From Hydrogenophaga sp. (GTDB taxonomy: Bacteria > Pseudomonadota > Gammaproteobacteria > Burkholderiales > Burkholderiaceae_C): a stretch of 64,000 nt of DNA. The notes under the pieces are model-generated. The model did no database searches. It was not told where the DNA came from and was given only the letters and a program-made list of their open reading frames with translations. The position numbers were made by a program, and so were the translations under genes. Below are positions 1 through 64,000 of this stretch, in pieces. Numbering within the stretch: the stretch's first letter is position 1; each line of letters opens with the position of its first letter. The DNA lies in the NCBI RefSeq assembly GCF_030373225.1, contig NZ_JAUCZG010000019.1, positions 1 to 64,000 on the forward strand, written 5' to 3'.

Positions 1-97
1 CACTCTGATCGCGAAAATCAGACAAAGTTCAGACTTTAACGGGCCTTATCTATAACACCGTGCCTTGCACGCGCTCCTGTACCTCGACCGCCGGGCC

Positions 98-556
98 TCA
101 GGCCGGATCGTCCGGCTGCGGCATCCTGACGACGCAGTACACCACCGCCGCGTCGAAGCCCCGCATCAGAAGAAACCGCATCTGGCGCAGGCGCCCGGCG
201 GCGTCCTCGGCGGGTTCGCCGAACTTTCTGCGCCACACCTCGCGCGCACGATCCACCTCGCTGTGGCGCAGGGTGGCCACAGCCTGGGCCACAGCCTCGG
301 GCGGCAGTCCCTTGGCCTGCAGTTCCTGCTTCACGCGCGCGGCGCCCAGGCGCGCGGCGCGCCGGTGCACCAGGGAGTCGATCACGCGCTGCTCGTCGAT
401 GAAGCCCCTGGCCTGCAAGTCGTCGAGGGCTTTGGCGAGTTCGCCCGGCGTCTCCTCGTGCACGGCGAGCTTGCGCTGCAGCTCGGCCCGTGAGTGTTCG
501 CGCTGCGCCAGCAGGCGCAACGCGCGGCCCTTGAGCGAGGGCTTGTCGAATCCCAC
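98..556 (-). CDS. recX: Regulatory protein RecX
   Basis: 152-aa ORF directly downstream of recA on the same strand; RecX-like helical repeats (ALRLLAQREHSRAELQRKL, RGFIDEQRVIDSLVHRRAARLGAARVKQELQAKG). Confidence 0.9.
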   Translation of the reverse strand: MGFDKPSLKGRALRLLAQREHSRAELQRKLAVHEETPGELAKALDDLQARGFIDEQRVIDSLVHRRAARLGAARVKQELQAKGLPPEAVAQAVATLRHSEVDRAREVWRRKFGEPAEDAAGRLRQMRFLLMRGFDAAVVYCVVRMPQPDDPA

Positions 557-561
557 CGCGA

Positions 562-1674
<1,113 letters not shown>

Positions 1675-1730
1675 GGGGGCTCCTGGGCTGGGTTGGAAGA
1701 ATTGGCAAGACCTGTGTGGTTGTGTACAGG

Positions 1731-1746
1731 CTGGATGCTTGAACAG
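1731..1746 (-). promoter_or_regulatory. Candidate LexA/SOS box upstream of recA (CTGTTCAAGCATCCAG on the minus strand)
   Basis: CTGT-N8-CCAG, close to CTGT-N8-ACAG, about 57 bp upstream of the recA start codon. Confidence 0.45.
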
Positions 1747-1810
1747 CAGTTTACAGCCGGGTTGGAATCAGTTCGGTCATTATTTGGTCAGTTTGCCTTA
1801 CTATTTGCCG

Positions 1811-2338
1811 ATGGCCGACGACACCCCTGAAACCCCCGCAGAACCCGACGACCGCTGGCGCGGCGGCCACCTCGGCCGCCTGATGGGGCTGGCGCTGCGC
1901 CGCTTCGACGAGCGCGTGCTCAGCCTGATGGCGCACGACGCCAACGTGCCGCTGGCGCTCTCTCACCTCGCGGCACGCGCACAAGTCGGTGCGGCGCACA
2001 TCCACATCACGCGCCACCTCGGCCTGCACGGCTCGCGTCTGACCGAACTGGCGCACCAGGCCGGCATGAGCAAGCAGGCCATGGGCGACCTGGTGGTGCA
2101 GTGCGAGGCCTGGGGCCTGGTGCGGCGCGAGACCGATCCGCGCGATGCGCGGGCGCGACGCATCGTGTTCACCGACACCGGATTGCTGTGGCTGGAGGCG
2201 TTCCGCACGGCGGTGGCGCAGGCCGAATCCGAGTTCCGGTCCCAGGTGGGTGACGCGGTGGCCACGGTGGTGGCGCTGGGCCTGGAAGCCTACGGATCGG
2301 AGGCGCCCGGCGCGCGCGCGGCCGTTGCGGCCCGGTGA
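1811..2338 (+). CDS. MarR-family transcriptional regulator
   Basis: Internal ATG at 1811 of ORF 1502..2338; winged-helix pattern HLGLHGSRLTELAHQAGMSKQAMGDLVVQCEAWGLVRRETDPRDARARRIVFTDTG. Confidence 0.85.
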   Translation: MADDTPETPAEPDDRWRGGHLGRLMGLALRRFDERVLSLMAHDANVPLALSHLAARAQVGAAHIHITRHLGLHGSRLTELAHQAGMSKQAMGDLVVQCEAWGLVRRETDPRDARARRIVFTDTGLLWLEAFRTAVAQAESEFRSQVGDAVATVVALGLEAYGSEAPGARAAVAAR

Positions 2339-2453
2339 AACCCTGACCCTGCGACAGGTTACGGCGTGGGGTATGCGACCTAGAATGGCAGCGGTTTGAT
2401 CGCCGCGCGCGCCGGCCCCACAACAACGCTGCCTGACCAGCACAGGAGACAAC

Positions 2454-3128
2454 ATGCGCATCCTGATTGCAGAAGACGACCAGGTCCTGGCCGACGGCCT
2501 GTTGCGCAGCCTGCGCGCCGCCGGTGCCGCCGTGGATCATGTGTCCAGCGGCAGCGAGGCCGACGCCGCCCTGATGACGAACAACGAGTTCGACCTGCTG
2601 ATCCTCGACCTCGGACTGCCGAAACTGCACGGCCTGGAGGTGCTCAAGCGTTTGCGTTCGCGCGGCTCCGCACTGCCGGTGCTGGTGCTCACCGCTGCCG
2701 ACAGCATCGAAGAACGCGTGAAGGGCCTGGACTACGGCGCCGACGACTACATGGCCAAGCCGTTTTCCTTGCAGGAACTCGAAGCGCGCGTGCGCGCACT
2801 GGCCCGACGCGGCATGGGCGGCAGCACCAACACCATCCGTCACGGCCCGCTGGAATACGACCAGGCGGGCCGCGTGGCCACCATCGACGGCAAGATGGTC
2901 GAGCTCTCGGCGCGCGAACTCGGCCTGCTCGAGGTGCTGCTGCAGCGCGCCGGGCGCCTGGTCAGCAAGGACCAGCTGGTCGAGCGCCTGTGCGAGTGGG
3001 GTGAGGAGGTGAGCAACAACGCCATCGAGGTCTACATCCACCGCCTGCGCAAGAAGATCGAGAAGGGTCCGATCCGCATTGCGACGGTGCGCGGTCTGGG
3101 CTATTGCCTTGAAAAAATCGCCAGCTGA
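2454..3128 (+). CDS. OmpR/PhoB-family response regulator
   Basis: MRILIAEDDQVLADGLLRSL receiver, phosphoacceptor region LLILDLGLP, C-terminal winged helix NAIEVYIHRLRKKIE. Confidence 0.95.
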   Translation: MRILIAEDDQVLADGLLRSLRAAGAAVDHVSSGSEADAALMTNNEFDLLILDLGLPKLHGLEVLKRLRSRGSALPVLVLTAADSIEERVKGLDYGADDYMAKPFSLQELEARVRALARRGMGGSTNTIRHGPLEYDQAGRVATIDGKMVELSARELGLLEVLLQRAGRLVSKDQLVERLCEWGEEVSNNAIEVYIHRLRKKIEKGPIRIATVRGLGYCLEKIAS

Positions 3129-3180
3129 CGGTCGCATCTTCAGCGAGCCGCTGCCTCCCCAGGAGAGCCGGTCGGCGCCG

Positions 3181-4623
3181 ATGTCGTTCGGTCTGTTCCA
3201 GCGCGAGCAACGCAGCCTGTTCGGCGAGATCCTGGACTGGATGCTCACGCCGCTGCTGCTGCTGTGGCCACTGTCGCTGGTGCTCACCTGGTTTGTGGCC
3301 CAGGGCATCGCCAGCAAACCCTTTGACCGCGCGCTCGAATTCAACCTGCAGGCGCTCACCCAGTTCGTGGTGCGGGAGAACGACCAGATCACCTTCAAGC
3401 TCAACGCGCAGGCGCGCGACCTGCTGCGCGCCGACGACAGCGATCTCGTGTACTACCAGGTGCTCGATCCCCGCGGCGCCCTCATCAGTGGCGAGATCGA
3501 GTTTCCTCCGCCCCGTGACAACGAAGCCCCGCAACCCGGGCGCGTGCTGCTGCGCGACGACGTGGTGCTGGGCGACGACGTGCGCGTGGCCTACACCTGG
3601 CTGGCCCGCCACGATCCCGAGCGCCTGGTGCTGATGCAGGTGGCCGAAACCAAGGGCAAGCGTTCCACCCTGGCCACCGAAATCATCAAGGGCGTGATGG
3701 TGCCGCAGTTCATCATCCTGCCGCTGGCGGTGCTGCTGGTGTGGCTGGCGCTGGTGCGCGGTATCCGTCCGCTCAACGAGCTGGAGCAGCGCATCCGGGC
3801 GCGCAAACCCGACGACCTGAGCCCGATCGAAGAGTCGTTCATTCCGCAGGAGGTCGCACCGCTGGTGTCCTCGATCAACGACCTGCTGACCCGGCTCAAG
3901 GCCTCGCTCACCACCCAGAAGCGCTTCCTCGCGGATGCGGCGCACCAGCTCAAGACGCCTCTGGCCGGGCTGCGCATGCAGGCCGAGCTGGCGCAGCGAG
4001 AGACCGATCCGGTGGAGATCCGCGGTTCGCTGCAACAGATCGCCCGCTCCAGCGCGCGCGCCACGCACACGGTGAACCAGTTGCTGGCCCTGGCTCGCGC
4101 CGAGACCACCGGCCGCACCCTGCCCAGCGCCCGTCTCGATCTGGCCCAGCTGGTGCCCGACGTGGTGCAGGACTCGGTGCCGCGCGCGCTGGAGGCCGGC
4201 ATCGACCTCGGCTTTGAAGGCCCGGACGACACGCCCGAAGATTGCCTGATCGAGGGCAACCCGACGCTGTTGCAGGAGATGGTTCGCAACCTTGTGGACA
4301 ACGCGATCCACTACACCGGACAGGGCGGCGTGGTCACGGTGCGCGTGCTGCTGGACCGCTTCAGCGGCGTGCAGATCCTGCAGGTGGAAGACGACGGTCC
4401 GGGCATCCCGGAGAACGAGCGCGAGTTCGTCATGCAGCCGTTCTACCGGGCACTGGGCACCAACGTCGATGGCTCGGGCCTGGGCCTGGCGATCGTGCTG
4501 GAGATCGCCCAGCAGCACGGCGCCACGGTGTCGATGGAAGATGCGCACCCCGAGCGCAGCCGGCGGGGTCTGCGCGTGTCGGTGCGGTTCACGCCCGCCC
4601 AGCTGCGGACCACGCAGGAATAA
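3181..4623 (+). CDS. Sensor histidine kinase (TctE/QseC-like)
   Basis: N-terminal TM segment, H-box FLADAAHQLKTPLAGLR, N-box NLVDNAIHYT, G-box VEDDGPGIPENE / GSGLGLAIVLEIAQQHGA. Confidence 0.95.
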   Translation: MSFGLFQREQRSLFGEILDWMLTPLLLLWPLSLVLTWFVAQGIASKPFDRALEFNLQALTQFVVRENDQITFKLNAQARDLLRADDSDLVYYQVLDPRGALISGEIEFPPPRDNEAPQPGRVLLRDDVVLGDDVRVAYTWLARHDPERLVLMQVAETKGKRSTLATEIIKGVMVPQFIILPLAVLLVWLALVRGIRPLNELEQRIRARKPDDLSPIEESFIPQEVAPLVSSINDLLTRLKASLTTQKRFLADAAHQLKTPLAGLRMQAELAQRETDPVEIRGSLQQIARSSARATHTVNQLLALARAETTGRTLPSARLDLAQLVPDVVQDSVPRALEAGIDLGFEGPDDTPEDCLIEGNPTLLQEMVRNLVDNAIHYTGQGGVVTVRVLLDRFSGVQILQVEDDGPGIPENEREFVMQPFYRALGTNVDGSGLGLAIVLEIAQQHGATVSMEDAHPERSRRGLRVSVRFTPAQLRTTQE

Positions 4624-4644
4624 CAGGCCCGCCGCGCTGCCCGA

Positions 4645-5292
4645 TCAGGCGGGCTTGTACACGTTGAGCTGCAGCTTCTCGCGCTCGATCGCCCGGGCCA
4701 CACCGGGCAGCTCGGCAAAGCGCTGCACCAGCGCCCAGGTGGCCGGGAAATCCGCCGGATCGATGCCGGCGTAGCCGCCCCAGCGCAGCAGGGTGAGCGC
4801 ATACGCATCGAGCGCCCCGGGACGTGCTCCCACCATCCACGGGGCGGCCTGGGCCGCGAGGGTCTCGATCTCGCCCAGCAGTTCGCGGTAGCGAGCTGCA
4901 CCGAATTCGCGGATCGCTTTCTGCGCGGCGTCGTCGTCGGTGAATTTCTGCGGCATGAAGACGTGGGTGAAGGTGGGATGCACCGTGTTGTTCATCCAGG
5001 TCAGCACCTGCAGGGCGCGGGCGCGCTCCAGGCCCGCTGGCGGCAGGATGCCGGCCAGCGGCAGCTTCTCGTCGAGGTACAGCAGGATGGCCACGATCTG
5101 GGTCACGACCTCGTCGCCATCGACCAGCACCGGCACCTGACCGCGCGGATTGAGCGCCAGGTACTCCGGCGAACGCTGTTCGCCCTTGTGCAGCTTCACG
5201 ATCGAAGGCTCGAACTCAACGCCGGCGAGTTCGAGCATGGCGTGCGGGACGAAAGAACAGGCGCCGGGGGCGAAGTACAGCTTGAAGCTCAT
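4645..5292 (-). CDS. Glutathione S-transferase family protein
   Basis: MSFKLYFAPGACSFVPHAMLELAGVEFEPSIVKL...NPRGQVPVLVDGDEVVTQIVAILLYL. Confidence 0.92.
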   Translation of the reverse strand: MSFKLYFAPGACSFVPHAMLELAGVEFEPSIVKLHKGEQRSPEYLALNPRGQVPVLVDGDEVVTQIVAILLYLDEKLPLAGILPPAGLERARALQVLTWMNNTVHPTFTHVFMPQKFTDDDAAQKAIREFGAARYRELLGEIETLAAQAAPWMVGARPGALDAYALTLLRWGGYAGIDPADFPATWALVQRFAELPGVARAIEREKLQLNVYKPA

Positions 5293-5306
5293 GGTCGGGT
5301 CTTTCT

Positions 5307-8300
5307 TCAGTTCAGGTGGGGGCTCAGCAGGCCGGCGATCTCGAACATGGTCACTTGCGGCTTGCCGAACACCGCCGCCAGCTTGGCGTCGGCATTGACG
5401 CGGCGCTTGTCGCCCGCGTCCTGCAGGCCGTTGGCCTTGATGTAGTCCCACAGCTTTTTCACCACCTCGGGACGCGAGACGGCACCCTCGCCGATCACCG
5501 CGGCCAGCTCAGCGCTGGGCTGTTTCCCGGTGGCGGCGGTGGTTTTGCGCGGGGCCTTGGGTGCTTTCACGGCGGGCGTCTTCTTCGCAGCCGCCTTTTT
5601 GGCGGGCGCGGCCTTGGCCGCCACCTTCTTCGCCGGTGCGCCGGCGGCCGTCTTGCGTGGCGGGAACTTGGACGGTGCGAACTCGAAGTTCACCTTGCCG
5701 GCTTCCTTGTCCCAGGCCAGGAAAGCCTTGAACGCGCGGCGCGTGCGCATGGAGACGAACTTGTCGAGCAAATCCGTCTTGCCGGTCTCCAGCAGCTTGC
5801 TCATCTGCTCGCGCGCCACGGGCTGCTGCAGGATGATCTTGCCGCTCTTGAAATCGCAGCTCGGCGTGGGCTGCTGCTCGGTGGGCACGGAGCGCACACA
5901 AACATAGTTGGCGCCGTGCTCGTGCACCGCGCCGCCACACTTGGGGCAGGCGCCCAGCGGCTCGCTGGCGCTGAAGTCCACCAGCTCGCCGGTTTCCTCG
6001 CCCTTCCTGTCGTCACCAAAGTCGAATTCGAGCTTCCAGTTCTTGTCGTCCTCGCTGTACTTGAGCACGATCTCGGCCACGAAAGGCCAACCCGCCTTGG
6101 AGCGAAAGCCATCGAGCGGGCCGATCTTCTTGTCGCGCAGCAGCTGTTCGGACTCGTCCGGCTCGAAAGTGCGGCCCGCGGGCGACTTGCCAAACGAGAA
6201 GCCGCAGCCTTCGCTGGCGCCGTCCTTGCCGGTGCAGCTGTAGCGGCGGTAGTTCTCCTTCACCACGCCGCCGCAGTTGGGGCAAGGCGTGGCAAGCGTG
6301 GCGTAGTTGCCCGGGATGGTGTCGCGGTCGTACTCCTTGGCCTTCTTCACCATGCGCTCGGTCATCTGCGCAATCTCGGCCATGAAGGCGCTCCGGCTGA
6401 GCTTGCCGTGCTCCATCTGCGCGAGCTTGTATTCCCACTCGCCCGTGAGCTCGGCCTTGGAGAGTTCTTCCACGCCCAGGCCGCGCAGCAGTGTCATGAG
6501 CTGGAAAGCCTTGGCCGTGGGGATGATCTCGCGGCCTTCACGGAACATGTACTTTTCGGTCAACAAGCCTTCGATGGTGGCCGCTCGCGTGGCGGGCGTG
6601 CCCAGGCCTTTTTCCTGCATCGCCTCGCGCAGTTCGTCGTCGTCGACCAGCTTGCCCGCGCCTTCCATGGCGCCGAGCAGCGTGGCTTCCGAGTAACGCG
6701 CGGGTGGCTTGGTCTTGAGGCCTCTGGGTTCCACCGACTCGGTGCGCACCGTCTCGCCTTCGCGCACCGGCACCAGGTTCTGTCCTTTGTCGCCCTCTTT
6801 GGCGTCGGTCACGTCTTCGGCAGCCTCCTTGCCATACACGGCCATCCAGCCCGGCTTCACCAGCACCTTGCCTTCGGTCTTGAAATGGTGGACAACGCGA
6901 GCCCCCACGCTCCCCACTGCGTGTGGTTCGCTGCCCCCCGAGGGGGCGTCTCCTTGCCTGGGGCGACCCGGCGCTGCGGAGATCGAGGTGATGCGGGTCG
7001 TGACCATGAACTCGGCCGACGGGAAGAACACCGCGAGGAAGCGGCGCACCACCAGGTCGTAGAGCTTCTGCTCGGCGTCGCTCAGGCCGCTGGGCGCCTG
7101 CAGCGTGGGAATGATGGCGAAGTGATCCGACACCTTGCTGTTGTCGAAGATGCGCTTGCTCGGGCGGATGTAGCCGTTGTTGAGTGCGGTCAGCGCGTGC
7201 GGCGCCAGATGCTTCATGCCGCTGTTGGCCAGCATCTCGAAGGTTTCCTTGACCGTAGGCAGGTAGTCCTCGGGCAGGGCGCGCGAATCGGTTCGCGGGT
7301 AGGTCAGCGCCTTGTGGCGCTCGTACAGGCTTTGCGCCAGCTGCAGCGTGGTCTTGGCCGAGAAGCCGAAGCGTCCGTTGGCCTCGCGCTGCAGGCTGGT
7401 GAGGTCGTACAGCAAGCCGCTGGCCTGCGTGGTGGGTTTGCTCTCATCCTTGACGCTGGCGGCCTTGCCGCGCACCGCGTCGGCAATGGCCAGGGCTTCA
7501 CGCTGGTTCCAGACGCGGTCGGCGCGCTGCTCCGGATCGGCATCATCGCCGGTGGGCTTCTTGAACGCCGGGTCGAACCATTTGCCCGGGTATTCGCCGG
7601 CCTCGGCCAGGAAGCTCGCGTGGATCTCCCAGTAATCGCGGCTGCGGTGGGCGCGGATCTTCTCTTCGCGCTCGACCACGATGGACAGCGTGGGCGTCTG
7701 CACACGGCCGACGGTGGTGAGGAAGAAACCGCCGTCGCGGGAGTTGAACGCCGTCATGGCGCGGGTGCCGTTGATGCCGACCATCCAGTCGGCCTCGGAC
7801 CGGCTGCGCGCGGCGTCGGCCAGGCCCTGCATCTGTTCGTTGGTGCGCAGGTGCTCGAAACCGTCGCGGATCGCCGCCGGTGTCATCGACTGCAGCCACA
7901 GGCGTTGCACCGGCTTGCCCAGGGACTGGTAGCTGCCGCCCTTCAAACCACCGGCGTATTGCTCGATCAGCCGGAAAATCAGTTCGCCCTCGCGGCCCGC
8001 ATCGCAGGCGTTGATGAGGCGCGCCACGTCCTTGCGTTTGGCCAGTTTCACCACCGCAGACAGACGCGACTTGGTCTTGTCGATCGGCTTGAGTTCAAAG
8101 TAAGGGGGCAGCACCGGCAGGTGGGCAAAGCTCCACTTGCCACGCTTGACGTCGAATTCTTCGGGCGCGGCGATCTCCACCAGGTGGCCGACGGCGGACG
8201 TGACCACGTACTGGTCGTTCTCGAAATGGTCGTCGTGCTTGTCGAACTTGCCCGCCACGGGGGTGAGCGCACGCACGATGTCCTGGGCCACAGACGGCTT

Positions 8301-8342
8301 CTCGGCAATGACCAGCGTTTTGGCTGAACCTTCAGTTTTCAT
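5307..8342 (-). CDS. topB: DNA topoisomerase III with C-terminal Lys/Ala-rich linker and SWIB domain
   Basis: MKTEGSAKTLVIAEKPSVAQDIVRAL (TOPRIM), YPRTDSRALPEDY, GLGTPATRAATIEGL, Zn-finger-like CPNCGG; C-terminus SAELAAVIGEGAVSRPEVVKKLWDYIKANGLQDAGDKRRVNADAKLAAVFGKPQVTMFEIAGLLSPHL matches the SWIB/MDM2 fold family. Confidence 0.93.
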   Translation of the reverse strand: MKTEGSAKTLVIAEKPSVAQDIVRALTPVAGKFDKHDDHFENDQYVVTSAVGHLVEIAAPEEFDVKRGKWSFAHLPVLPPYFELKPIDKTKSRLSAVVKLAKRKDVARLINACDAGREGELIFRLIEQYAGGLKGGSYQSLGKPVQRLWLQSMTPAAIRDGFEHLRTNEQMQGLADAARSRSEADWMVGINGTRAMTAFNSRDGGFFLTTVGRVQTPTLSIVVEREEKIRAHRSRDYWEIHASFLAEAGEYPGKWFDPAFKKPTGDDADPEQRADRVWNQREALAIADAVRGKAASVKDESKPTTQASGLLYDLTSLQREANGRFGFSAKTTLQLAQSLYERHKALTYPRTDSRALPEDYLPTVKETFEMLANSGMKHLAPHALTALNNGYIRPSKRIFDNSKVSDHFAIIPTLQAPSGLSDAEQKLYDLVVRRFLAVFFPSAEFMVTTRITSISAAPGRPRQGDAPSGGSEPHAVGSVGARVVHHFKTEGKVLVKPGWMAVYGKEAAEDVTDAKEGDKGQNLVPVREGETVRTESVEPRGLKTKPPARYSEATLLGAMEGAGKLVDDDELREAMQEKGLGTPATRAATIEGLLTEKYMFREGREIIPTAKAFQLMTLLRGLGVEELSKAELTGEWEYKLAQMEHGKLSRSAFMAEIAQMTERMVKKAKEYDRDTIPGNYATLATPCPNCGGVVKENYRRYSCTGKDGASEGCGFSFGKSPAGRTFEPDESEQLLRDKKIGPLDGFRSKAGWPFVAEIVLKYSEDDKNWKLEFDFGDDRKGEETGELVDFSASEPLGACPKCGGAVHEHGANYVCVRSVPTEQQPTPSCDFKSGKIILQQPVAREQMSKLLETGKTDLLDKFVSMRTRRAFKAFLAWDKEAGKVNFEFAPSKFPPRKTAAGAPAKKVAAKAAPAKKAAAKKTPAVKAPKAPRKTTAATGKQPSAELAAVIGEGAVSRPEVVKKLWDYIKANGLQDAGDKRRVNADAKLAAVFGKPQVTMFEIAGLLSPHLN
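6901..6980. repeat. GC-rich palindromic repeat inserted in-frame in topB
   Basis: GCCCCCACGCTCCCCACTGCGTGTGGTTCGCTGCCCCCCGAGGGGGCGTCTCCTTGCCTGGGGCGACCCGGCGCTGCGGA is clearly homologous to the 84-bp units at 43713..43955; hairpins CCAC/GTGG and CCCCC GAG GGGG. Confidence 0.85.
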
Positions 8343-8439
8343 CTCTACAATCAACTTTCCACGCGCGTGTACACGCGCACATGGGCACGCGCACACTCGC
8401 GCGCACCTGCATGAAACAACCTTACCAAATATTCCGGCC

Positions 8440-8979
8440 GTGACGAAAAGCCCCAGAAAGTCGAGTGCGCCCGCGGAAAAACCGTCGGCAGTGGCCAGGT
8501 CGAACGCTACCGGCCGACGCATCCAGACGCGCAAGTCCGGCGTGCACGGCCGCGGTGTTTTTGCCGTGGTTGACCTGGCCGAAGGTGAGACGCTCATTGA
8601 ATATGTGGGTGAGGTCATCACCTGGGACGAGGCCCTGCGTCGCCACCCGCACGACCCCGCCGATCCCAACCACACCTTCTATTTCCACATCGACGAAGGG
8701 CATGTGATCGATGCCAAGTTTGGTGGCAATTCCGCACGCTGGATCAACCACAGCTGTGCGCCGAACTGCGAGGCCGAGGTGGACGAGGGGCGCGTGTTCA
8801 TCCGTGCCCGTCGCAACATTCTGGCCGGCGAAGAGCTGTTCTACGACTACGGCCTGGTGATCGACGAGCCCTACACGCCCAAGCTCAAGGCCGAGTACCC
8901 GTGCTGGTGCGGCGCCAAAAAGTGCCGCGGCACCCTGCTCGCGCCCAAGCGTGCGGGTCGTTCATCCAGACTCGGCTGA
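8440..8979 (+). CDS. SET-domain protein-lysine N-methyltransferase-like protein
   Basis: GTG start; KSGVHGRGVFAVVDLAEGETLIEYVGEVI...NSARWINHSCAPNCEAEV...AGEELFYDYG...CWCGAKKCRGTLL (SET plus post-SET Cys motif). Confidence 0.92.
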   Translation: MTKSPRKSSAPAEKPSAVARSNATGRRIQTRKSGVHGRGVFAVVDLAEGETLIEYVGEVITWDEALRRHPHDPADPNHTFYFHIDEGHVIDAKFGGNSARWINHSCAPNCEAEVDEGRVFIRARRNILAGEELFYDYGLVIDEPYTPKLKAEYPCWCGAKKCRGTLLAPKRAGRSSRLG

Positions 8980-8986
8980 ACGGCCC

Positions 8987-9790
8987 ATGGCCGACACCTT
9001 GATCCGCCACGCAGAAGCCGTCTGGATGTTGGTGGAGCCCGGCCTGCCCGGCTTCACCGTCGAGGTGCTGCCCAGCATCGACTCCACCAACAGCGAACTC
9101 ATGCGCCGCGCGCGCAGCGGCCTGATGGAGCCGGTGTTGCTGGCCGCCGAGGACCAGACCGCAGGACGCGGTCGCCTGGGCAAGGGCTGGCACAGCAAGC
9201 CCGGTCAATCCCTCACCTTTTCCCTCGCCATGCCGCTGGCGCCGCAGAGCTGGTCGGGCCTGTCGCTGGTGGTGGGCGTGAGCCTGGCGCACAGCCTGCA
9301 CCCCGAGTTGCGCCTGAAATGGCCCAACGACCTCTGGCTGCACCAGCGCAAGATCGGCGGCATCCTGGTCGAGACCGCCAGCACCGGTGAGGCCGGGCAG
9401 GGCCGGCGCCTGGTGGTCATTGGTGTGGGCCTCAACGTGGCACGGCCCGAGGTGTCGGCGGTGGCCGCACGGGTGCCCGACGGCGCGGCGGTCACGGCCA
9501 TGGCGCCGGCGGGTTTGTCCGAGGTGCTGGTGGGCATCACGCCGGGCGAAGTGCTCGAACGCGTGGCACCCGCCCTGGTGCGCGACATCCAGGCGTTCGC
9601 CTCGCAAGGTTTCGCTGCCTTCGCGCAACGCTTCGCCCGGCTCGATGCCTTGCAGGGTCAGGCGGTCCAGCTGTCAGACGGCACGCGGGGCACGGCCTGC
9701 GGCGTGACCCACGACGGGGCGCTGCAGGTGCTCACCGATGCCGGGATGCACACCGTGACCAGCGCGGAAGTGAGCGTGCGTCCATGCTGA
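8987..9790 (+). CDS. birA: Biotin--[acetyl-CoA-carboxylase] ligase
   Basis: STNSELMRRA, AAEDQTAGRGRLGKGWHSKPGQSLTFSLAM, LKWPNDLWLHQRKIGGILVET, VVIGVGLNV. Confidence 0.93.
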   Translation: MADTLIRHAEAVWMLVEPGLPGFTVEVLPSIDSTNSELMRRARSGLMEPVLLAAEDQTAGRGRLGKGWHSKPGQSLTFSLAMPLAPQSWSGLSLVVGVSLAHSLHPELRLKWPNDLWLHQRKIGGILVETASTGEAGQGRRLVVIGVGLNVARPEVSAVAARVPDGAAVTAMAPAGLSEVLVGITPGEVLERVAPALVRDIQAFASQGFAAFAQRFARLDALQGQAVQLSDGTRGTACGVTHDGALQVLTDAGMHTVTSAEVSVRPC

Positions 9791-10563
9791 AGTGGGTCAT
9801 CTGGTTGCTCGTGCTGGGCAACGCCGGCTATTTCGCCTGGTCGCAGGGCTACCTGGTGACCCTGGGAATCGCGCCGGCGCAACAGCGCGAGCCGCAGCGC
9901 CTGGAGCAGCAGGTTCGCCCCGAACTGCTGCGCCTGCTCAACGGCCCGAAGGCCGAGACCGAGCTGGCCACCGCCACGCCGGCAGAGGCACCCGCGGCGG
10001 CCGCGGTGGTTCCGCCGGTCCCGTCGCCCGCTGTTCCCGCCCCGGTGGTTGCGGCGCCGACTGCGCCCCTTGCCCCGCCGACCGTGGCGATCGCCGCCGG
10101 CGACGGACCCCGCGCCTGCTGGCAAGCCGGTGGTTTCAGCGAGGATCAGGCTGAGCTGTTGCGCGCCGAGCTCGCGCTGCTGGGTCTGCCGCCTTCCGGG
10201 TTCGCGTTCAGCGAGGTGCGCAGCGGCGGCCGCTGGATCGTCTACATGGGCCGCTACGACAACCAGCAGCAGGTTGAGCGCAAGAAAGACGAGTTGCGCA
10301 GCCTGGGCGTGTCGTTTCGCGAGATCACCGCCCCGGGTCTGGCGCCCGGCCTGGCACTGGGCACCTATTCCACCGAAGCCGCCGCGCAGCAAGCGCTGCA
10401 GAACGCCGAACGAGCGGGTATCCGCACCGGCAAGGTGGCCCAGGAACGCGCGGAAAGTGTGAGCTCGACGGTGCGCCTGCCGGCGATCACCGAGACCCAG
10501 CGCGCCGCCATCGACGGGCTCGGCGAAGCCATGGCGGGCAAGCGCCTGCAGCGCTGCAACTGA
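9784..10563 (+). CDS. SPOR-domain-containing membrane protein
   Basis: N-terminal TM, Ala/Pro-rich linker, C-terminal repeat region GGRWIVYMGRYDNQQQVERKKDELRSLGVSFREI; overlaps the birA 3' end. Confidence 0.7.
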   Translation: MLKWVIWLLVLGNAGYFAWSQGYLVTLGIAPAQQREPQRLEQQVRPELLRLLNGPKAETELATATPAEAPAAAAVVPPVPSPAVPAPVVAAPTAPLAPPTVAIAAGDGPRACWQAGGFSEDQAELLRAELALLGLPPSGFAFSEVRSGGRWIVYMGRYDNQQQVERKKDELRSLGVSFREITAPGLAPGLALGTYSTEAAAQQALQNAERAGIRTGKVAQERAESVSSTVRLPAITETQRAAIDGLGEAMAGKRLQRCN

Positions 10564-10580
10564 GCCGGCTCGGGCGCTGT

Positions 10581-12521
10581 TCAGGCCAGCGTCTGCTGGC
10601 GCCGAAAGCGGCGCTGCTGCCAGCACACCGCCAGCACCCAGGCCCACAAGGCGAGCCCCCAGGCCAGGCTGCTTGAGCCACCACCGCCACCGCTGGTGGC
10701 GGGATAGGCCGTGACCACGGTCACGGTGTCGCTGCCACTGCGCGCCGTGGGCGTGAAGTCGTCCGTGACGGTGAGCCGGAACACGTAGGTGGCCGGCGCC
10801 GACGTCAGAGCGACGCCAGCCACCGCAGCCTGTGCGTTGCCGATGGCGACCGTCGGTCCACTGACCTGGGTCCACTGGTAGGCTGCGATGCTGGAGCCCG
10901 TGAGCGCAACGCTGGCCGAGCCGTTGAGCGAGATCGCCGTACCCGGGTCCACGGTACCGACGGGCGCGATGATGGCCGCAGGACCGGTGGCCAGCTGAAC
11001 GGACGCGGCCGCGTCCAGCAGCCCGGCGCCGCAGGTGTCTGTGGTGCAGTTGCAAACGCCGCTGGACGGCAGGGCACAGGTGCCCTGCCCGGCATCTGCA
11101 TGGGGGCGGGCACCCAGCTGCATGCGCTCGATCAGCGCGAACGGCGTCAGCGAACTGTTGACGGCCAGCATCAGGCTGGCCACGCCCACGGCCTGGGGCA
11201 CGGCAAAGCTGGTGCCTTGCTTGTAGCCCAGCACATTGAGGTTGGGTTCCCGGGTGCCGTTGTTGTCCGTGGAGAGCAGCAGCCAGTCGGTGTCCGGCTC
11301 GACGGAGTTGGCGGGAGCGACCGATCCGCCCGGCGCCGAGAGGGCCACCTGCGGCCCGAAGCTGGAGTAGTCGGCCTTGGCGCCGTCCTTGCGCACCGAC
11401 GCCACCGTCATGACGCGCTGGCAGTCGGCGGGCCGCTTGAGCGCGCCACGGCCATTGCCCGCGGCCACCACCACCAGTGCCCCCGCGTTCGTCGCGGCGT
11501 TGATGGTGTCCTGGTAGGCTGCGCTGCAAGGCGCGTCGCCACCGAAGCTCAGGTTGATCACGCGTGCCGGGTTGTGGTTGGTCGGCACGCCCACCACCGG
11601 CAGGCCGGCGGCCCAGCGCACGCCGTCCAGCAGGTCCGACACCAGGGCACCGCATTTGCCCGCCACGCGCACCGGCAGGATGCGCGCGCCCCAGTTGATG
11701 CCGGCAACACCCAGGGCATTGTCCGAGGCGGCCGCGATCTGCCCGGTGATGAAAGTGCCGTGCCAGGAACTGTCGGCCTCATCGCAACCGGCGAACAGCG
11801 GGTCTTGCACCTCCTGGGCGGTCACCCAGTCACCCGGGTCGCTGGCGTCGGCATCGCGGCCGTCCCCGTCGTTGGACACCGCGAGCTCGCTCACCAGGTC
11901 GTAACCCGGCAACAGGCGGGTACCCAGGTCGGCAAGCTCGGGGTGGTCGAACCGCACGCCACCATCCACCACCGCGACCACCACACCGTTGCCGGTGGTC
12001 TGGCTCCAGGCCTGGGGCAGGTTCATCGACGCAGGGTTGCCAGCGCCGGACAGTTGCAGGTGCCACTGGAAAGGATCAAAAAAGGGGTCGTTGGGCACGG
12101 TCTGCAGCCGCTTGACGAGCACGTTGGGCTCGACCCATTCGACATCGGGATGCAGGCGCACCCGGCGCATGGCATCCTCAAGAGAGCGGCCCTTCAAGGG
12201 CCGTTCGAACTTCAGGAGGGCGGCATTGCCCGCCTCGCCCGCCGCTCGGACACCGACGCCCACGTCGCGGGCCAGGCGCAAGGTGCGCTCGCGGGACTCC
12301 GAGGAGGCCGCCTTCCAGCGGGCCAGCGCCTTCTCGCGAACGCTCGCGCGGGGGCTGCGGTCGATCTGCTCCGGATCTGCGGCAACGACCGATGCCCGGT
12401 AGCCGATGATCAGCCCCTGGGCCGGTTCGCCGCGACCGTCTGCCAGCGCAGCGGTGCAGACCATCACGGCTGCACACGCCAGCGCGAAAGTCTTTTTTTT
12501 GTATCCAGGATGTAAAAGCAT
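10581..12521 (-). CDS. Secreted S8-family (subtilisin-like) serine peptidase with C-terminal Gly-rich/TM/Arg tail
   Basis: Signal peptide region KKKTFALACAAVMVCTAALA; Asp VVAVVDGGVRFDHPEL, His WHGTFITGQIAA, Ser GTSFAVPQAVGVASLM; C-terminus SGGGGGSSSLAWGLALWAWVLAVCWQQRRFRRQQ. Start codon uncertain (12521 or 12536). Confidence 0.9.
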   Translation of the reverse strand: MLLHPGYKKKTFALACAAVMVCTAALADGRGEPAQGLIIGYRASVVAADPEQIDRSPRASVREKALARWKAASSESRERTLRLARDVGVGVRAAGEAGNAALLKFERPLKGRSLEDAMRRVRLHPDVEWVEPNVLVKRLQTVPNDPFFDPFQWHLQLSGAGNPASMNLPQAWSQTTGNGVVVAVVDGGVRFDHPELADLGTRLLPGYDLVSELAVSNDGDGRDADASDPGDWVTAQEVQDPLFAGCDEADSSWHGTFITGQIAAASDNALGVAGINWGARILPVRVAGKCGALVSDLLDGVRWAAGLPVVGVPTNHNPARVINLSFGGDAPCSAAYQDTINAATNAGALVVVAAGNGRGALKRPADCQRVMTVASVRKDGAKADYSSFGPQVALSAPGGSVAPANSVEPDTDWLLLSTDNNGTREPNLNVLGYKQGTSFAVPQAVGVASLMLAVNSSLTPFALIERMQLGARPHADAGQGTCALPSSGVCNCTTDTCGAGLLDAAASVQLATGPAAIIAPVGTVDPGTAISLNGSASVALTGSSIAAYQWTQVSGPTVAIGNAQAAVAGVALTSAPATYVFRLTVTDDFTPTARSGSDTVTVVTAYPATSGGGGGSSSLAWGLALWAWVLAVCWQQRRFRRQQTLA

Positions 12522-12761
12522 CCCGGTTTGTAGCATGGGCGCCCACGCCATTGCCACATCATTTGATGGTGCCAACGGGATTGTGTGGACAGCGTCACAC
12601 ACTCGCCAGCCGGCGCCGTGTTTGCGCCTCAAACCCGGCCACCGCATGGCTCCAAAAGGGTTGTGCCGCCGGCTGGAAAAGACCCATGGGACCCGCGCCG
12701 ACTGACCGATGCCGCATCGGTCATGGCGGCAACCCGAGGCCGGTCGCCCGTGCGTGGGAGC

Positions 12762-12788
12762 AAGAAAAAAGCGCCCGAAGGCGCTTTC
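12762..12788 (-). terminator. Rho-independent terminator downstream of gap
   Basis: Minus strand GAAAGCGCCTTCGGGCGCTTTTTTCTT: stem GCGCC-TTCG-GGCGC followed by a T-tract. Confidence 0.85.
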
Positions 12789-12808
12789 TGAAGAAGGTGA
12801 GCGGACGC

Positions 12809-13901
<1,093 letters not shown>

Positions 13902-13903
13902 GC

Positions 13904-15979
13904 TTATTGTTTCGCCAGCACGGCGCGCACCGTGTCGGCCACATTCGCAGGGGTGAAGCCGAAGTGCTCGAACAGCACCGGGGCCGGTGCCGATTCGCCG
14001 TAGGTGTCCAGACCCACGACCGCGGCCACGCCGTATTTCCACCAGCCGTCGGTGGAGCCCATTTCCACAGCCACGCGCGGCACGCCGGCGGGCAGCACCG
14101 AGGCCTTGAAGGCTGCACACTGGCGGTCGAACGTGGTGGTGCTGGGCATGGAGACCACGCGCACGGCGATCTTGTGTTCCCTGGCCAGCAGCTCCTGCGC
14201 CTTCAACGCGAGCTGAACTTCGGAGCCGGTGGCGATGATCACCGCCTGGGTCTTTTTCTTCAGGCCCACCTCGCTCGGTTCGGCCAGCACGTAGGCGCCT
14301 TTGCTGATGTCGCCCAGATCGCTTTTGGGCGCGTAAGGCAGGTTCTGGCGGCTGAGCAGCAGTGCGGTGGGGCGGGTGGCGTTTTCGAGCGCCACGGCCC
14401 AGGCCACGGCGGTCTCGGCCGTGTCGGCGGGGCGCCACACATCGAGGTTGGGGATCAGGCGCAGGCTGGCGGCGTGTTCCACCGACTGGTGGGTGGGGCC
14501 GTCTTCGCCCAGGCCGATGGAGTCGTGCGTGAAGACGTGGATGACCCGCTGCTTCATCAGCGCGGCCATGCGGATCGCGTTGCGGCTGTAGTCGCTGAAG
14601 GTGAGGAAGGTGCCACCGTAAGGAATGAAGCCACCGTGCAGCGCCACGCCGTTCATGATCGCGGCCATGCCGAATTCGCGCACGCCGTAGTTGATGTGGC
14701 GGCCGCCCTGGCCCTGTTCGTTCTTCACCACGTCTCCGGCCAGGTTGAAGCGCAGGCTGGGCGTGGACCGGGTGTTGGTGAGGTTGGAGCCGGTGAGGTC
14801 GGCACTGCCGCCCAGCAGCTCGGGCAGCGCGGCGGTGAAGGTCTCGAGCGCGAGCTGGCTCGCCTTGCGGCTGGCCACGGTCTCGGCCTTGGTGTGGGCC
14901 GCCACGGCGGCGTCCACCGCCACCTGGGCGAAGTTCTTCGGCAACTCACCCTTCATGCGGCGCACGAACTCTTTTGCCAACCCGGGGAAGGCGCCCTTGT
15001 AGGCGGCAAACGTGGTGTTCCACGCGGCCTCGGACGCCTTGCCGGCCTCTTTGGCGTCCCATGCGGCGTACACGTCTTTGGGGATCGCGAAGGGCGCGTG
15101 CGTCCAGCCCAGCGCTTCGCGCGTCAGCTTGATTTCTTCAGCACCCAGCGGCTCGCCGTGGGCCTTGGCCGTGTTGGCGCGGTTCGGACTGCCCTTGCCG
15201 ATGTGGGTCTTGCAGATGATCAGCGTGGGTCCATCGGCCTTGTTCTTCGCGTCGCTGATGGCACGGTCCACCGCATCGACGTCGTGGCCATCGACCGGGC
15301 CGATGACGTTCCAGCCGTAGGCGGCAAATCGCAGCGCGGTGTTGTCGATGAACCAGGGCGTGACCTGGCCGTCGATGGAAATGCCGTTGTCGTCGTACAG
15401 GGCGATCAGCTTGTTGAGCTTCCAGGCGCCGGCCAGGGCGCAGGCCTCGTGGCTGATGCCTTCCATGAGGCAGCCGTCGCCCATGAAGGTGTAGGTGTGG
15501 TGGTCCACCACCGCATGACCGTCACGGTTGAACTCGGCTGCCAGCAGCTTCTCGGCCAGCGCCATGCCCACCGCGTTGGTGATGCCCTGGCCCAGTGGGC
15601 CGGTGGTGGTTTCCACCCCGGGCGTGTGGCCGACTTCCGGGTGGCCGGCGGTCTTGCTGTGCAACTGGCGGAAGTTCTTCAGTTCGCCGATCGGCAGCTT
15701 GTAGCCGGTGAGGTGCAGCAGCGCATAGATCAGCATCGAGCCGTGTCCGTTGGACAGCACGAAGCGGTCGCGGTTGGCCCACTGCGGGTTCGCCGGGTTG
15801 TGCCGCAGGTGACGACCCCACAAGGCCACCGCCATGTCGGCCATGCCCATGGGCGCGCCCGGGTGGCCCGAGTTGGCGGCTTGCACCGCGTCCATGGCCA
15901 GGGCGCGAATGGCGTTGGCCTGGGTCTGGGGCGACACGGCGGGTGCGGTGGAGGTGGGGATGCTGGCGGTGTCGGACAT
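13904..15979 (-). CDS. tkt: Transketolase
   Basis: [81 protein letters not shown]. Confidence 0.98.
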
Positions 15980-16152
15980 GGGGATGCTGGAGGTGGGGAG
16001 GAAGCGAAATCCGCGCGATGGCGCAAAACAACAGATTTTATCGGTCCGCCCGCTCTCGGCGCCGGGGACGGCGGGTGCATCGGGTATGCCGGCCCATAAT
16101 TCAACGGCGTGTGCGGCCCTGAGCGCACGGCCCGCGCACTCTCTGGCCACCC

Positions 16153-16908
16153 ATGAACCGACTCGCCACAGCTCCCCCACCCACCCCCTCCCGTGCCACG
16201 GCCATGGTGCTCGCCGCCGGACGCGGCATGCGCATGCGCCCCCTCACCGACGTCACGCCCAAGCCCCTGCTGCTCGTGCACAACAAGCCCCTGATGCAGT
16301 GGCCCATGGAGGCCTTGCTCGAAGCGGGTTTCCATCGCTTCGTGGTCAACACCGCATGGCTGGGCGAGCAGATCGACGACCATTGCGCAACGTGGAGCCA
16401 GGAGCGACCGGGATGCGAGGTGGTGATGTCGCGCGAAGGCGCCGACTTCGGCTACGCGCTGGAGACGGCCGGCGGCATTGCCCGCGCGCTGCCGCTGCTG
16501 TCCGATGTGTTCTGGGTGCTGGCGGGTGACATCTTCGCGCCGGACTTCACCTTCAGCCGAGCAGCCATGGACCGGTTCGAGACCAGCGGCCTGCTGGCCC
16601 ACATCTGGCTGGTGCCCAATCCTCCGCACAACCCGAACGGCGATTTCGGCCTGGGCCCGGATGGCATCGCGATCAGCCGGGCCGAGCAGGCCTGGACCTT
16701 CAGCACCATCGGCCTGTACCGGCGGCAACTCTTCGAGCCGCCGTGGTGCGAGGTGCTGCCGGGCAACCCGCAGGGCACGGCCGAGCCGCTGGCACCGCTG
16801 CTGCGCCGGGCCATGGACGCCGGTCAGGTGAGTGCACAGATCCACCGCGGAACATGGGTCGATGTGGGAACTCCGCAGCGGCTCGAAGAGCTGAACGCCC
16901 AGGGCTGA
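16153..16908 (+). CDS. murU: Nucleotidyltransferase, MurU-like (N-acetylmuramate alpha-1-phosphate uridylyltransferase)
   Basis: [41 protein letters not shown]...[12 protein letters not shown]...[14 protein letters not shown]. Confidence 0.82.
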
Positions 16909-16954
16909 ATCCCTCGGACCACGGGCGCGCACCAAAAGTCAGAGAATCAATCAC

Positions 16955-18352
16955 ATGGATTCCACCACCCACACCTCCCTGTACGCCCAGCGCCGAGCGC
17001 GCGTGGCCGCCTCGCTCGGCCCCGGCGGCATTGCCATCGTGCCCACCGCGCCGGAGCGCCCGCGCAACCGCGACAGCGACTTCCTTTACCGGCACGACAG
17101 TTACTTCTACTACCTCACCGGTTTCACCGAGCCCGGCGCCTGGCTGGTGATCACCGCCGAAGGCGAAACCACGCTGTTTTGCCAGCCCAAGGATGTCGAG
17201 CGCGAGATCTGGGACGGCATTCGCCTGGGGCCGCAAGCCGCGCCGCAGCACCTGGGCGTGAGCGATGCGTTCTCGGTCGCCGAGCTCGACCAGCGCCTGC
17301 CCAGACTGCTGGAGAACCGCCAGACCGTGTGGTACCCGTTTGCCACCCACACGGGCCTGGAGAGCCGCGTCAACGGCTGGCTGCAGCCGGTTCGCGCCCG
17401 TGTGCGCTACGGCGCACTGTGCCCGGAGTCACAGCGCGACCTGTGTGGCGTGCTCGACGAGATGCGTCTGGTGAAAGACGCTTTCGAGCAGGACACCATG
17501 CGCCGCGCCGCGCAGATCAGCGCGAAGGCCCACATCCGGGCCATGCAACGCAGCGCGTCCATGCTGCGTGCCGGGCACGACGTGCGTGAATACCACCTGG
17601 ACGCCGAGCTCCTGCACACCTTCCGCGAACACGGTTCGCAATACCCGGCCTACGGCAGCATCGTTGCCGCCGGCGCCAACGCCTGCGTGTTGCACTACCG
17701 CGCCGACACCGCGCCGATCCGCGACGGCGAACTGGTGCTGATCGACGCCGGTTGCGAGCTCGACGGCTATGCCAGCGACATCACCCGCACCTTCCCGGCC
17801 AACGGTGTCTTCACCGGCCCCCAGCGCGTGCTGTACGACCTGGTGCTGGCCAGTCAGGTCGCAGCGGTCAATGCCACCAGGGCCGGCGCGCGTTTCGTCG
17901 ATCCGCACGAGGCCACCGTGGCGGTGCTGGCCCAAGGCCTGCTGGACGTGGGCCTGCTCGACACCAACAAGGTGGGCAGCGCGCAGGACGTGATCGCCAA
18001 CCGTTCGTACTTCCAGTTCTACATGCACCGCACCGGCCACTGGCTGGGCATGGATGTGCACGATTGCGGCAGCTATGTCGAGCCTTCCGAGCTCGGCACG
18101 GTGAACGAACGCAAGGACCCGCTGAGCGGCGAGACCATCAAGGACCGCCCGAGCCGCATCCTGCGCCCGGGCATGGTGCTCACCATCGAGCCCGGCCTCT
18201 ACGTTCGGCCGGCCGAAGGGGTGCCTGAAAAGTTCTGGAACATCGGCATCCGCATCGAGGACGACGCCATCGTCACCGAGACGGGCTGTGAGCTGATCTC
18301 GCGCGACGTGCCGGTCGAGGCCGGCGACATCGAAGCCCTGATGCGCGGCTGA
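16955..18352 (+). CDS. pepP: Xaa-Pro aminopeptidase (M24B)
   Basis: RRARVAASLGPGGIAIVPTAPERPRNRDSDFLYRHDSYFYYLTGF; metal ligands DAGCELDGYASDITRTFP, HRTGHWLGMDVHDCG, LTIEPGLYV. Confidence 0.95.
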   Translation: MDSTTHTSLYAQRRARVAASLGPGGIAIVPTAPERPRNRDSDFLYRHDSYFYYLTGFTEPGAWLVITAEGETTLFCQPKDVEREIWDGIRLGPQAAPQHLGVSDAFSVAELDQRLPRLLENRQTVWYPFATHTGLESRVNGWLQPVRARVRYGALCPESQRDLCGVLDEMRLVKDAFEQDTMRRAAQISAKAHIRAMQRSASMLRAGHDVREYHLDAELLHTFREHGSQYPAYGSIVAAGANACVLHYRADTAPIRDGELVLIDAGCELDGYASDITRTFPANGVFTGPQRVLYDLVLASQVAAVNATRAGARFVDPHEATVAVLAQGLLDVGLLDTNKVGSAQDVIANRSYFQFYMHRTGHWLGMDVHDCGSYVEPSELGTVNERKDPLSGETIKDRPSRILRPGMVLTIEPGLYVRPAEGVPEKFWNIGIRIEDDAIVTETGCELISRDVPVEAGDIEALMRG

Positions 18353-18356
18353 GGAC

Positions 18357-18932
18357 GTGCGCGTCGTCAGCGTCAACACCGGCTCTGTGCAAGACCTGCG
18401 CGTGGGTTCGCGCACCGTGGTCTCGGCCATCGGCAAGCGCGCGGTCCACGGTCCGGTGCCGGTCCTGCCCCTCGGTCTGCTGGGCGACGAACAGGCCGAC
18501 CCCAGCGTGCATGGCGGCCTGGACAAGGCGGTCTATGCCTACCCGCTGGAGCACTACGCGTTCTGGGAAAGACAGCGGCGCCAGAGCGGTGTGCAGCTGT
18601 TCGACGACCCGCTGCCTCCGGGTTTCCTCGGCGAGAACCTGACCATTGAAGGTCTGCTGGAGACCGAGGTCTGGATCGGCGACCTGCTGCACTGGCCCGC
18701 CTGCAGCTTGCGTGTGAGCGCACCGCGCGAGCCCTGCTACAAGTTCAACGCCGTGATGGACCTGCCGGATGGCGGCCGCCTCATGATGGAGCATCTCTGC
18801 CCCGGCTTCTATTTGTCGGTGGCGCAGCCCGGCACCATCGAAGCGGGTCAGGCCTTCACGCTGGAGCCGGGCACGCGCGGCCTGAGGGTGAGCGAGGCCT
18901 TTGCCACCAGACGCCTCAAGCACACGCGCTGA
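18357..18932 (+). CDS. MOSC-domain protein
   Basis: KRAVHGPVPVLPLGLLGDEQADPSVHGGLDKAVYAYPLEHYAFW...FLGENLTIEGL...PREPCYK. Confidence 0.9.
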   Translation: MRVVSVNTGSVQDLRVGSRTVVSAIGKRAVHGPVPVLPLGLLGDEQADPSVHGGLDKAVYAYPLEHYAFWERQRRQSGVQLFDDPLPPGFLGENLTIEGLLETEVWIGDLLHWPACSLRVSAPREPCYKFNAVMDLPDGGRLMMEHLCPGFYLSVAQPGTIEAGQAFTLEPGTRGLRVSEAFATRRLKHTR

Positions 18933-18943
18933 AAGCCGCACGC

Positions 18944-19912
18944 ATGGAACACAACGCTGGCATGACTCCTCTTTCGGGCACCGTGCTGTGCCTCACCATG
19001 AACCCTTCGGTCGACGTGTCCACCCACACCGAGCGGGTCGTGCCCGCCGACAAGCTGCGCTGTGGTCCTGCCGGTCGCGATGCCGGGGGCGGCGGCCTCA
19101 ACGTGGCCAGCGTGGTGCACCGGCTGGGGGGCCGCACCCGAGCGCTGTACCCGGCCGGTGGACCGGCCGGCCAATGGCTCACGCAACACCTTGCCGAAGC
19201 CGGCCTGCCCGCGCTCGCCCTGCCGATCGCGCAGGACACACGCGAGAACTTCACCGTGCAGGCGCTGGACAGCGGCGCCGAGTACCGTTTCGTGCTGCCC
19301 GGGCCCACGCTGGGCGCAGACGAATGGCAGGCCGGCCTCGATGCGGTGGGCAGCTGGCCCGATGCGTTGGCCCTGGTGGTGGCCAGCGGCAGCCTGCCGC
19401 CGGGCGTGCCGGCCGATTTCTACGCCCGCCTGGCCAGCGTGGCCCGGCAACGCGGCGCCCGCCTGGTGCTCGACAGCTCCGGCGCGGCGCTGGCCGAGGC
19501 ACTGCGGGGCTGCGTGTTCCTCGTCAAGCCCAACCTGAGGGAGCTGCGCGAGCTCACCGGCCTGCCGCTGACCACGGCCACCGAGTGGCGGGCAGCCGCG
19601 CAGGCGCTGATCGACCATGGCCAGGCGGAGGTGGTGGCGCTCACGCTGGGCGAGCGCGGTGCGCTGCTGCTGTCGCGCGAAGGCGCGTGGCAGGCCGAGG
19701 CCTTGCCGATTGAAGTGGCCAGCTCGGTGGGCGCGGGCGACAGCTTCGTGGGCGCGCTGGTCTGGGCCCTGCAACAAGGCCAAGCCCTGCCCGCCGCATT
19801 CAGCTGGGCCATGGCTGCCGGCTCGGCCGCACTGCTCACCCCGGGCACCGGCTTGTGCCTGCCGCAGGACGTGGCCCGGCTGCAAGCGCTGGTTCAGGTG
19901 CAGGTGGTCTGA
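18944..19912 (+). CDS. PfkB-family hexose kinase (1-/6-phosphofructokinase-like)
   Basis: LCLTMNPSVDVSTHTERVVPADKLRC...GGGGLNVASVVHRLGG...LVKPNLRELRELTG...SSVGAGDSFVGALVWAL. Confidence 0.92.
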   Translation: MEHNAGMTPLSGTVLCLTMNPSVDVSTHTERVVPADKLRCGPAGRDAGGGGLNVASVVHRLGGRTRALYPAGGPAGQWLTQHLAEAGLPALALPIAQDTRENFTVQALDSGAEYRFVLPGPTLGADEWQAGLDAVGSWPDALALVVASGSLPPGVPADFYARLASVARQRGARLVLDSSGAALAEALRGCVFLVKPNLRELRELTGLPLTTATEWRAAAQALIDHGQAEVVALTLGERGALLLSREGAWQAEALPIEVASSVGAGDSFVGALVWALQQGQALPAAFSWAMAAGSAALLTPGTGLCLPQDVARLQALVQVQVV

Positions 19913-20054
19913 ACGGCGGTGCATTGCCCCTGAAAAAGTCAGCACCGCCGCAACCGATTGCGCAGTTCTACCGACTGGGGTTTTCCCGGTCACAGAACTA
20001 GAATGCGCAATTGCCTTTCACATAGCAAGATTCAGAACGACCGGAGACCAGATC

Positions 20055-22382
<2,328 letters not shown>

Positions 22383-22603
22383 AGCCTGAGCAAATAGCAA
22401 GCGCTAACTTTTTTTCACATTTCAAGCCGCTTCGTTTGCCCGATTTTTCAGCAAGTGCTTGCGTTTTCAAGGCGCCTCAGGCACAATAGCGCGCTTGGAA
22501 TACAGGGTTAACCCGCCCCGCGACACCGCTGCAAATGCCACCCGATGGGGTGTGTTTGGCCGGTGTTGGTGGCGGGTTGATTGCATCAGGAGCAAGGGAT
22601 TTC

Positions 22604-23038
22604 ATGGACCTGAAGCGGATCCGGGCGCGGATCGGGAGTGTGAGGGCCGTGGCAACACTGTCCTTGGCACTGGTTCTGACGGCTTCGCTGGGCACCTTTC
22701 TGGTGCAGGCTCGAGGTCCGGCAGACCCGACCTTCTCCAGCGCCGCAGCCGTTTCCCTCGCCGAATCCGGCTTGCCCCCCCAGGGCCGGCAAGTGATGGC
22801 GCTGATACGGCAGGGTGGACCCTTTCGGTACGAGAAGGACGGCACGGTGTTCGGCAACCGGGAGCGGTTGCTGCCCGACCAGCGGCGAGGGTTCTACCGT
22901 GAGTACACGGTGCCCACCCCCAGTCTGGGTCATCGGGGTGCGAGAAGGATCGTGTGTGGTGGCTTGCAGCCCAGGACGCCTGAGGCCTGTTATTACACCG
23001 AAGACCACTACAGCAGCTTTCGGCTGATCCTGCAGTGA
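22604..23038 (+). CDS. Secreted/membrane-anchored ribonuclease of the barnase (microbial RNase N1/T1) family
   Basis: N-terminal hydrophobic segment ATLSLALVLTASLGTFLVQA; GLPPQGRQVMALIRQGGPFRYEKDGTVFGNRERLLPDQRRGFYREYTVPTPSLGHRGARRIVCGG...ACYYTEDHYSSFRLI, retaining Glu (REYTV), Arg (RGARRI) and His (TEDHY) positions. Confidence 0.9.
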   Translation: MDLKRIRARIGSVRAVATLSLALVLTASLGTFLVQARGPADPTFSSAAAVSLAESGLPPQGRQVMALIRQGGPFRYEKDGTVFGNRERLLPDQRRGFYREYTVPTPSLGHRGARRIVCGGLQPRTPEACYYTEDHYSSFRLILQ

Positions 23039-23092
23039 CTCTTGGGTGGTGCGAACGGTTTTTTAACTTTGACCTTTGAAAGAGACGCGGAG

Positions 23093-23635
23093 ATGGACAC
23101 GCCACTTCGTAACGTACGACCCAATATCGTTCAGTCGATTCGCGCCCATGGCGTGAAAGACCTGCAGGCTGCGGCCGAGCACTTGGGCCATCACTTCCTG
23201 TATGCCAACCTGGCCAAGGCCCAGAGCAAGCAGGACGTGCTGGAATTGATCGCGGCGCAATACACCCTGCCTTCGCACTTCGGCAAGAACTTCGACGCGC
23301 TCTACGACTGCATGACCGACATGGTCCACAAGTCGGGACCGCAGACCGGTTTCATCGTCGTGCTGGAGCACATCCCTGCGCACGCGAAGTTCGACAAGGA
23401 AGCGCGCGAGCAGCTGCTCGACATCTTCCGCGACGCCGCTGACTACTGGTCGGACCGCAAGATCCCGTTCCGCTGCTTCTACTCGTTCTCGGTGGCTCGC
23501 TCACCCAAAGGCGAAGAGCAGATCGAAGTGCAGAGCGACGAGCCCATGCCCACGGACAAGATCCTGGATGTGAGCCCGATGGCGCTGCGCATGAGCAGTC
23601 CCTTCAACGCCGGCTACTGGCTGGCTGCGGCCTGA
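23093..23635 (+). CDS. Barstar-family RNase inhibitor
   Basis: QDVLELIAAQYTLPSHFGKNFDALYDCMTDM barstar signature; 54 bp downstream of the barnase-like gene. Confidence 0.9.
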   Translation: MDTPLRNVRPNIVQSIRAHGVKDLQAAAEHLGHHFLYANLAKAQSKQDVLELIAAQYTLPSHFGKNFDALYDCMTDMVHKSGPQTGFIVVLEHIPAHAKFDKEAREQLLDIFRDAADYWSDRKIPFRCFYSFSVARSPKGEEQIEVQSDEPMPTDKILDVSPMALRMSSPFNAGYWLAAA

Positions 23636-23672
23636 TCGGACGCCCCCGCGCCGCGTCTGCGGTGTTCCGGAG

Positions 23673-23700
23673 AGCCGCTGCCTTTGCAGCGGCTTTTTTC
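23673..23700 (+). terminator. Rho-independent terminator after the barstar-like gene
   Basis: AGCCGCTGCCTTTGCAGCGGCTTTTTTC stem-loop plus T-tract; convergent rsmA stop overlaps it. Confidence 0.85.
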
Positions 23701-24463
23701 ATGCCTGCGTGGCCTGGGCCAGGGCAATGTATTCGCTCACCGGCACTTCTTCGGCACGGCGCTGCAGGTCGAACGCTCCGCTGAAGCCTTGCTCATCGAG
23801 CCACCGGCCGAGGGTGTTGCGCAGGATCTTGCGGCGCTGGCTGAAGGCCACCTGCACCATCGCTGAAAACCGGGCGACGTCGATGGCCGGCGGTTCGGCC
23901 AGGGGCAGCATGCGCACGATGGCACTGTCCACACGCGGAGGCGGATCAAAGCTCTGCGGCGGAACGAACAGCACGTTGTCCATCGCGTAGCGCCACTGCA
24001 GCATCACCGACAACCGGCTGTAGTCGGAGGTGGCCGGGCGAGCCACCATGCGGTCGATCACTTCCTTCTGCAGCATGAAGTGCTGATCCTGGACGACGGC
24101 CACATGCTCGAGCAGGTGAAACAGGATGGGCGTGGAAATGTTGTAGGGCAGGTTGCCCACCACACGCAGTTTCGGTGCGCCCAGCTGGCTGGCCAGCGCG
24201 GTGAAATCAACCTTCAGCACGTCGGACTCCACCACCGAGAGTTGCGCGTGGGCACGCAAACGCAGCGCGAGGTCGCGGTCCAGCTCGATCACGGTGAGAC
24301 GCCCCAACCGCTCCACCAGCGGTTGCGTGAGCGCGGCGAGACCGGGGCCGATCTCCACCATCGCGTCGCCTGGCTGCGGTGAGATCGCATCCACGATGGC
24401 GTCGATGATGGCGCCATCGGTCAGAAAGTGCTGACCGAAGCGCTTGCGTGCGATGTGCTTCAT
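23699..24463 (-). CDS. rsmA: 16S rRNA (adenine1518/1519-N6)-dimethyltransferase
   Basis: [27 protein letters not shown]...[15 protein letters not shown]...[19 protein letters not shown]. Confidence 0.97.
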
Positions 24464-24491
24464 GCGAAGGCAGCCGGGCGGGCCCGGCGCA

Positions 24492-25868
24492 TCACGGCTG
24501 GGGCGCGTCGCGGAATTCCACGTAGGCGCGTCCACGAACGTCCTGCACCCAGGTGCGCAAGGCTTCCGTGGCCTTTTGTTGACGCACGAGCGAGCGCACC
24601 ATCTCACGCTGATCGCGCGCCGAGAGCGTGCTCTGGCGACGCTCCTCCACCCGGATGAGGTGCACACCGAAGCGCGACACCACCGGCGGCGAGATCTCGC
24701 CCGGACGCAGGCGGTTCATCGCGGCTTCGAACTCGGGCACGAATTGCCCGGCCTGGGCCCAGCCCAGGCTGCCTCCCTCCTGTGCCGAACCGTCCTGGCT
24801 GTGTTCGCGGGCCAATGCCTCGAACGTGGCCTGGCCGCTGGCGATTTGTTGTCGGAAGCCGGCCAGCCGTGCCACGGCATCGGCCTCGCTGAGTTGTGGG
24901 CCCAGTCGCAGCAGGATGTGGCGCGCCCGGGTCTCGTTGACCATGGCATCCGGCAGGCCGGACTGGCGCTTCTCGATCACCTTGAGCACGTGGAAACCGG
25001 CCGGGCTGCGCACAGGGCCGGCAATGCTTCCCGCGCTCAGCGAGCGGGTCACCTCAACGAAGAGTTCGGGCAGGCGCTCGGCGGGGCGCAGACCGAACTG
25101 CCCGCCGTTGGCGCGTTCCGCCCCGTCGGAGAACTCGCGGGCCAGTTCGGCGAAGTCGCCACCCGCGCGGGCCCGATCGGCCACGCCTTGTGCGCGCACC
25201 TGCAGGGTCTGCACCCGTTCGGCCGGCGCGTCCTCGGGCACCGCCACGAACACCTGTGCCAGGTTGAGCTGCAGGCTGGTGACGTCGTTGCGACCCTGGC
25301 GCTCGCGAATGAAATCGTCGATGTCGGCTTCGCTCACACGAACCTTCGACTCCACCTCGCGCTCGCGCAAGCGCTGCAGCAGGATCTGGTTGCGCAGATC
25401 GTTTCGCAGCTGGTTGATGTCGACGCCCTCGGCCGCGATGCGGCGGCGAAATTCCTCGGGCGTGAGCTGGTTCTGCGCAGCAATCGACTGCTCGGCCTGC
25501 GTCAGCGCTGCTTCTTCCACCCGGATGCCGAGTTCGGCAGCGAGCTGCAACTGGGCCCGCTCGCTGATGATCTGCTCCAGGACCTGGCGGGCGAGCTGCT
25601 CGCGCGCAGGCAGGGCGCTCGACTGCTGGCTGAGTTGTTGCTCCACCCGCATGAGGCGCTGACGCACTTCGCTGTTGGTCACCGGCTCCGAATTGACCAG
25701 GGCGACGATGAAGTCGGCGGTGCGAGGACCGGCAGACGGCTGCGTGACCGGCGCCCGCAGGCCGCTGGAGGGGCGCAGTGCCTGGGCCTGCGCCAGCGGG
25801 GCGGCCAGCATCGAGCAGCACAGCAGCCACGAGGCGGCTCGGGAGATGGGTGGAAAGCGGTCAGTCAT
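24492..25868 (-). CDS. surA: Periplasmic peptidyl-prolyl isomerase/chaperone SurA
   Basis: SurA N-domain [22 protein letters not shown] plus two parvulin domains ([17 protein letters not shown]..., [40 protein letters not shown]); next to lptD and rsmA. Confidence 0.95.
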
Positions 25869-28290
25869 ATTGTTGGAACCGGCTGGGCGGGTTGATTTCT
25901 TCGCGCAGGTACTGGTAGCGCGGCACATTGTCTTTGAGGGTTTTCAGCGGGTTGGAGCCCAGGCGGGAGAAGCCGCTGAACTCCAGCTGGAACAGGATAC
26001 GCTGATTGGCCGAGGCATTGCTGCGCTGCAGGCGCTCCAGCACGATGCGCCCGAGCCAGCAGCCGGCGTCGAATTCGAAGCCGGCCACGAGGTCGACGAT
26101 CTTGCGGTCGGGCACGCTGTAGTTGATGCGGCCCACGCTGTACCACTGGCCGGGGCCGAGGGCACGGCCGCGCACTTCGGTGCGTGCAGGTTCGCCAAAC
26201 AGGTCGTTGAGCGGCCACTGCCAGCCCACATCGAACTGTTCGCTGCTGCCGCGCTGAAGGCGGTACGCCGCGCTGACCACGCGGAAGTTGCTCGGGGTGT
26301 AGCGCCCGCTGAGCGTGGTTCGAACCGATTCGCGGTTGCCCGGGCTGTACTGCACATTGGCGTCGGTCAGCCATCGGGAACTCCACTGCACGCGCGCGGC
26401 CAGCAGGATGTCGCTCAGGCGTTCGTTGACCGGGTCGCCGCCGGGCAGGCCGCTGGCGTTGGGCAGGAACACTTCCTGATCCCGGAACAGGTAGCGCTGC
26501 GCCACACCCAGGCGCACCACCTCGGCGCCACTGTCGGGGTCGAGCAGGCGGGAACTCACGCCCACGGTGAGTGCGCGTGTGTCCGAGATGCGGTCGTTGC
26601 CACCGAACGCGTTTTCGGTGTAGATCGAGGCCAGGTTGAAGTCGTTGGCCGCCGAGTCGTAGTTGGGCAGCAGGCGCTGGTCGCGGTAGGGCGTCCAGGT
26701 GAAAAAGGCGCGGGGCTCGAGCGTCTGGGTGAAACGGCGACCGAAGTAGCCGGCGTCGCGTTCGAACACCAGCCCGCTGTCCAGACTGAACGTGGGCAAC
26801 ACGCGCGAGGCGCTGCGCGCGCCGTTGGCCAGCGCAGTGTCGAAGCTGTACTGCGTGGCATGCAGCTGCGCGCGCGGGGTGATGAACAGGCCCGGCGTCT
26901 GGAAGCGCCGGCTGATCTGGGCGACCGTCAAAGCGCGCGAACCATTGGTCTGGCGGGTCAGCCCGGGCACCGACTGGAAGCGCGTGTACTCGCTCAGCAC
27001 CGACCAGTCGACGCCGCTCAGGCTGGCCACCTGCGCGTCGCTGCGGCCGTAACGCACCGCCACCGAAGGCAGGCGGTCGTACGGTGGGGTGATGGGTGCG
27101 TCGATGTCCTGCAGCGTTTGCCAGGTGTAGGCCCCGGCGCTCACCGCCCACGGCCCCTGCGCCCAGTTGTAGGCCACGTCGCTGGCGAGCAGGCGGGTGG
27201 TCAGCGAGGTGGTTGCGCGCGGAAAGTCGCGCCAGTAGTCGTCGTCGCTCACCCGGTTGAGGTTGACGTACAGGCCCGCGGACCCGTCGAAAGCCAGCTT
27301 GCTGCCGGTGAGGTTCTGGTTGTGCTGGGCCGAGTAGCCCCAGCGGTTGGCACCGCGCAACTGGTCGGACGCCATGAAGGCGCCGCGCACCTGGCCGGCG
27401 TAAGTGGGCTGCAGGTAGCGCAGCTCGCCGCCGAGGTCCACGCCGCGCTTGCTCATCAGCGTGGGGTAGAGCGTGGCATCGAGGTTGGGCGCGATGTTCA
27501 GGTAGTACGGCAGCGTGACTTCCAGGCCGCTGATGTTGTCGAGGTTCAGCGTGGGCGGCAACAGCCCCGACTTGCGCGCATCGCTCAGCGGGAAGGTGAA
27601 ATAGGGCCAGCCGAGGATCGGCACGCCCTTGAACTCCAGCACACCGCCCGTGGCCGCTGCGGTCTGGGCGACGTTGTCGAATTCGATGCGCGTGGCCCGC
27701 ACCAGCCAGTCCGGCATCCAGTCGGCACCCGGGGTGCGCGGGCAGGTGGAGTAGCGCGCGTCGTGCGCCACGGCCTTGTCTTCTCCGAGAAAGTCCACCC
27801 GGCTGGCGTCGCCCTTGCCTTCGTTCTTCAGCAGATTGAAGGTGGGCTGGGTGAACGTGCCTTCGAAGGTCTCGACATCGAGCTGCAGCTCCGGGCCCTC
27901 GAAACGGTCCCCACTGCGGTTGATCAGCACGTTGCCCCTGGCGCGGGCTTCGTTGTTGCGCTGGTCGAGTTGCAGCCGGTCGGCGCGGATCACGGTGTCG
28001 TGGCGGCGCAGTTCGGCCTTGCCCTCGACCGCCGTGATGCCGTCGGTCTGGCCTTCGATGCGCTCACCCGAAATGAAGGACGGCGCCAGCCGCTTCGCGT
28101 CGTCGGGCAACGCCTCCAGCAGCATGTCGCTGGAGCGCAGCAGCACGCCTGGCCGCGCGGCGTCATCACCGTCGCCCGACTGGGCCTGACCCAGGGTGTG
28201 CGCGCCCAGCGCCAGCACCGCCATCAGCCCGCGAACCGCCAGCGCCACGGGCGCCACCCGGGGCCGGGCGTGTGTTCGCCCACCGGGCAT
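25861..28290 (-). CDS. lptD: LPS-assembly protein LptD
   Basis: OstA-like DGITAVEGKAELRRHDTVIRADRLQLDQRNNEARARGNVLI; YYLNIAPNLDATLYPTLMSKRGVDLGGELRYL; start codon uncertain (ORF open to 28383). Confidence 0.95.
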   Translation of the reverse strand: MPGGRTHARPRVAPVALAVRGLMAVLALGAHTLGQAQSGDGDDAARPGVLLRSSDMLLEALPDDAKRLAPSFISGERIEGQTDGITAVEGKAELRRHDTVIRADRLQLDQRNNEARARGNVLINRSGDRFEGPELQLDVETFEGTFTQPTFNLLKNEGKGDASRVDFLGEDKAVAHDARYSTCPRTPGADWMPDWLVRATRIEFDNVAQTAAATGGVLEFKGVPILGWPYFTFPLSDARKSGLLPPTLNLDNISGLEVTLPYYLNIAPNLDATLYPTLMSKRGVDLGGELRYLQPTYAGQVRGAFMASDQLRGANRWGYSAQHNQNLTGSKLAFDGSAGLYVNLNRVSDDDYWRDFPRATTSLTTRLLASDVAYNWAQGPWAVSAGAYTWQTLQDIDAPITPPYDRLPSVAVRYGRSDAQVASLSGVDWSVLSEYTRFQSVPGLTRQTNGSRALTVAQISRRFQTPGLFITPRAQLHATQYSFDTALANGARSASRVLPTFSLDSGLVFERDAGYFGRRFTQTLEPRAFFTWTPYRDQRLLPNYDSAANDFNLASIYTENAFGGNDRISDTRALTVGVSSRLLDPDSGAEVVRLGVAQRYLFRDQEVFLPNASGLPGGDPVNERLSDILLAARVQWSSRWLTDANVQYSPGNRESVRTTLSGRYTPSNFRVVSAAYRLQRGSSEQFDVGWQWPLNDLFGEPARTEVRGRALGPGQWYSVGRINYSVPDRKIVDLVAGFEFDAGCWLGRIVLERLQRSNASANQRILFQLEFSGFSRLGSNPLKTLKDNVPRYQYLREEINPPSRFQQYD

Positions 28291-28469
28291 GGCTGGAACG
28301 CAGGGTGGGTGGGTGCGGCGATTCAAGGGGAAGGTGTGATGGACCGGGCTGACCGAAAGCAGGCGCAAGGCGCGGGTCAGCACAGGGGGTTTGTAGAATC
28401 AGCGGCCATTATCCACTGCCCGTTCGTGCGCCCGGCCCATTGACAGGCGGCGAAAAAACTCCTTTCAGC

Positions 28470-29561
28470 ATGACCCAGTCCAACACCGCCGTCGAGTGGG
28501 CCGATCCCAGGCGCGAAAACGCTTTTGCCGCCTGGATGGCGCCGCTCGCCGAGCGCCTGGGCCTGCGCCCGGGCACGCTGCGCGCGGCGTCTGCCGATGC
28601 CAGCTTCCGGCGCTACCTGCGCATCGACGCGCAGGCCGGGCACAGCCTGATCGTGATGGATGCCCCGCCCGCGCAGGAGAACTGCCAGCCCTTCGTGCAC
28701 GTGGCCTCGCTCATGCGGGAGGCCGGCCTGCTGGTGCCCGAGGTGCTCGCCTGGGACGAGCCGCAGGGCTTCATGCTGCTCAGCGACCTGGGTCACGAGA
28801 CCATGCTCGATCGCATCGACCCGGACAATGCCCAGGCGAACCATGGGCGCTACATGCAGGCGCTCGACGCGCTGCTCGCGTGGCAGCTGTCATCGAAGCC
28901 CGGCGTGCTGCCCCCGTACAGCGAGGCCCTGTTGCGCCGCGAGCTGCAGTTGTTCCCGGACTGGTACCTGCGGGAGCACAAACGGTTTGAGCTCAACGAC
29001 ACGCAGGCGAACACCTTGCAGAAGGCCTTCGACTCGATCGTGGCGCACAACCTCCATGCGCCCGGCGTCTATGTGCACCGCGACTTCATGCCGAGGAACC
29101 TGATGCTGCCCCGCGAGCCCGGCAACACCCCGGCGCAACAACTCGGTGTGCTGGACTTCCAGGACGCGGTGCACGGCCCCATCACCTACGACGTCGCCAG
29201 CCTGATGCGCGACGCCTTCCTGAGCTGGGACGAGGACTTCGTCATCGACGTCACGGTGCGTTACTGGGAAAAGGCGCGCAAGGCCGGCCTGATGGACTTC
29301 GAAGACTGGCATGCCGACTTCGGCGCGTTCTACCGCTCGGTCGAGTGGATGGGCCTGCAGCGCCACCTGAAAGTGGCGGGCATCTTCGCGCGGCTCACGT
29401 TGCGCGACGGCAAGCCCAGGTATCTGGCCGACACGCCGCGCTTCATCGGCTACATCCGCCACACCGCGCACCGCTACCGGGCGCTCGGCCCGTTCCTGCA
29501 ACTGATCGACGAGGTCGAGGGCCTGCAGGCCGCATCGGGCTACGCCTTCGGGCGCCTCTGA
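28470..29561 (+). CDS. amgK: Aminoglycoside phosphotransferase-family sugar kinase, AmgK-like (MurNAc/GlcNAc anomeric kinase)
   Basis: DASFRRYLRIDAQAGHSLIVMDAPPAQENCQPFVHVASLM...VHRDFMPRNLML...LDFQDAVHGPITYDVASLMRDAF; divergent from lptD. Confidence 0.85.
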   Translation: MTQSNTAVEWADPRRENAFAAWMAPLAERLGLRPGTLRAASADASFRRYLRIDAQAGHSLIVMDAPPAQENCQPFVHVASLMREAGLLVPEVLAWDEPQGFMLLSDLGHETMLDRIDPDNAQANHGRYMQALDALLAWQLSSKPGVLPPYSEALLRRELQLFPDWYLREHKRFELNDTQANTLQKAFDSIVAHNLHAPGVYVHRDFMPRNLMLPREPGNTPAQQLGVLDFQDAVHGPITYDVASLMRDAFLSWDEDFVIDVTVRYWEKARKAGLMDFEDWHADFGAFYRSVEWMGLQRHLKVAGIFARLTLRDGKPRYLADTPRFIGYIRHTAHRYRALGPFLQLIDEVEGLQAASGYAFGRL

Positions 29562-30304
29562 TGCCCCGGTTTCACTGCCCCGCGCCGCTGATCGCCGGCC
29601 AGAGCCTTGCGCTGCCCGCTTCCGCGGCGCGCCATGTGCAGGTGCTGCGACTGCAGCCCGGGCAGGGCATCACCCTGTTCAACGGCGAAGGCGGTGAGTG
29701 GCAGGCCACCATCACCCGCATGGGCCGCAGCGAGGTGGACGTGACCGTGGAGGCGCACACGGCCACCGAGCGCGAGCCCGGCCGCGCCGTGACGCTGGCC
29801 ATGGGCATGCCCGCCAATGACCGCATGGACTGGCTGGTCGAGAAGGCCGCCGAACTCGGCGTGGCCGCGCTGCAGCCGCTGCACACCGCCCACAGCGTGC
29901 TGCGCCTGTCGGGCGAGCGCGCCGCCAAAAAGCAGGCGCACTGGCAGTCGGTGGCGGTCGCCGCTTGTGAACAGTGCGGCGGCAACCGCCCGCCCACCGT
30001 GGCGCCCGTGGCCGACCTTGCCGCCTGGCTCAAGGCGCTGCCCCGGGTCGACGCTGCAACGCCCACCTTGCGCTGCCTGCTCTCGCTGGCCGAAGGCACC
30101 GAGCCGCTGGCCCGGGTCGTGCAAACCGTGGCGAGCGACACGCCCGTGTGTTTTCTCAGCGGACCCGAGGGAGGTCTGAATCCCCAGGAAGAGGCTCAAG
30201 CCCGCGCCGCCGGTTTTCTGCCCGTCACCCTGGGCCCGCGCGTGCTGCGCGCCGAGACCGCCGCGCTGGCGGCCCTCGTCATGACCACAACCACCTCCCC
30301 ATGA
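29561..30304 (+). CDS. rsmE: 16S rRNA (uracil1498-N3)-methyltransferase
   Basis: HVQVLRLQPGQGITLFNGEGGEW...NDRMDWLVEKAAELGVAALQPL...FLSGPEGGLNPQEEAQARAAGFLPVTLGPRVLRAETAALAAL. Confidence 0.95.
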   Translation: MPRFHCPAPLIAGQSLALPASAARHVQVLRLQPGQGITLFNGEGGEWQATITRMGRSEVDVTVEAHTATEREPGRAVTLAMGMPANDRMDWLVEKAAELGVAALQPLHTAHSVLRLSGERAAKKQAHWQSVAVAACEQCGGNRPPTVAPVADLAAWLKALPRVDAATPTLRCLLSLAEGTEPLARVVQTVASDTPVCFLSGPEGGLNPQEEAQARAAGFLPVTLGPRVLRAETAALAALVMTTTTSP

Positions 30305-31476
30305 ACAAAAACCTCTGGCTGCTGGCCGCCGCACAAGGCCTGTTTCTCACCAACAACGTGGTGTTCATCGCCATCAACGGTCTGGTCGGGCTGTCACTGG
30401 CGCCCCTGGGCTGGATGGCCACGCTGCCGGTGATGGGCTATGTGGTGGGCGGGGCCTTGTCGACGCCCTTGGTGGCGCGCACGCAGAGCGCGTTCGGGCG
30501 AAAGGTCTCGTTCCAGATCGGCCTGCTGGTGGCGCTGGCCTCAGCCCTGCTGTGCGCCTGGGCGGTCATGAACAGCCACTTCTGGCTGCTGGTGGCGGCC
30601 ACCGTGATCGCGGGCTATTACAGCGCCAACGGACAGCTCTACCGCTTCGCCGCGGCCGAACTGAGCGCGCCGGCATTCCGCGAAAAGGCCGTGTCCCTGG
30701 TGCTGGCCGGGGGACTGGTGGGCGCGGTGCTCGGACCCAATCTGGCCAGCCGCACCCGCGGCCTGTTCGAGGTGCCCTTCGTGGGCGCCTACGTGTCGCT
30801 GGCGCTGGTGGCCTTGCTCTCCATGGCGGTGATGGCTTTTGTGCGTTTCCCGCCGGTGCCCCCGAAGGCCGCCCATGCCGACGCCGGCCGGCCGCTCGGC
30901 GTGATCATGCGCCAGCCGGTGTTCATCGTGGCCACCGCGGGCGCGGCCCTGGGTTACGGCGTGATGAACCTGCTCATGGCGGCCACGCCGCTGGCCATGC
31001 AGGTCTGCGGCTATCCGTTTGAAGACGCGGCACTGGTGCTCGAATGGCACGTCATCGGCATGTTCGCACCCGGCTTTTTCACCGGACACCTCATCAAGCG
31101 CTTCGGGGTGCTCAGCATCATGGGAGTGGGTGTGGCGCTCAACGTGGCCTGTGTGGTGATCGCGCTGTCGGGCGTGGAGCTGCACCAGTTCCTGATCGCC
31201 CTGTTCCTGCTCGGTGTGGGCTGGAATTTCCTCTTCACCGCCAGCACCACGCTCTCGTTGCAGTCGTACCGGCCCGAGGAAAAGGACCGGGCCCAGGCAG
31301 CCATCAACTTCTGCGTGTTCGCCACCATGGCCCTCACCTCGTTCGCCTCGGGAGCGCTGGTGACCACGCAAGGCTGGCAGTGGCTGAACCTGGGCTCGCT
31401 GCTGCCGCTGGCCCTCACCGCGCTGGCCCTGATCTGGCTTGCGTGGCGCGGTCGGCAGGCCCACAATCCGGCCTGA
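30301..31476 (+). CDS. MFS transporter
   Basis: About 12 hydrophobic segments; overlaps the rsmE stop codon. Confidence 0.88.
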   Translation: MNKNLWLLAAAQGLFLTNNVVFIAINGLVGLSLAPLGWMATLPVMGYVVGGALSTPLVARTQSAFGRKVSFQIGLLVALASALLCAWAVMNSHFWLLVAATVIAGYYSANGQLYRFAAAELSAPAFREKAVSLVLAGGLVGAVLGPNLASRTRGLFEVPFVGAYVSLALVALLSMAVMAFVRFPPVPPKAAHADAGRPLGVIMRQPVFIVATAGAALGYGVMNLLMAATPLAMQVCGYPFEDAALVLEWHVIGMFAPGFFTGHLIKRFGVLSIMGVGVALNVACVVIALSGVELHQFLIALFLLGVGWNFLFTASTTLSLQSYRPEEKDRAQAAINFCVFATMALTSFASGALVTTQGWQWLNLGSLLPLALTALALIWLAWRGRQAHNPA

Positions 31477-31500
31477 ACGAACAGCCAACGGAGACGCGCC

Positions 31501-31998
31501 ATGGGACTGCTGGATTCACTGATGGGGGCGGCCACGCAGGCCGCCATGGGCGCCCGGCGTGAGCCCGGCGCCGCACCGCCGGGCGGCGCCGGTGGCCTTG
31601 ATCCCCAGTTGCTGATCACCCTGGTGAGCACGCTGTTTACCCATGGGGGTGGCCTGCAGGGTTTGCTGGCCAGGCTGCAATCGGCCGGGCTGGGCGAGAC
31701 GGCGCAATCGTGGGTGGGGACCGGCGCCAACCAGCCGGTGAATCCAGAGCAGCTCGGACAAGCCCTGGGGCCGGACCTGATGGGCATGATCGCCGCCCAG
31801 CTCGGTGGCCGGCAGGAGGAAGCCTCCACCGCCCTGGCAGAGCTGCTGCCCGGTCTGATCGACCAGCTCACACCGCAGGGTCGGGTACCGGCCGACGATG
31901 GCCTGGGCGCGCTTGGCGACCTGCTCGGCACCCGGGGCAGCCCCGCCGGCGCCGATCTCATGGGCATGCTCGGCGGCTTGATGCAGCCGCGTCGCTGA
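31501..31998 (+). CDS. YidB-like (DUF937-type) family protein
   Basis: MGLLDSLMGAATQAA...LDPQLLITLVSTLFTHGGGLQGLLARLQSAGLGETAQSWVGTGANQPVNPEQLGQALGPDLM. Confidence 0.85.
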   Translation: MGLLDSLMGAATQAAMGARREPGAAPPGGAGGLDPQLLITLVSTLFTHGGGLQGLLARLQSAGLGETAQSWVGTGANQPVNPEQLGQALGPDLMGMIAAQLGGRQEEASTALAELLPGLIDQLTPQGRVPADDGLGALGDLLGTRGSPAGADLMGMLGGLMQPRR

Positions 31999-32002
31999 AT
32001 CC

Positions 32003-32866
32003 TCAGGCGGCCTGCGGACGTGGGGCCTGCACATCCAGCCAGGCCTTGAGCGTGCCGAACACCGCCGACGGATCGGCCTCGTTGAAGATCTCGTGATAGA
32101 GGCCTTCGAAGGCCTGGACGTGCACGGTGTTGCGTGGCGCCGCAGCGGCAAACGCGCGGCTGCCCTCCGGCTTCACCAGGTGGTCGTCGCCGGCGTACAT
32201 GAGCAGGGTTGGAACGCTCCAGTGGGGTGCCGCAGCGAGCACGCGTGGCCCGTTGCTGTCGATGAAACGCGCCAGGCGGGCCGAGATGCGGTCGTGCACC
32301 CGGCGGTCTCTTTCGTACGCCGCCACGGTGGCGGGGTTGTGCGAGATCTTGCTGGCGTCCAGCCCGTTGGACAGGGTCTTGTTCGGCGCGTAGCGGTACA
32401 TCAGGTCGATCAGCCTGCGCTGCACCAGGCCGAGCCCGGCCTGCAGCGCGGGTGATGACAGCACCAGCCCGTCGATCTTGCCGAGGCCACGCTGAACGAA
32501 GGTGGCCGACACCAGGCCACCCATGCTGTGACCCATGAGGATCAGTGGACAGGCCCAGGGTTCGGCGATGTGGCGGCGCGTGTCATCCAGCACCTCGGCC
32601 AGGTCTTCCAGCAGCGCGTCGTCGTCGGGCAGCGTGCCCTGCGCGCCGCCGGAGTCGCCATGGCCGCGCTGGTCGAAGGCGCGCACCACGAAACCCCAGT
32701 CGTTGAGGCGGCGAGCCACCGCGTCGTAGCGCCAGGCGTGCTCACCCAGTCCGTGCACGATGAGCACCACGCCGCGCGGGCGGCGTCGCATCGGCAGTGG
32801 CCAGTCGTACAGGGCCAGGTTGAGGCCGTCGCGCAGCGTGAAGGGCGCCTGGGTCGTGTCGGTCAT
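32003..32866 (-). CDS. Alpha/beta hydrolase (monoacylglycerol lipase-like)
   Basis: VVLIVHGLGEHAWRYDAVARRLNDWGFVVRAFDQRGHGDSGG; nucleophile elbow GHSMGG. Confidence 0.92.
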   Translation of the reverse strand: MTDTTQAPFTLRDGLNLALYDWPLPMRRRPRGVVLIVHGLGEHAWRYDAVARRLNDWGFVVRAFDQRGHGDSGGAQGTLPDDDALLEDLAEVLDDTRRHIAEPWACPLILMGHSMGGLVSATFVQRGLGKIDGLVLSSPALQAGLGLVQRRLIDLMYRYAPNKTLSNGLDASKISHNPATVAAYERDRRVHDRISARLARFIDSNGPRVLAAAPHWSVPTLLMYAGDDHLVKPEGSRAFAAAAPRNTVHVQAFEGLYHEIFNEADPSAVFGTLKAWLDVQAPRPQAA

Positions 32867-32940
32867 GGTTCACCATCCATCGGCGGTGCGTCGCAGGAAA
32901 CCACCCGGGATGCAGGTGCGGTGGGAGTGCGTCATGGGGT

Positions 32941-34443
32941 TCAAGGCATGCGGGCGATCACCTGCGCCACCGTGGCGGTCAGGCGTTGCGCGTAATCGAG
33001 GTGCAGGAACTCATTGGGGCCGTGCGCATTGCTCTTGGGGCCCAGCACGCCGCACACCATCATCTGGGCGGTGGGAAACCCCTTGCTGAGCATGTTCATG
33101 AGCGGAATGGTGCCGCCTTGCCCGATGGTGCCGCAGCCAGCGCCGAAATGCGCCTGCGAGGCGTCCTGCAGGGCGTGTTCGAACCACGGCGTGGTGGCCG
33201 GCGCGTTCCAGCCGCTGGCCGCCCCTTCGCCTTCGAAGGTGACCCGGGCCTGGTAGGGCGCGTTGTCCTCCAGCAGGGCCTTGAGTTCCTGCACCGCCCT
33301 GGGGGCGTCCACCAGCGGGGGCAGGCGCAGGCTCAGCTTGAAGGCGGTGTAGGGCCGCAACACGTTGCCGGCGTTGCGCAACTCGGGAAACCCGTCGGCC
33401 CCGGTGACCGACAGCGTGGGCCGCCAGGTGCGGTTGAGCAGCGCGTCCACCGGGTCGGTGGTGGTGGGCAGCGCGAACACGGTGGAGCCGCCGCAGTCGT
33501 GGTGCGCCCACGGAAACCGCTTGTGGATTTCGTCGCCCAGGATGGCGGCGGTGGCGCGCGCCTGTTCGACACGCTCGGCCGGCACCTCGCAGTGGAAGCT
33601 GGCCGGCAGCAACCGGCCAGTGGCACTGTCCTCCAGCCGGTCGAGGACCTGTCGCATGATGCGAAAGCTCGACGGCACCAGGCCCGACGCGTCGCCGGAA
33701 TGGATGCCCTCGGTGAGGACCTCCACCTTGAGCACACCGCTGGCCATGCCGCGCAGGCTGGTGGTGAGCCAGAGCTGGTCGTAGTTGCCGGCGCCGCTGT
33801 CCAGGCAGATCACCAGGCCCACGTCGCCCAGCCGCGTGCGCAAGGTGTCCACGTAGGGCAGCAGGTCGCCGGAGCCGCTTTCCTCGCAGGTCTCGATCAG
33901 GCCGACGATGCGCGGATGCGCCGCGCCCTGGGCCTTGAGCGCCTTCAGCGCAGCGATGCTGGCGTACACCGCATAACCATCGTCGGCACCGCCGCGGCCG
34001 TAGAGCTTGCCGTTGTCGATCCTGGGTGTCCAGGGGCCGAGGTCGCTGCGCCAGCCGGTGAACTCGGGTTGCTTGTCGAGGTGGCCGTACATCAGCACGG
34101 TCTGGCCCGAGGCGGGCGCCGGCGTGCCGTCGCGCCCGGCGCAGGCCGGCACTTCAAAGAACAGCACCGGCGTGCGCGGCACACCACGGCCATCGTCGAG
34201 CTGGATGACCTCCAGCGTGAGGCCCTCGACCTGTTGCGCCTGCACCCAGTCGGCTGCGTCGCGCAGGACACGCGCGAGCAGACCGTGACTGGCCCAGTCG
34301 GGGTCGAACGCCGGCGATTTGGCTGGCACCTCGATGTAGCGCACCAGCTCGGGAATGATGGTCTGCGACCAGGCCGCATCGATGTGGCTTTGCAGGGCCT
34401 GCGGGTCCAGCGGTGGTGCGGCGTGGGGCAAACGGGCGTTCAT
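32941..34443 (-). CDS. M20-family metallopeptidase
   Basis: VLMYGHLDKQPEFTGW, LYGRGGADDGYAVYASIAALKAL, LIETCEESGSGDL. Confidence 0.93.
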   Translation of the reverse strand: MNARLPHAAPPLDPQALQSHIDAAWSQTIIPELVRYIEVPAKSPAFDPDWASHGLLARVLRDAADWVQAQQVEGLTLEVIQLDDGRGVPRTPVLFFEVPACAGRDGTPAPASGQTVLMYGHLDKQPEFTGWRSDLGPWTPRIDNGKLYGRGGADDGYAVYASIAALKALKAQGAAHPRIVGLIETCEESGSGDLLPYVDTLRTRLGDVGLVICLDSGAGNYDQLWLTTSLRGMASGVLKVEVLTEGIHSGDASGLVPSSFRIMRQVLDRLEDSATGRLLPASFHCEVPAERVEQARATAAILGDEIHKRFPWAHHDCGGSTVFALPTTTDPVDALLNRTWRPTLSVTGADGFPELRNAGNVLRPYTAFKLSLRLPPLVDAPRAVQELKALLEDNAPYQARVTFEGEGAASGWNAPATTPWFEHALQDASQAHFGAGCGTIGQGGTIPLMNMLSKGFPTAQMMVCGVLGPKSNAHGPNEFLHLDYAQRLTATVAQVIARMP

Positions 34444-34558
34444 GAAGGCGGTCTCCGACAGGGCGCCCCGCGAAGACCGGGACGGTTCCCGGAACAGTAT
34501 AGGCAGAGCGGCGCTTTTGTGCCGTCGTCTGTGAGCTTTGTCGAGGGAACGCCGGGTC

Positions 34559-36130
34559 TCAGGCCGGCGCAGCGCCCGACAGGCGGAACACCCGAACCAC
34601 CTCGGCCAGGCGGCCAGCCTGGTCCTTCAGGCTCTCGGCGGCTGCCGCACTCTCCTCGACCAGCGCGGCGTTCTGCTGCGTCATCTGGTCGAGCTGGCTG
34701 ACGGCGGCGTTGACCTGGCCGATGCCCTGCGACTGCTCCTGGGCGGCGGTGGTGATGTCGCTGATGAAGGCGGAAACCTTCTCCGCGTTGGCGACGATTT
34801 CGCCGATGGTGCTGCCGGCCTGGGCCACCAGACGCGAACCGGTCTCGACCTTGCCCACACTGGCCTCGATCAACACCTTGATTTCCTTGGCAGCTTGCGC
34901 GCTGCGCTGCGCCAGGTTGCGCACCTCGGCCGCCACCACCGCAAAGCCGCGGCCCTGCTCGCCGGCACGCGCGGCCTCCACCGCGGCATTGAGGGCGAGG
35001 ATGTTGGTCTGGAAAGCAATGCCGTCGATGACACCGATGATGTCGCCGATCTTCTGGCTGCTCTGGTTGATCTCGTTCATGGTGGTGACGACCTGGCTCA
35101 CCACCTGGCCGCCGCGCACCGCAACCTCGGCATTGGCCACCGCCATCTGCGTGGCCTGACGCGCCGATTCGGCACTCTGGCGCACGGTGCTGTTGATCTG
35201 GTCGACGCTGGCAGCCGTCTGCTGCAGATTGCTCGCAGCCTGTTCCGTGCGCGCGCTCAGGTCCTGGTTGCCGCTGGCGATCTGTTCGCTGGCGGTGCCG
35301 ATGCTGTCGGTGCTGTTGCGCACCTCGCCGACGATGCGCGAGAGCGAGTCCTGCATGGCGCCCAGGGCCTGCATGAGCGACGCCAGCTCGTCCCTGCCCG
35401 TGGTCTGAACCGGATGGGTCAGGTCTCCCCGGGTGATGGCCGAGGCCAGGCGCTGCGCCTGGTCGAGGGGCTGGCAGATGCTCTGCATGTTCGACAGCGT
35501 GGTGGGAACCACGACCAGCGCCGCCAGCGCCACCGCGAGGCCAAACACCAGCAGGGTCTGGGCATTGATGTCCCGTTCCTCCTGCTGCAGGCTCGCGGCC
35601 TCGACCTTGAGGACTTCTTCCACCCGCAGGAGATTGGCCAGCATGCCGGCGTACTGCTCGTGGGCGCGGCCCAGCATGCGGTTGGCCACGGTGGCGGTGT
35701 CGTAGCCGTTGTCAACCAGCTGGCGCGTCACCGGCTCCACCGCGTTGGTGTAGGCGGTGAGCTGGTCCTTCATGGCCCGAACGATGACGTTGTCATCGTC
35801 TTCCTCGCCCACCAGCATGTGGTCCATCTGCTGCAGGGCCGCGTCCCGGGCACCCTGCCATTGGGCTTTGGCCTTGAGCACCGCCTCGGGTTTTTCGTAG
35901 CCGATGATCATGTCTTTCTCAAATCGGCCCATGTCGCCCAGGGCGACCTGCAGGCGCGACAGCGTCAACGTCTCTTCAAAGGCGTGCTCCACGAATTCGA
36001 CGCTGAGATCGTGCAGGCGGTTCATGCCCCAGAGGCCGGCGCCGCCGACCATGGTCAGCAGGATCAGCACGACGCCGATGGCCCCCACCATTCGGGTGCG
36101 GATGGAAAACTGGCGCATCAGGGTTTGCAT
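34559..36130 (-). CDS. Methyl-accepting chemotaxis protein
   Basis: N-terminal TM/four-helix sensor, HAMP-like region, hairpin [24 protein letters not shown] / [33 protein letters not shown]. Confidence 0.96.
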
Positions 36131-36188
36131 GATCGATCTTCGCTTGGGCGTGGACAGAAAAATGAGCTTCGGATCGTCAGCAGCCCGT

Positions 36189-37628
36189 TCAGGCGCTGGC
36201 GGTGCGGAAGATCTTGATGACTTCGGTGAGGCGGCTGGCCTGGTCCTTGAGGCTCTCGGCAGCCGCCGCACTCTCCTCGACCAGCGCGGCGTTCTGCTGC
36301 GTCATCTGGTCGAGCTGGGTGACCGCCACGTTGACCTGCCCGATGCCGTCGCTCTGCTCGCCGGCGGCTGCCGTGATCTCGCCAATGATGTCGGAGACGC
36401 GCTGCACCGAGCCCACGATCTCGCTCATGGTCTGCCCCGCATCGGCCACCAGCCGCGATCCCGCCTCCACCCGGTCCACGCTGGCACCGATCAGGTTCTT
36501 GATCTCCTTGGCGGCTTCAGCGCTTCGCTGCGCCAGGTTGCGCACCTCGCCGGCCACCACCGCAAAGCCACGGCCCTGCTCACCCGCCCGCGCCGCTTCC
36601 ACCGCCGCGTTCAGCGCCAGGATGTTGGTCTGGAAGGCGATGCCGTCGATCACGCCGATGATGTCGCTGATCTTCTTGCTGCTGTGGTTGATCTCGTCCA
36701 TGGTCGTGACCACCTGACCCACCACCTGGCCACCGCGCACCGCGATCTCGGCCGCGCTGGCCGCCAGCTGGTTGGCCTGGCGCGCCGCATCGGCGCTCTG
36801 GCGCACCGTGCTGGTGAGCTGCTCCATGCTCGCCGCCGTCTCCTCCAGATTGCTCGCCGCCTGCTCCGTGCGCGCGCTCAGGTCCTGGTTGCCCGAGGCA
36901 ATTTCACGGCTGGCCGATTCGATCGAGACGGCCGACGACTGGACGGACGCCACCGTGGTGTGCATTTTCTGCAAGGCGGCCTGCAAGGCTCGTGCACCGG
37001 AGGTGCTCACCGCCATGCCGCCGACATCGAGCGAAATGCTGTTCTGCTGGTCGATGGCCCGCACCAGTTGCACCAGCTCGGCACCCTCACGTGCGGTGCG
37101 CCCCATGCTCACAGCCAGCACCACTTCCAGCGCCGACTGGATCACCACGTAAGCCGCGTGCAGCATGACGCGCCAGAAGTTGGCCTCGGTGGTGCAGTAA
37201 AAGCCCAGGCCCATGGCCTGCAGCCGGTCGAACAGCACATGATGCACGGCGAAGAAGGCTGCAGCCAGCACGATCGGGCGCCAGTCCAGGTAGACCAGGA
37301 CCAGCGCCAGGGTGACGAAGATGCCGAAGTGGAACTCGGATTCCCCATGGGCCAGTTGAATGTGCAACGCCACCAGGCAAGACAGCGCCACGGTGAGCAG
37401 CAGGCGCGAGGTCAGCGAACCGCGCCCCATCAGGTAGGTCGCCAGGCCCAGCCCTGAAAACACCAGGGCACCCACCACACCCAGCATGGGTTCGTAGTAG
37501 GTAAAGCCGATCACCACGGCGGCGAGCGCGCTCACGACGATGGCTGCGAGCATCACCCGGTCGCCCAGCACGGCCTGGGCGTTGTGAACATGAGGCTTCG
37601 GGGCCTGTGAAGCGTGCGAAATGGACAT
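36189..37628 (-). CDS. Methyl-accepting chemotaxis protein with polytopic N-terminal membrane sensor
   Basis: Multiple N-terminal TM segments with [44 protein letters not shown], then the MCP signalling domain. Confidence 0.95.
36203..36905. repeat. 703-bp direct repeat, copy 1 (MCP signalling-domain DNA)
   Basis: Aligned by eye with 37949..38651 at constant offset 1746; one mismatch seen (ggctCtcgg vs ggctTtcgg). Confidence 0.93.
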
Positions 37629-37697
37629 GGCGGTCGGTGTGCGTTTTCGATGTGGAAGGAAGGCGTTGCTGAGCGGCTCTCGCCGCTGCATCAGGAC

Positions 37698-39482
37698 TCA
37701 GAAGCTTTCCCAGTCGCCTTCTGCACCGGCAGCGACCGCAGGACGGGAAGACACCACCGGCGCCGGGCGCGCGACCGGGGCCGGTGCCACCGGCTTGGGG
37801 TTCGCCTCGCTGGCCGTCGCGGGCCTGGATGCAACGGGCTTGTCGCTGGCCGGCTTGAGGCTGGCGGGTTTGTGAGCCGGCTTGAAGGTGCTGGCCGGCT
37901 TGGCCACCGCCACCGAAGCCGGCGCGCTGTAAGCCTGGGTGGCGTCGATGCGGAAGATCTTGATGACTTCGGTGAGGCGGCTGGCCTGGTCCTTGAGGCT
38001 TTCGGCAGCCGCCGCACTCTCCTCGACCAGCGCGGCGTTCTGCTGCGTCATCTGGTCGAGCTGGGTGACCGCCACGTTGACCTGCCCGATGCCGTCGCTC
38101 TGCTCGCCGGCGGCTGCCGTGATCTCGCCAATGATGTCGGAGACGCGCTGCACCGAGCCCACGATCTCGCTCATGGTCTGCCCCGCATCGGCCACCAGCC
38201 GCGATCCCGCCTCCACCCGGTCCACGCTGGCACCGATCAGGTTCTTGATCTCCTTGGCGGCTTCAGCGCTTCGCTGCGCCAGGTTGCGCACCTCGCCGGC
38301 CACCACCGCAAAGCCACGGCCCTGCTCACCCGCCCGCGCCGCTTCCACCGCCGCGTTCAGCGCCAGGATGTTGGTCTGGAAGGCGATGCCGTCGATCACG
38401 CCGATGATGTCGCTGATCTTCTTGCTGCTGTGGTTGATCTCGTCCATGGTCGTGACCACCTGACCCACCACCTGGCCACCGCGCACCGCGATCTCGGCCG
38501 CGCTGGCCGCCAGCTGGTTGGCCTGGCGCGCCGCATCGGCGCTCTGGCGCACCGTGCTGGTGAGCTGCTCCATGCTCGCCGCCGTCTCCTCCAGATTGCT
38601 CGCCGCCTGCTCCGTGCGCGCGCTCAGGTCCTGGTTGCCCGAGGCAATTTCGTACGACGCGGTGTTGATGCTGTCGGTGGCACTGCGCACCTGACCCACG
38701 GTCTGGATCAGCGAGGATTTCATCGCAGCCAGTCCGCGCAGCAGATCGCCCAGCTCATCCTGACGGGTGGTCTGCACCTCGCCATTCAGGTCGCCCGCAG
38801 CCACGGCGGTGGCAATGCCGACCGCTTCGCGCAGCGGTGCGGTCACCGACACGGTGATGCGCCAGGCCAGCAGACTGGCCAACAACATCGCCAGCGCAGC
38901 CAGCGAGATGATCAGGACTTCCTGGTTCCAGATCGTCTGGTTGGTGGCCGCCGAAGCGGCATCGAGCAGCTCGCGCTGGTACACCTGCAGCTTGCCCATG
39001 GTGTCGGTGTAGCGGTTGGCCGCCGGCAGAAGAGCGTTGTCCAACTGCTGGGCTGCGACGTCGAAGTCGCCGCCCTTGAGCGTGTCGAAGTAGGTTTTGC
39101 GCACGGAAATGTATTCGGTCCTGCGCTCTGCGATCTCCGTGAGCAAGGCCTTGCCTCGGTCGCTGGTGAGTTCGGCGTCCAGCGTTTTCTGCACCTCGTT
39201 GATGCGCTGGGTGGTCTGTGCGATCAGGGGCTTGAAGTAAGCATCCACCTCGGGATTGGCGCCCGACTTCGCCAGGGCAAGGACACGGTTGATGTTGAGC
39301 CGCGTGCTGGCCAGCCACTCGTCCGTGAGCGCCAGGCGCTGTTCCATCACCCCCACTCGTGCCATCGATTGCTTGGCGGCTTCCAGACCACTCCAGCCCA
39401 CCGCCGTGATGGCGACCAGCAGCGTGAGCACACTGGCAAAGCCCAGTGCCAGGCGCCGGCCGATTTTGAGTTTGTCGAACAT
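37698..39482 (-). CDS. Methyl-accepting chemotaxis protein (four-helix-bundle sensor, Ala/Pro/Lys-rich C-terminal tail)
   Basis: [35 protein letters not shown]-terminus, HAMP, MCP signalling domain, C-terminal tail GDWESF. Confidence 0.96.
37949..38651. repeat. 703-bp direct repeat, copy 2
   Basis: See 36203..36905. Confidence 0.93.
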
Positions 39483-39530
39483 GTTGTGTCTCCAGAAAAG
39501 GGGGGGGCGGGTGGGCGAGCGCCCGCTCGC

Positions 39531-40058
39531 TCATTGCAGTGATTGGGTGGCGTCCATCAAGCCCATGTCGGCGCTCGACATGAGGGCTTCGATGTCCATC
39601 AGGATCAGCATGCGTTCACCCACGCTGGCGATGCCGGTGATGAAGCTGGTGTCCACGTTGGTGTTCATCTCGGGCGCGGGCTTGATGAGCTCGCCGGCGA
39701 GTTCGAGCACGTCGGAGACCGAGTCGACCACCGCGCCCACCACGCGGCCGTGCACGTTGAGCACGATCACCACCGTGAAGCCGTTGTATTCCACCTTGTC
39801 GCAACCGAGCTTGATGCGCAGATCGACCACCGGCACGATGACGCCGCGCAGGTTGACCACGCCCTTGATGAACGAGGGTGCGTTGGCGATGCGGGTGGGC
39901 TCCTCGTACGAGCGGATCTCCTGCACGCGCAGGATGTCGATGCCGTATTCCTCGCCGCCCAGGCGGAAGGTCAGGAATTCGGCGCTGGCCTTTTGTGCGG
40001 CCGCCGCGCGAGCACCGTCGTGACGGGCGATGTGGTGGGCTTCGTTGCGCATGTCCAT
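39531..40058 (-). CDS. cheW: Chemotaxis coupling protein CheW
   Basis: FLTFRLGGEEYGIDILRVQEIRSYEEPTRIANAPSFIKGVVNLRGVIVPVVDLRIKLG. Confidence 0.97.
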   Translation of the reverse strand: MDMRNEAHHIARHDGARAAAAQKASAEFLTFRLGGEEYGIDILRVQEIRSYEEPTRIANAPSFIKGVVNLRGVIVPVVDLRIKLGCDKVEYNGFTVVIVLNVHGRVVGAVVDSVSDVLELAGELIKPAPEMNTNVDTSFITGIASVGERMLILMDIEALMSSADMGLMDATQSLQ

Positions 40059-40132
40059 GGGAAGGGTCCTCGGTTTTCGGGTTGGTCTGCTAAATATCGG
40101 CGAGTCAGGCCCGGGCTAAAGCCTGAAATAAA

Positions 40133-40160
40133 AAGACAAAGCCCGGTCAAAACCGGGCCG
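40133..40160 (-). terminator. Rho-independent terminator downstream of MCP 40193..41767
   Basis: Minus strand GCCCGGTTTTGACCGGGCTTTGTCTTTTTATTT. Confidence 0.75.
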
Positions 40161-40192
40161 TGAATGCTTTGGCACTCCTGTTGAAGGAGCCA

Positions 40193-41767
40193 TCAGGCCC
40201 GCTGGAGCTGGTCGGACTCCAGGCGGAACACGGCGACGGCCTGCACCAGGCGCTTCGCCTGGTGGGTCAGCGAGGCCGCCGCTGCCGCGCTTTCTTCCAC
40301 CAGCGCGGCGTTCTGCTGGGTCACCTGGTCCATCTGGCTGACCGCGTCACCCACTTGTGAAACGCCGGAGCTCTGTTCGCGACTGGCGTCGCTGATCTCG
40401 CGCACGATGGCCGAAACCCGGTGAATGGACTCAACCACCTTCTGCATCGTGCTGCCCGCCTGGTCCACCAGCGCAACGCCCTGGCCCACCTGGTCCTCGC
40501 TGGCACCGATCAGGACCTTGATCTCCTTGGCCGCCGCCGCACTGCGTTGCGCGAGGTTGCGCACTTCGGCCGCCACCACCGCAAAGCCACGCCCCTGTTC
40601 GCCGGCCCGGGCCGCTTCCACCGCGGCATTGAGCGCCAGGATGTTGGTCTGGAAGGAGAGGCCGTCGATGACGCCAATGATGTCGCTCATCCGTTTGCTG
40701 CTGCCGTTGATCTGGTCCATGGTGGCAACCACCTTCGCGACCATCGCGCCGCCCGCGGTCGCCACCGCAGAGGCCTCGTGGGCCAGTTCGCTGGCTTGCC
40801 GGGCGTTTTCCGCGTTGTGGGTCACGGTCGCGCCCACCTGCTCCATGGAGGCTGCCGTCTGCTGAAGGGCGCTGGCCTGCTCTTCGGTGCGGGAACTCAG
40901 GTCCTGGTTGCCCAGTGCGATCTGTTCGCTGGCCGATGCCACGCCGCCGGCGTTCTCGCGCACTTCGGTCACCATCACCCGCAGGCGTTGGCGCATGTGG
41001 TCCATGGCGGCCATGAGACTGGTGGCGTCGCCCGGGCGCACCTGAAGCGTTCGGCCCAGGTCGCCTTCTGCGATGGCGGCTGCCACGTCACGCACCTCGT
41101 ACGGCTCGGCGCCCAACGACCGGTCGAGCCGGCGAATGATCCAGAACGCGACGCCAGAGCCCAGAACGATGGCCAGGCCGGCCAGCACGGCCATGCCGAT
41201 GAAAGCCTCGCGAATGTCCTTCTGCGCCTGCAGATAGCTCTCTTTCGCCACGTCGACCTGCAGCTGGATCAGTTGGCCCACCACCTCCTGCATGGGATCG
41301 AAGACCGGATACATCTCGCGGGCGGTGTAGTCCTGAAGACGCGCAGCATCGCCGGAGCGCACCAGGGATTCGAAGGTGACCACGGAGGCGTCGGCGGCCT
41401 GCATCAAGGGCTTCAGGCGTGCAATCAAGGCCTGCTCCTGGCTCACCAGCTCGGTGGCGAGATACGCCGACCAGGCGTCGCGGATGGTCTCGCGCGCCTG
41501 GGCAACCGCCTGCAGGGTCTGTTCTGGTGAGAACGAGCGGTCAGCCGCCTTGTGGGCCGCATCGACGATGTTGACGGCGTACTGGTCGGCCACGCTCTTG
41601 AGTTGCGCCAGCGGGACCACACGGTCCTGGTACATGGAGAGCATGAGCGTGGATTGCTGGCGAGCCAGCGCAGCACCCCACAGGCCGATGGCCATCATCA
41701 GGGTGATCAGGAGGACGCACAGGGCTGTGAGCTGGGTTCGTACCCGGATGGGCTTCTGTAAGGACAT
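40193..41767 (-). CDS. Methyl-accepting chemotaxis protein
   Basis: N-terminal TM plus helical periplasmic domain; [54 protein letters not shown]. Confidence 0.96.
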
Positions 41768-42019
41768 GGTGGTTCGTCATGAGTGCCGCAAGGTCATCGG
41801 GGTGCGACTGTCCCGGCAGCCAGCGCCGCGGGTCCACGTCAGGACCTGCGCCACCGTCTGGTGTGAAACCTATCGGTGCACCCCCCATCGGCTTGAGGCC
41901 AAAACACTCACGCGCAGACCCGAAATGAGCGAATTCGCACACAGGCGGCAAAATCCTTCCCGACTTGAGTGTCATCAGGGGCTCAAGCGATCAACGGGCA
42001 CATCGGTTAACTTGACGGC

Positions 42020-42706
42020 ATGAACCCACGCCCAAGCCCGGTGCCTGCAGCCTGCCTGTCGGCCACGCCCACCATCGACTGTGCCCATCCCGCCGTTGTC
42101 GCCTTCGCTCAAGCCCATGCAGGAGGCGACAGCGTTCGGGACCGGGCCGTCTCGCTGTACCTGGCGGTGCGCGACCAGGTGCGCTACGACCCCTACCGCA
42201 TCGATCTCGGTGACGTCGGCATGACCGCCAGCACCGTGCTGGCACAAGGCTTCGGCTGGTGCGTGCCCAAGGCGGTGCTGCTGGCCGCGGTGGCGCGGGC
42301 TGCCGGGATTCCCGCGCGGCTGGGTTTTGCCGATGTGAAGAACCACCTCTCCACCGAGAAACTGCGCCAGACCATGCAGACCGACGTGTTCGTGTGGCAC
42401 GGCTACACCGAACTCTGGATCGACGGCGCCTGGCGCAAGGCCACGCCGGCGTTCAACATCGAGCTGTGCGACAAGTTCGGCCTGCTGCCGCTGGCATTCG
42501 ACGGCGTGCACGATTCGCTCTACCACGCGTTCGACCGGGCCGGGCGCCAGCACATGGAATACGTGAACGAACGCGGCAGCTTCGACGACCTGCCGCTGGC
42601 GCAGATCCGGGCCGCGTTCGCCGAGGTGTACCCCGCCATGGGCACCGGCCACCCGATCGCCGGCGACTTTGCGGCCGACGCGGCGCGTGAGGCCGGCGCC
42701 CCCTGA
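42020..42706 (+). CDS. Transglutaminase-like domain protein
   Basis: AVRDQVRYDPY...ASTVLAQGFGWCVPKAVLLAAVARAAGIPARLGFADVKNHL...WHGYTELWIDGAWRKATPAFN (Cys/His/Asp triad). Confidence 0.88.
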   Translation: MNPRPSPVPAACLSATPTIDCAHPAVVAFAQAHAGGDSVRDRAVSLYLAVRDQVRYDPYRIDLGDVGMTASTVLAQGFGWCVPKAVLLAAVARAAGIPARLGFADVKNHLSTEKLRQTMQTDVFVWHGYTELWIDGAWRKATPAFNIELCDKFGLLPLAFDGVHDSLYHAFDRAGRQHMEYVNERGSFDDLPLAQIRAAFAEVYPAMGTGHPIAGDFAADAAREAGAP

Positions 42707-42736
42707 AGCGTCTGCCAGGCGCAGCGCGGGGAAGCG

Positions 42737-43318
42737 TCAGCTGGTGAAGCGGAACACGGCGGTGCTGGCCAGCAGGTTGGGCCAGCGGTGCACTTCTGCA
42801 CCTTCGTGCAGGCCGAAGCTCTTCTCGATGGTCAAACCGTTGCGCCGCGCCAGCACCTCGAAGTCGGCGTGCGTGCCGACCCGGATGTTGGGCGTGTCGT
42901 ACCACTGGAAGGGCAGCCGCTTGGTCACGGGCATGCGACCCTGCACCACCGCCAGCCGGTTGGGCCAGTGGGCGAAGTTGGGAAAGGCCACCACGCCGAT
43001 GCGACCCACGCGCGCGGTCTCGCGCAACATGGTCTCGGCATTGCGCAGGTGTTGCAGCGTGTCGATCTGCAGCACCACGTCGAAGGCGTTGTCGCCAAAG
43101 GTGTTCAGGCCGTCTTCGAGGTTGAGCTGCAGGACGTTCACACCACGCCTGAGGCAGGCCAGCACCTTGGCATCGTCGATCTCCACGCCGTAGCCGCTGC
43201 AGGCACGCGTGCTCTGCAGGTGGGCCAGCATCGCACCGTCGCCGCAACCCAGGTCGAGCACGCGCGAACCGGGCGGCACCAGGCGTGCGATCGATTCCAT
43301 GATGGCCTGCTCGCTCAT
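42737..43318 (-). CDS. metW: Methionine biosynthesis protein MetW
   Basis: [21 protein letters not shown]...[42 protein letters not shown]...FPNFAHW; overlaps metX. Confidence 0.95.
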
Positions 43319-44718
43319 GTCAGCCCCCGCGCGATGGTGTGATCAAAGTAGGCGCGCACTGCGCTCAGGTAGCGCGGGTCGTCGAGCAGGAAGGCGTCGT
43401 GCCCGTGGGGTGCATCGATCTCGGCGTAGCTCACGTCGCGCCGGTTTTCCAGCAGGGCCTCGACGATTTCGCGGCTTCGCCTGGGCGAGAAGCGCCAGTC
43501 GGTGGTGAAGCTCACCAGCAGAAAGCGGGCCTGCGCCCTGGACAGCGCCGCACTCAGGCTGCCCCCGTGCTCGCGCGCGGGGTCGAAGTAGTCGAGCGCG
43601 CGCGTGATCAGCAGATAGGTGTTGGCGTCAAAGTATTCACTGAACTTGTCGCCCTGGTAACGCAGGTAGCTCTCGATCTGGAACTCGACGTCCTGTGTCG
43701 TGTATCTGTACCCCCCCGCTTCGCGTGGTCCGCTGCCCCCCGAGGGGGCTGACCCGCCTGGGGGCGGCCCGGCGGCGGGTCCGTTGCCCCCACGCTCCCC
43801 CGCTTCGCGTGGTCCGCTGCCCCCCGAGGGGGCTGACCCGCCTGGGGGCGGCCCGGCGGCGGGTCCGTTGCCCCCACGCTCCCCCGCTTCGCGTGGTCCG
43901 CTGCCCCCCGAGGGGGCTGACCCGCCTTGGGGCGGCCCGGCGGCGGGTCTGGCCTCTGCAAGCGCCGCCTGCTCCAGCTCGGCCGGCTTCAGGCTGCGGC
44001 CGAATTTTTCGTTCATCACGTCGTCGCTGAGATACGTGATGTGGCCGATCATGCGGGCGATGCGCAGGCCGCGCCGGGGCAGGGTGTTGTGCCTGAGGTA
44101 GTGGCCGCCGTGGAAATCGGGATCGGTCACGATGGCGCGGCGCGCCACTTCGTTGAAGGCGATGTTCTCGGCCGTGAGGTTGGGTGCGCTGGCCACCACC
44201 ACCGCGTGTCGAACCCGGTCCGGGTATTGCAGGGTCCAGCTCAGGGTCTGCATGCCGCCCAGGCTGCCGCCCATCACGGCCGCCAGCGTCTGGATGCCCA
44301 TGACGTCCAGCAAACGGGCCTGCGCGTTCACCCAGTCCTCGACCGTGACCACGGGAAAGTCCGCGCCCCAGGGCTCACCCGTCTGCGGATGCCTGTGGGT
44401 CGGGCCGGTGGAGCCGAAACACGAGCCCAGGTTGTTCACGCCGATCACGAAGAAACGGTCGGTGTCCACCGGCTTGCCGGGGCCGATCATGTTGTTCCAC
44501 CAGCCCTCGCTGCGTGCCACAGGCCGGCCCTGTTCGTCGGCGTGCCAGCCGGCCACATGGTGGGAGGCATTGAGCGCATGGCAGATCAGCACCGCGTTGG
44601 AGCGATCGGCGTTCAAGGTGCCATAGGTCTCCACCACCAGCTCGTAGGCAGGCAGGCAGGCGCCGCTTCGCAATGGCAGCGGTTCGGCGAATCGGTACGT
44701 TTGGGGCGTGACGATCAA
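43315..44718 (-). CDS. metX: Homoserine O-acyltransferase MetX carrying an insertion of about 80 aa of tandem repeats
   Basis: [92 protein letters not shown]; start codon uncertain (TTG 44718 or GTG 44712). Confidence 0.93.
43713..43955. repeat. Tandem array of three ~84-bp GC-rich palindromic units in-frame within metX
   Basis: Units begin at 43713, 43797 and 43881, period 84 bp = 28 codons: CCCCCGCTTCGCGTGGTCCGCTGCCCCCCGAGGGGGCTGACCCGCCTGGGGGCGGCCCGGCGGCGGGTCCGTTGCCCCCACGCT; encodes repeated [28 protein letters not shown]. Confidence 0.95.
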
Positions 44719-44746
44719 TCTGGTGTCCTGTGGGCGCTGCGCGCCC

Positions 44747-44784
44747 GAAAAAAATCCCGGTACCGCCAAGAGCGAGACCGGGAT
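44747..44784 (-). terminator. Intrinsic terminator in the metX leader (riboswitch expression platform)
   Basis: Minus strand ATCCCGGTCTCGCTCTTGGCGGTACCGGGATTTTTTTC: stem ATCCCGGT/ACCGGGAT plus T7. Confidence 0.88.
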
Positions 44785-44799
44785 GCTGGACCAGACGTC

Positions 44800-44853
44800 T
44801 CTTCTTTAGCGGCATTTTTAAAGCGCCCGCAATTCGGAACAAATCGGCGCTGA
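44800..44853 (-). ncRNA. SAM-II-type riboswitch aptamer upstream of metX
   Basis: Minus strand AGCGCC-GATTTGTTCCGAATTGCG-GGCGCT-TTAAAAATGCCGCTAAAGAAG: perfect 6-bp P1, loop starting GAUUUG and containing UUGC, 3' tail UUUAAA...CGCUAAA. Confidence 0.88.
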
Positions 44854-44911
44854 GGGTTGGCAGTATAAATTGAAGCGCACGATCCCGTGCCCCTCACCAC
44901 CTCGAGCAACC

Positions 44912-45730
44912 ATGTCGGAACTGTTCGGACTTGACGCCTACGCACCGCGTGAAATTGCCCAGCGGTTGGAGACCGTCGGCGTGGCCAAGGCGCGCATGGC
45001 CACGCTGCCGCTGTGCCTGCTCGGTGTGCTGGCGGGGGCCTTCATCGGGCTGGGGTCGCTGTTTTTCGTCATCGTCAAGTCCGACCCGACTCTGGGCTTC
45101 GCCGCCGGCCAGGTGCTCGGCGGCCTGGTGTTCTCGCTGGGCCTTTTGCTGGTGGTGGTGGCGGGCGCCGAGCTGTTCACCGGCAACAACCTGCTGGCCA
45201 TGGCCTGGGCCGACCGGCAGATCACCACCCGGGAGCTGCTGCGCAACTGGCTGCTGGTCTGCGCCGCCAATTTCGTCGGCGCGGCCGGTCTGGCGCTGCT
45301 GGTGCATGCCAGTGGGCATACCGGTCTGAACGAAGGTGCCATCGGGCAGCAGGTGGTGCGAATCGCCCTGGCCAAGCAGGCCTTGCCATGGCACGAAGCG
45401 TTCTTTCGGGGCGTGCTGTGCAACGTGCTGGTGTGCCTGGCGGTCTGGATGGCGATGGCCGGTCGCAGCGTGGTCGACAAGGCCGTGGCGGTGGTTTTCC
45501 CGGTCACCGCCTTCGTGGCCGCAGGGTTCGAGCACAGCATCGCCAACATGTACCTGTTTCCCCTCGCCATGCTGGTCCAGGCGTCGGGCGCTGCGGCCGG
45601 CACCCCGGCCGTGACCGGGCTGGGTTTGCTGGGCAACCTGCTGCCGGTGATCGCCGGCAACCTGCTGGGCGGCAGTGTGCTCGTGGGCCTGGCCTATCAC
45701 GTGATCTACCGGCGGCGTTCGCCACCCTGA
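44912..45730 (+). CDS. Formate/nitrite transporter family protein
   Basis: VVAGAELFTGNNLLAMAWADRQITTRELLRNW, FFRGVLCNVLVCLAVWMAMAGRS, GFEHSIANMYLFPLAML. Confidence 0.93.
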   Translation: MSELFGLDAYAPREIAQRLETVGVAKARMATLPLCLLGVLAGAFIGLGSLFFVIVKSDPTLGFAAGQVLGGLVFSLGLLLVVVAGAELFTGNNLLAMAWADRQITTRELLRNWLLVCAANFVGAAGLALLVHASGHTGLNEGAIGQQVVRIALAKQALPWHEAFFRGVLCNVLVCLAVWMAMAGRSVVDKAVAVVFPVTAFVAAGFEHSIANMYLFPLAMLVQASGAAAGTPAVTGLGLLGNLLPVIAGNLLGGSVLVGLAYHVIYRRRSPP

Positions 45731-45953
45731 ACGCCATCGCAGGTGCGCTGTTGTAAAGCCGCGTCGACGTCAAAGCGGGCCGGGGTGTCCCGAAAAATAG
45801 TTACTGTTTGCGCGGCGCTGCGAGCATAATCGCGTGGCGAGCGCCCAAGGCGCTCGTTCTGACAAGTGATCGGTCGGTTTCGCGTGCTACAGGTTTTTGT
45901 GTGCTAACGGGGCTCCATCGCTATTTTCCTCAGTGTTATTAGGAGTCCCGACC

Positions 45954-46391
45954 ATGGGCAACAAACTGTACGTTGGCAATCTGCCATACACCGTCCGCGA
46001 CGAAGACCTGCAACAAGCATTCAGCGCCTATGGCTCTGTCAACAGCGCCAAGGTCATGATGGAGCGCGACACCGGTCGTTCCAAGGGTTTCGGCTTTGTC
46101 GAAATGGGCAACGACGCCGAAGCGCAGGCCGCTGTTGAAGGCATGAACGGCCAGTCCCTGGGCGGTCGCAGCCTGGTGGTGAACGAAGCCCGTCCGATGG
46201 AAGCCCGTCCTCCCCGCAGCGGTGGTGGCGGCTTCGGCGGCGGTGGTGGTCGCAGCGGTGGTGGCGGCTACGGCGGTGGCGGTGGTGGCGGCGGCAGCGA
46301 CGGCGGCTTCCGCAGCCCCTACGGTGGTGGCGGCGGTGGCGGTGGCCGTCGTGAAGGTGGTGGCGGCGGCGGCGGCCGTGGCGGCTACTGA
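45954..46391 (+). CDS. Glycine-rich RRM RNA-binding protein
   Basis: KLYVGNLPYTVRDEDLQQAFSAYGSVNSAKVMMERDTGRSKGFGFVEM (RNP2/RNP1) plus C-terminal Gly/Arg-rich tail. Confidence 0.95.
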   Translation: MGNKLYVGNLPYTVRDEDLQQAFSAYGSVNSAKVMMERDTGRSKGFGFVEMGNDAEAQAAVEGMNGQSLGGRSLVVNEARPMEARPPRSGGGGFGGGGGRSGGGGYGGGGGGGGSDGGFRSPYGGGGGGGGRREGGGGGGGRGGY

Positions 46392-46444
46392 TCGGCCAGA
46401 CCGATCCCCTTGATCCGGCGAGCTTTGCGGCCCGCCCGACAGAC

Positions 46445-46478
46445 AAAAGCCCTGTGGCCTGGCCCCGGGGCTTTTTTC
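46445..46478 (+). terminator. Terminator after the RRM gene
   Basis: AAAAGCCCTGTGGCCTGGCCCCGGGGCTTTTTT. Confidence 0.75.
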
Positions 46479-46500
46479 ATGGGCGCTGGCCTTCGGCGGG

Positions 46501-47313
46501 TCAGCCTGGACCGTTCGATGGCTTTTGCCGATGCTTGCGCGCCCTGCCCGCGAGGAGCCGGTCAAACCAGGGGTTGGGCAAGATCCGCAGCAGCTTGGCA
46601 ACCACGCCCATCTGCCAGGGAATCACCCGGTAGCTGGCGCCGGAGGTGATGGCGAGGAAGGCCCGCTCGGCAAAGGCATCGGCACTGAGCAGGAACGGCA
46701 TGGCGTAGCGGTTTTCGCGGGTCAGGGGAGTGTCCACATACCCTGGCAACAGCGTGACGACCGACACGCCGCTGCCGCGCAGTTCTCCCCGCAGGCTTTC
46801 GCAGTAGGCCACCACCGCGGCCTTGCTGGCGCAATAGGCGCCGTGGCCGGGCAAGCCCCGGATGGCCGCGACGCTGGCAATGCCCACCAGTGCGCCGCTG
46901 CCGCGCTGTGCCATGGCCGCCACGAAAGGATGAAAGGTGGCCGCCACGCCCGTGTTGTTGAGGGCAAAGGTGCGGGCCATCACATCCAGGTCTTCGCGCT
47001 CGGTGGTGTCCATGCCGATGCTCACGCCGGCGTTGGCAATCACCACGTCCGGCACGCCCTGGGCCTCAAGGCAGGCCCGGCCGGTGGCCACGATGCTGTC
47101 GATCTCGGAGACGTCTGCGCCGTACACCCGGCAGCGCCCGGCGTCCCAACCCTGGGCGTCTGCGAAGGCCTGCATCTCGGCGGTGCGCCGGGCCACCAGT
47201 GCCAGGCGGTAGCCGCTGCGCGCAAAGCGCAGTGCCAGCGCCTGACCGATGCCGCTGGAGGCGCCCGTGATGAAGGCCAGTGGCGCCATGTTGGTGACGG
47301 GATTCGGGTTCAT
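46501..47313 (-). CDS. Short-chain dehydrogenase/reductase
   Basis: AFITGASSGIGQALALRFARSGYRLALVAR, IANAGVSIG, YCASKAAV. Confidence 0.94.
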   Translation of the reverse strand: MNPNPVTNMAPLAFITGASSGIGQALALRFARSGYRLALVARRTAEMQAFADAQGWDAGRCRVYGADVSEIDSIVATGRACLEAQGVPDVVIANAGVSIGMDTTEREDLDVMARTFALNNTGVAATFHPFVAAMAQRGSGALVGIASVAAIRGLPGHGAYCASKAAVVAYCESLRGELRGSGVSVVTLLPGYVDTPLTRENRYAMPFLLSADAFAERAFLAITSGASYRVIPWQMGVVAKLLRILPNPWFDRLLAGRARKHRQKPSNGPG

Positions 47314-47325
47314 TGGCGTCAGGTG

Positions 47326-47997
47326 TCAGCGTGGAAGGAGCTGGACCTTCACGCGGCCCTTGAAATCGGCCACGCCGGTGTCGCCGCGGTAGTCGATCGA
47401 GTCTGCGACCAGCCGGTCGGCACCCCGCAGCAGGGTCACCGGTTGATCGGAAACCACCCGCTCGGGGTCGACAAACACCTTGAGGTACTCGCCCCGGAAT
47501 TCCAGCCGGGGCAGCGCCTGGCCCGCGGCGCCGACACCTCCTTCGCGCACCACGACGGCGTCACCCTCGAGGATGAACTGGGTGTTGTCGGCGTTGGTGG
47601 TGACCAGGCGCGCACTGGCCACCGTGGGCCGGCCTTCATCACCCATGTTGCGGATGCGCGCGTTGTCGATTTCGATGCGGTCGTCGTCGGGGTGGTGGCG
47701 GGCCTCGTCGCCGACCACTTCGGATTTGAGCAAACCGTCGGCGTCAAAGGCCTTGACCGAAAACCCGCGCATGAAATAGTCGGGTTCGCTGCTCAAAGGG
47801 CGCGTGGGCTCCGGCGCTTCGGGCCCGGGAGTGGCACGCAGCAACCAGTACGAGGCCAGGGCCAGCACGCCCATCAGCAAGACCGGCAGGTAGATGGAGA
47901 TGCGGTCGAGCAGCTGGGGCTTGCGCTTGGGTGGACGCGCCGCGGGTTCGGTCAGGTCGACCGTGTCCAGAAAGTCCAGCGGGTCGGAGGGACTCAT
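47326..47997 (-). CDS. lptC: LPS export protein LptC
   Basis: Single N-terminal TM, then SEPDYFMRGFSVKAFDADGLLKSEVVGDEARHHPDDDRIEIDNARI; 4-bp overlap with kdsC. Confidence 0.88.
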   Translation of the reverse strand: MSPSDPLDFLDTVDLTEPAARPPKRKPQLLDRISIYLPVLLMGVLALASYWLLRATPGPEAPEPTRPLSSEPDYFMRGFSVKAFDADGLLKSEVVGDEARHHPDDDRIEIDNARIRNMGDEGRPTVASARLVTTNADNTQFILEGDAVVVREGGVGAAGQALPRLEFRGEYLKVFVDPERVVSDQPVTLLRGADRLVADSIDYRGDTGVADFKGRVKVQLLPR

Positions 47998-48557
47998 CGC
48001 GCCGCCACTTCCAGTTCGCGGGCGTAGGCACCACTGGCCACGAGCAGGAGGTCGCACAGGTCGCGCACGGCACCCTGGCCGGGCAGTCGCGTGCTGACAT
48101 GGTGGGCCACGGCCAGCACCTCGGCGTGGGCGGTGGGGGGCGCGCAGGCCAGGGCGGCACGGCGCAGCATGGGCAAGTCGGGCCAGTCGTCGCCCATGGC
48201 GGCGGCCGACGACCAATCGAGACCCAGCTCGGCCAGGATTTCTTCGGCCGCCGGGCGCTTGTCTTCGGTGCCGAAGCGCGCGTGGACCACACCCAGCGCC
48301 CCCAGGCGGGCGCGCAAGGCCGCGGAATCGCGGCCCGTCACCACGGCGACGCCGATGCCCGCGCGTTGCAGCAGCTTGATGCCGTGGCCGTCCAGCGTGT
48401 GAAAGCGCTTGAGCGTTTCACCCGATTCACCGAAGTAGAGGCCGCCATCGGTGAGCACACCATCGACATCGAGGAACACCACGCGGATGCCCTGCGCCCG
48501 CAGCAGCAGTTCAGGAGGAAAGGCGAGCACCGGGCGCAGGGCGGGCAGGGCGTTCAT
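47994..48557 (-). CDS. kdsC: KDO-8-phosphate phosphatase KdsC (HAD family)
   Basis: IRVVFLDVDGVLTDGGLYFGESGETLKRFHTLDGHGIKLLQRAGIGVAVVTGRDS. Confidence 0.95.
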   Translation of the reverse strand: MNALPALRPVLAFPPELLLRAQGIRVVFLDVDGVLTDGGLYFGESGETLKRFHTLDGHGIKLLQRAGIGVAVVTGRDSAALRARLGALGVVHARFGTEDKRPAAEEILAELGLDWSSAAAMGDDWPDLPMLRRAALACAPPTAHAEVLAVAHHVSTRLPGQGAVRDLCDLLLVASGAYARELEVAAR

Positions 48558-49556
48558 TCAGATCACTTTCGACCGCATCAGGTCGTTGGTGTTGAGCGCG
48601 CCGATGAGGCGGCCGTCCCCGTCGACCACCAGCACGCTGGTGATGCGGCTGGCCTCCATGACGCCGGCGGCTTCCACCGCGAGCGCGTCGGCGCGCACGG
48701 TGCGGGGGTCGGGGTGCATCACGTCGGCCGCCTGCAGGGCGCGCAGGTCGGCGCTGCTGCCGGTCTTCTCGATCAGACGGCGCAGGTCGCCATCGGTGAA
48801 GATGCCGAGCACGCGCCCGTCGGCATCCACCACGGCGCTCATGCCCAGACCTTTGGCGCTGATCACGCCCATGAGCTCCATCAGGCTGGACCGGGGGCCG
48901 ACGCGCGGAACGTCTGTCCCGCTGCGCATCACGTCGCTCACGTGGGTGAGCAGCTTGCGTCCGAGCGCGCCACCGGGGTGCGAGCGGGCAAAGTCATCGG
49001 CCTTGAAGCCACGCGCATCGAGCAGCGCCACGGCCAGCGCGTCGCCCATGGCCAGTTGTGCGGTGGTGCTGGCGGTCGGCGCCAGGTTGTGGGGGCAGGC
49101 CTCCTTGTCCACCGAGCTGTCCAGCACCGCCATCGCATGGCGCCCCAGCGTGGAGCCGGGTCGCCCGGTGAGCGCAATCAGGGGCACGCCCATGCGTTTG
49201 ATCAGCGGAAGAATGGCGGTGAGCTCTTCGCTCTCTCCGCTGTTGCTGATGCCGAGCACGACATCGTCTGCCGTGATCATCCCCAGGTCGCCGTGGCTGG
49301 CTTCGGCCGGGTGCACGAACATGGCCGGGGTGCCGGTGGAAGCCAGCGTGGCCGCGATCTTGCGGCCGATGTGGCCACTCTTGCCCATGCCCATGACGAC
49401 GACGCGACCGCGGCACGACAACATGCTGGTCACCGCCGCGGCAAACGTCTCGTTCAAGCGAAGCGCCATCGCGGTGACGGCCTGCGCCTCGATGCTCAGC
49501 GTTTCGCGGGCCATCGCCAGGGCGCGGGCGGCATCAAAGTGGGGGTTCAGCGACAT
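48558..49556 (-). CDS. kdsD: D-arabinose-5-phosphate isomerase (SIS + CBS domains)
   Basis: VVVMGMGKSGHIGRKIAATLASTGTPAMFVHPAEASHGDLGMI...HPGGALGRKLLTHVSDVMRSG; two CBS domains. Confidence 0.95.
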   Translation of the reverse strand: MSLNPHFDAARALAMARETLSIEAQAVTAMALRLNETFAAAVTSMLSCRGRVVVMGMGKSGHIGRKIAATLASTGTPAMFVHPAEASHGDLGMITADDVVLGISNSGESEELTAILPLIKRMGVPLIALTGRPGSTLGRHAMAVLDSSVDKEACPHNLAPTASTTAQLAMGDALAVALLDARGFKADDFARSHPGGALGRKLLTHVSDVMRSGTDVPRVGPRSSLMELMGVISAKGLGMSAVVDADGRVLGIFTDGDLRRLIEKTGSSADLRALQAADVMHPDPRTVRADALAVEAAGVMEASRITSVLVVDGDGRLIGALNTNDLMRSKVI

Positions 49557-49630
49557 GCATCGATTATCGCCGTCGACCCGCTGGCCGCAGCGCCTTCGGG
49601 GAAGAGACCACCGCCCGTTAACATCCCTGC

Positions 49631-51616
49631 ATGACCTCGCTCGACATCGCGCTGCTGTACCTTCTGGCCTCCGTGCTGGGCGTGGTGGCCTGCCGCCTGG
49701 TGCGCCTGCCACCGATGCTGGGCTACCTGGTGGTGGGGGTGTTGATCGGACCCCACGCGCTGGCGCTGGCGCAGGATTCCAGCGGCATCCGCTACCTGGC
49801 GGAGTTCGGCGTGGTGTTCCTCATGTTCGTGATCGGGCTCGAATTCAGCCTGCCCAAGCTGCGCTCGATGAAGCGACTGGTGTTCGGCCTGGGCCTGTCG
49901 CAGGTGGTGCTCACGGTGGTGATCACCACCGCAGCGTCGATGGTGCTCACGCTGTTGCTGCCGACCTGGTGGGACATCAGCTGGCAGACCGCGCTGGCGC
50001 TGGGCGGTGTGATGGCCATGAGCAGCACGGCCATCGTGATCAAGCTGGTGGCCGAGCGGCTGGAGCTGGAGTCCGAGCACGGCAAGCGCGTGCTGGGCAT
50101 CCTGCTGTTCCAGGATCTGGCCGTGGTGCCCTTGCTGGTGCTCATTCCCGCGCTGGCTGCTGCGCCCGAAGACCTGCTGCCGGCGCTGGGCTGGGCCACG
50201 CTCAAGGCCGTGCTGCTGCTCGGCCTGCTGCTCACCGGCGGGCAAAAGGTGATGCGCTGGTGGCTGACCCTGGTTGCAAGGCGCAAGAGCGACGAGTTGT
50301 TCATGCTCAACCTGCTGTTGATCACGCTGGGGCTGGCCTGGCTGACCGAACACGCCGGCCTGTCGCTGGCTCTGGGCGCTTTCGTGGCCGGCATGTTGAT
50401 CTCGGAGACCGAGTTCAAGCACCAGGTGGAGACGGACATCCGTCCGTTCCACGACGTCTTGCTGGGTCTGTTCTTCATCACCATCGGCATGATGCTGGAC
50501 TGGCGTCTGGTGTTCGACCGCTGGCAACTCGTGCTGCTGCTCCTCACGATGTCGGTCGGCTTCAAGCTGGCGCTCATCACCGGCCTGACGCGCGCCCTGG
50601 GTGCGCCCATGGGCGTGGCGCTGCGAACCGGCCTCTACCTCGCGCAGGCCGGCGAATTCGGTCTGGTGTTGCTCACGCTCGCCGGCAACAACAACCTGAT
50701 TCCGCCAGCGCTGTTCAACCCCATCCTGGCGTCGATGGTGCTGTCGATGCTGGCCACGCCGTTCGTGATCATGTATGCCAACACCATCGTCACGCGCCTG
50801 GTCGGCAGCGACTGGCTGATGCAGTCGGTGCAGATGACGAGCATCGCACGCAAGGCCATCAACGCCGACAAGCACGTGATCATTTGCGGCTATGGTCGAT
50901 GCGGCCAGAACCTGGCCAGGCTGCTTGAAGGCGAGGGCATTCCCTACATGGCGCTCGACCTGGACCCCGACCGGGTTCGCCAGGCCGCGGCTGCGGGCCA
51001 TTCGGTGGTGTTTGGCGATGCCGCCCGCCTGCAGGCGCTCATGGCAGCCGGCCTGCACCGCGCCAGCGCGGTGGTGGTGACCTACCTGGACACCCCCAGC
51101 GCACTCAAGGTGTTGCGCCACACCCATGAACAGGCGGCGAACGTCCCGGTGGTGGTGCGCACGGTGGATGACGTGGACCTGGAGAAACTGCGGTCGGCGG
51201 GCGCCACCGAAGTGGTGCCCGAGGCCATCGAGGCCAGCCTGATGCTCGCCAGCCATGCCCTCGCACTGGTGGGCGTGCCCATGCGCCGCGTGATCCGCGT
51301 GGTGCAGGAACAGCGCGATGCGCGCTACAACCTGCTGCGCGGCTACTTTCACGGCGCCGACGACAGCAGTGCGGACGAGATCGAGCACGAGCGCCTGAAC
51401 ACCGTGACGCTGCCGGCGGCCGGACGCAACGTGGGCAGGACGCTGGAGAGCCTGGCACTGCATGCGGTGGGCGTTCGGGTGGTGAGCCTGCGCCACGCCA
51501 GCGGCATGCCGGCCGCGCTGTCCGACGACATGGTCCTGCAGGGTGGCGACACGCTGGTGCTCAGCGGCAAGGCGCCGGCACTGGCACTGGCGGAAGACAA
51601 ACTGCTGTCCGGCTGA
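49631..51616 (+). CDS. CPA2-family (KefB/C-like) cation:proton antiporter with RCK_N and RCK_C domains
   Basis: Polytopic N-terminus LGYLVVGVLIGPHALAL; HVIICGYGRCGQNLARLLEGEGIPYMALDLDPDRV; C-terminal GGDTLVLSGK. Confidence 0.93.
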   Translation: MTSLDIALLYLLASVLGVVACRLVRLPPMLGYLVVGVLIGPHALALAQDSSGIRYLAEFGVVFLMFVIGLEFSLPKLRSMKRLVFGLGLSQVVLTVVITTAASMVLTLLLPTWWDISWQTALALGGVMAMSSTAIVIKLVAERLELESEHGKRVLGILLFQDLAVVPLLVLIPALAAAPEDLLPALGWATLKAVLLLGLLLTGGQKVMRWWLTLVARRKSDELFMLNLLLITLGLAWLTEHAGLSLALGAFVAGMLISETEFKHQVETDIRPFHDVLLGLFFITIGMMLDWRLVFDRWQLVLLLLTMSVGFKLALITGLTRALGAPMGVALRTGLYLAQAGEFGLVLLTLAGNNNLIPPALFNPILASMVLSMLATPFVIMYANTIVTRLVGSDWLMQSVQMTSIARKAINADKHVIICGYGRCGQNLARLLEGEGIPYMALDLDPDRVRQAAAAGHSVVFGDAARLQALMAAGLHRASAVVVTYLDTPSALKVLRHTHEQAANVPVVVRTVDDVDLEKLRSAGATEVVPEAIEASLMLASHALALVGVPMRRVIRVVQEQRDARYNLLRGYFHGADDSSADEIEHERLNTVTLPAAGRNVGRTLESLALHAVGVRVVSLRHASGMPAALSDDMVLQGGDTLVLSGKAPALALAEDKLLSG

Positions 51617-51743
51617 AGCCGGGCAAAGCGACGGCCCGGGGAATTTCCCGAATTGTCAGTGGACATTCCAACCTCCGGGTTTTGTTTGTGACCAATCAGT
51701 ATGTATCCTCACGGTCTCTTCAACCTTCCCGGAGACCAATCCC

Positions 51744-52706
51744 ATGATGGACCGTCGTTTGTTTCTTGGTGCTGGCGTCGCCGGTGCTTCTGCGCTGACC
51801 TTATCGTCGGTGTTCTCGCAAAACACCCCCAACTTCGGCGCACCGGTCCTGCCTGCGCCAGGCTTTCGCAAGATGAAACTGGGCGCGATGGAAGTGATCG
51901 CGATCAACGATGGTGCCCTGCGCCGTCCGCTGGGTGAAGAGTTCGTTCGCAATGCGCCGCTGGAGCAGGTCAAGGCCATGCTCGCCTCGCAAAACCTCCC
52001 CACCGATTACGTGGACATTCCGTTCACGCCCTACCTGATCGTGAGCGGCAACACGCGGTTCCTGATCGACACCGGCTTCGCCGACAACGGTCCCCCGACC
52101 ACCGGCCGCCTGGTGGCCAACATGGCCGCCGCAGGTCACAAGCCCGAAGACATCGACCACGTCATCATCAGCCACTTCCACGGGGACCACATCAACGGCC
52201 TGATCAAGAAAGACGGCTCGCTGATGTTCCCCAAGGCAAAGATCCATGTGCCGACCACCGAAATGGCCTTCTGGATGGACGACGCCAAGATGGCAGCCGC
52301 GCCACCCGCAGCCCAGGGCGGATTCCAGAATGCGCGCCGCGTGTTCGGTGCGGTCCCGGCCGATCGCCTGGTGCGTTTCGAGCCAGGCGCAGAGCTCGCG
52401 CCCGGTATCCAGTCGTCGGCTGCATTCGGCCACACGCCGGGCATGTCGGTGTTCACGGTGCGTTCTGAAGGACAGTCATTCATGTACACGGCCGACGTGA
52501 CCAACGTGCCTTCGCTGTTTGCGCGCAGCCCCGACTGGGCCGTCGCATTCGACATGGACGCCGAGATGGCCCGCCAGACGCGTCGCCGCATCTACGACAC
52601 GCTGGTGAAGGACAAGATGGCCATGGGCGGTTTCCATTTCCCGTTCCCCGCGCTGGGCACCATCGAGGCCTCGGGCAACGGCTACCAGTTCAAACCCATG
52701 GCCTGA
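51744..52706 (+). CDS. Exported MBL-fold metallo-hydrolase with Tat-like signal
   Basis: MMDRRLFLGAGVAGASALTLSSVFS; HxHxDH motif ISHFHGDHINGL. Confidence 0.92.
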   Translation: MMDRRLFLGAGVAGASALTLSSVFSQNTPNFGAPVLPAPGFRKMKLGAMEVIAINDGALRRPLGEEFVRNAPLEQVKAMLASQNLPTDYVDIPFTPYLIVSGNTRFLIDTGFADNGPPTTGRLVANMAAAGHKPEDIDHVIISHFHGDHINGLIKKDGSLMFPKAKIHVPTTEMAFWMDDAKMAAAPPAAQGGFQNARRVFGAVPADRLVRFEPGAELAPGIQSSAAFGHTPGMSVFTVRSEGQSFMYTADVTNVPSLFARSPDWAVAFDMDAEMARQTRRRIYDTLVKDKMAMGGFHFPFPALGTIEASGNGYQFKPMA

Positions 52707-52726
52707 CAGGGTCGCCATGGTCTCCT

Positions 52727-52758
52727 GCCCCGGCCTTCGCGCCGGGGCTTTTTTTTTG
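52727..52758 (+). terminator. Rho-independent terminator after the MBL-fold gene
   Basis: GCCCCGGCCTTCGCGCCGGGGCTTTTTTTTT. Confidence 0.92.
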
Positions 52759-52798
52759 ACCGGTCGATAATGGGGCACTCTCCCAAGACCCGACGACC

Positions 52799-53344
52799 AT
52801 GGACACCTCCGCCTTTCTCAAAGCCCACATCCGCACGGTGCCCGACTGGCCCGCACCCGGGGTGCAGTTCCGCGACATCACACCGTTGCTGCAAGACCCC
52901 CATGTGTTTCGCGTGCTGATCGATGCCTTCGTGCACCGCTACATGGACCCGGCGCTCAAACCCGGCGTGGTGGCCGGTCTGGATGCCCGCGGCTTCATCA
53001 TCGGCTCGGTGCTCGCCTACGAACTCGGCGTGGGCTTCGTGCCGATCCGCAAGAAGGGCAAGCTGCCCTTCACCACGGTGGAAGAAACCTACGAGCTGGA
53101 ATACGGCAGCGCCACGGTGGAGCTGCACACCGACGCGGTCAAGGCCGGCGACAAGGTGGTGCTGATCGACGACCTGATTGCCACCGGCGGCACGATGATG
53201 GCCGGGAGGCGACTGCTGGAGAAACTGGGTGCCGAGGTCATGGAGGGTGCGGCCATCGTCGATCTGCCCGAGCTGGGCGGATCGCAGAAGCTGCGCGAAT
53301 CCGGCCTCAAGCTCTTCACGCTGGTGGACTTCTCTGGCCACTGA
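52799..53344 (+). CDS. apt: Adenine phosphoribosyltransferase
   Basis: [69 protein letters not shown]. Confidence 0.97.
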
Positions 53345-53368
53345 ACGCAAGCGAACAGGCCCGGGGCG

Positions 53369-54028
53369 TCAAAGCTTGCCGTGCTGGGTCTCGCTGAGGG
53401 CAGCGAAGTCGCTGTGCGATTCGGGCACCGGAAGTTTCGCGTCTTCCGGGGAGGGATAGGCCGGCTTGGCTGCGGCTTGCAGTGCCTGCCGGAACGCCGC
53501 CACCTCGTCTTCACCGAGCGCCTGCATGGGCGCGTGTGACGAACGGATGTTGGGCTTGGGAATGGCCGTGGCACTGAACACCTCGGCGTCGCGCCGGGTC
53601 TGCACCGACACCGAGGAGCGCAGGGCCACGCCCACCTGATCGTGCACCGCGCGGCGGCGCCAGTACACCGAGCGCACCAGCATGCCGTGGCGGGCCTTGG
53701 CGCTTTGCTGGATCCAGTTTTCGATTTCCAGCAGGTACTCGTCGGGCATGCTCTCGGCAGGCAGCGCCAGATCGATCAAGACCAGAAACGAATCGCCATT
53801 GGCATCGAGGGTGAGCACCTTGAATTCGTAGCTGGTGGAGAGCACGCCGCCGCGAATGAGCGACTCGCGCACCACAGCGAACAACTGCTCGCGCCGCAGG
53901 ATGCGCCGACCCTTGCGCGGCGAGATCAGCGGCAAGGTGGTCTGCCCGAAGGACTTGCGCGCGCGGGCCAGACGCCCTTTTCCCGACCCGTTGGTTTTTT
54001 TGGCTTGCAGCCAGCTCATGAAGGACAT
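53369..54028 (-). CDS. Conserved hypothetical protein
   Basis: 219-aa ORF with plausible codon bias (MSFMSWLQAKKTNGSGKGRLARARKSFGQTTLPLISPRKGRRILRREQLFAVVRESLIRGGVL...); no family recognised. Confidence 0.75.
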   Translation of the reverse strand: MSFMSWLQAKKTNGSGKGRLARARKSFGQTTLPLISPRKGRRILRREQLFAVVRESLIRGGVLSTSYEFKVLTLDANGDSFLVLIDLALPAESMPDEYLLEIENWIQQSAKARHGMLVRSVYWRRRAVHDQVGVALRSSVSVQTRRDAEVFSATAIPKPNIRSSHAPMQALGEDEVAAFRQALQAAAKPAYPSPEDAKLPVPESHSDFAALSETQHGKL

Positions 54029-54126
54029 GGTCAAAGTGTGCACAAGGCCTTGCGCTGAAGTGTTCGGAACAGAGAGGTGAAAGCGGTGCTGCTCGCAGCC
54101 ATGGGCCAGCACCGTCCTCGGGGCGA

Positions 54127-54618
54127 TCAAGTGACAGCCACCCGCTTGGGTTTGTTGTACATGCGCCGGGCCAGCACCGCCGACATGGCCACCGTGACTT
54201 CCAGCGCGACTTCAGGGTGTCGGCTGGAGAGCTCGCGAAAACGCAGCGGGGTCATGCACCAGAGCCGGCAGTCGCTGCCGGCGTGCACCGTGGCGCTGCG
54301 GGGCAGGTGGCTGAAAAACGCGCCTTCGCCGAGCAGCGAACCCGAGCCCACCACTGCGATGCGAACGCGCTCCTTGTCGTCTTCGTAGTGCACGGTGAGC
54401 GTGCCGCTCTCGACAAAATAAACCGTGCGGTCCTTCACACCCTGCTCGATCAGCACCTGACCCTGCTGCAGCACCACCGGCTGCAGGTAGTTGGCCAGCA
54501 TCGGCCACTGGATTTCGGTCAGGTTCAGGGGCACCGCGTCGAGCGCGCTGCTGTGCCGCATGGACTCGGCCAGGCCTTTGATGTCGAAGCGCAGGGATGT
54601 CGGTGGTGTGACATGCAT
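54127..54618 (-). CDS. Stand-alone cyclic-nucleotide-binding (Crp-like) domain protein
   Basis: VVLQQGQVLIEQGVKDRTVYFVESGTLTVHYEDDKERVRIAVVGSGSLLGEGAFFSHLPRSATVHAGSDCRLW; no C-terminal HTH. Confidence 0.88.
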   Translation of the reverse strand: MHVTPPTSLRFDIKGLAESMRHSSALDAVPLNLTEIQWPMLANYLQPVVLQQGQVLIEQGVKDRTVYFVESGTLTVHYEDDKERVRIAVVGSGSLLGEGAFFSHLPRSATVHAGSDCRLWCMTPLRFRELSSRHPEVALEVTVAMSAVLARRMYNKPKRVAVT

Positions 54619-54724
54619 CACGTCAAGATACCCGCGTCCCGCATGCCCGCGCAAGCTGTACTTACCAGTGTTTACAACTGCACCGCCGAGCGGCATTCGC
54701 TGCGTTCCGGGCGGCGTGCGCGGC

Positions 54725-56119
54725 CTACTTTCCGATGCAGAAACGCGAAAAGATTTCGCCGAGCAGATCGTCGGCCGTGAACTCACCGGTGATCTCGCCC
54801 AGCGCGCGCTGAGCCAGCCGCAGCTCCTCGGCCAGCAGGTCGAGGTGATCGGCGCGACAGGCCAGCAAGGCATCGGCCTGCGCCAGATGAGCGTCGACGC
54901 GGTGCAGCGCCTGCAGGTGTCGGGTGCGTGCCATGAAGAGGCCATCGCCAGGCTGCTGCCAGCCCGCGATGGCCAGCAAGCGCTGGCGCAAGGCCTCCAG
55001 CCCTTCACCCTGTCGGGCCGATATGGCCAGGCCGCCTTGCAGGTCGATGCCTGCCGCGGGGCACTGGTCGAGCTTGTTCCACACATGCAGCACCGGCACA
55101 CCCGCGCCGACCGCCAGCGCCAGGCTGGTGGCAATCACCTCGTCCGCCTGTTGGTAGGCGGCGGCGTCACAGCGGGTCAGGTCGTGCAGGAACAGCACCA
55201 CATCGGCTTGCCGGATGCGTCCCCAGGCCCGCTCGATACCGATCTTCTCCACCTCGTCCACATCGGGGCTGTCGCGCAGGCCGGCCGTGTCGACCACGTG
55301 CAGCGGCACGCCCTCGATCTGGATGGTCTGCTGCACCACGTCGCGCGTGGTGCCAGCCACCGGTGTGACGATGGCCAGTTCGGCGCCGGCGAGCGCGTTG
55401 AGCAGTGAGCTCTTGCCCGCGTTGGGCTGGCCCGCAATCACCACCTGCAGGCCATCGCGCAACAACGCGCCCTGGGTGGCCTGCGCCAGCACCGCCAGCA
55501 AGGCCTCGCGCAGTCGGCGCATCTGCCCCGCAGCGTCGGCCTTCTGCAGAAAGTCGATGTCCTCCTCGGGGAAATCCAGCGTCGCTTCAACCAGCATGCG
55601 CAGGTTGACCAGGGCATCGCGCAGTGCATGGATGCGTCCCGAGAACACGCCGGCGAGCGAGCGCGAGGCGCTGCGCGCCGCGGCTTCGGTGCTCGCATCG
55701 ATCAGGTCGGCCACCGCCTCCGCTTGCGCCAGGTCGAGCTTGTCGTTGAGGAAGGCGCGCTCGGTGAATTCGCCTGCGCGAGCCACGCGCAAGGCAGGCA
55801 GGACATCGCGCGCAGCCTCGAGGCAGCGCGCCACCAGCAACTGCAACACCACAGGACCGCCATGACCCTGCAGCTCCAGCACGTCTTCACCGGTGTACGA
55901 ATTCGGGCCCGGAAACCACAAGGCCAGACCGTGGTCGATGGGCTGACCTGCTGCGTCGGCAAAGGGCAGGTAGGTCGCTTCGCGCGGCGTCAACAGGCGC
56001 CCCAGCAAGGCCTGCACGAATGGCGTCAACCCCCTGCCCGAAACGCGAACAATGCCGACCCCGCCCCGACCGGGCGCGGTGGCAATGGCAACGACGGGAT
56101 CACGCGAGGCAGCGAGCAT
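54725..56119 (-). CDS. mnmE: tRNA modification GTPase MnmE
   Basis: [23 protein letters not shown]1 [35 protein letters not shown]-terminal CIGK. Confidence 0.98.
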
Positions 56120-56233
56120 GGGGGTCGAGCATAAAGGGCCAGGCCCGGAAACAACGAGGGCCTGCAACGCAGGCCCGGCGAGGAACAAAGTGCCCCGCAT
56201 CAGCGGCGCAGGGGGGTCACCTTTGCCTTGGGG

Positions 56234-57946
56234 TCATTTCTTGAAGTCGGGCATGCTGAACTTCAGCGGCACACCCATCTTCTTGTTGATGAACGCCTGC
56301 TGGAGGATGGTCAGCACGTTGTTCGTGATCCAGTACAGCACCAGGCCGGACGGGAAGAAGAAGAACATCACCGAGAACATCAGCGGCATGAGCCACATCA
56401 GCTTGGCCTGCAGGGGATCCGGCGGCAGCGGGTTGAGCGCGGTCTGGATCATGGTGGTCACGGCCATCACCAGCGGCAGGATGAAGTAAGGATCGGGCGA
56501 GGACAGGTCGGTGATCCAGGCCAGCCAGGGCGCATTGCGCATTTCCACGCTGGAGAGCAACACCCAGTAGAGCGCAATGAACACCGGGATCTGGATCAGG
56601 ATGGGGAAGCAGCCGCCCAGCGGGTTGACCTTTTCTTCCCGGTACATCTTCATCATTTCCTGCTGCATCTGCTGCGGGTTGCCCTTGAGGCGCTCGCGCA
56701 TTTCCATGATGCGCGGGTTGATCTTCTTCATCTTGGCCATGCTGCGGTAGGCGCTGGCGTTGAGCCAGTAGAACGCGGCCTTGATCAGCACCACCAGCAG
56801 CACGATGGACCAGCCCCAGTTGGCCACGAAGCCATGGATCTTCTCGAGCAACCAGTACAGCGGCTTGGCCAGGATGGTCAACCAGCCGTAGTCCTTGACC
56901 AGTTCGAGGCCCGGAGCGATGGTCTCCAGGACCTTTTCTTCCTGCGGGCCGACAAACAGGCGGGCCTGCACGCTCTGCGTCTGTCCGGGCTCGATGGCCG
57001 TCAGGTTCGTGATGCTGCCCACCGCAAACAGGTTGTTGTCGATCTTGCGGGCAAAGTTGTCGCGTGCCACCCCCTCGCCCAGCAGCCAGGCCGAAGCGAA
57101 ATAGTGCTGCACCATGGCCACATAACCGTCGCTGGCCGTCTTGGTGAATTCGGCCTTGTTCTTCTCGATGTCGTCGAACTCGACCTTCTGGTACTTCTGC
57201 TCGTTGGTGAAGACCGCGGGGCCGGTGAACGTGGAATAGAACGGCGTCTCGCTGCTGAGCTTGCTGCCGTCGCGCACCAGCTGCACGTACAGCTGCGGAT
57301 TGACCGCCTGCGTGCCGAGGTTCTGCACTTCGTGGTTCACCGCAATGTCGTAGCTGCCGCGCTTGAGGGTGTAGGTCTTCACCAGCTTCACGCCGCCCAC
57401 ATCGCCGGACTCGAAGCGCACCTGCAACTCGTTCTGGCCATCGGCCAGCGTGGTCTCGGGGGTGAGCAGGGTCATCGGCGTCTTGTGGGTCGGAAACGAC
57501 CCACCGATCAGGCCGGACTGCGCCACGTAGATCCGCTCGGCGCTCTGGGTCAGCAGGGTGAAGGGTTGCTCGCTCTGGTCCTTGCTTTGCTGCGTGGCTT
57601 CGGCGTGCTTGAGCAGTTCGGCACCAACCAGCGAGCCGCCTTCGGTGTTGAACACCAGCTTGAACACATCGGTGGTGACCTCATGGCGGGCGGCGACCGG
57701 GCTCGGCGCACCGGTGGGCGCCTCACCCGGCACCGTGCTGGCGGGGGCGGTGCCCGAGGGCACGGCCACAGCCGCGGGCAGGCTGGCGTCGGCAGCCGGT
57801 GCCGGCGCCGCGGCCGGTGCCGTCACCGGAGCGGATCCCGGGAAAAAGGTGGGCTGCTGTCCATTGTGGATCTGCCATTTGTCCCAGACCAGGACCATGG
57901 ACAGACCAAACACCACCCACAGGATGGACCGACGGATGTCATTCAT
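56234..57946 (-). CDS. yidC: Membrane protein insertase YidC
   Basis: MNDIRRSILWVVFGLSMVLVWDKWQ; NPLGGCFPILIQIPVFIALYWVLLSSVEMR; MPLMFSVMFFFFPSGLVLYWITNNVLTILQQ. Confidence 0.98.
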   Translation of the reverse strand: MNDIRRSILWVVFGLSMVLVWDKWQIHNGQQPTFFPGSAPVTAPAAAPAPAADASLPAAVAVPSGTAPASTVPGEAPTGAPSPVAARHEVTTDVFKLVFNTEGGSLVGAELLKHAEATQQSKDQSEQPFTLLTQSAERIYVAQSGLIGGSFPTHKTPMTLLTPETTLADGQNELQVRFESGDVGGVKLVKTYTLKRGSYDIAVNHEVQNLGTQAVNPQLYVQLVRDGSKLSSETPFYSTFTGPAVFTNEQKYQKVEFDDIEKNKAEFTKTASDGYVAMVQHYFASAWLLGEGVARDNFARKIDNNLFAVGSITNLTAIEPGQTQSVQARLFVGPQEEKVLETIAPGLELVKDYGWLTILAKPLYWLLEKIHGFVANWGWSIVLLVVLIKAAFYWLNASAYRSMAKMKKINPRIMEMRERLKGNPQQMQQEMMKMYREEKVNPLGGCFPILIQIPVFIALYWVLLSSVEMRNAPWLAWITDLSSPDPYFILPLVMAVTTMIQTALNPLPPDPLQAKLMWLMPLMFSVMFFFFPSGLVLYWITNNVLTILQQAFINKKMGVPLKFSMPDFKK

Positions 57947-58230
57947 GACGCGTTCTTCTTTGCTGAGGAGGGGGAAAGCAGGCGGGAAAAGAGGGCCGGT
58001 CGGGTCTCGGGCACCGGATCGAAGCCGCCGTCGCACCAGGGATGACAGCGAACCAGCCGCGCGACCGTGAGGTAGGTGCCGGCCGCCGCGCCGTGCCGCT
58101 CCAGCGCGCCGATGGCATAGGCAGAACAGGTGGGCTCGAAGCGGCAACCACTGCCCAGGGACGGACTCAACAGCAGCCGGTAGCCCTTGACCAGACCCAC
58201 CAGCGCCTGGCGCGGCCAGTCAACCCACAT
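57943..58230 (-). CDS. yidD: Membrane protein insertion efficiency factor YidD
   Basis: VGLVKGYRLLLSPSLGSGCRFEPTCSAYAIGALERHG...RLVRCHPWCDGGFDPVP. Confidence 0.95.
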   Translation of the reverse strand: MWVDWPRQALVGLVKGYRLLLSPSLGSGCRFEPTCSAYAIGALERHGAAAGTYLTVARLVRCHPWCDGGFDPVPETRPALFSRLLSPSSAKKNAS

Positions 58231-58639
58231 CGCGGGTCTCCACCGGCACGGCCGGCCTGGGCAACTGGACACGCGAGAGCAGCTGTTCCAGCTCCAGGCG
58301 CACCGCGCGCTTGAGCGCGTCGGACGTGGCGCTCACGAACTGCTTGCGGCTGAACTCGCTGCGCAATCGAACCACCCACGCCGCATGCGGCAGCGCCACA
58401 GGCAGGTGCCGCGCCGCTTCGTAGATCTGGCGCCGGATGGCATTGCGTGTAACGGCCCGGCGCGCCCAACGCTTGGGCAGGAGCACGCCCAGCCAGGCAT
58501 CGGCCACCGGAAACAACGGCTTGCCCTCGACGTGTGCGTCCAGGGCCGCGCGGTGCAGGGCGAAGTGAGGGGTCTTGGCCACGGGCGCTCCAGCCATGAC
58601 GGCCTGGAATTGCGGACGGGATCGCAGGCGCTGGGTCAC
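58220..58639 (-). CDS. rnpA: Ribonuclease P protein component
   Basis: [17 protein letters not shown]...[30 protein letters not shown] start assumed; between rpmH and yidD. Confidence 0.9.
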
Positions 58640-58719
58640 TGCACAGGCGCCAGCATCTGGCGGCAGACGGACCGGGCACAGGGACGCCGGCACGACATGC
58701 GCCGATTCAAAGCGCCGAC

Positions 58720-58854
58720 TCAGACAGCCAGGCGCTTGCGGCCTTTGGCGCGACGGGCATTGATCACGGCACGCCCGCCTCGGGTCTTCATGCGAACGAG
58801 AAAGCCGTGGGTGCGGGCGCGGCGGATCTTGGAGGGCTGGTAGGTGCGTTTCAT
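58720..58854 (-). CDS. rpmH: 50S ribosomal protein L34
   Basis: 44 aa [44 protein letters not shown]; not in the supplied ORF track. Confidence 0.98.
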
Positions 58855-59076
58855 GGTGGTCTCTTACAAATCGGGAAAACCCGCAATTATCGCAAAGAAA
58901 ACCCAGGTGCGGCAAGCACTTGCCCTTGGGTGCGCACGATCCACTTCAGCAACAGCCCCGGCCGCCACGGTCACGGCGGTACGCCGACCGGCTTGTGGAT
59001 AAGTACCTGGCCGTCCTACAATGCCGCGAGCGTCCCGCGTCATTTGTCCACAACCACAACAACACCGCCACCCAGC
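58855..59076. promoter_or_regulatory. Candidate oriC/dnaA promoter region with DnaA-box-like sites
   Basis: Perfect TTATCCACA (as TGTGGATAA) at 58994..59002 and TTGTCCACA at 59044..59052, in the rpmH-dnaA intergenic region. Confidence 0.55.
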
Positions 59077-60495
59077 ATGACCGAGGGCCATCTCCCCAGC
59101 GTGTCCCTGCCTTCCGGCAGTCCAGACACCCTCTCCCTGTGGTCGGCCTGCATGGACCGACTCTCCCAGGACATCCCCGAACAGCAGTTCAACACCTGGA
59201 TCCGGCCGCTGTCGGCCACCGTGTCGGCCGACGCGTCGCGGGTGACCGTTTCGGTGGCCAACCGCTTCAAGCTCGACTGGATCCGGTCGCAGTACGCGCC
59301 CCGCATCAGTGCCCTGCTGGAGCTCATCCAGGGCACGCCCGTGTCACTGGAGTTGGTGCTTGCTCCGCGTGAAGGGCCCAGCCGCACGTCACCTGCTCCG
59401 CGCACGGCGCAAGAACTGGTGCTCGCCGAACTGCCCGATCTGGCCCCACCCGAGGTGGTGGCACCCAGCGGCGCCAAAACGCGTCTGAACCCGGCGCTGA
59501 CGTTTTCCACCCTGGTGGAAGGATCGGCCAACCGCATGGCGCGGGCGGCCGCGATGCATGTGGCCGGCAGCCTGGGCCAGTTGTACAACCCGCTGTTCAT
59601 CTACGGCGGTGTCGGCCTGGGCAAGACCCACCTGGTGCATGCCATCGGCAACCACCTGCTGGCCGACCGTCCACAGGCCAAGGTTCTCTACATCCATGCC
59701 GAGCAGTTTGTGTCGGATGTGGTCAAGGCTTACCAGCGAAAGACCTTCGACGAATTCAAGGAGCGCTACCACTCGCTGGACCTGCTGTTGATCGACGACG
59801 TGCAGTTCTTTGCCAACAAGGAGCGCACGCAAGAGGAATTCTTCAACGCTTTCGAGGCCTTGCTGGCCAAGAAGAGCCACATCGTGCTCACCAGCGACAC
59901 CTATCCCAAGGGCCTGGCCGACATCCACGAGCGGCTGGTTTCGCGCTTCGACTCGGGCCTGACCGTGGCCATCGAGCCGCCCGAGCTGGAGATGCGGGTG
60001 GCGATCCTGATCAACAAGGCGGCGGTGGAAAACGCCGTCATGCCCGAAGAGGTGGCGTTTTTTGTGGCGAAGAACGTGCGCTCCAACGTGCGCGAACTCG
60101 AAGGTGCGCTGCGCAAGATCCTGGCGTATTCGCGCTTCAACCAGAAAGAGATTTCCATCGCACTGGCGCGCGAGGCGCTCAAGGATCTGCTGTCGATCCA
60201 GAACCGGCAGATCAGCGTGGAGAACATCCAGAAGACCGTGGCCGACTTCTACAAGATCAAGGTCGCGGACATGTACAGCAAGAAGCGCCCGGCCAGCATT
60301 GCCCGTCCGCGCCAGATCGCCATGTTCATTGCCAAGGAGCTGACGCAGAAAAGCCTGCCGGAGATTGGCGAGCTGTTCGGCGGGCGCGACCACACCACGG
60401 TGTTGCACGCGGTGCGCAAGATCGGGGCCGAGCGCCAGCAGAACACCGAGCTCAACCAGCAGTTGCACGTGCTCGAACAGACGCTCAAGGGATGA
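59077..60495 (+). CDS. dnaA: Chromosomal replication initiator DnaA
   Basis: [69 protein letters not shown]. Confidence 0.99.
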
Positions 60496-60680
60496 GGCAG
60501 TCCGAATGAGTTGTGGCGCTGCGACCACCCCCGGGCCCGGGCCGCTGTCAAGCCGGACAGCGTTTTGCCGGGTGCGCTGCCAAAACAGCGAAAATAGCGG
60601 GGATTTGGCTCCGACAGACGAAGGGCCCGCCGGGGAGGCAACCTCCGGATCACAAGCAACCAGAGACGAAAGAGTCTGAC

Positions 60681-61787
60681 ATGATCGTTTTCAAATCGAC
60701 CCAGGACAAGGTTCTGGCCGCGCTTCAGTCGGTGGCCGGCATCGTGGAACGCCGCCACACGCTGCCGATCCTGGCCAACGTGTTGCTGCGCAAGACCGGC
60801 TCGCAGGTGCAACTGACCACCAGCGACCTGGAAATCCAGATCCGCACCACGGCCGAGCTCGACGGGGACAGCGGCAGCTTCGCCACCACCCTGGGCGCGC
60901 GCAAGCTCATCGACATCCTGCGCACCATGTCGGGCGACCAGAGCGTGAGCCTGGAGTCCAGCGCGGGCAAGCTCATCCTCAAGGGCGGCAAGAGCCGCTT
61001 CACGCTGCAAAGCATGCCGCCGGAAGACTTTCCGCTGGTGCAGGAGTCCGCGAGTTTCGGCCCGGTGTTCTCGGTGCCGCAGAAAACGCTCAAGAGCCTG
61101 CTGGGCCAGGTGTCGTTCTCGATGGCGGTGCACGACATCCGCTACTACCTCAACGGCATCCTGTTCGTGGCCGAAGGCAAACAGCTCAGCCTGGTGGCCA
61201 CCGACGGCCACCGCCTGGCCTTTGCCTCCGCCACGCTCGACGTGGAAGTGCCCAAACAGGAAGTGATCCTGCCGCGCAAGACGGTGCTGGAGCTGCAGCG
61301 CCTGCTCTCCGACAAGGAAGGCGCGATCGAGATGCAGTTCGCGGCCAACCAGGCCAAGTTCAGCTTCGACGGCATGGAATTCGTCACCAAGCTGGTCGAG
61401 GGCAAGTTCCCCGACTACAACCGCGTGATCCCGAAGAACCACAAGAACATCGTGACACTCGGCCGCTTGCCGCTGCTGGCCTCGCTGCAGCGCACCGCCA
61501 TCATGACGAGCGAGAAGTTCAAGGGCGTGCGCCTGAACATCGAGCCCGGCGTCCTGCGCGTGGCCTCGAGCAACGCCGAGCAGGAAGAGGCGGTCGACGA
61601 GCTCGACATCGACTACGGTGGCGACACCATCGAGATCGGCTTCAACGTGACCTACCTCATCGACGCGCTGCAAAACATGTCGCAGGAGATGGTTCGCATC
61701 GAACTGTCTGACGGCAACAGCTCCGCGCTGGTGACCAACCCCGACGACAACGCCTTCAAGTACGTTGTCATGCCGATGCGGATCTGA
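60681..61787 (+). CDS. dnaN: DNA polymerase III beta sliding clamp
   Basis: MIVFKSTQDKVLAALQSVAGIVERRHTLPILANVLL...VATDGHRLAFA...FKYVVMPMRI. Confidence 0.99.
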   Translation: MIVFKSTQDKVLAALQSVAGIVERRHTLPILANVLLRKTGSQVQLTTSDLEIQIRTTAELDGDSGSFATTLGARKLIDILRTMSGDQSVSLESSAGKLILKGGKSRFTLQSMPPEDFPLVQESASFGPVFSVPQKTLKSLLGQVSFSMAVHDIRYYLNGILFVAEGKQLSLVATDGHRLAFASATLDVEVPKQEVILPRKTVLELQRLLSDKEGAIEMQFAANQAKFSFDGMEFVTKLVEGKFPDYNRVIPKNHKNIVTLGRLPLLASLQRTAIMTSEKFKGVRLNIEPGVLRVASSNAEQEEAVDELDIDYGGDTIEIGFNVTYLIDALQNMSQEMVRIELSDGNSSALVTNPDDNAFKYVVMPMRI

Positions 61788-61848
61788 TCGGCCGCGATCC
61801 CCTCTCCCCCAAGCCCGACCCGCTGCCCAGCGGGTTTGGCCTTTCTAG

Positions 61849-64000
<2,152 letters not shown>

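Follow-up and report, generated by a model that had tools for sequence, protein, structure and literature searches.

The locus studied here raises the question of how a tandem repeat came to lie in frame inside metX and what it means for the protein. It is located in 64,000 nucleotides of Hydrogenophaga sp. DNA (contig NZ_JAUCZG010000019.1, positions 1 to 64,000, assembly GCF_030373225.1), and this whole stretch is called the window. A sequence-only reading of the window had described three tandem 84-bp units in metX and had proposed a REP-type palindrome that also encodes protein, as in Rickettsia. Most known protein-coding palindromic repeats come from Rickettsia or from a small number of species rich in REPs.

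The metX Gene and Its Internal Array

The host assembly consists of 52 contigs and 4.02 Mb. The metX copy at 43315..44769 is the sole one in the genome. The gene, the units of the array and the hairpins of one unit are as follows.

43315..44769, minus strand: metX (homoserine O-succinyltransferase type), insert-bearing; 484 codons when the listed TTG is taken as the start
43713..43796, minus strand: element unit of 84 bp, last in the coding direction, without the terminal AGCGTGGGG that relatives have ahead of the TAC codon
43797..43880, minus strand: element unit, same as the 43713 unit (84/84), containing the spacer AACG and the 3' end AGCGTGGGGGC
43881..43949, minus strand: partial element unit of approximately 69 bp (profile positions 15-84), first in the coding direction, CCCCAAGG (Gln) form
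43751..43781, no strand: hairpin 1 of the first window unit, GACCCGCC...GGCGGGTC, covarying stem, recurring every 84 bp
43735..43749, no strand: hairpin 2, GCCCCC CGA GGGGGC, nearly invariant between copies, recurring every 84 bp

As had been read from the sequence, the ORF is uninterrupted by a stop across the array and is metX. With the succinyl-type MetX model it scored 636.6 bits, above the cut-off of 560. The score against the acetyl-type model was 443.8 bits, under the cut-off of 500, and is an example of how such inserts can lower standard-model scores. The MetX family model matched on either side of the insert, and S169, D424, and H457, which we take to be the active-site triad, were invariant across the ortholog alignment. 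The closest relatives of the window's MetX were Hydrogenophaga records.

Tandem Repeats Finder gave a period of 84 with 99% matches at 43713-43949, in agreement with the exact period and near-zero divergence first described. The tandem array is real but holds 2.8 copies rather than three, the third unit being partial. The one substitution that had been noticed in this third unit (43881) was found at position 43928 (G to T), and no other internal one is present. A 23-base core of the unit had four matches in the window compared to zero expected by chance. The Gln form of the first coding unit is common to the MetX inserts of the genomes G046, G064, and G017, while the other two units are of the Pro form CCCCCAGG and identical to each other. 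Because its form is shared with the inserts of these relatives, the Gln unit probably predates the rest of the array, and the two Pro units would have arisen by later duplication.

Structure of the Element

The ends of the element were placed from the flanks of its copies. These gave a conserved 3' end AGCGTGGGGGC, a two-hairpin core, and a 5' end that lies close to GATCC or its equivalents. Hairpin 1 occurs as GATCCGCC...GGCGGATC, GTTTCGCC...GGCGAAAC, and GACCCGCC...GGCGGGTC. In 35 aligned copies it was paired in 97.7% of cells, and both sides had changed in six of its eight pairs. The covariation score of the whole structure was 0.254 compared to 0.091 ± 0.011 in shuffles, and the signal was lost when the pairing partner was slid. 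The minimum free energy of one unit was no better than that of shuffles, since G+C-rich shuffles fold as well, and covariation was used instead. As hairpin 1 covaries strongly, the element is a real structured REP/RPE-like element. It had no match among Rfam models up to E = 5 and as a whole is not strictly palindromic. Of the two hairpins proposed for each unit, the one with the CCACGC...GCGTGG stem is a feature of a subtype only; the conserved stems are GACCCGCC...GGCGGGTC and GCCCCC-CGA-GGGGGC.

The spacer between units varies between arrays and is mostly constant inside one array. It is therefore probable that arrays lengthen when the element and a few flanking bases are duplicated locally. 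Local tandem duplication is also the best account of the metX array, as the sequence-only reading had held.

Copies in the Genome and Genus

A first search with the metX array as query found the element in 44 places in its own genome, and a single unit as query found copies in 65/65 Hydrogenophaga-like genomes. Other copies in the genome had been named as a check, and they are plentiful. With other units as queries, the own genome gave 61-67 matches and one relative as many as 71. The nearest copy to the window's unit outside metX was in the own genome (96% identity). The copies are dispersed and mostly intergenic. Intragenic arrays of the own genome all had periods that are multiples of three; two periods labelled intragenic, 85 and 89, were assigned from their coordinates to an intergenic array lying downstream. 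Among the 44 intergenic periods, 20 were not multiples of three. Contig ends were touched by 12 of the 44 first-search places, where the number of units in an array may be under-counted. Contig ends often lay within the repeat (G000 contigs C3, C4, C5, C8, C12, C13, C28, C31, C33, C42, C45, and C52), and the element is probably a main cause of assembly fragmentation.

Other Genes Carrying the Element in Frame

Forty-two element spans were first assessed by a codon model, protein families were then used for confirmation, and copies with a weak coding signal were not counted as intragenic. At least five in-frame hosts besides MetX were found in the own genome: topoisomerase III, acetoacetyl-CoA synthetase (AACS), an ABC transporter, salicylyl-CoA 5-hydroxylase, and a class II aldolase. 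The insert of the ABC transporter lies between Walker A and the following strand. Salicylyl-CoA 5-hydroxylase has two element sites. The two near-identical copies of its region (L154 and L025, on contigs C51 and C14) differ in how many element units they hold, and at the element the 5' flank of the C51 copy is also different, as if recombined there or mis-assembled.

Elsewhere in the window the element occurs once, in the topoisomerase III gene.

5307..8675, minus strand: topB ORF (DNA topoisomerase III); the listed start is too far upstream, and residue 118 is the first to match the family
6901..6983, minus strand: element copy in frame in topB

Most relatives have an empty site here. Their topB is exactly 84 bp (28 codons) shorter, with near-identical flanking DNA on both sides and a flanking protein up to 99% identical. 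The element was seen in G017 topB as well. From unbroken matches, topB of G037, G007, and G042 is probably also element-bearing.

In acetoacetyl-CoA synthetase one loop was element-bearing in 11 of 26 species, in two reading frames and one orientation. In 4/26 species the same loop held, in frame, another repeat that is unrelated to the element (CGCCCTGAGCNTGTCGAAGG, read as RPEPVEG...LRQAQPER or a close form). This second repeat takes the place of the main element in G000, G016, and G011, and the two lie side by side in G022.

L017 1099-1164: second repeat in acetoacetyl-CoA synthetase

A core of this second repeat with one mismatch was also seen at 13844-13860 of the window.

MetX Orthologs and the History of the Insert

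MetX orthologs were sampled from 119 relatives and 80 loci. Non-metX copies of the own genome served to build a profile HMM, with which the loop DNA between MNEKFGR and FQIESYL was searched in 142 orthologs. Of these 142 Comamonadaceae loops, 27 had the element (E < 2e-3); it lay in one orientation in 14 of them and in the opposite one in 13. Inserts were present in Hydrogenophaga, Rhodoferax, Polaromonas, Acidovorax, and other relatives, with a number of units that varied among species. The reading frame was kept in all 142 loops. Within the own lineage, six relatives that the metX tree places in the same clade with strong support had no insert. Two outcomes that had been set against the sequence-only reading, an insert in every MetX ortholog and a frameshift, were thus not found. 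The insertion is not strain-specific, a point which had been raised, as many species have this loop filled, in two orientations. Some MetX loops resembled deletion remnants (KPADLEGGAWGYRYST).

In the genus metX tree the nine inserted rows were each apart from the others and required nine changes, and 20 changes were counted in the family tree, both trees being of one gene with modest support. Inserts of one orientation had common flanking residues and frame across species, and these did not follow the tree. Because inserts at the same site share flanks and frame across species, truly independent insertions are fewer than the tree changes. The non-tree-like flanks point to recombinational exchange of whole loop alleles.

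Probable Tolerance of the Inserted Peptide

The element unit is without stops in five of six frames. Nearly all MetX inserts were in the frame APSGGS in one orientation or LPPEGA in the other, and not in the Arg- or Cys-rich alternatives. An AlphaFold2 model of MetX (42 sequences, mean pLDDT 66.7) had no secondary structure at residues 273-358, and pLDDT was around or below 40 over residues 275-357. This low-confidence stretch was flanked by helices at 262-272 and 359-372. Solved MetX structures have approximately seven residues at the position of the insert. The insert is therefore predicted to be a disordered segment in the loop joining two lid helices, and we infer that its peptide is a tolerated Gly/Pro/Ser/Ala linker.

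Proposed Origin and Alternatives

The MetX insert is very probably a tandem array of a REP-like dispersed Hydrogenophaga/Comamonadaceae element which was tolerated after in-frame entry. The family is dispersed and has a covarying hairpin, it recurs in frame in MetX, AACS, and TopB, and relatives have empty sites. An element of approximately 80 bp with two hairpins and the fixed 3' end would have entered the MetX surface loop between the lid helices as one copy. Its survival would be owed to G+C-rich stop-free frames, a net length preserving the frame, and a peptide rich in Gly, Pro, Ser, and Ala. This disordered peptide would hang out as a loop and leave the enzyme undisturbed, an effect presumed neutral. 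One unit would then have become nearly three by local tandem duplication in steps of multiples of three bases, probably unit by unit. Movement was probably by a transposase acting in trans on the hairpin, and part of the spread between species may have occurred via recombination of whole loop alleles.

L195 1417-2166: lone Y1 (RAYT-like) transposase gene of the genome, upstream of a gltB-like gene

No element was found beside this gene in the 3.3 kb read around it. A RAYT was rejected as the mover, as there is only one Y1 transposase and it is without a nearby element.

Other explanations of the insert were weighed. A selected regulatory or interaction segment of MetX, such as a linker that tunes the lid, would fit the use of one loop and mostly the same two frames by many species, and also the intact catalytic residues. 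It was considered unlikely, as 115 of 142 orthologs are without the insert, close relatives included, unrelated enzymes contain the same peptide, and the number of units differs from species to species. The insert sequence also tracks the genomic repeat: that of G064 is 100% identical to another copy in G064, which is seemingly intergenic by its flanks. Loss of the insert from the product, by splicing after transcription or by ribosome bypass on the hairpins, was rejected because every MetX loop is in frame, and its probability is close to negligible. The mRNA does have G+C-rich hairpins, but open frames in 142/142 loops would be needless if the insert were skipped, and coding arrays hold to periods of three. 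An assembly artefact, whether repeat collapse or a mis-join, is very unlikely. The repeat does lie at the ends of many contigs and the duplicate gene on C51 has a differing 5' flank at an element, yet a single metX frame spans both flanks and orthologs have inserts at the same site in many independent assemblies.

A further alternative concerns history and is compatible with in-frame entry of a dispersed element. The species distribution could stem from just one or two ancient insertion events, after which homologous recombination spread the loop alleles; we consider this possible but somewhat short of an even chance. One-orientation flanks (KPADL...ARPAAGPPQ and FGRNLAPTLPAA...LLDAYRYST) are common to clades well separated by the rest of metX, and the TopB inserts of G000 and G017 have common flanks while closer relatives are empty. 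Speaking against it are the two orientations of the element at two positions in the MetX loop, genome-specific element subtypes in the inserts (G046, G064), the two reading frames of the same orientation in the AACS loop, and the different flanks in other genera. Repeated insertion and allele spread are probably both at work. More tentatively, and with the balance slightly against it, the loops of MetX, acetoacetyl-CoA synthetase, and TopB in Comamonadaceae might be standing landing sites for unrelated hairpin repeats, with alleles re-invaded, homogenised to the local subtype, and recombined between species. If so, a selfish DNA repeat would be a continuing supply of new disordered protein segments.

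Relationship to Known Repeats

Rickettsia palindromic elements, described in part in the background of PMC3733652, occur in tens of copies, both intergenic and in frame within genes for conserved proteins at places tolerated by the fold. The present element is like them in being a short palindromic repeat with tens of copies, intergenic and in frame in conserved genes. It is unlike them in being very G+C-rich, in its free-living Burkholderiales host, in its tandem arrays and fixed 3' end, and in the recurrent filling of one loop across genera. The likeness is claimed for the mode of action only and not for sequence.

GTAG/CGTC-tagged REPs also lie within conserved genes, often of DNA repair, where clusters encode tens of residues (Di Nocera et al. 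2013, PMC3733652), and two Xanthomonas species have a REP at nearly the same site of recB (PMC3733652). The present element shares the position within conserved genes. It differs in its larger unit with two hairpins and in having no flanking RAYT gene. Neither GTAG nor CGTC was found in the 84-bp window unit (both strands) or in the family consensus. The element was rejected as a REP in the strict sense: the conserved palindromic stem is present, but the GTAG/CGTC tag and a RAYT flanked by repeats are not. In the broad sense it is REP-like, with many dispersed and mostly intergenic copies. The enterobacterial repeats RU-1, RU-2, and RU-3 are small mobile repeats which are reported to occur within genes as well and to be able to encode peptides (PMC2759123); they are MITE-like units of 103-168 bp in another host. 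As regards a possible MITE, inspection by eye showed no obvious target-site duplication in copy flanks or in the topB filled and empty pair.

The original proposal of a REP-type, RPE-like protein-coding palindrome is supported in substance. The element is dispersed, structured, and in frame elsewhere, but it is neither strictly palindromic nor a GTAG/CGTC REP. No published description of the repeat family was found in a literature search that missed most subscription journals and leaves absence unproven. The kind of repeat is known, from Rickettsia palindromic elements and intragenic REPs, while the family is new, as is its repeated occupation of the same enzyme loops in different genera. With the same enzyme loops refilled and sister species empty in a common free-living bacterial family, the element offers a natural experiment on repeats becoming protein. 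A small RNA-binding protein encoded in the window also has Gly-rich repeats in its tail (46215-46385), and these looked ordinary.
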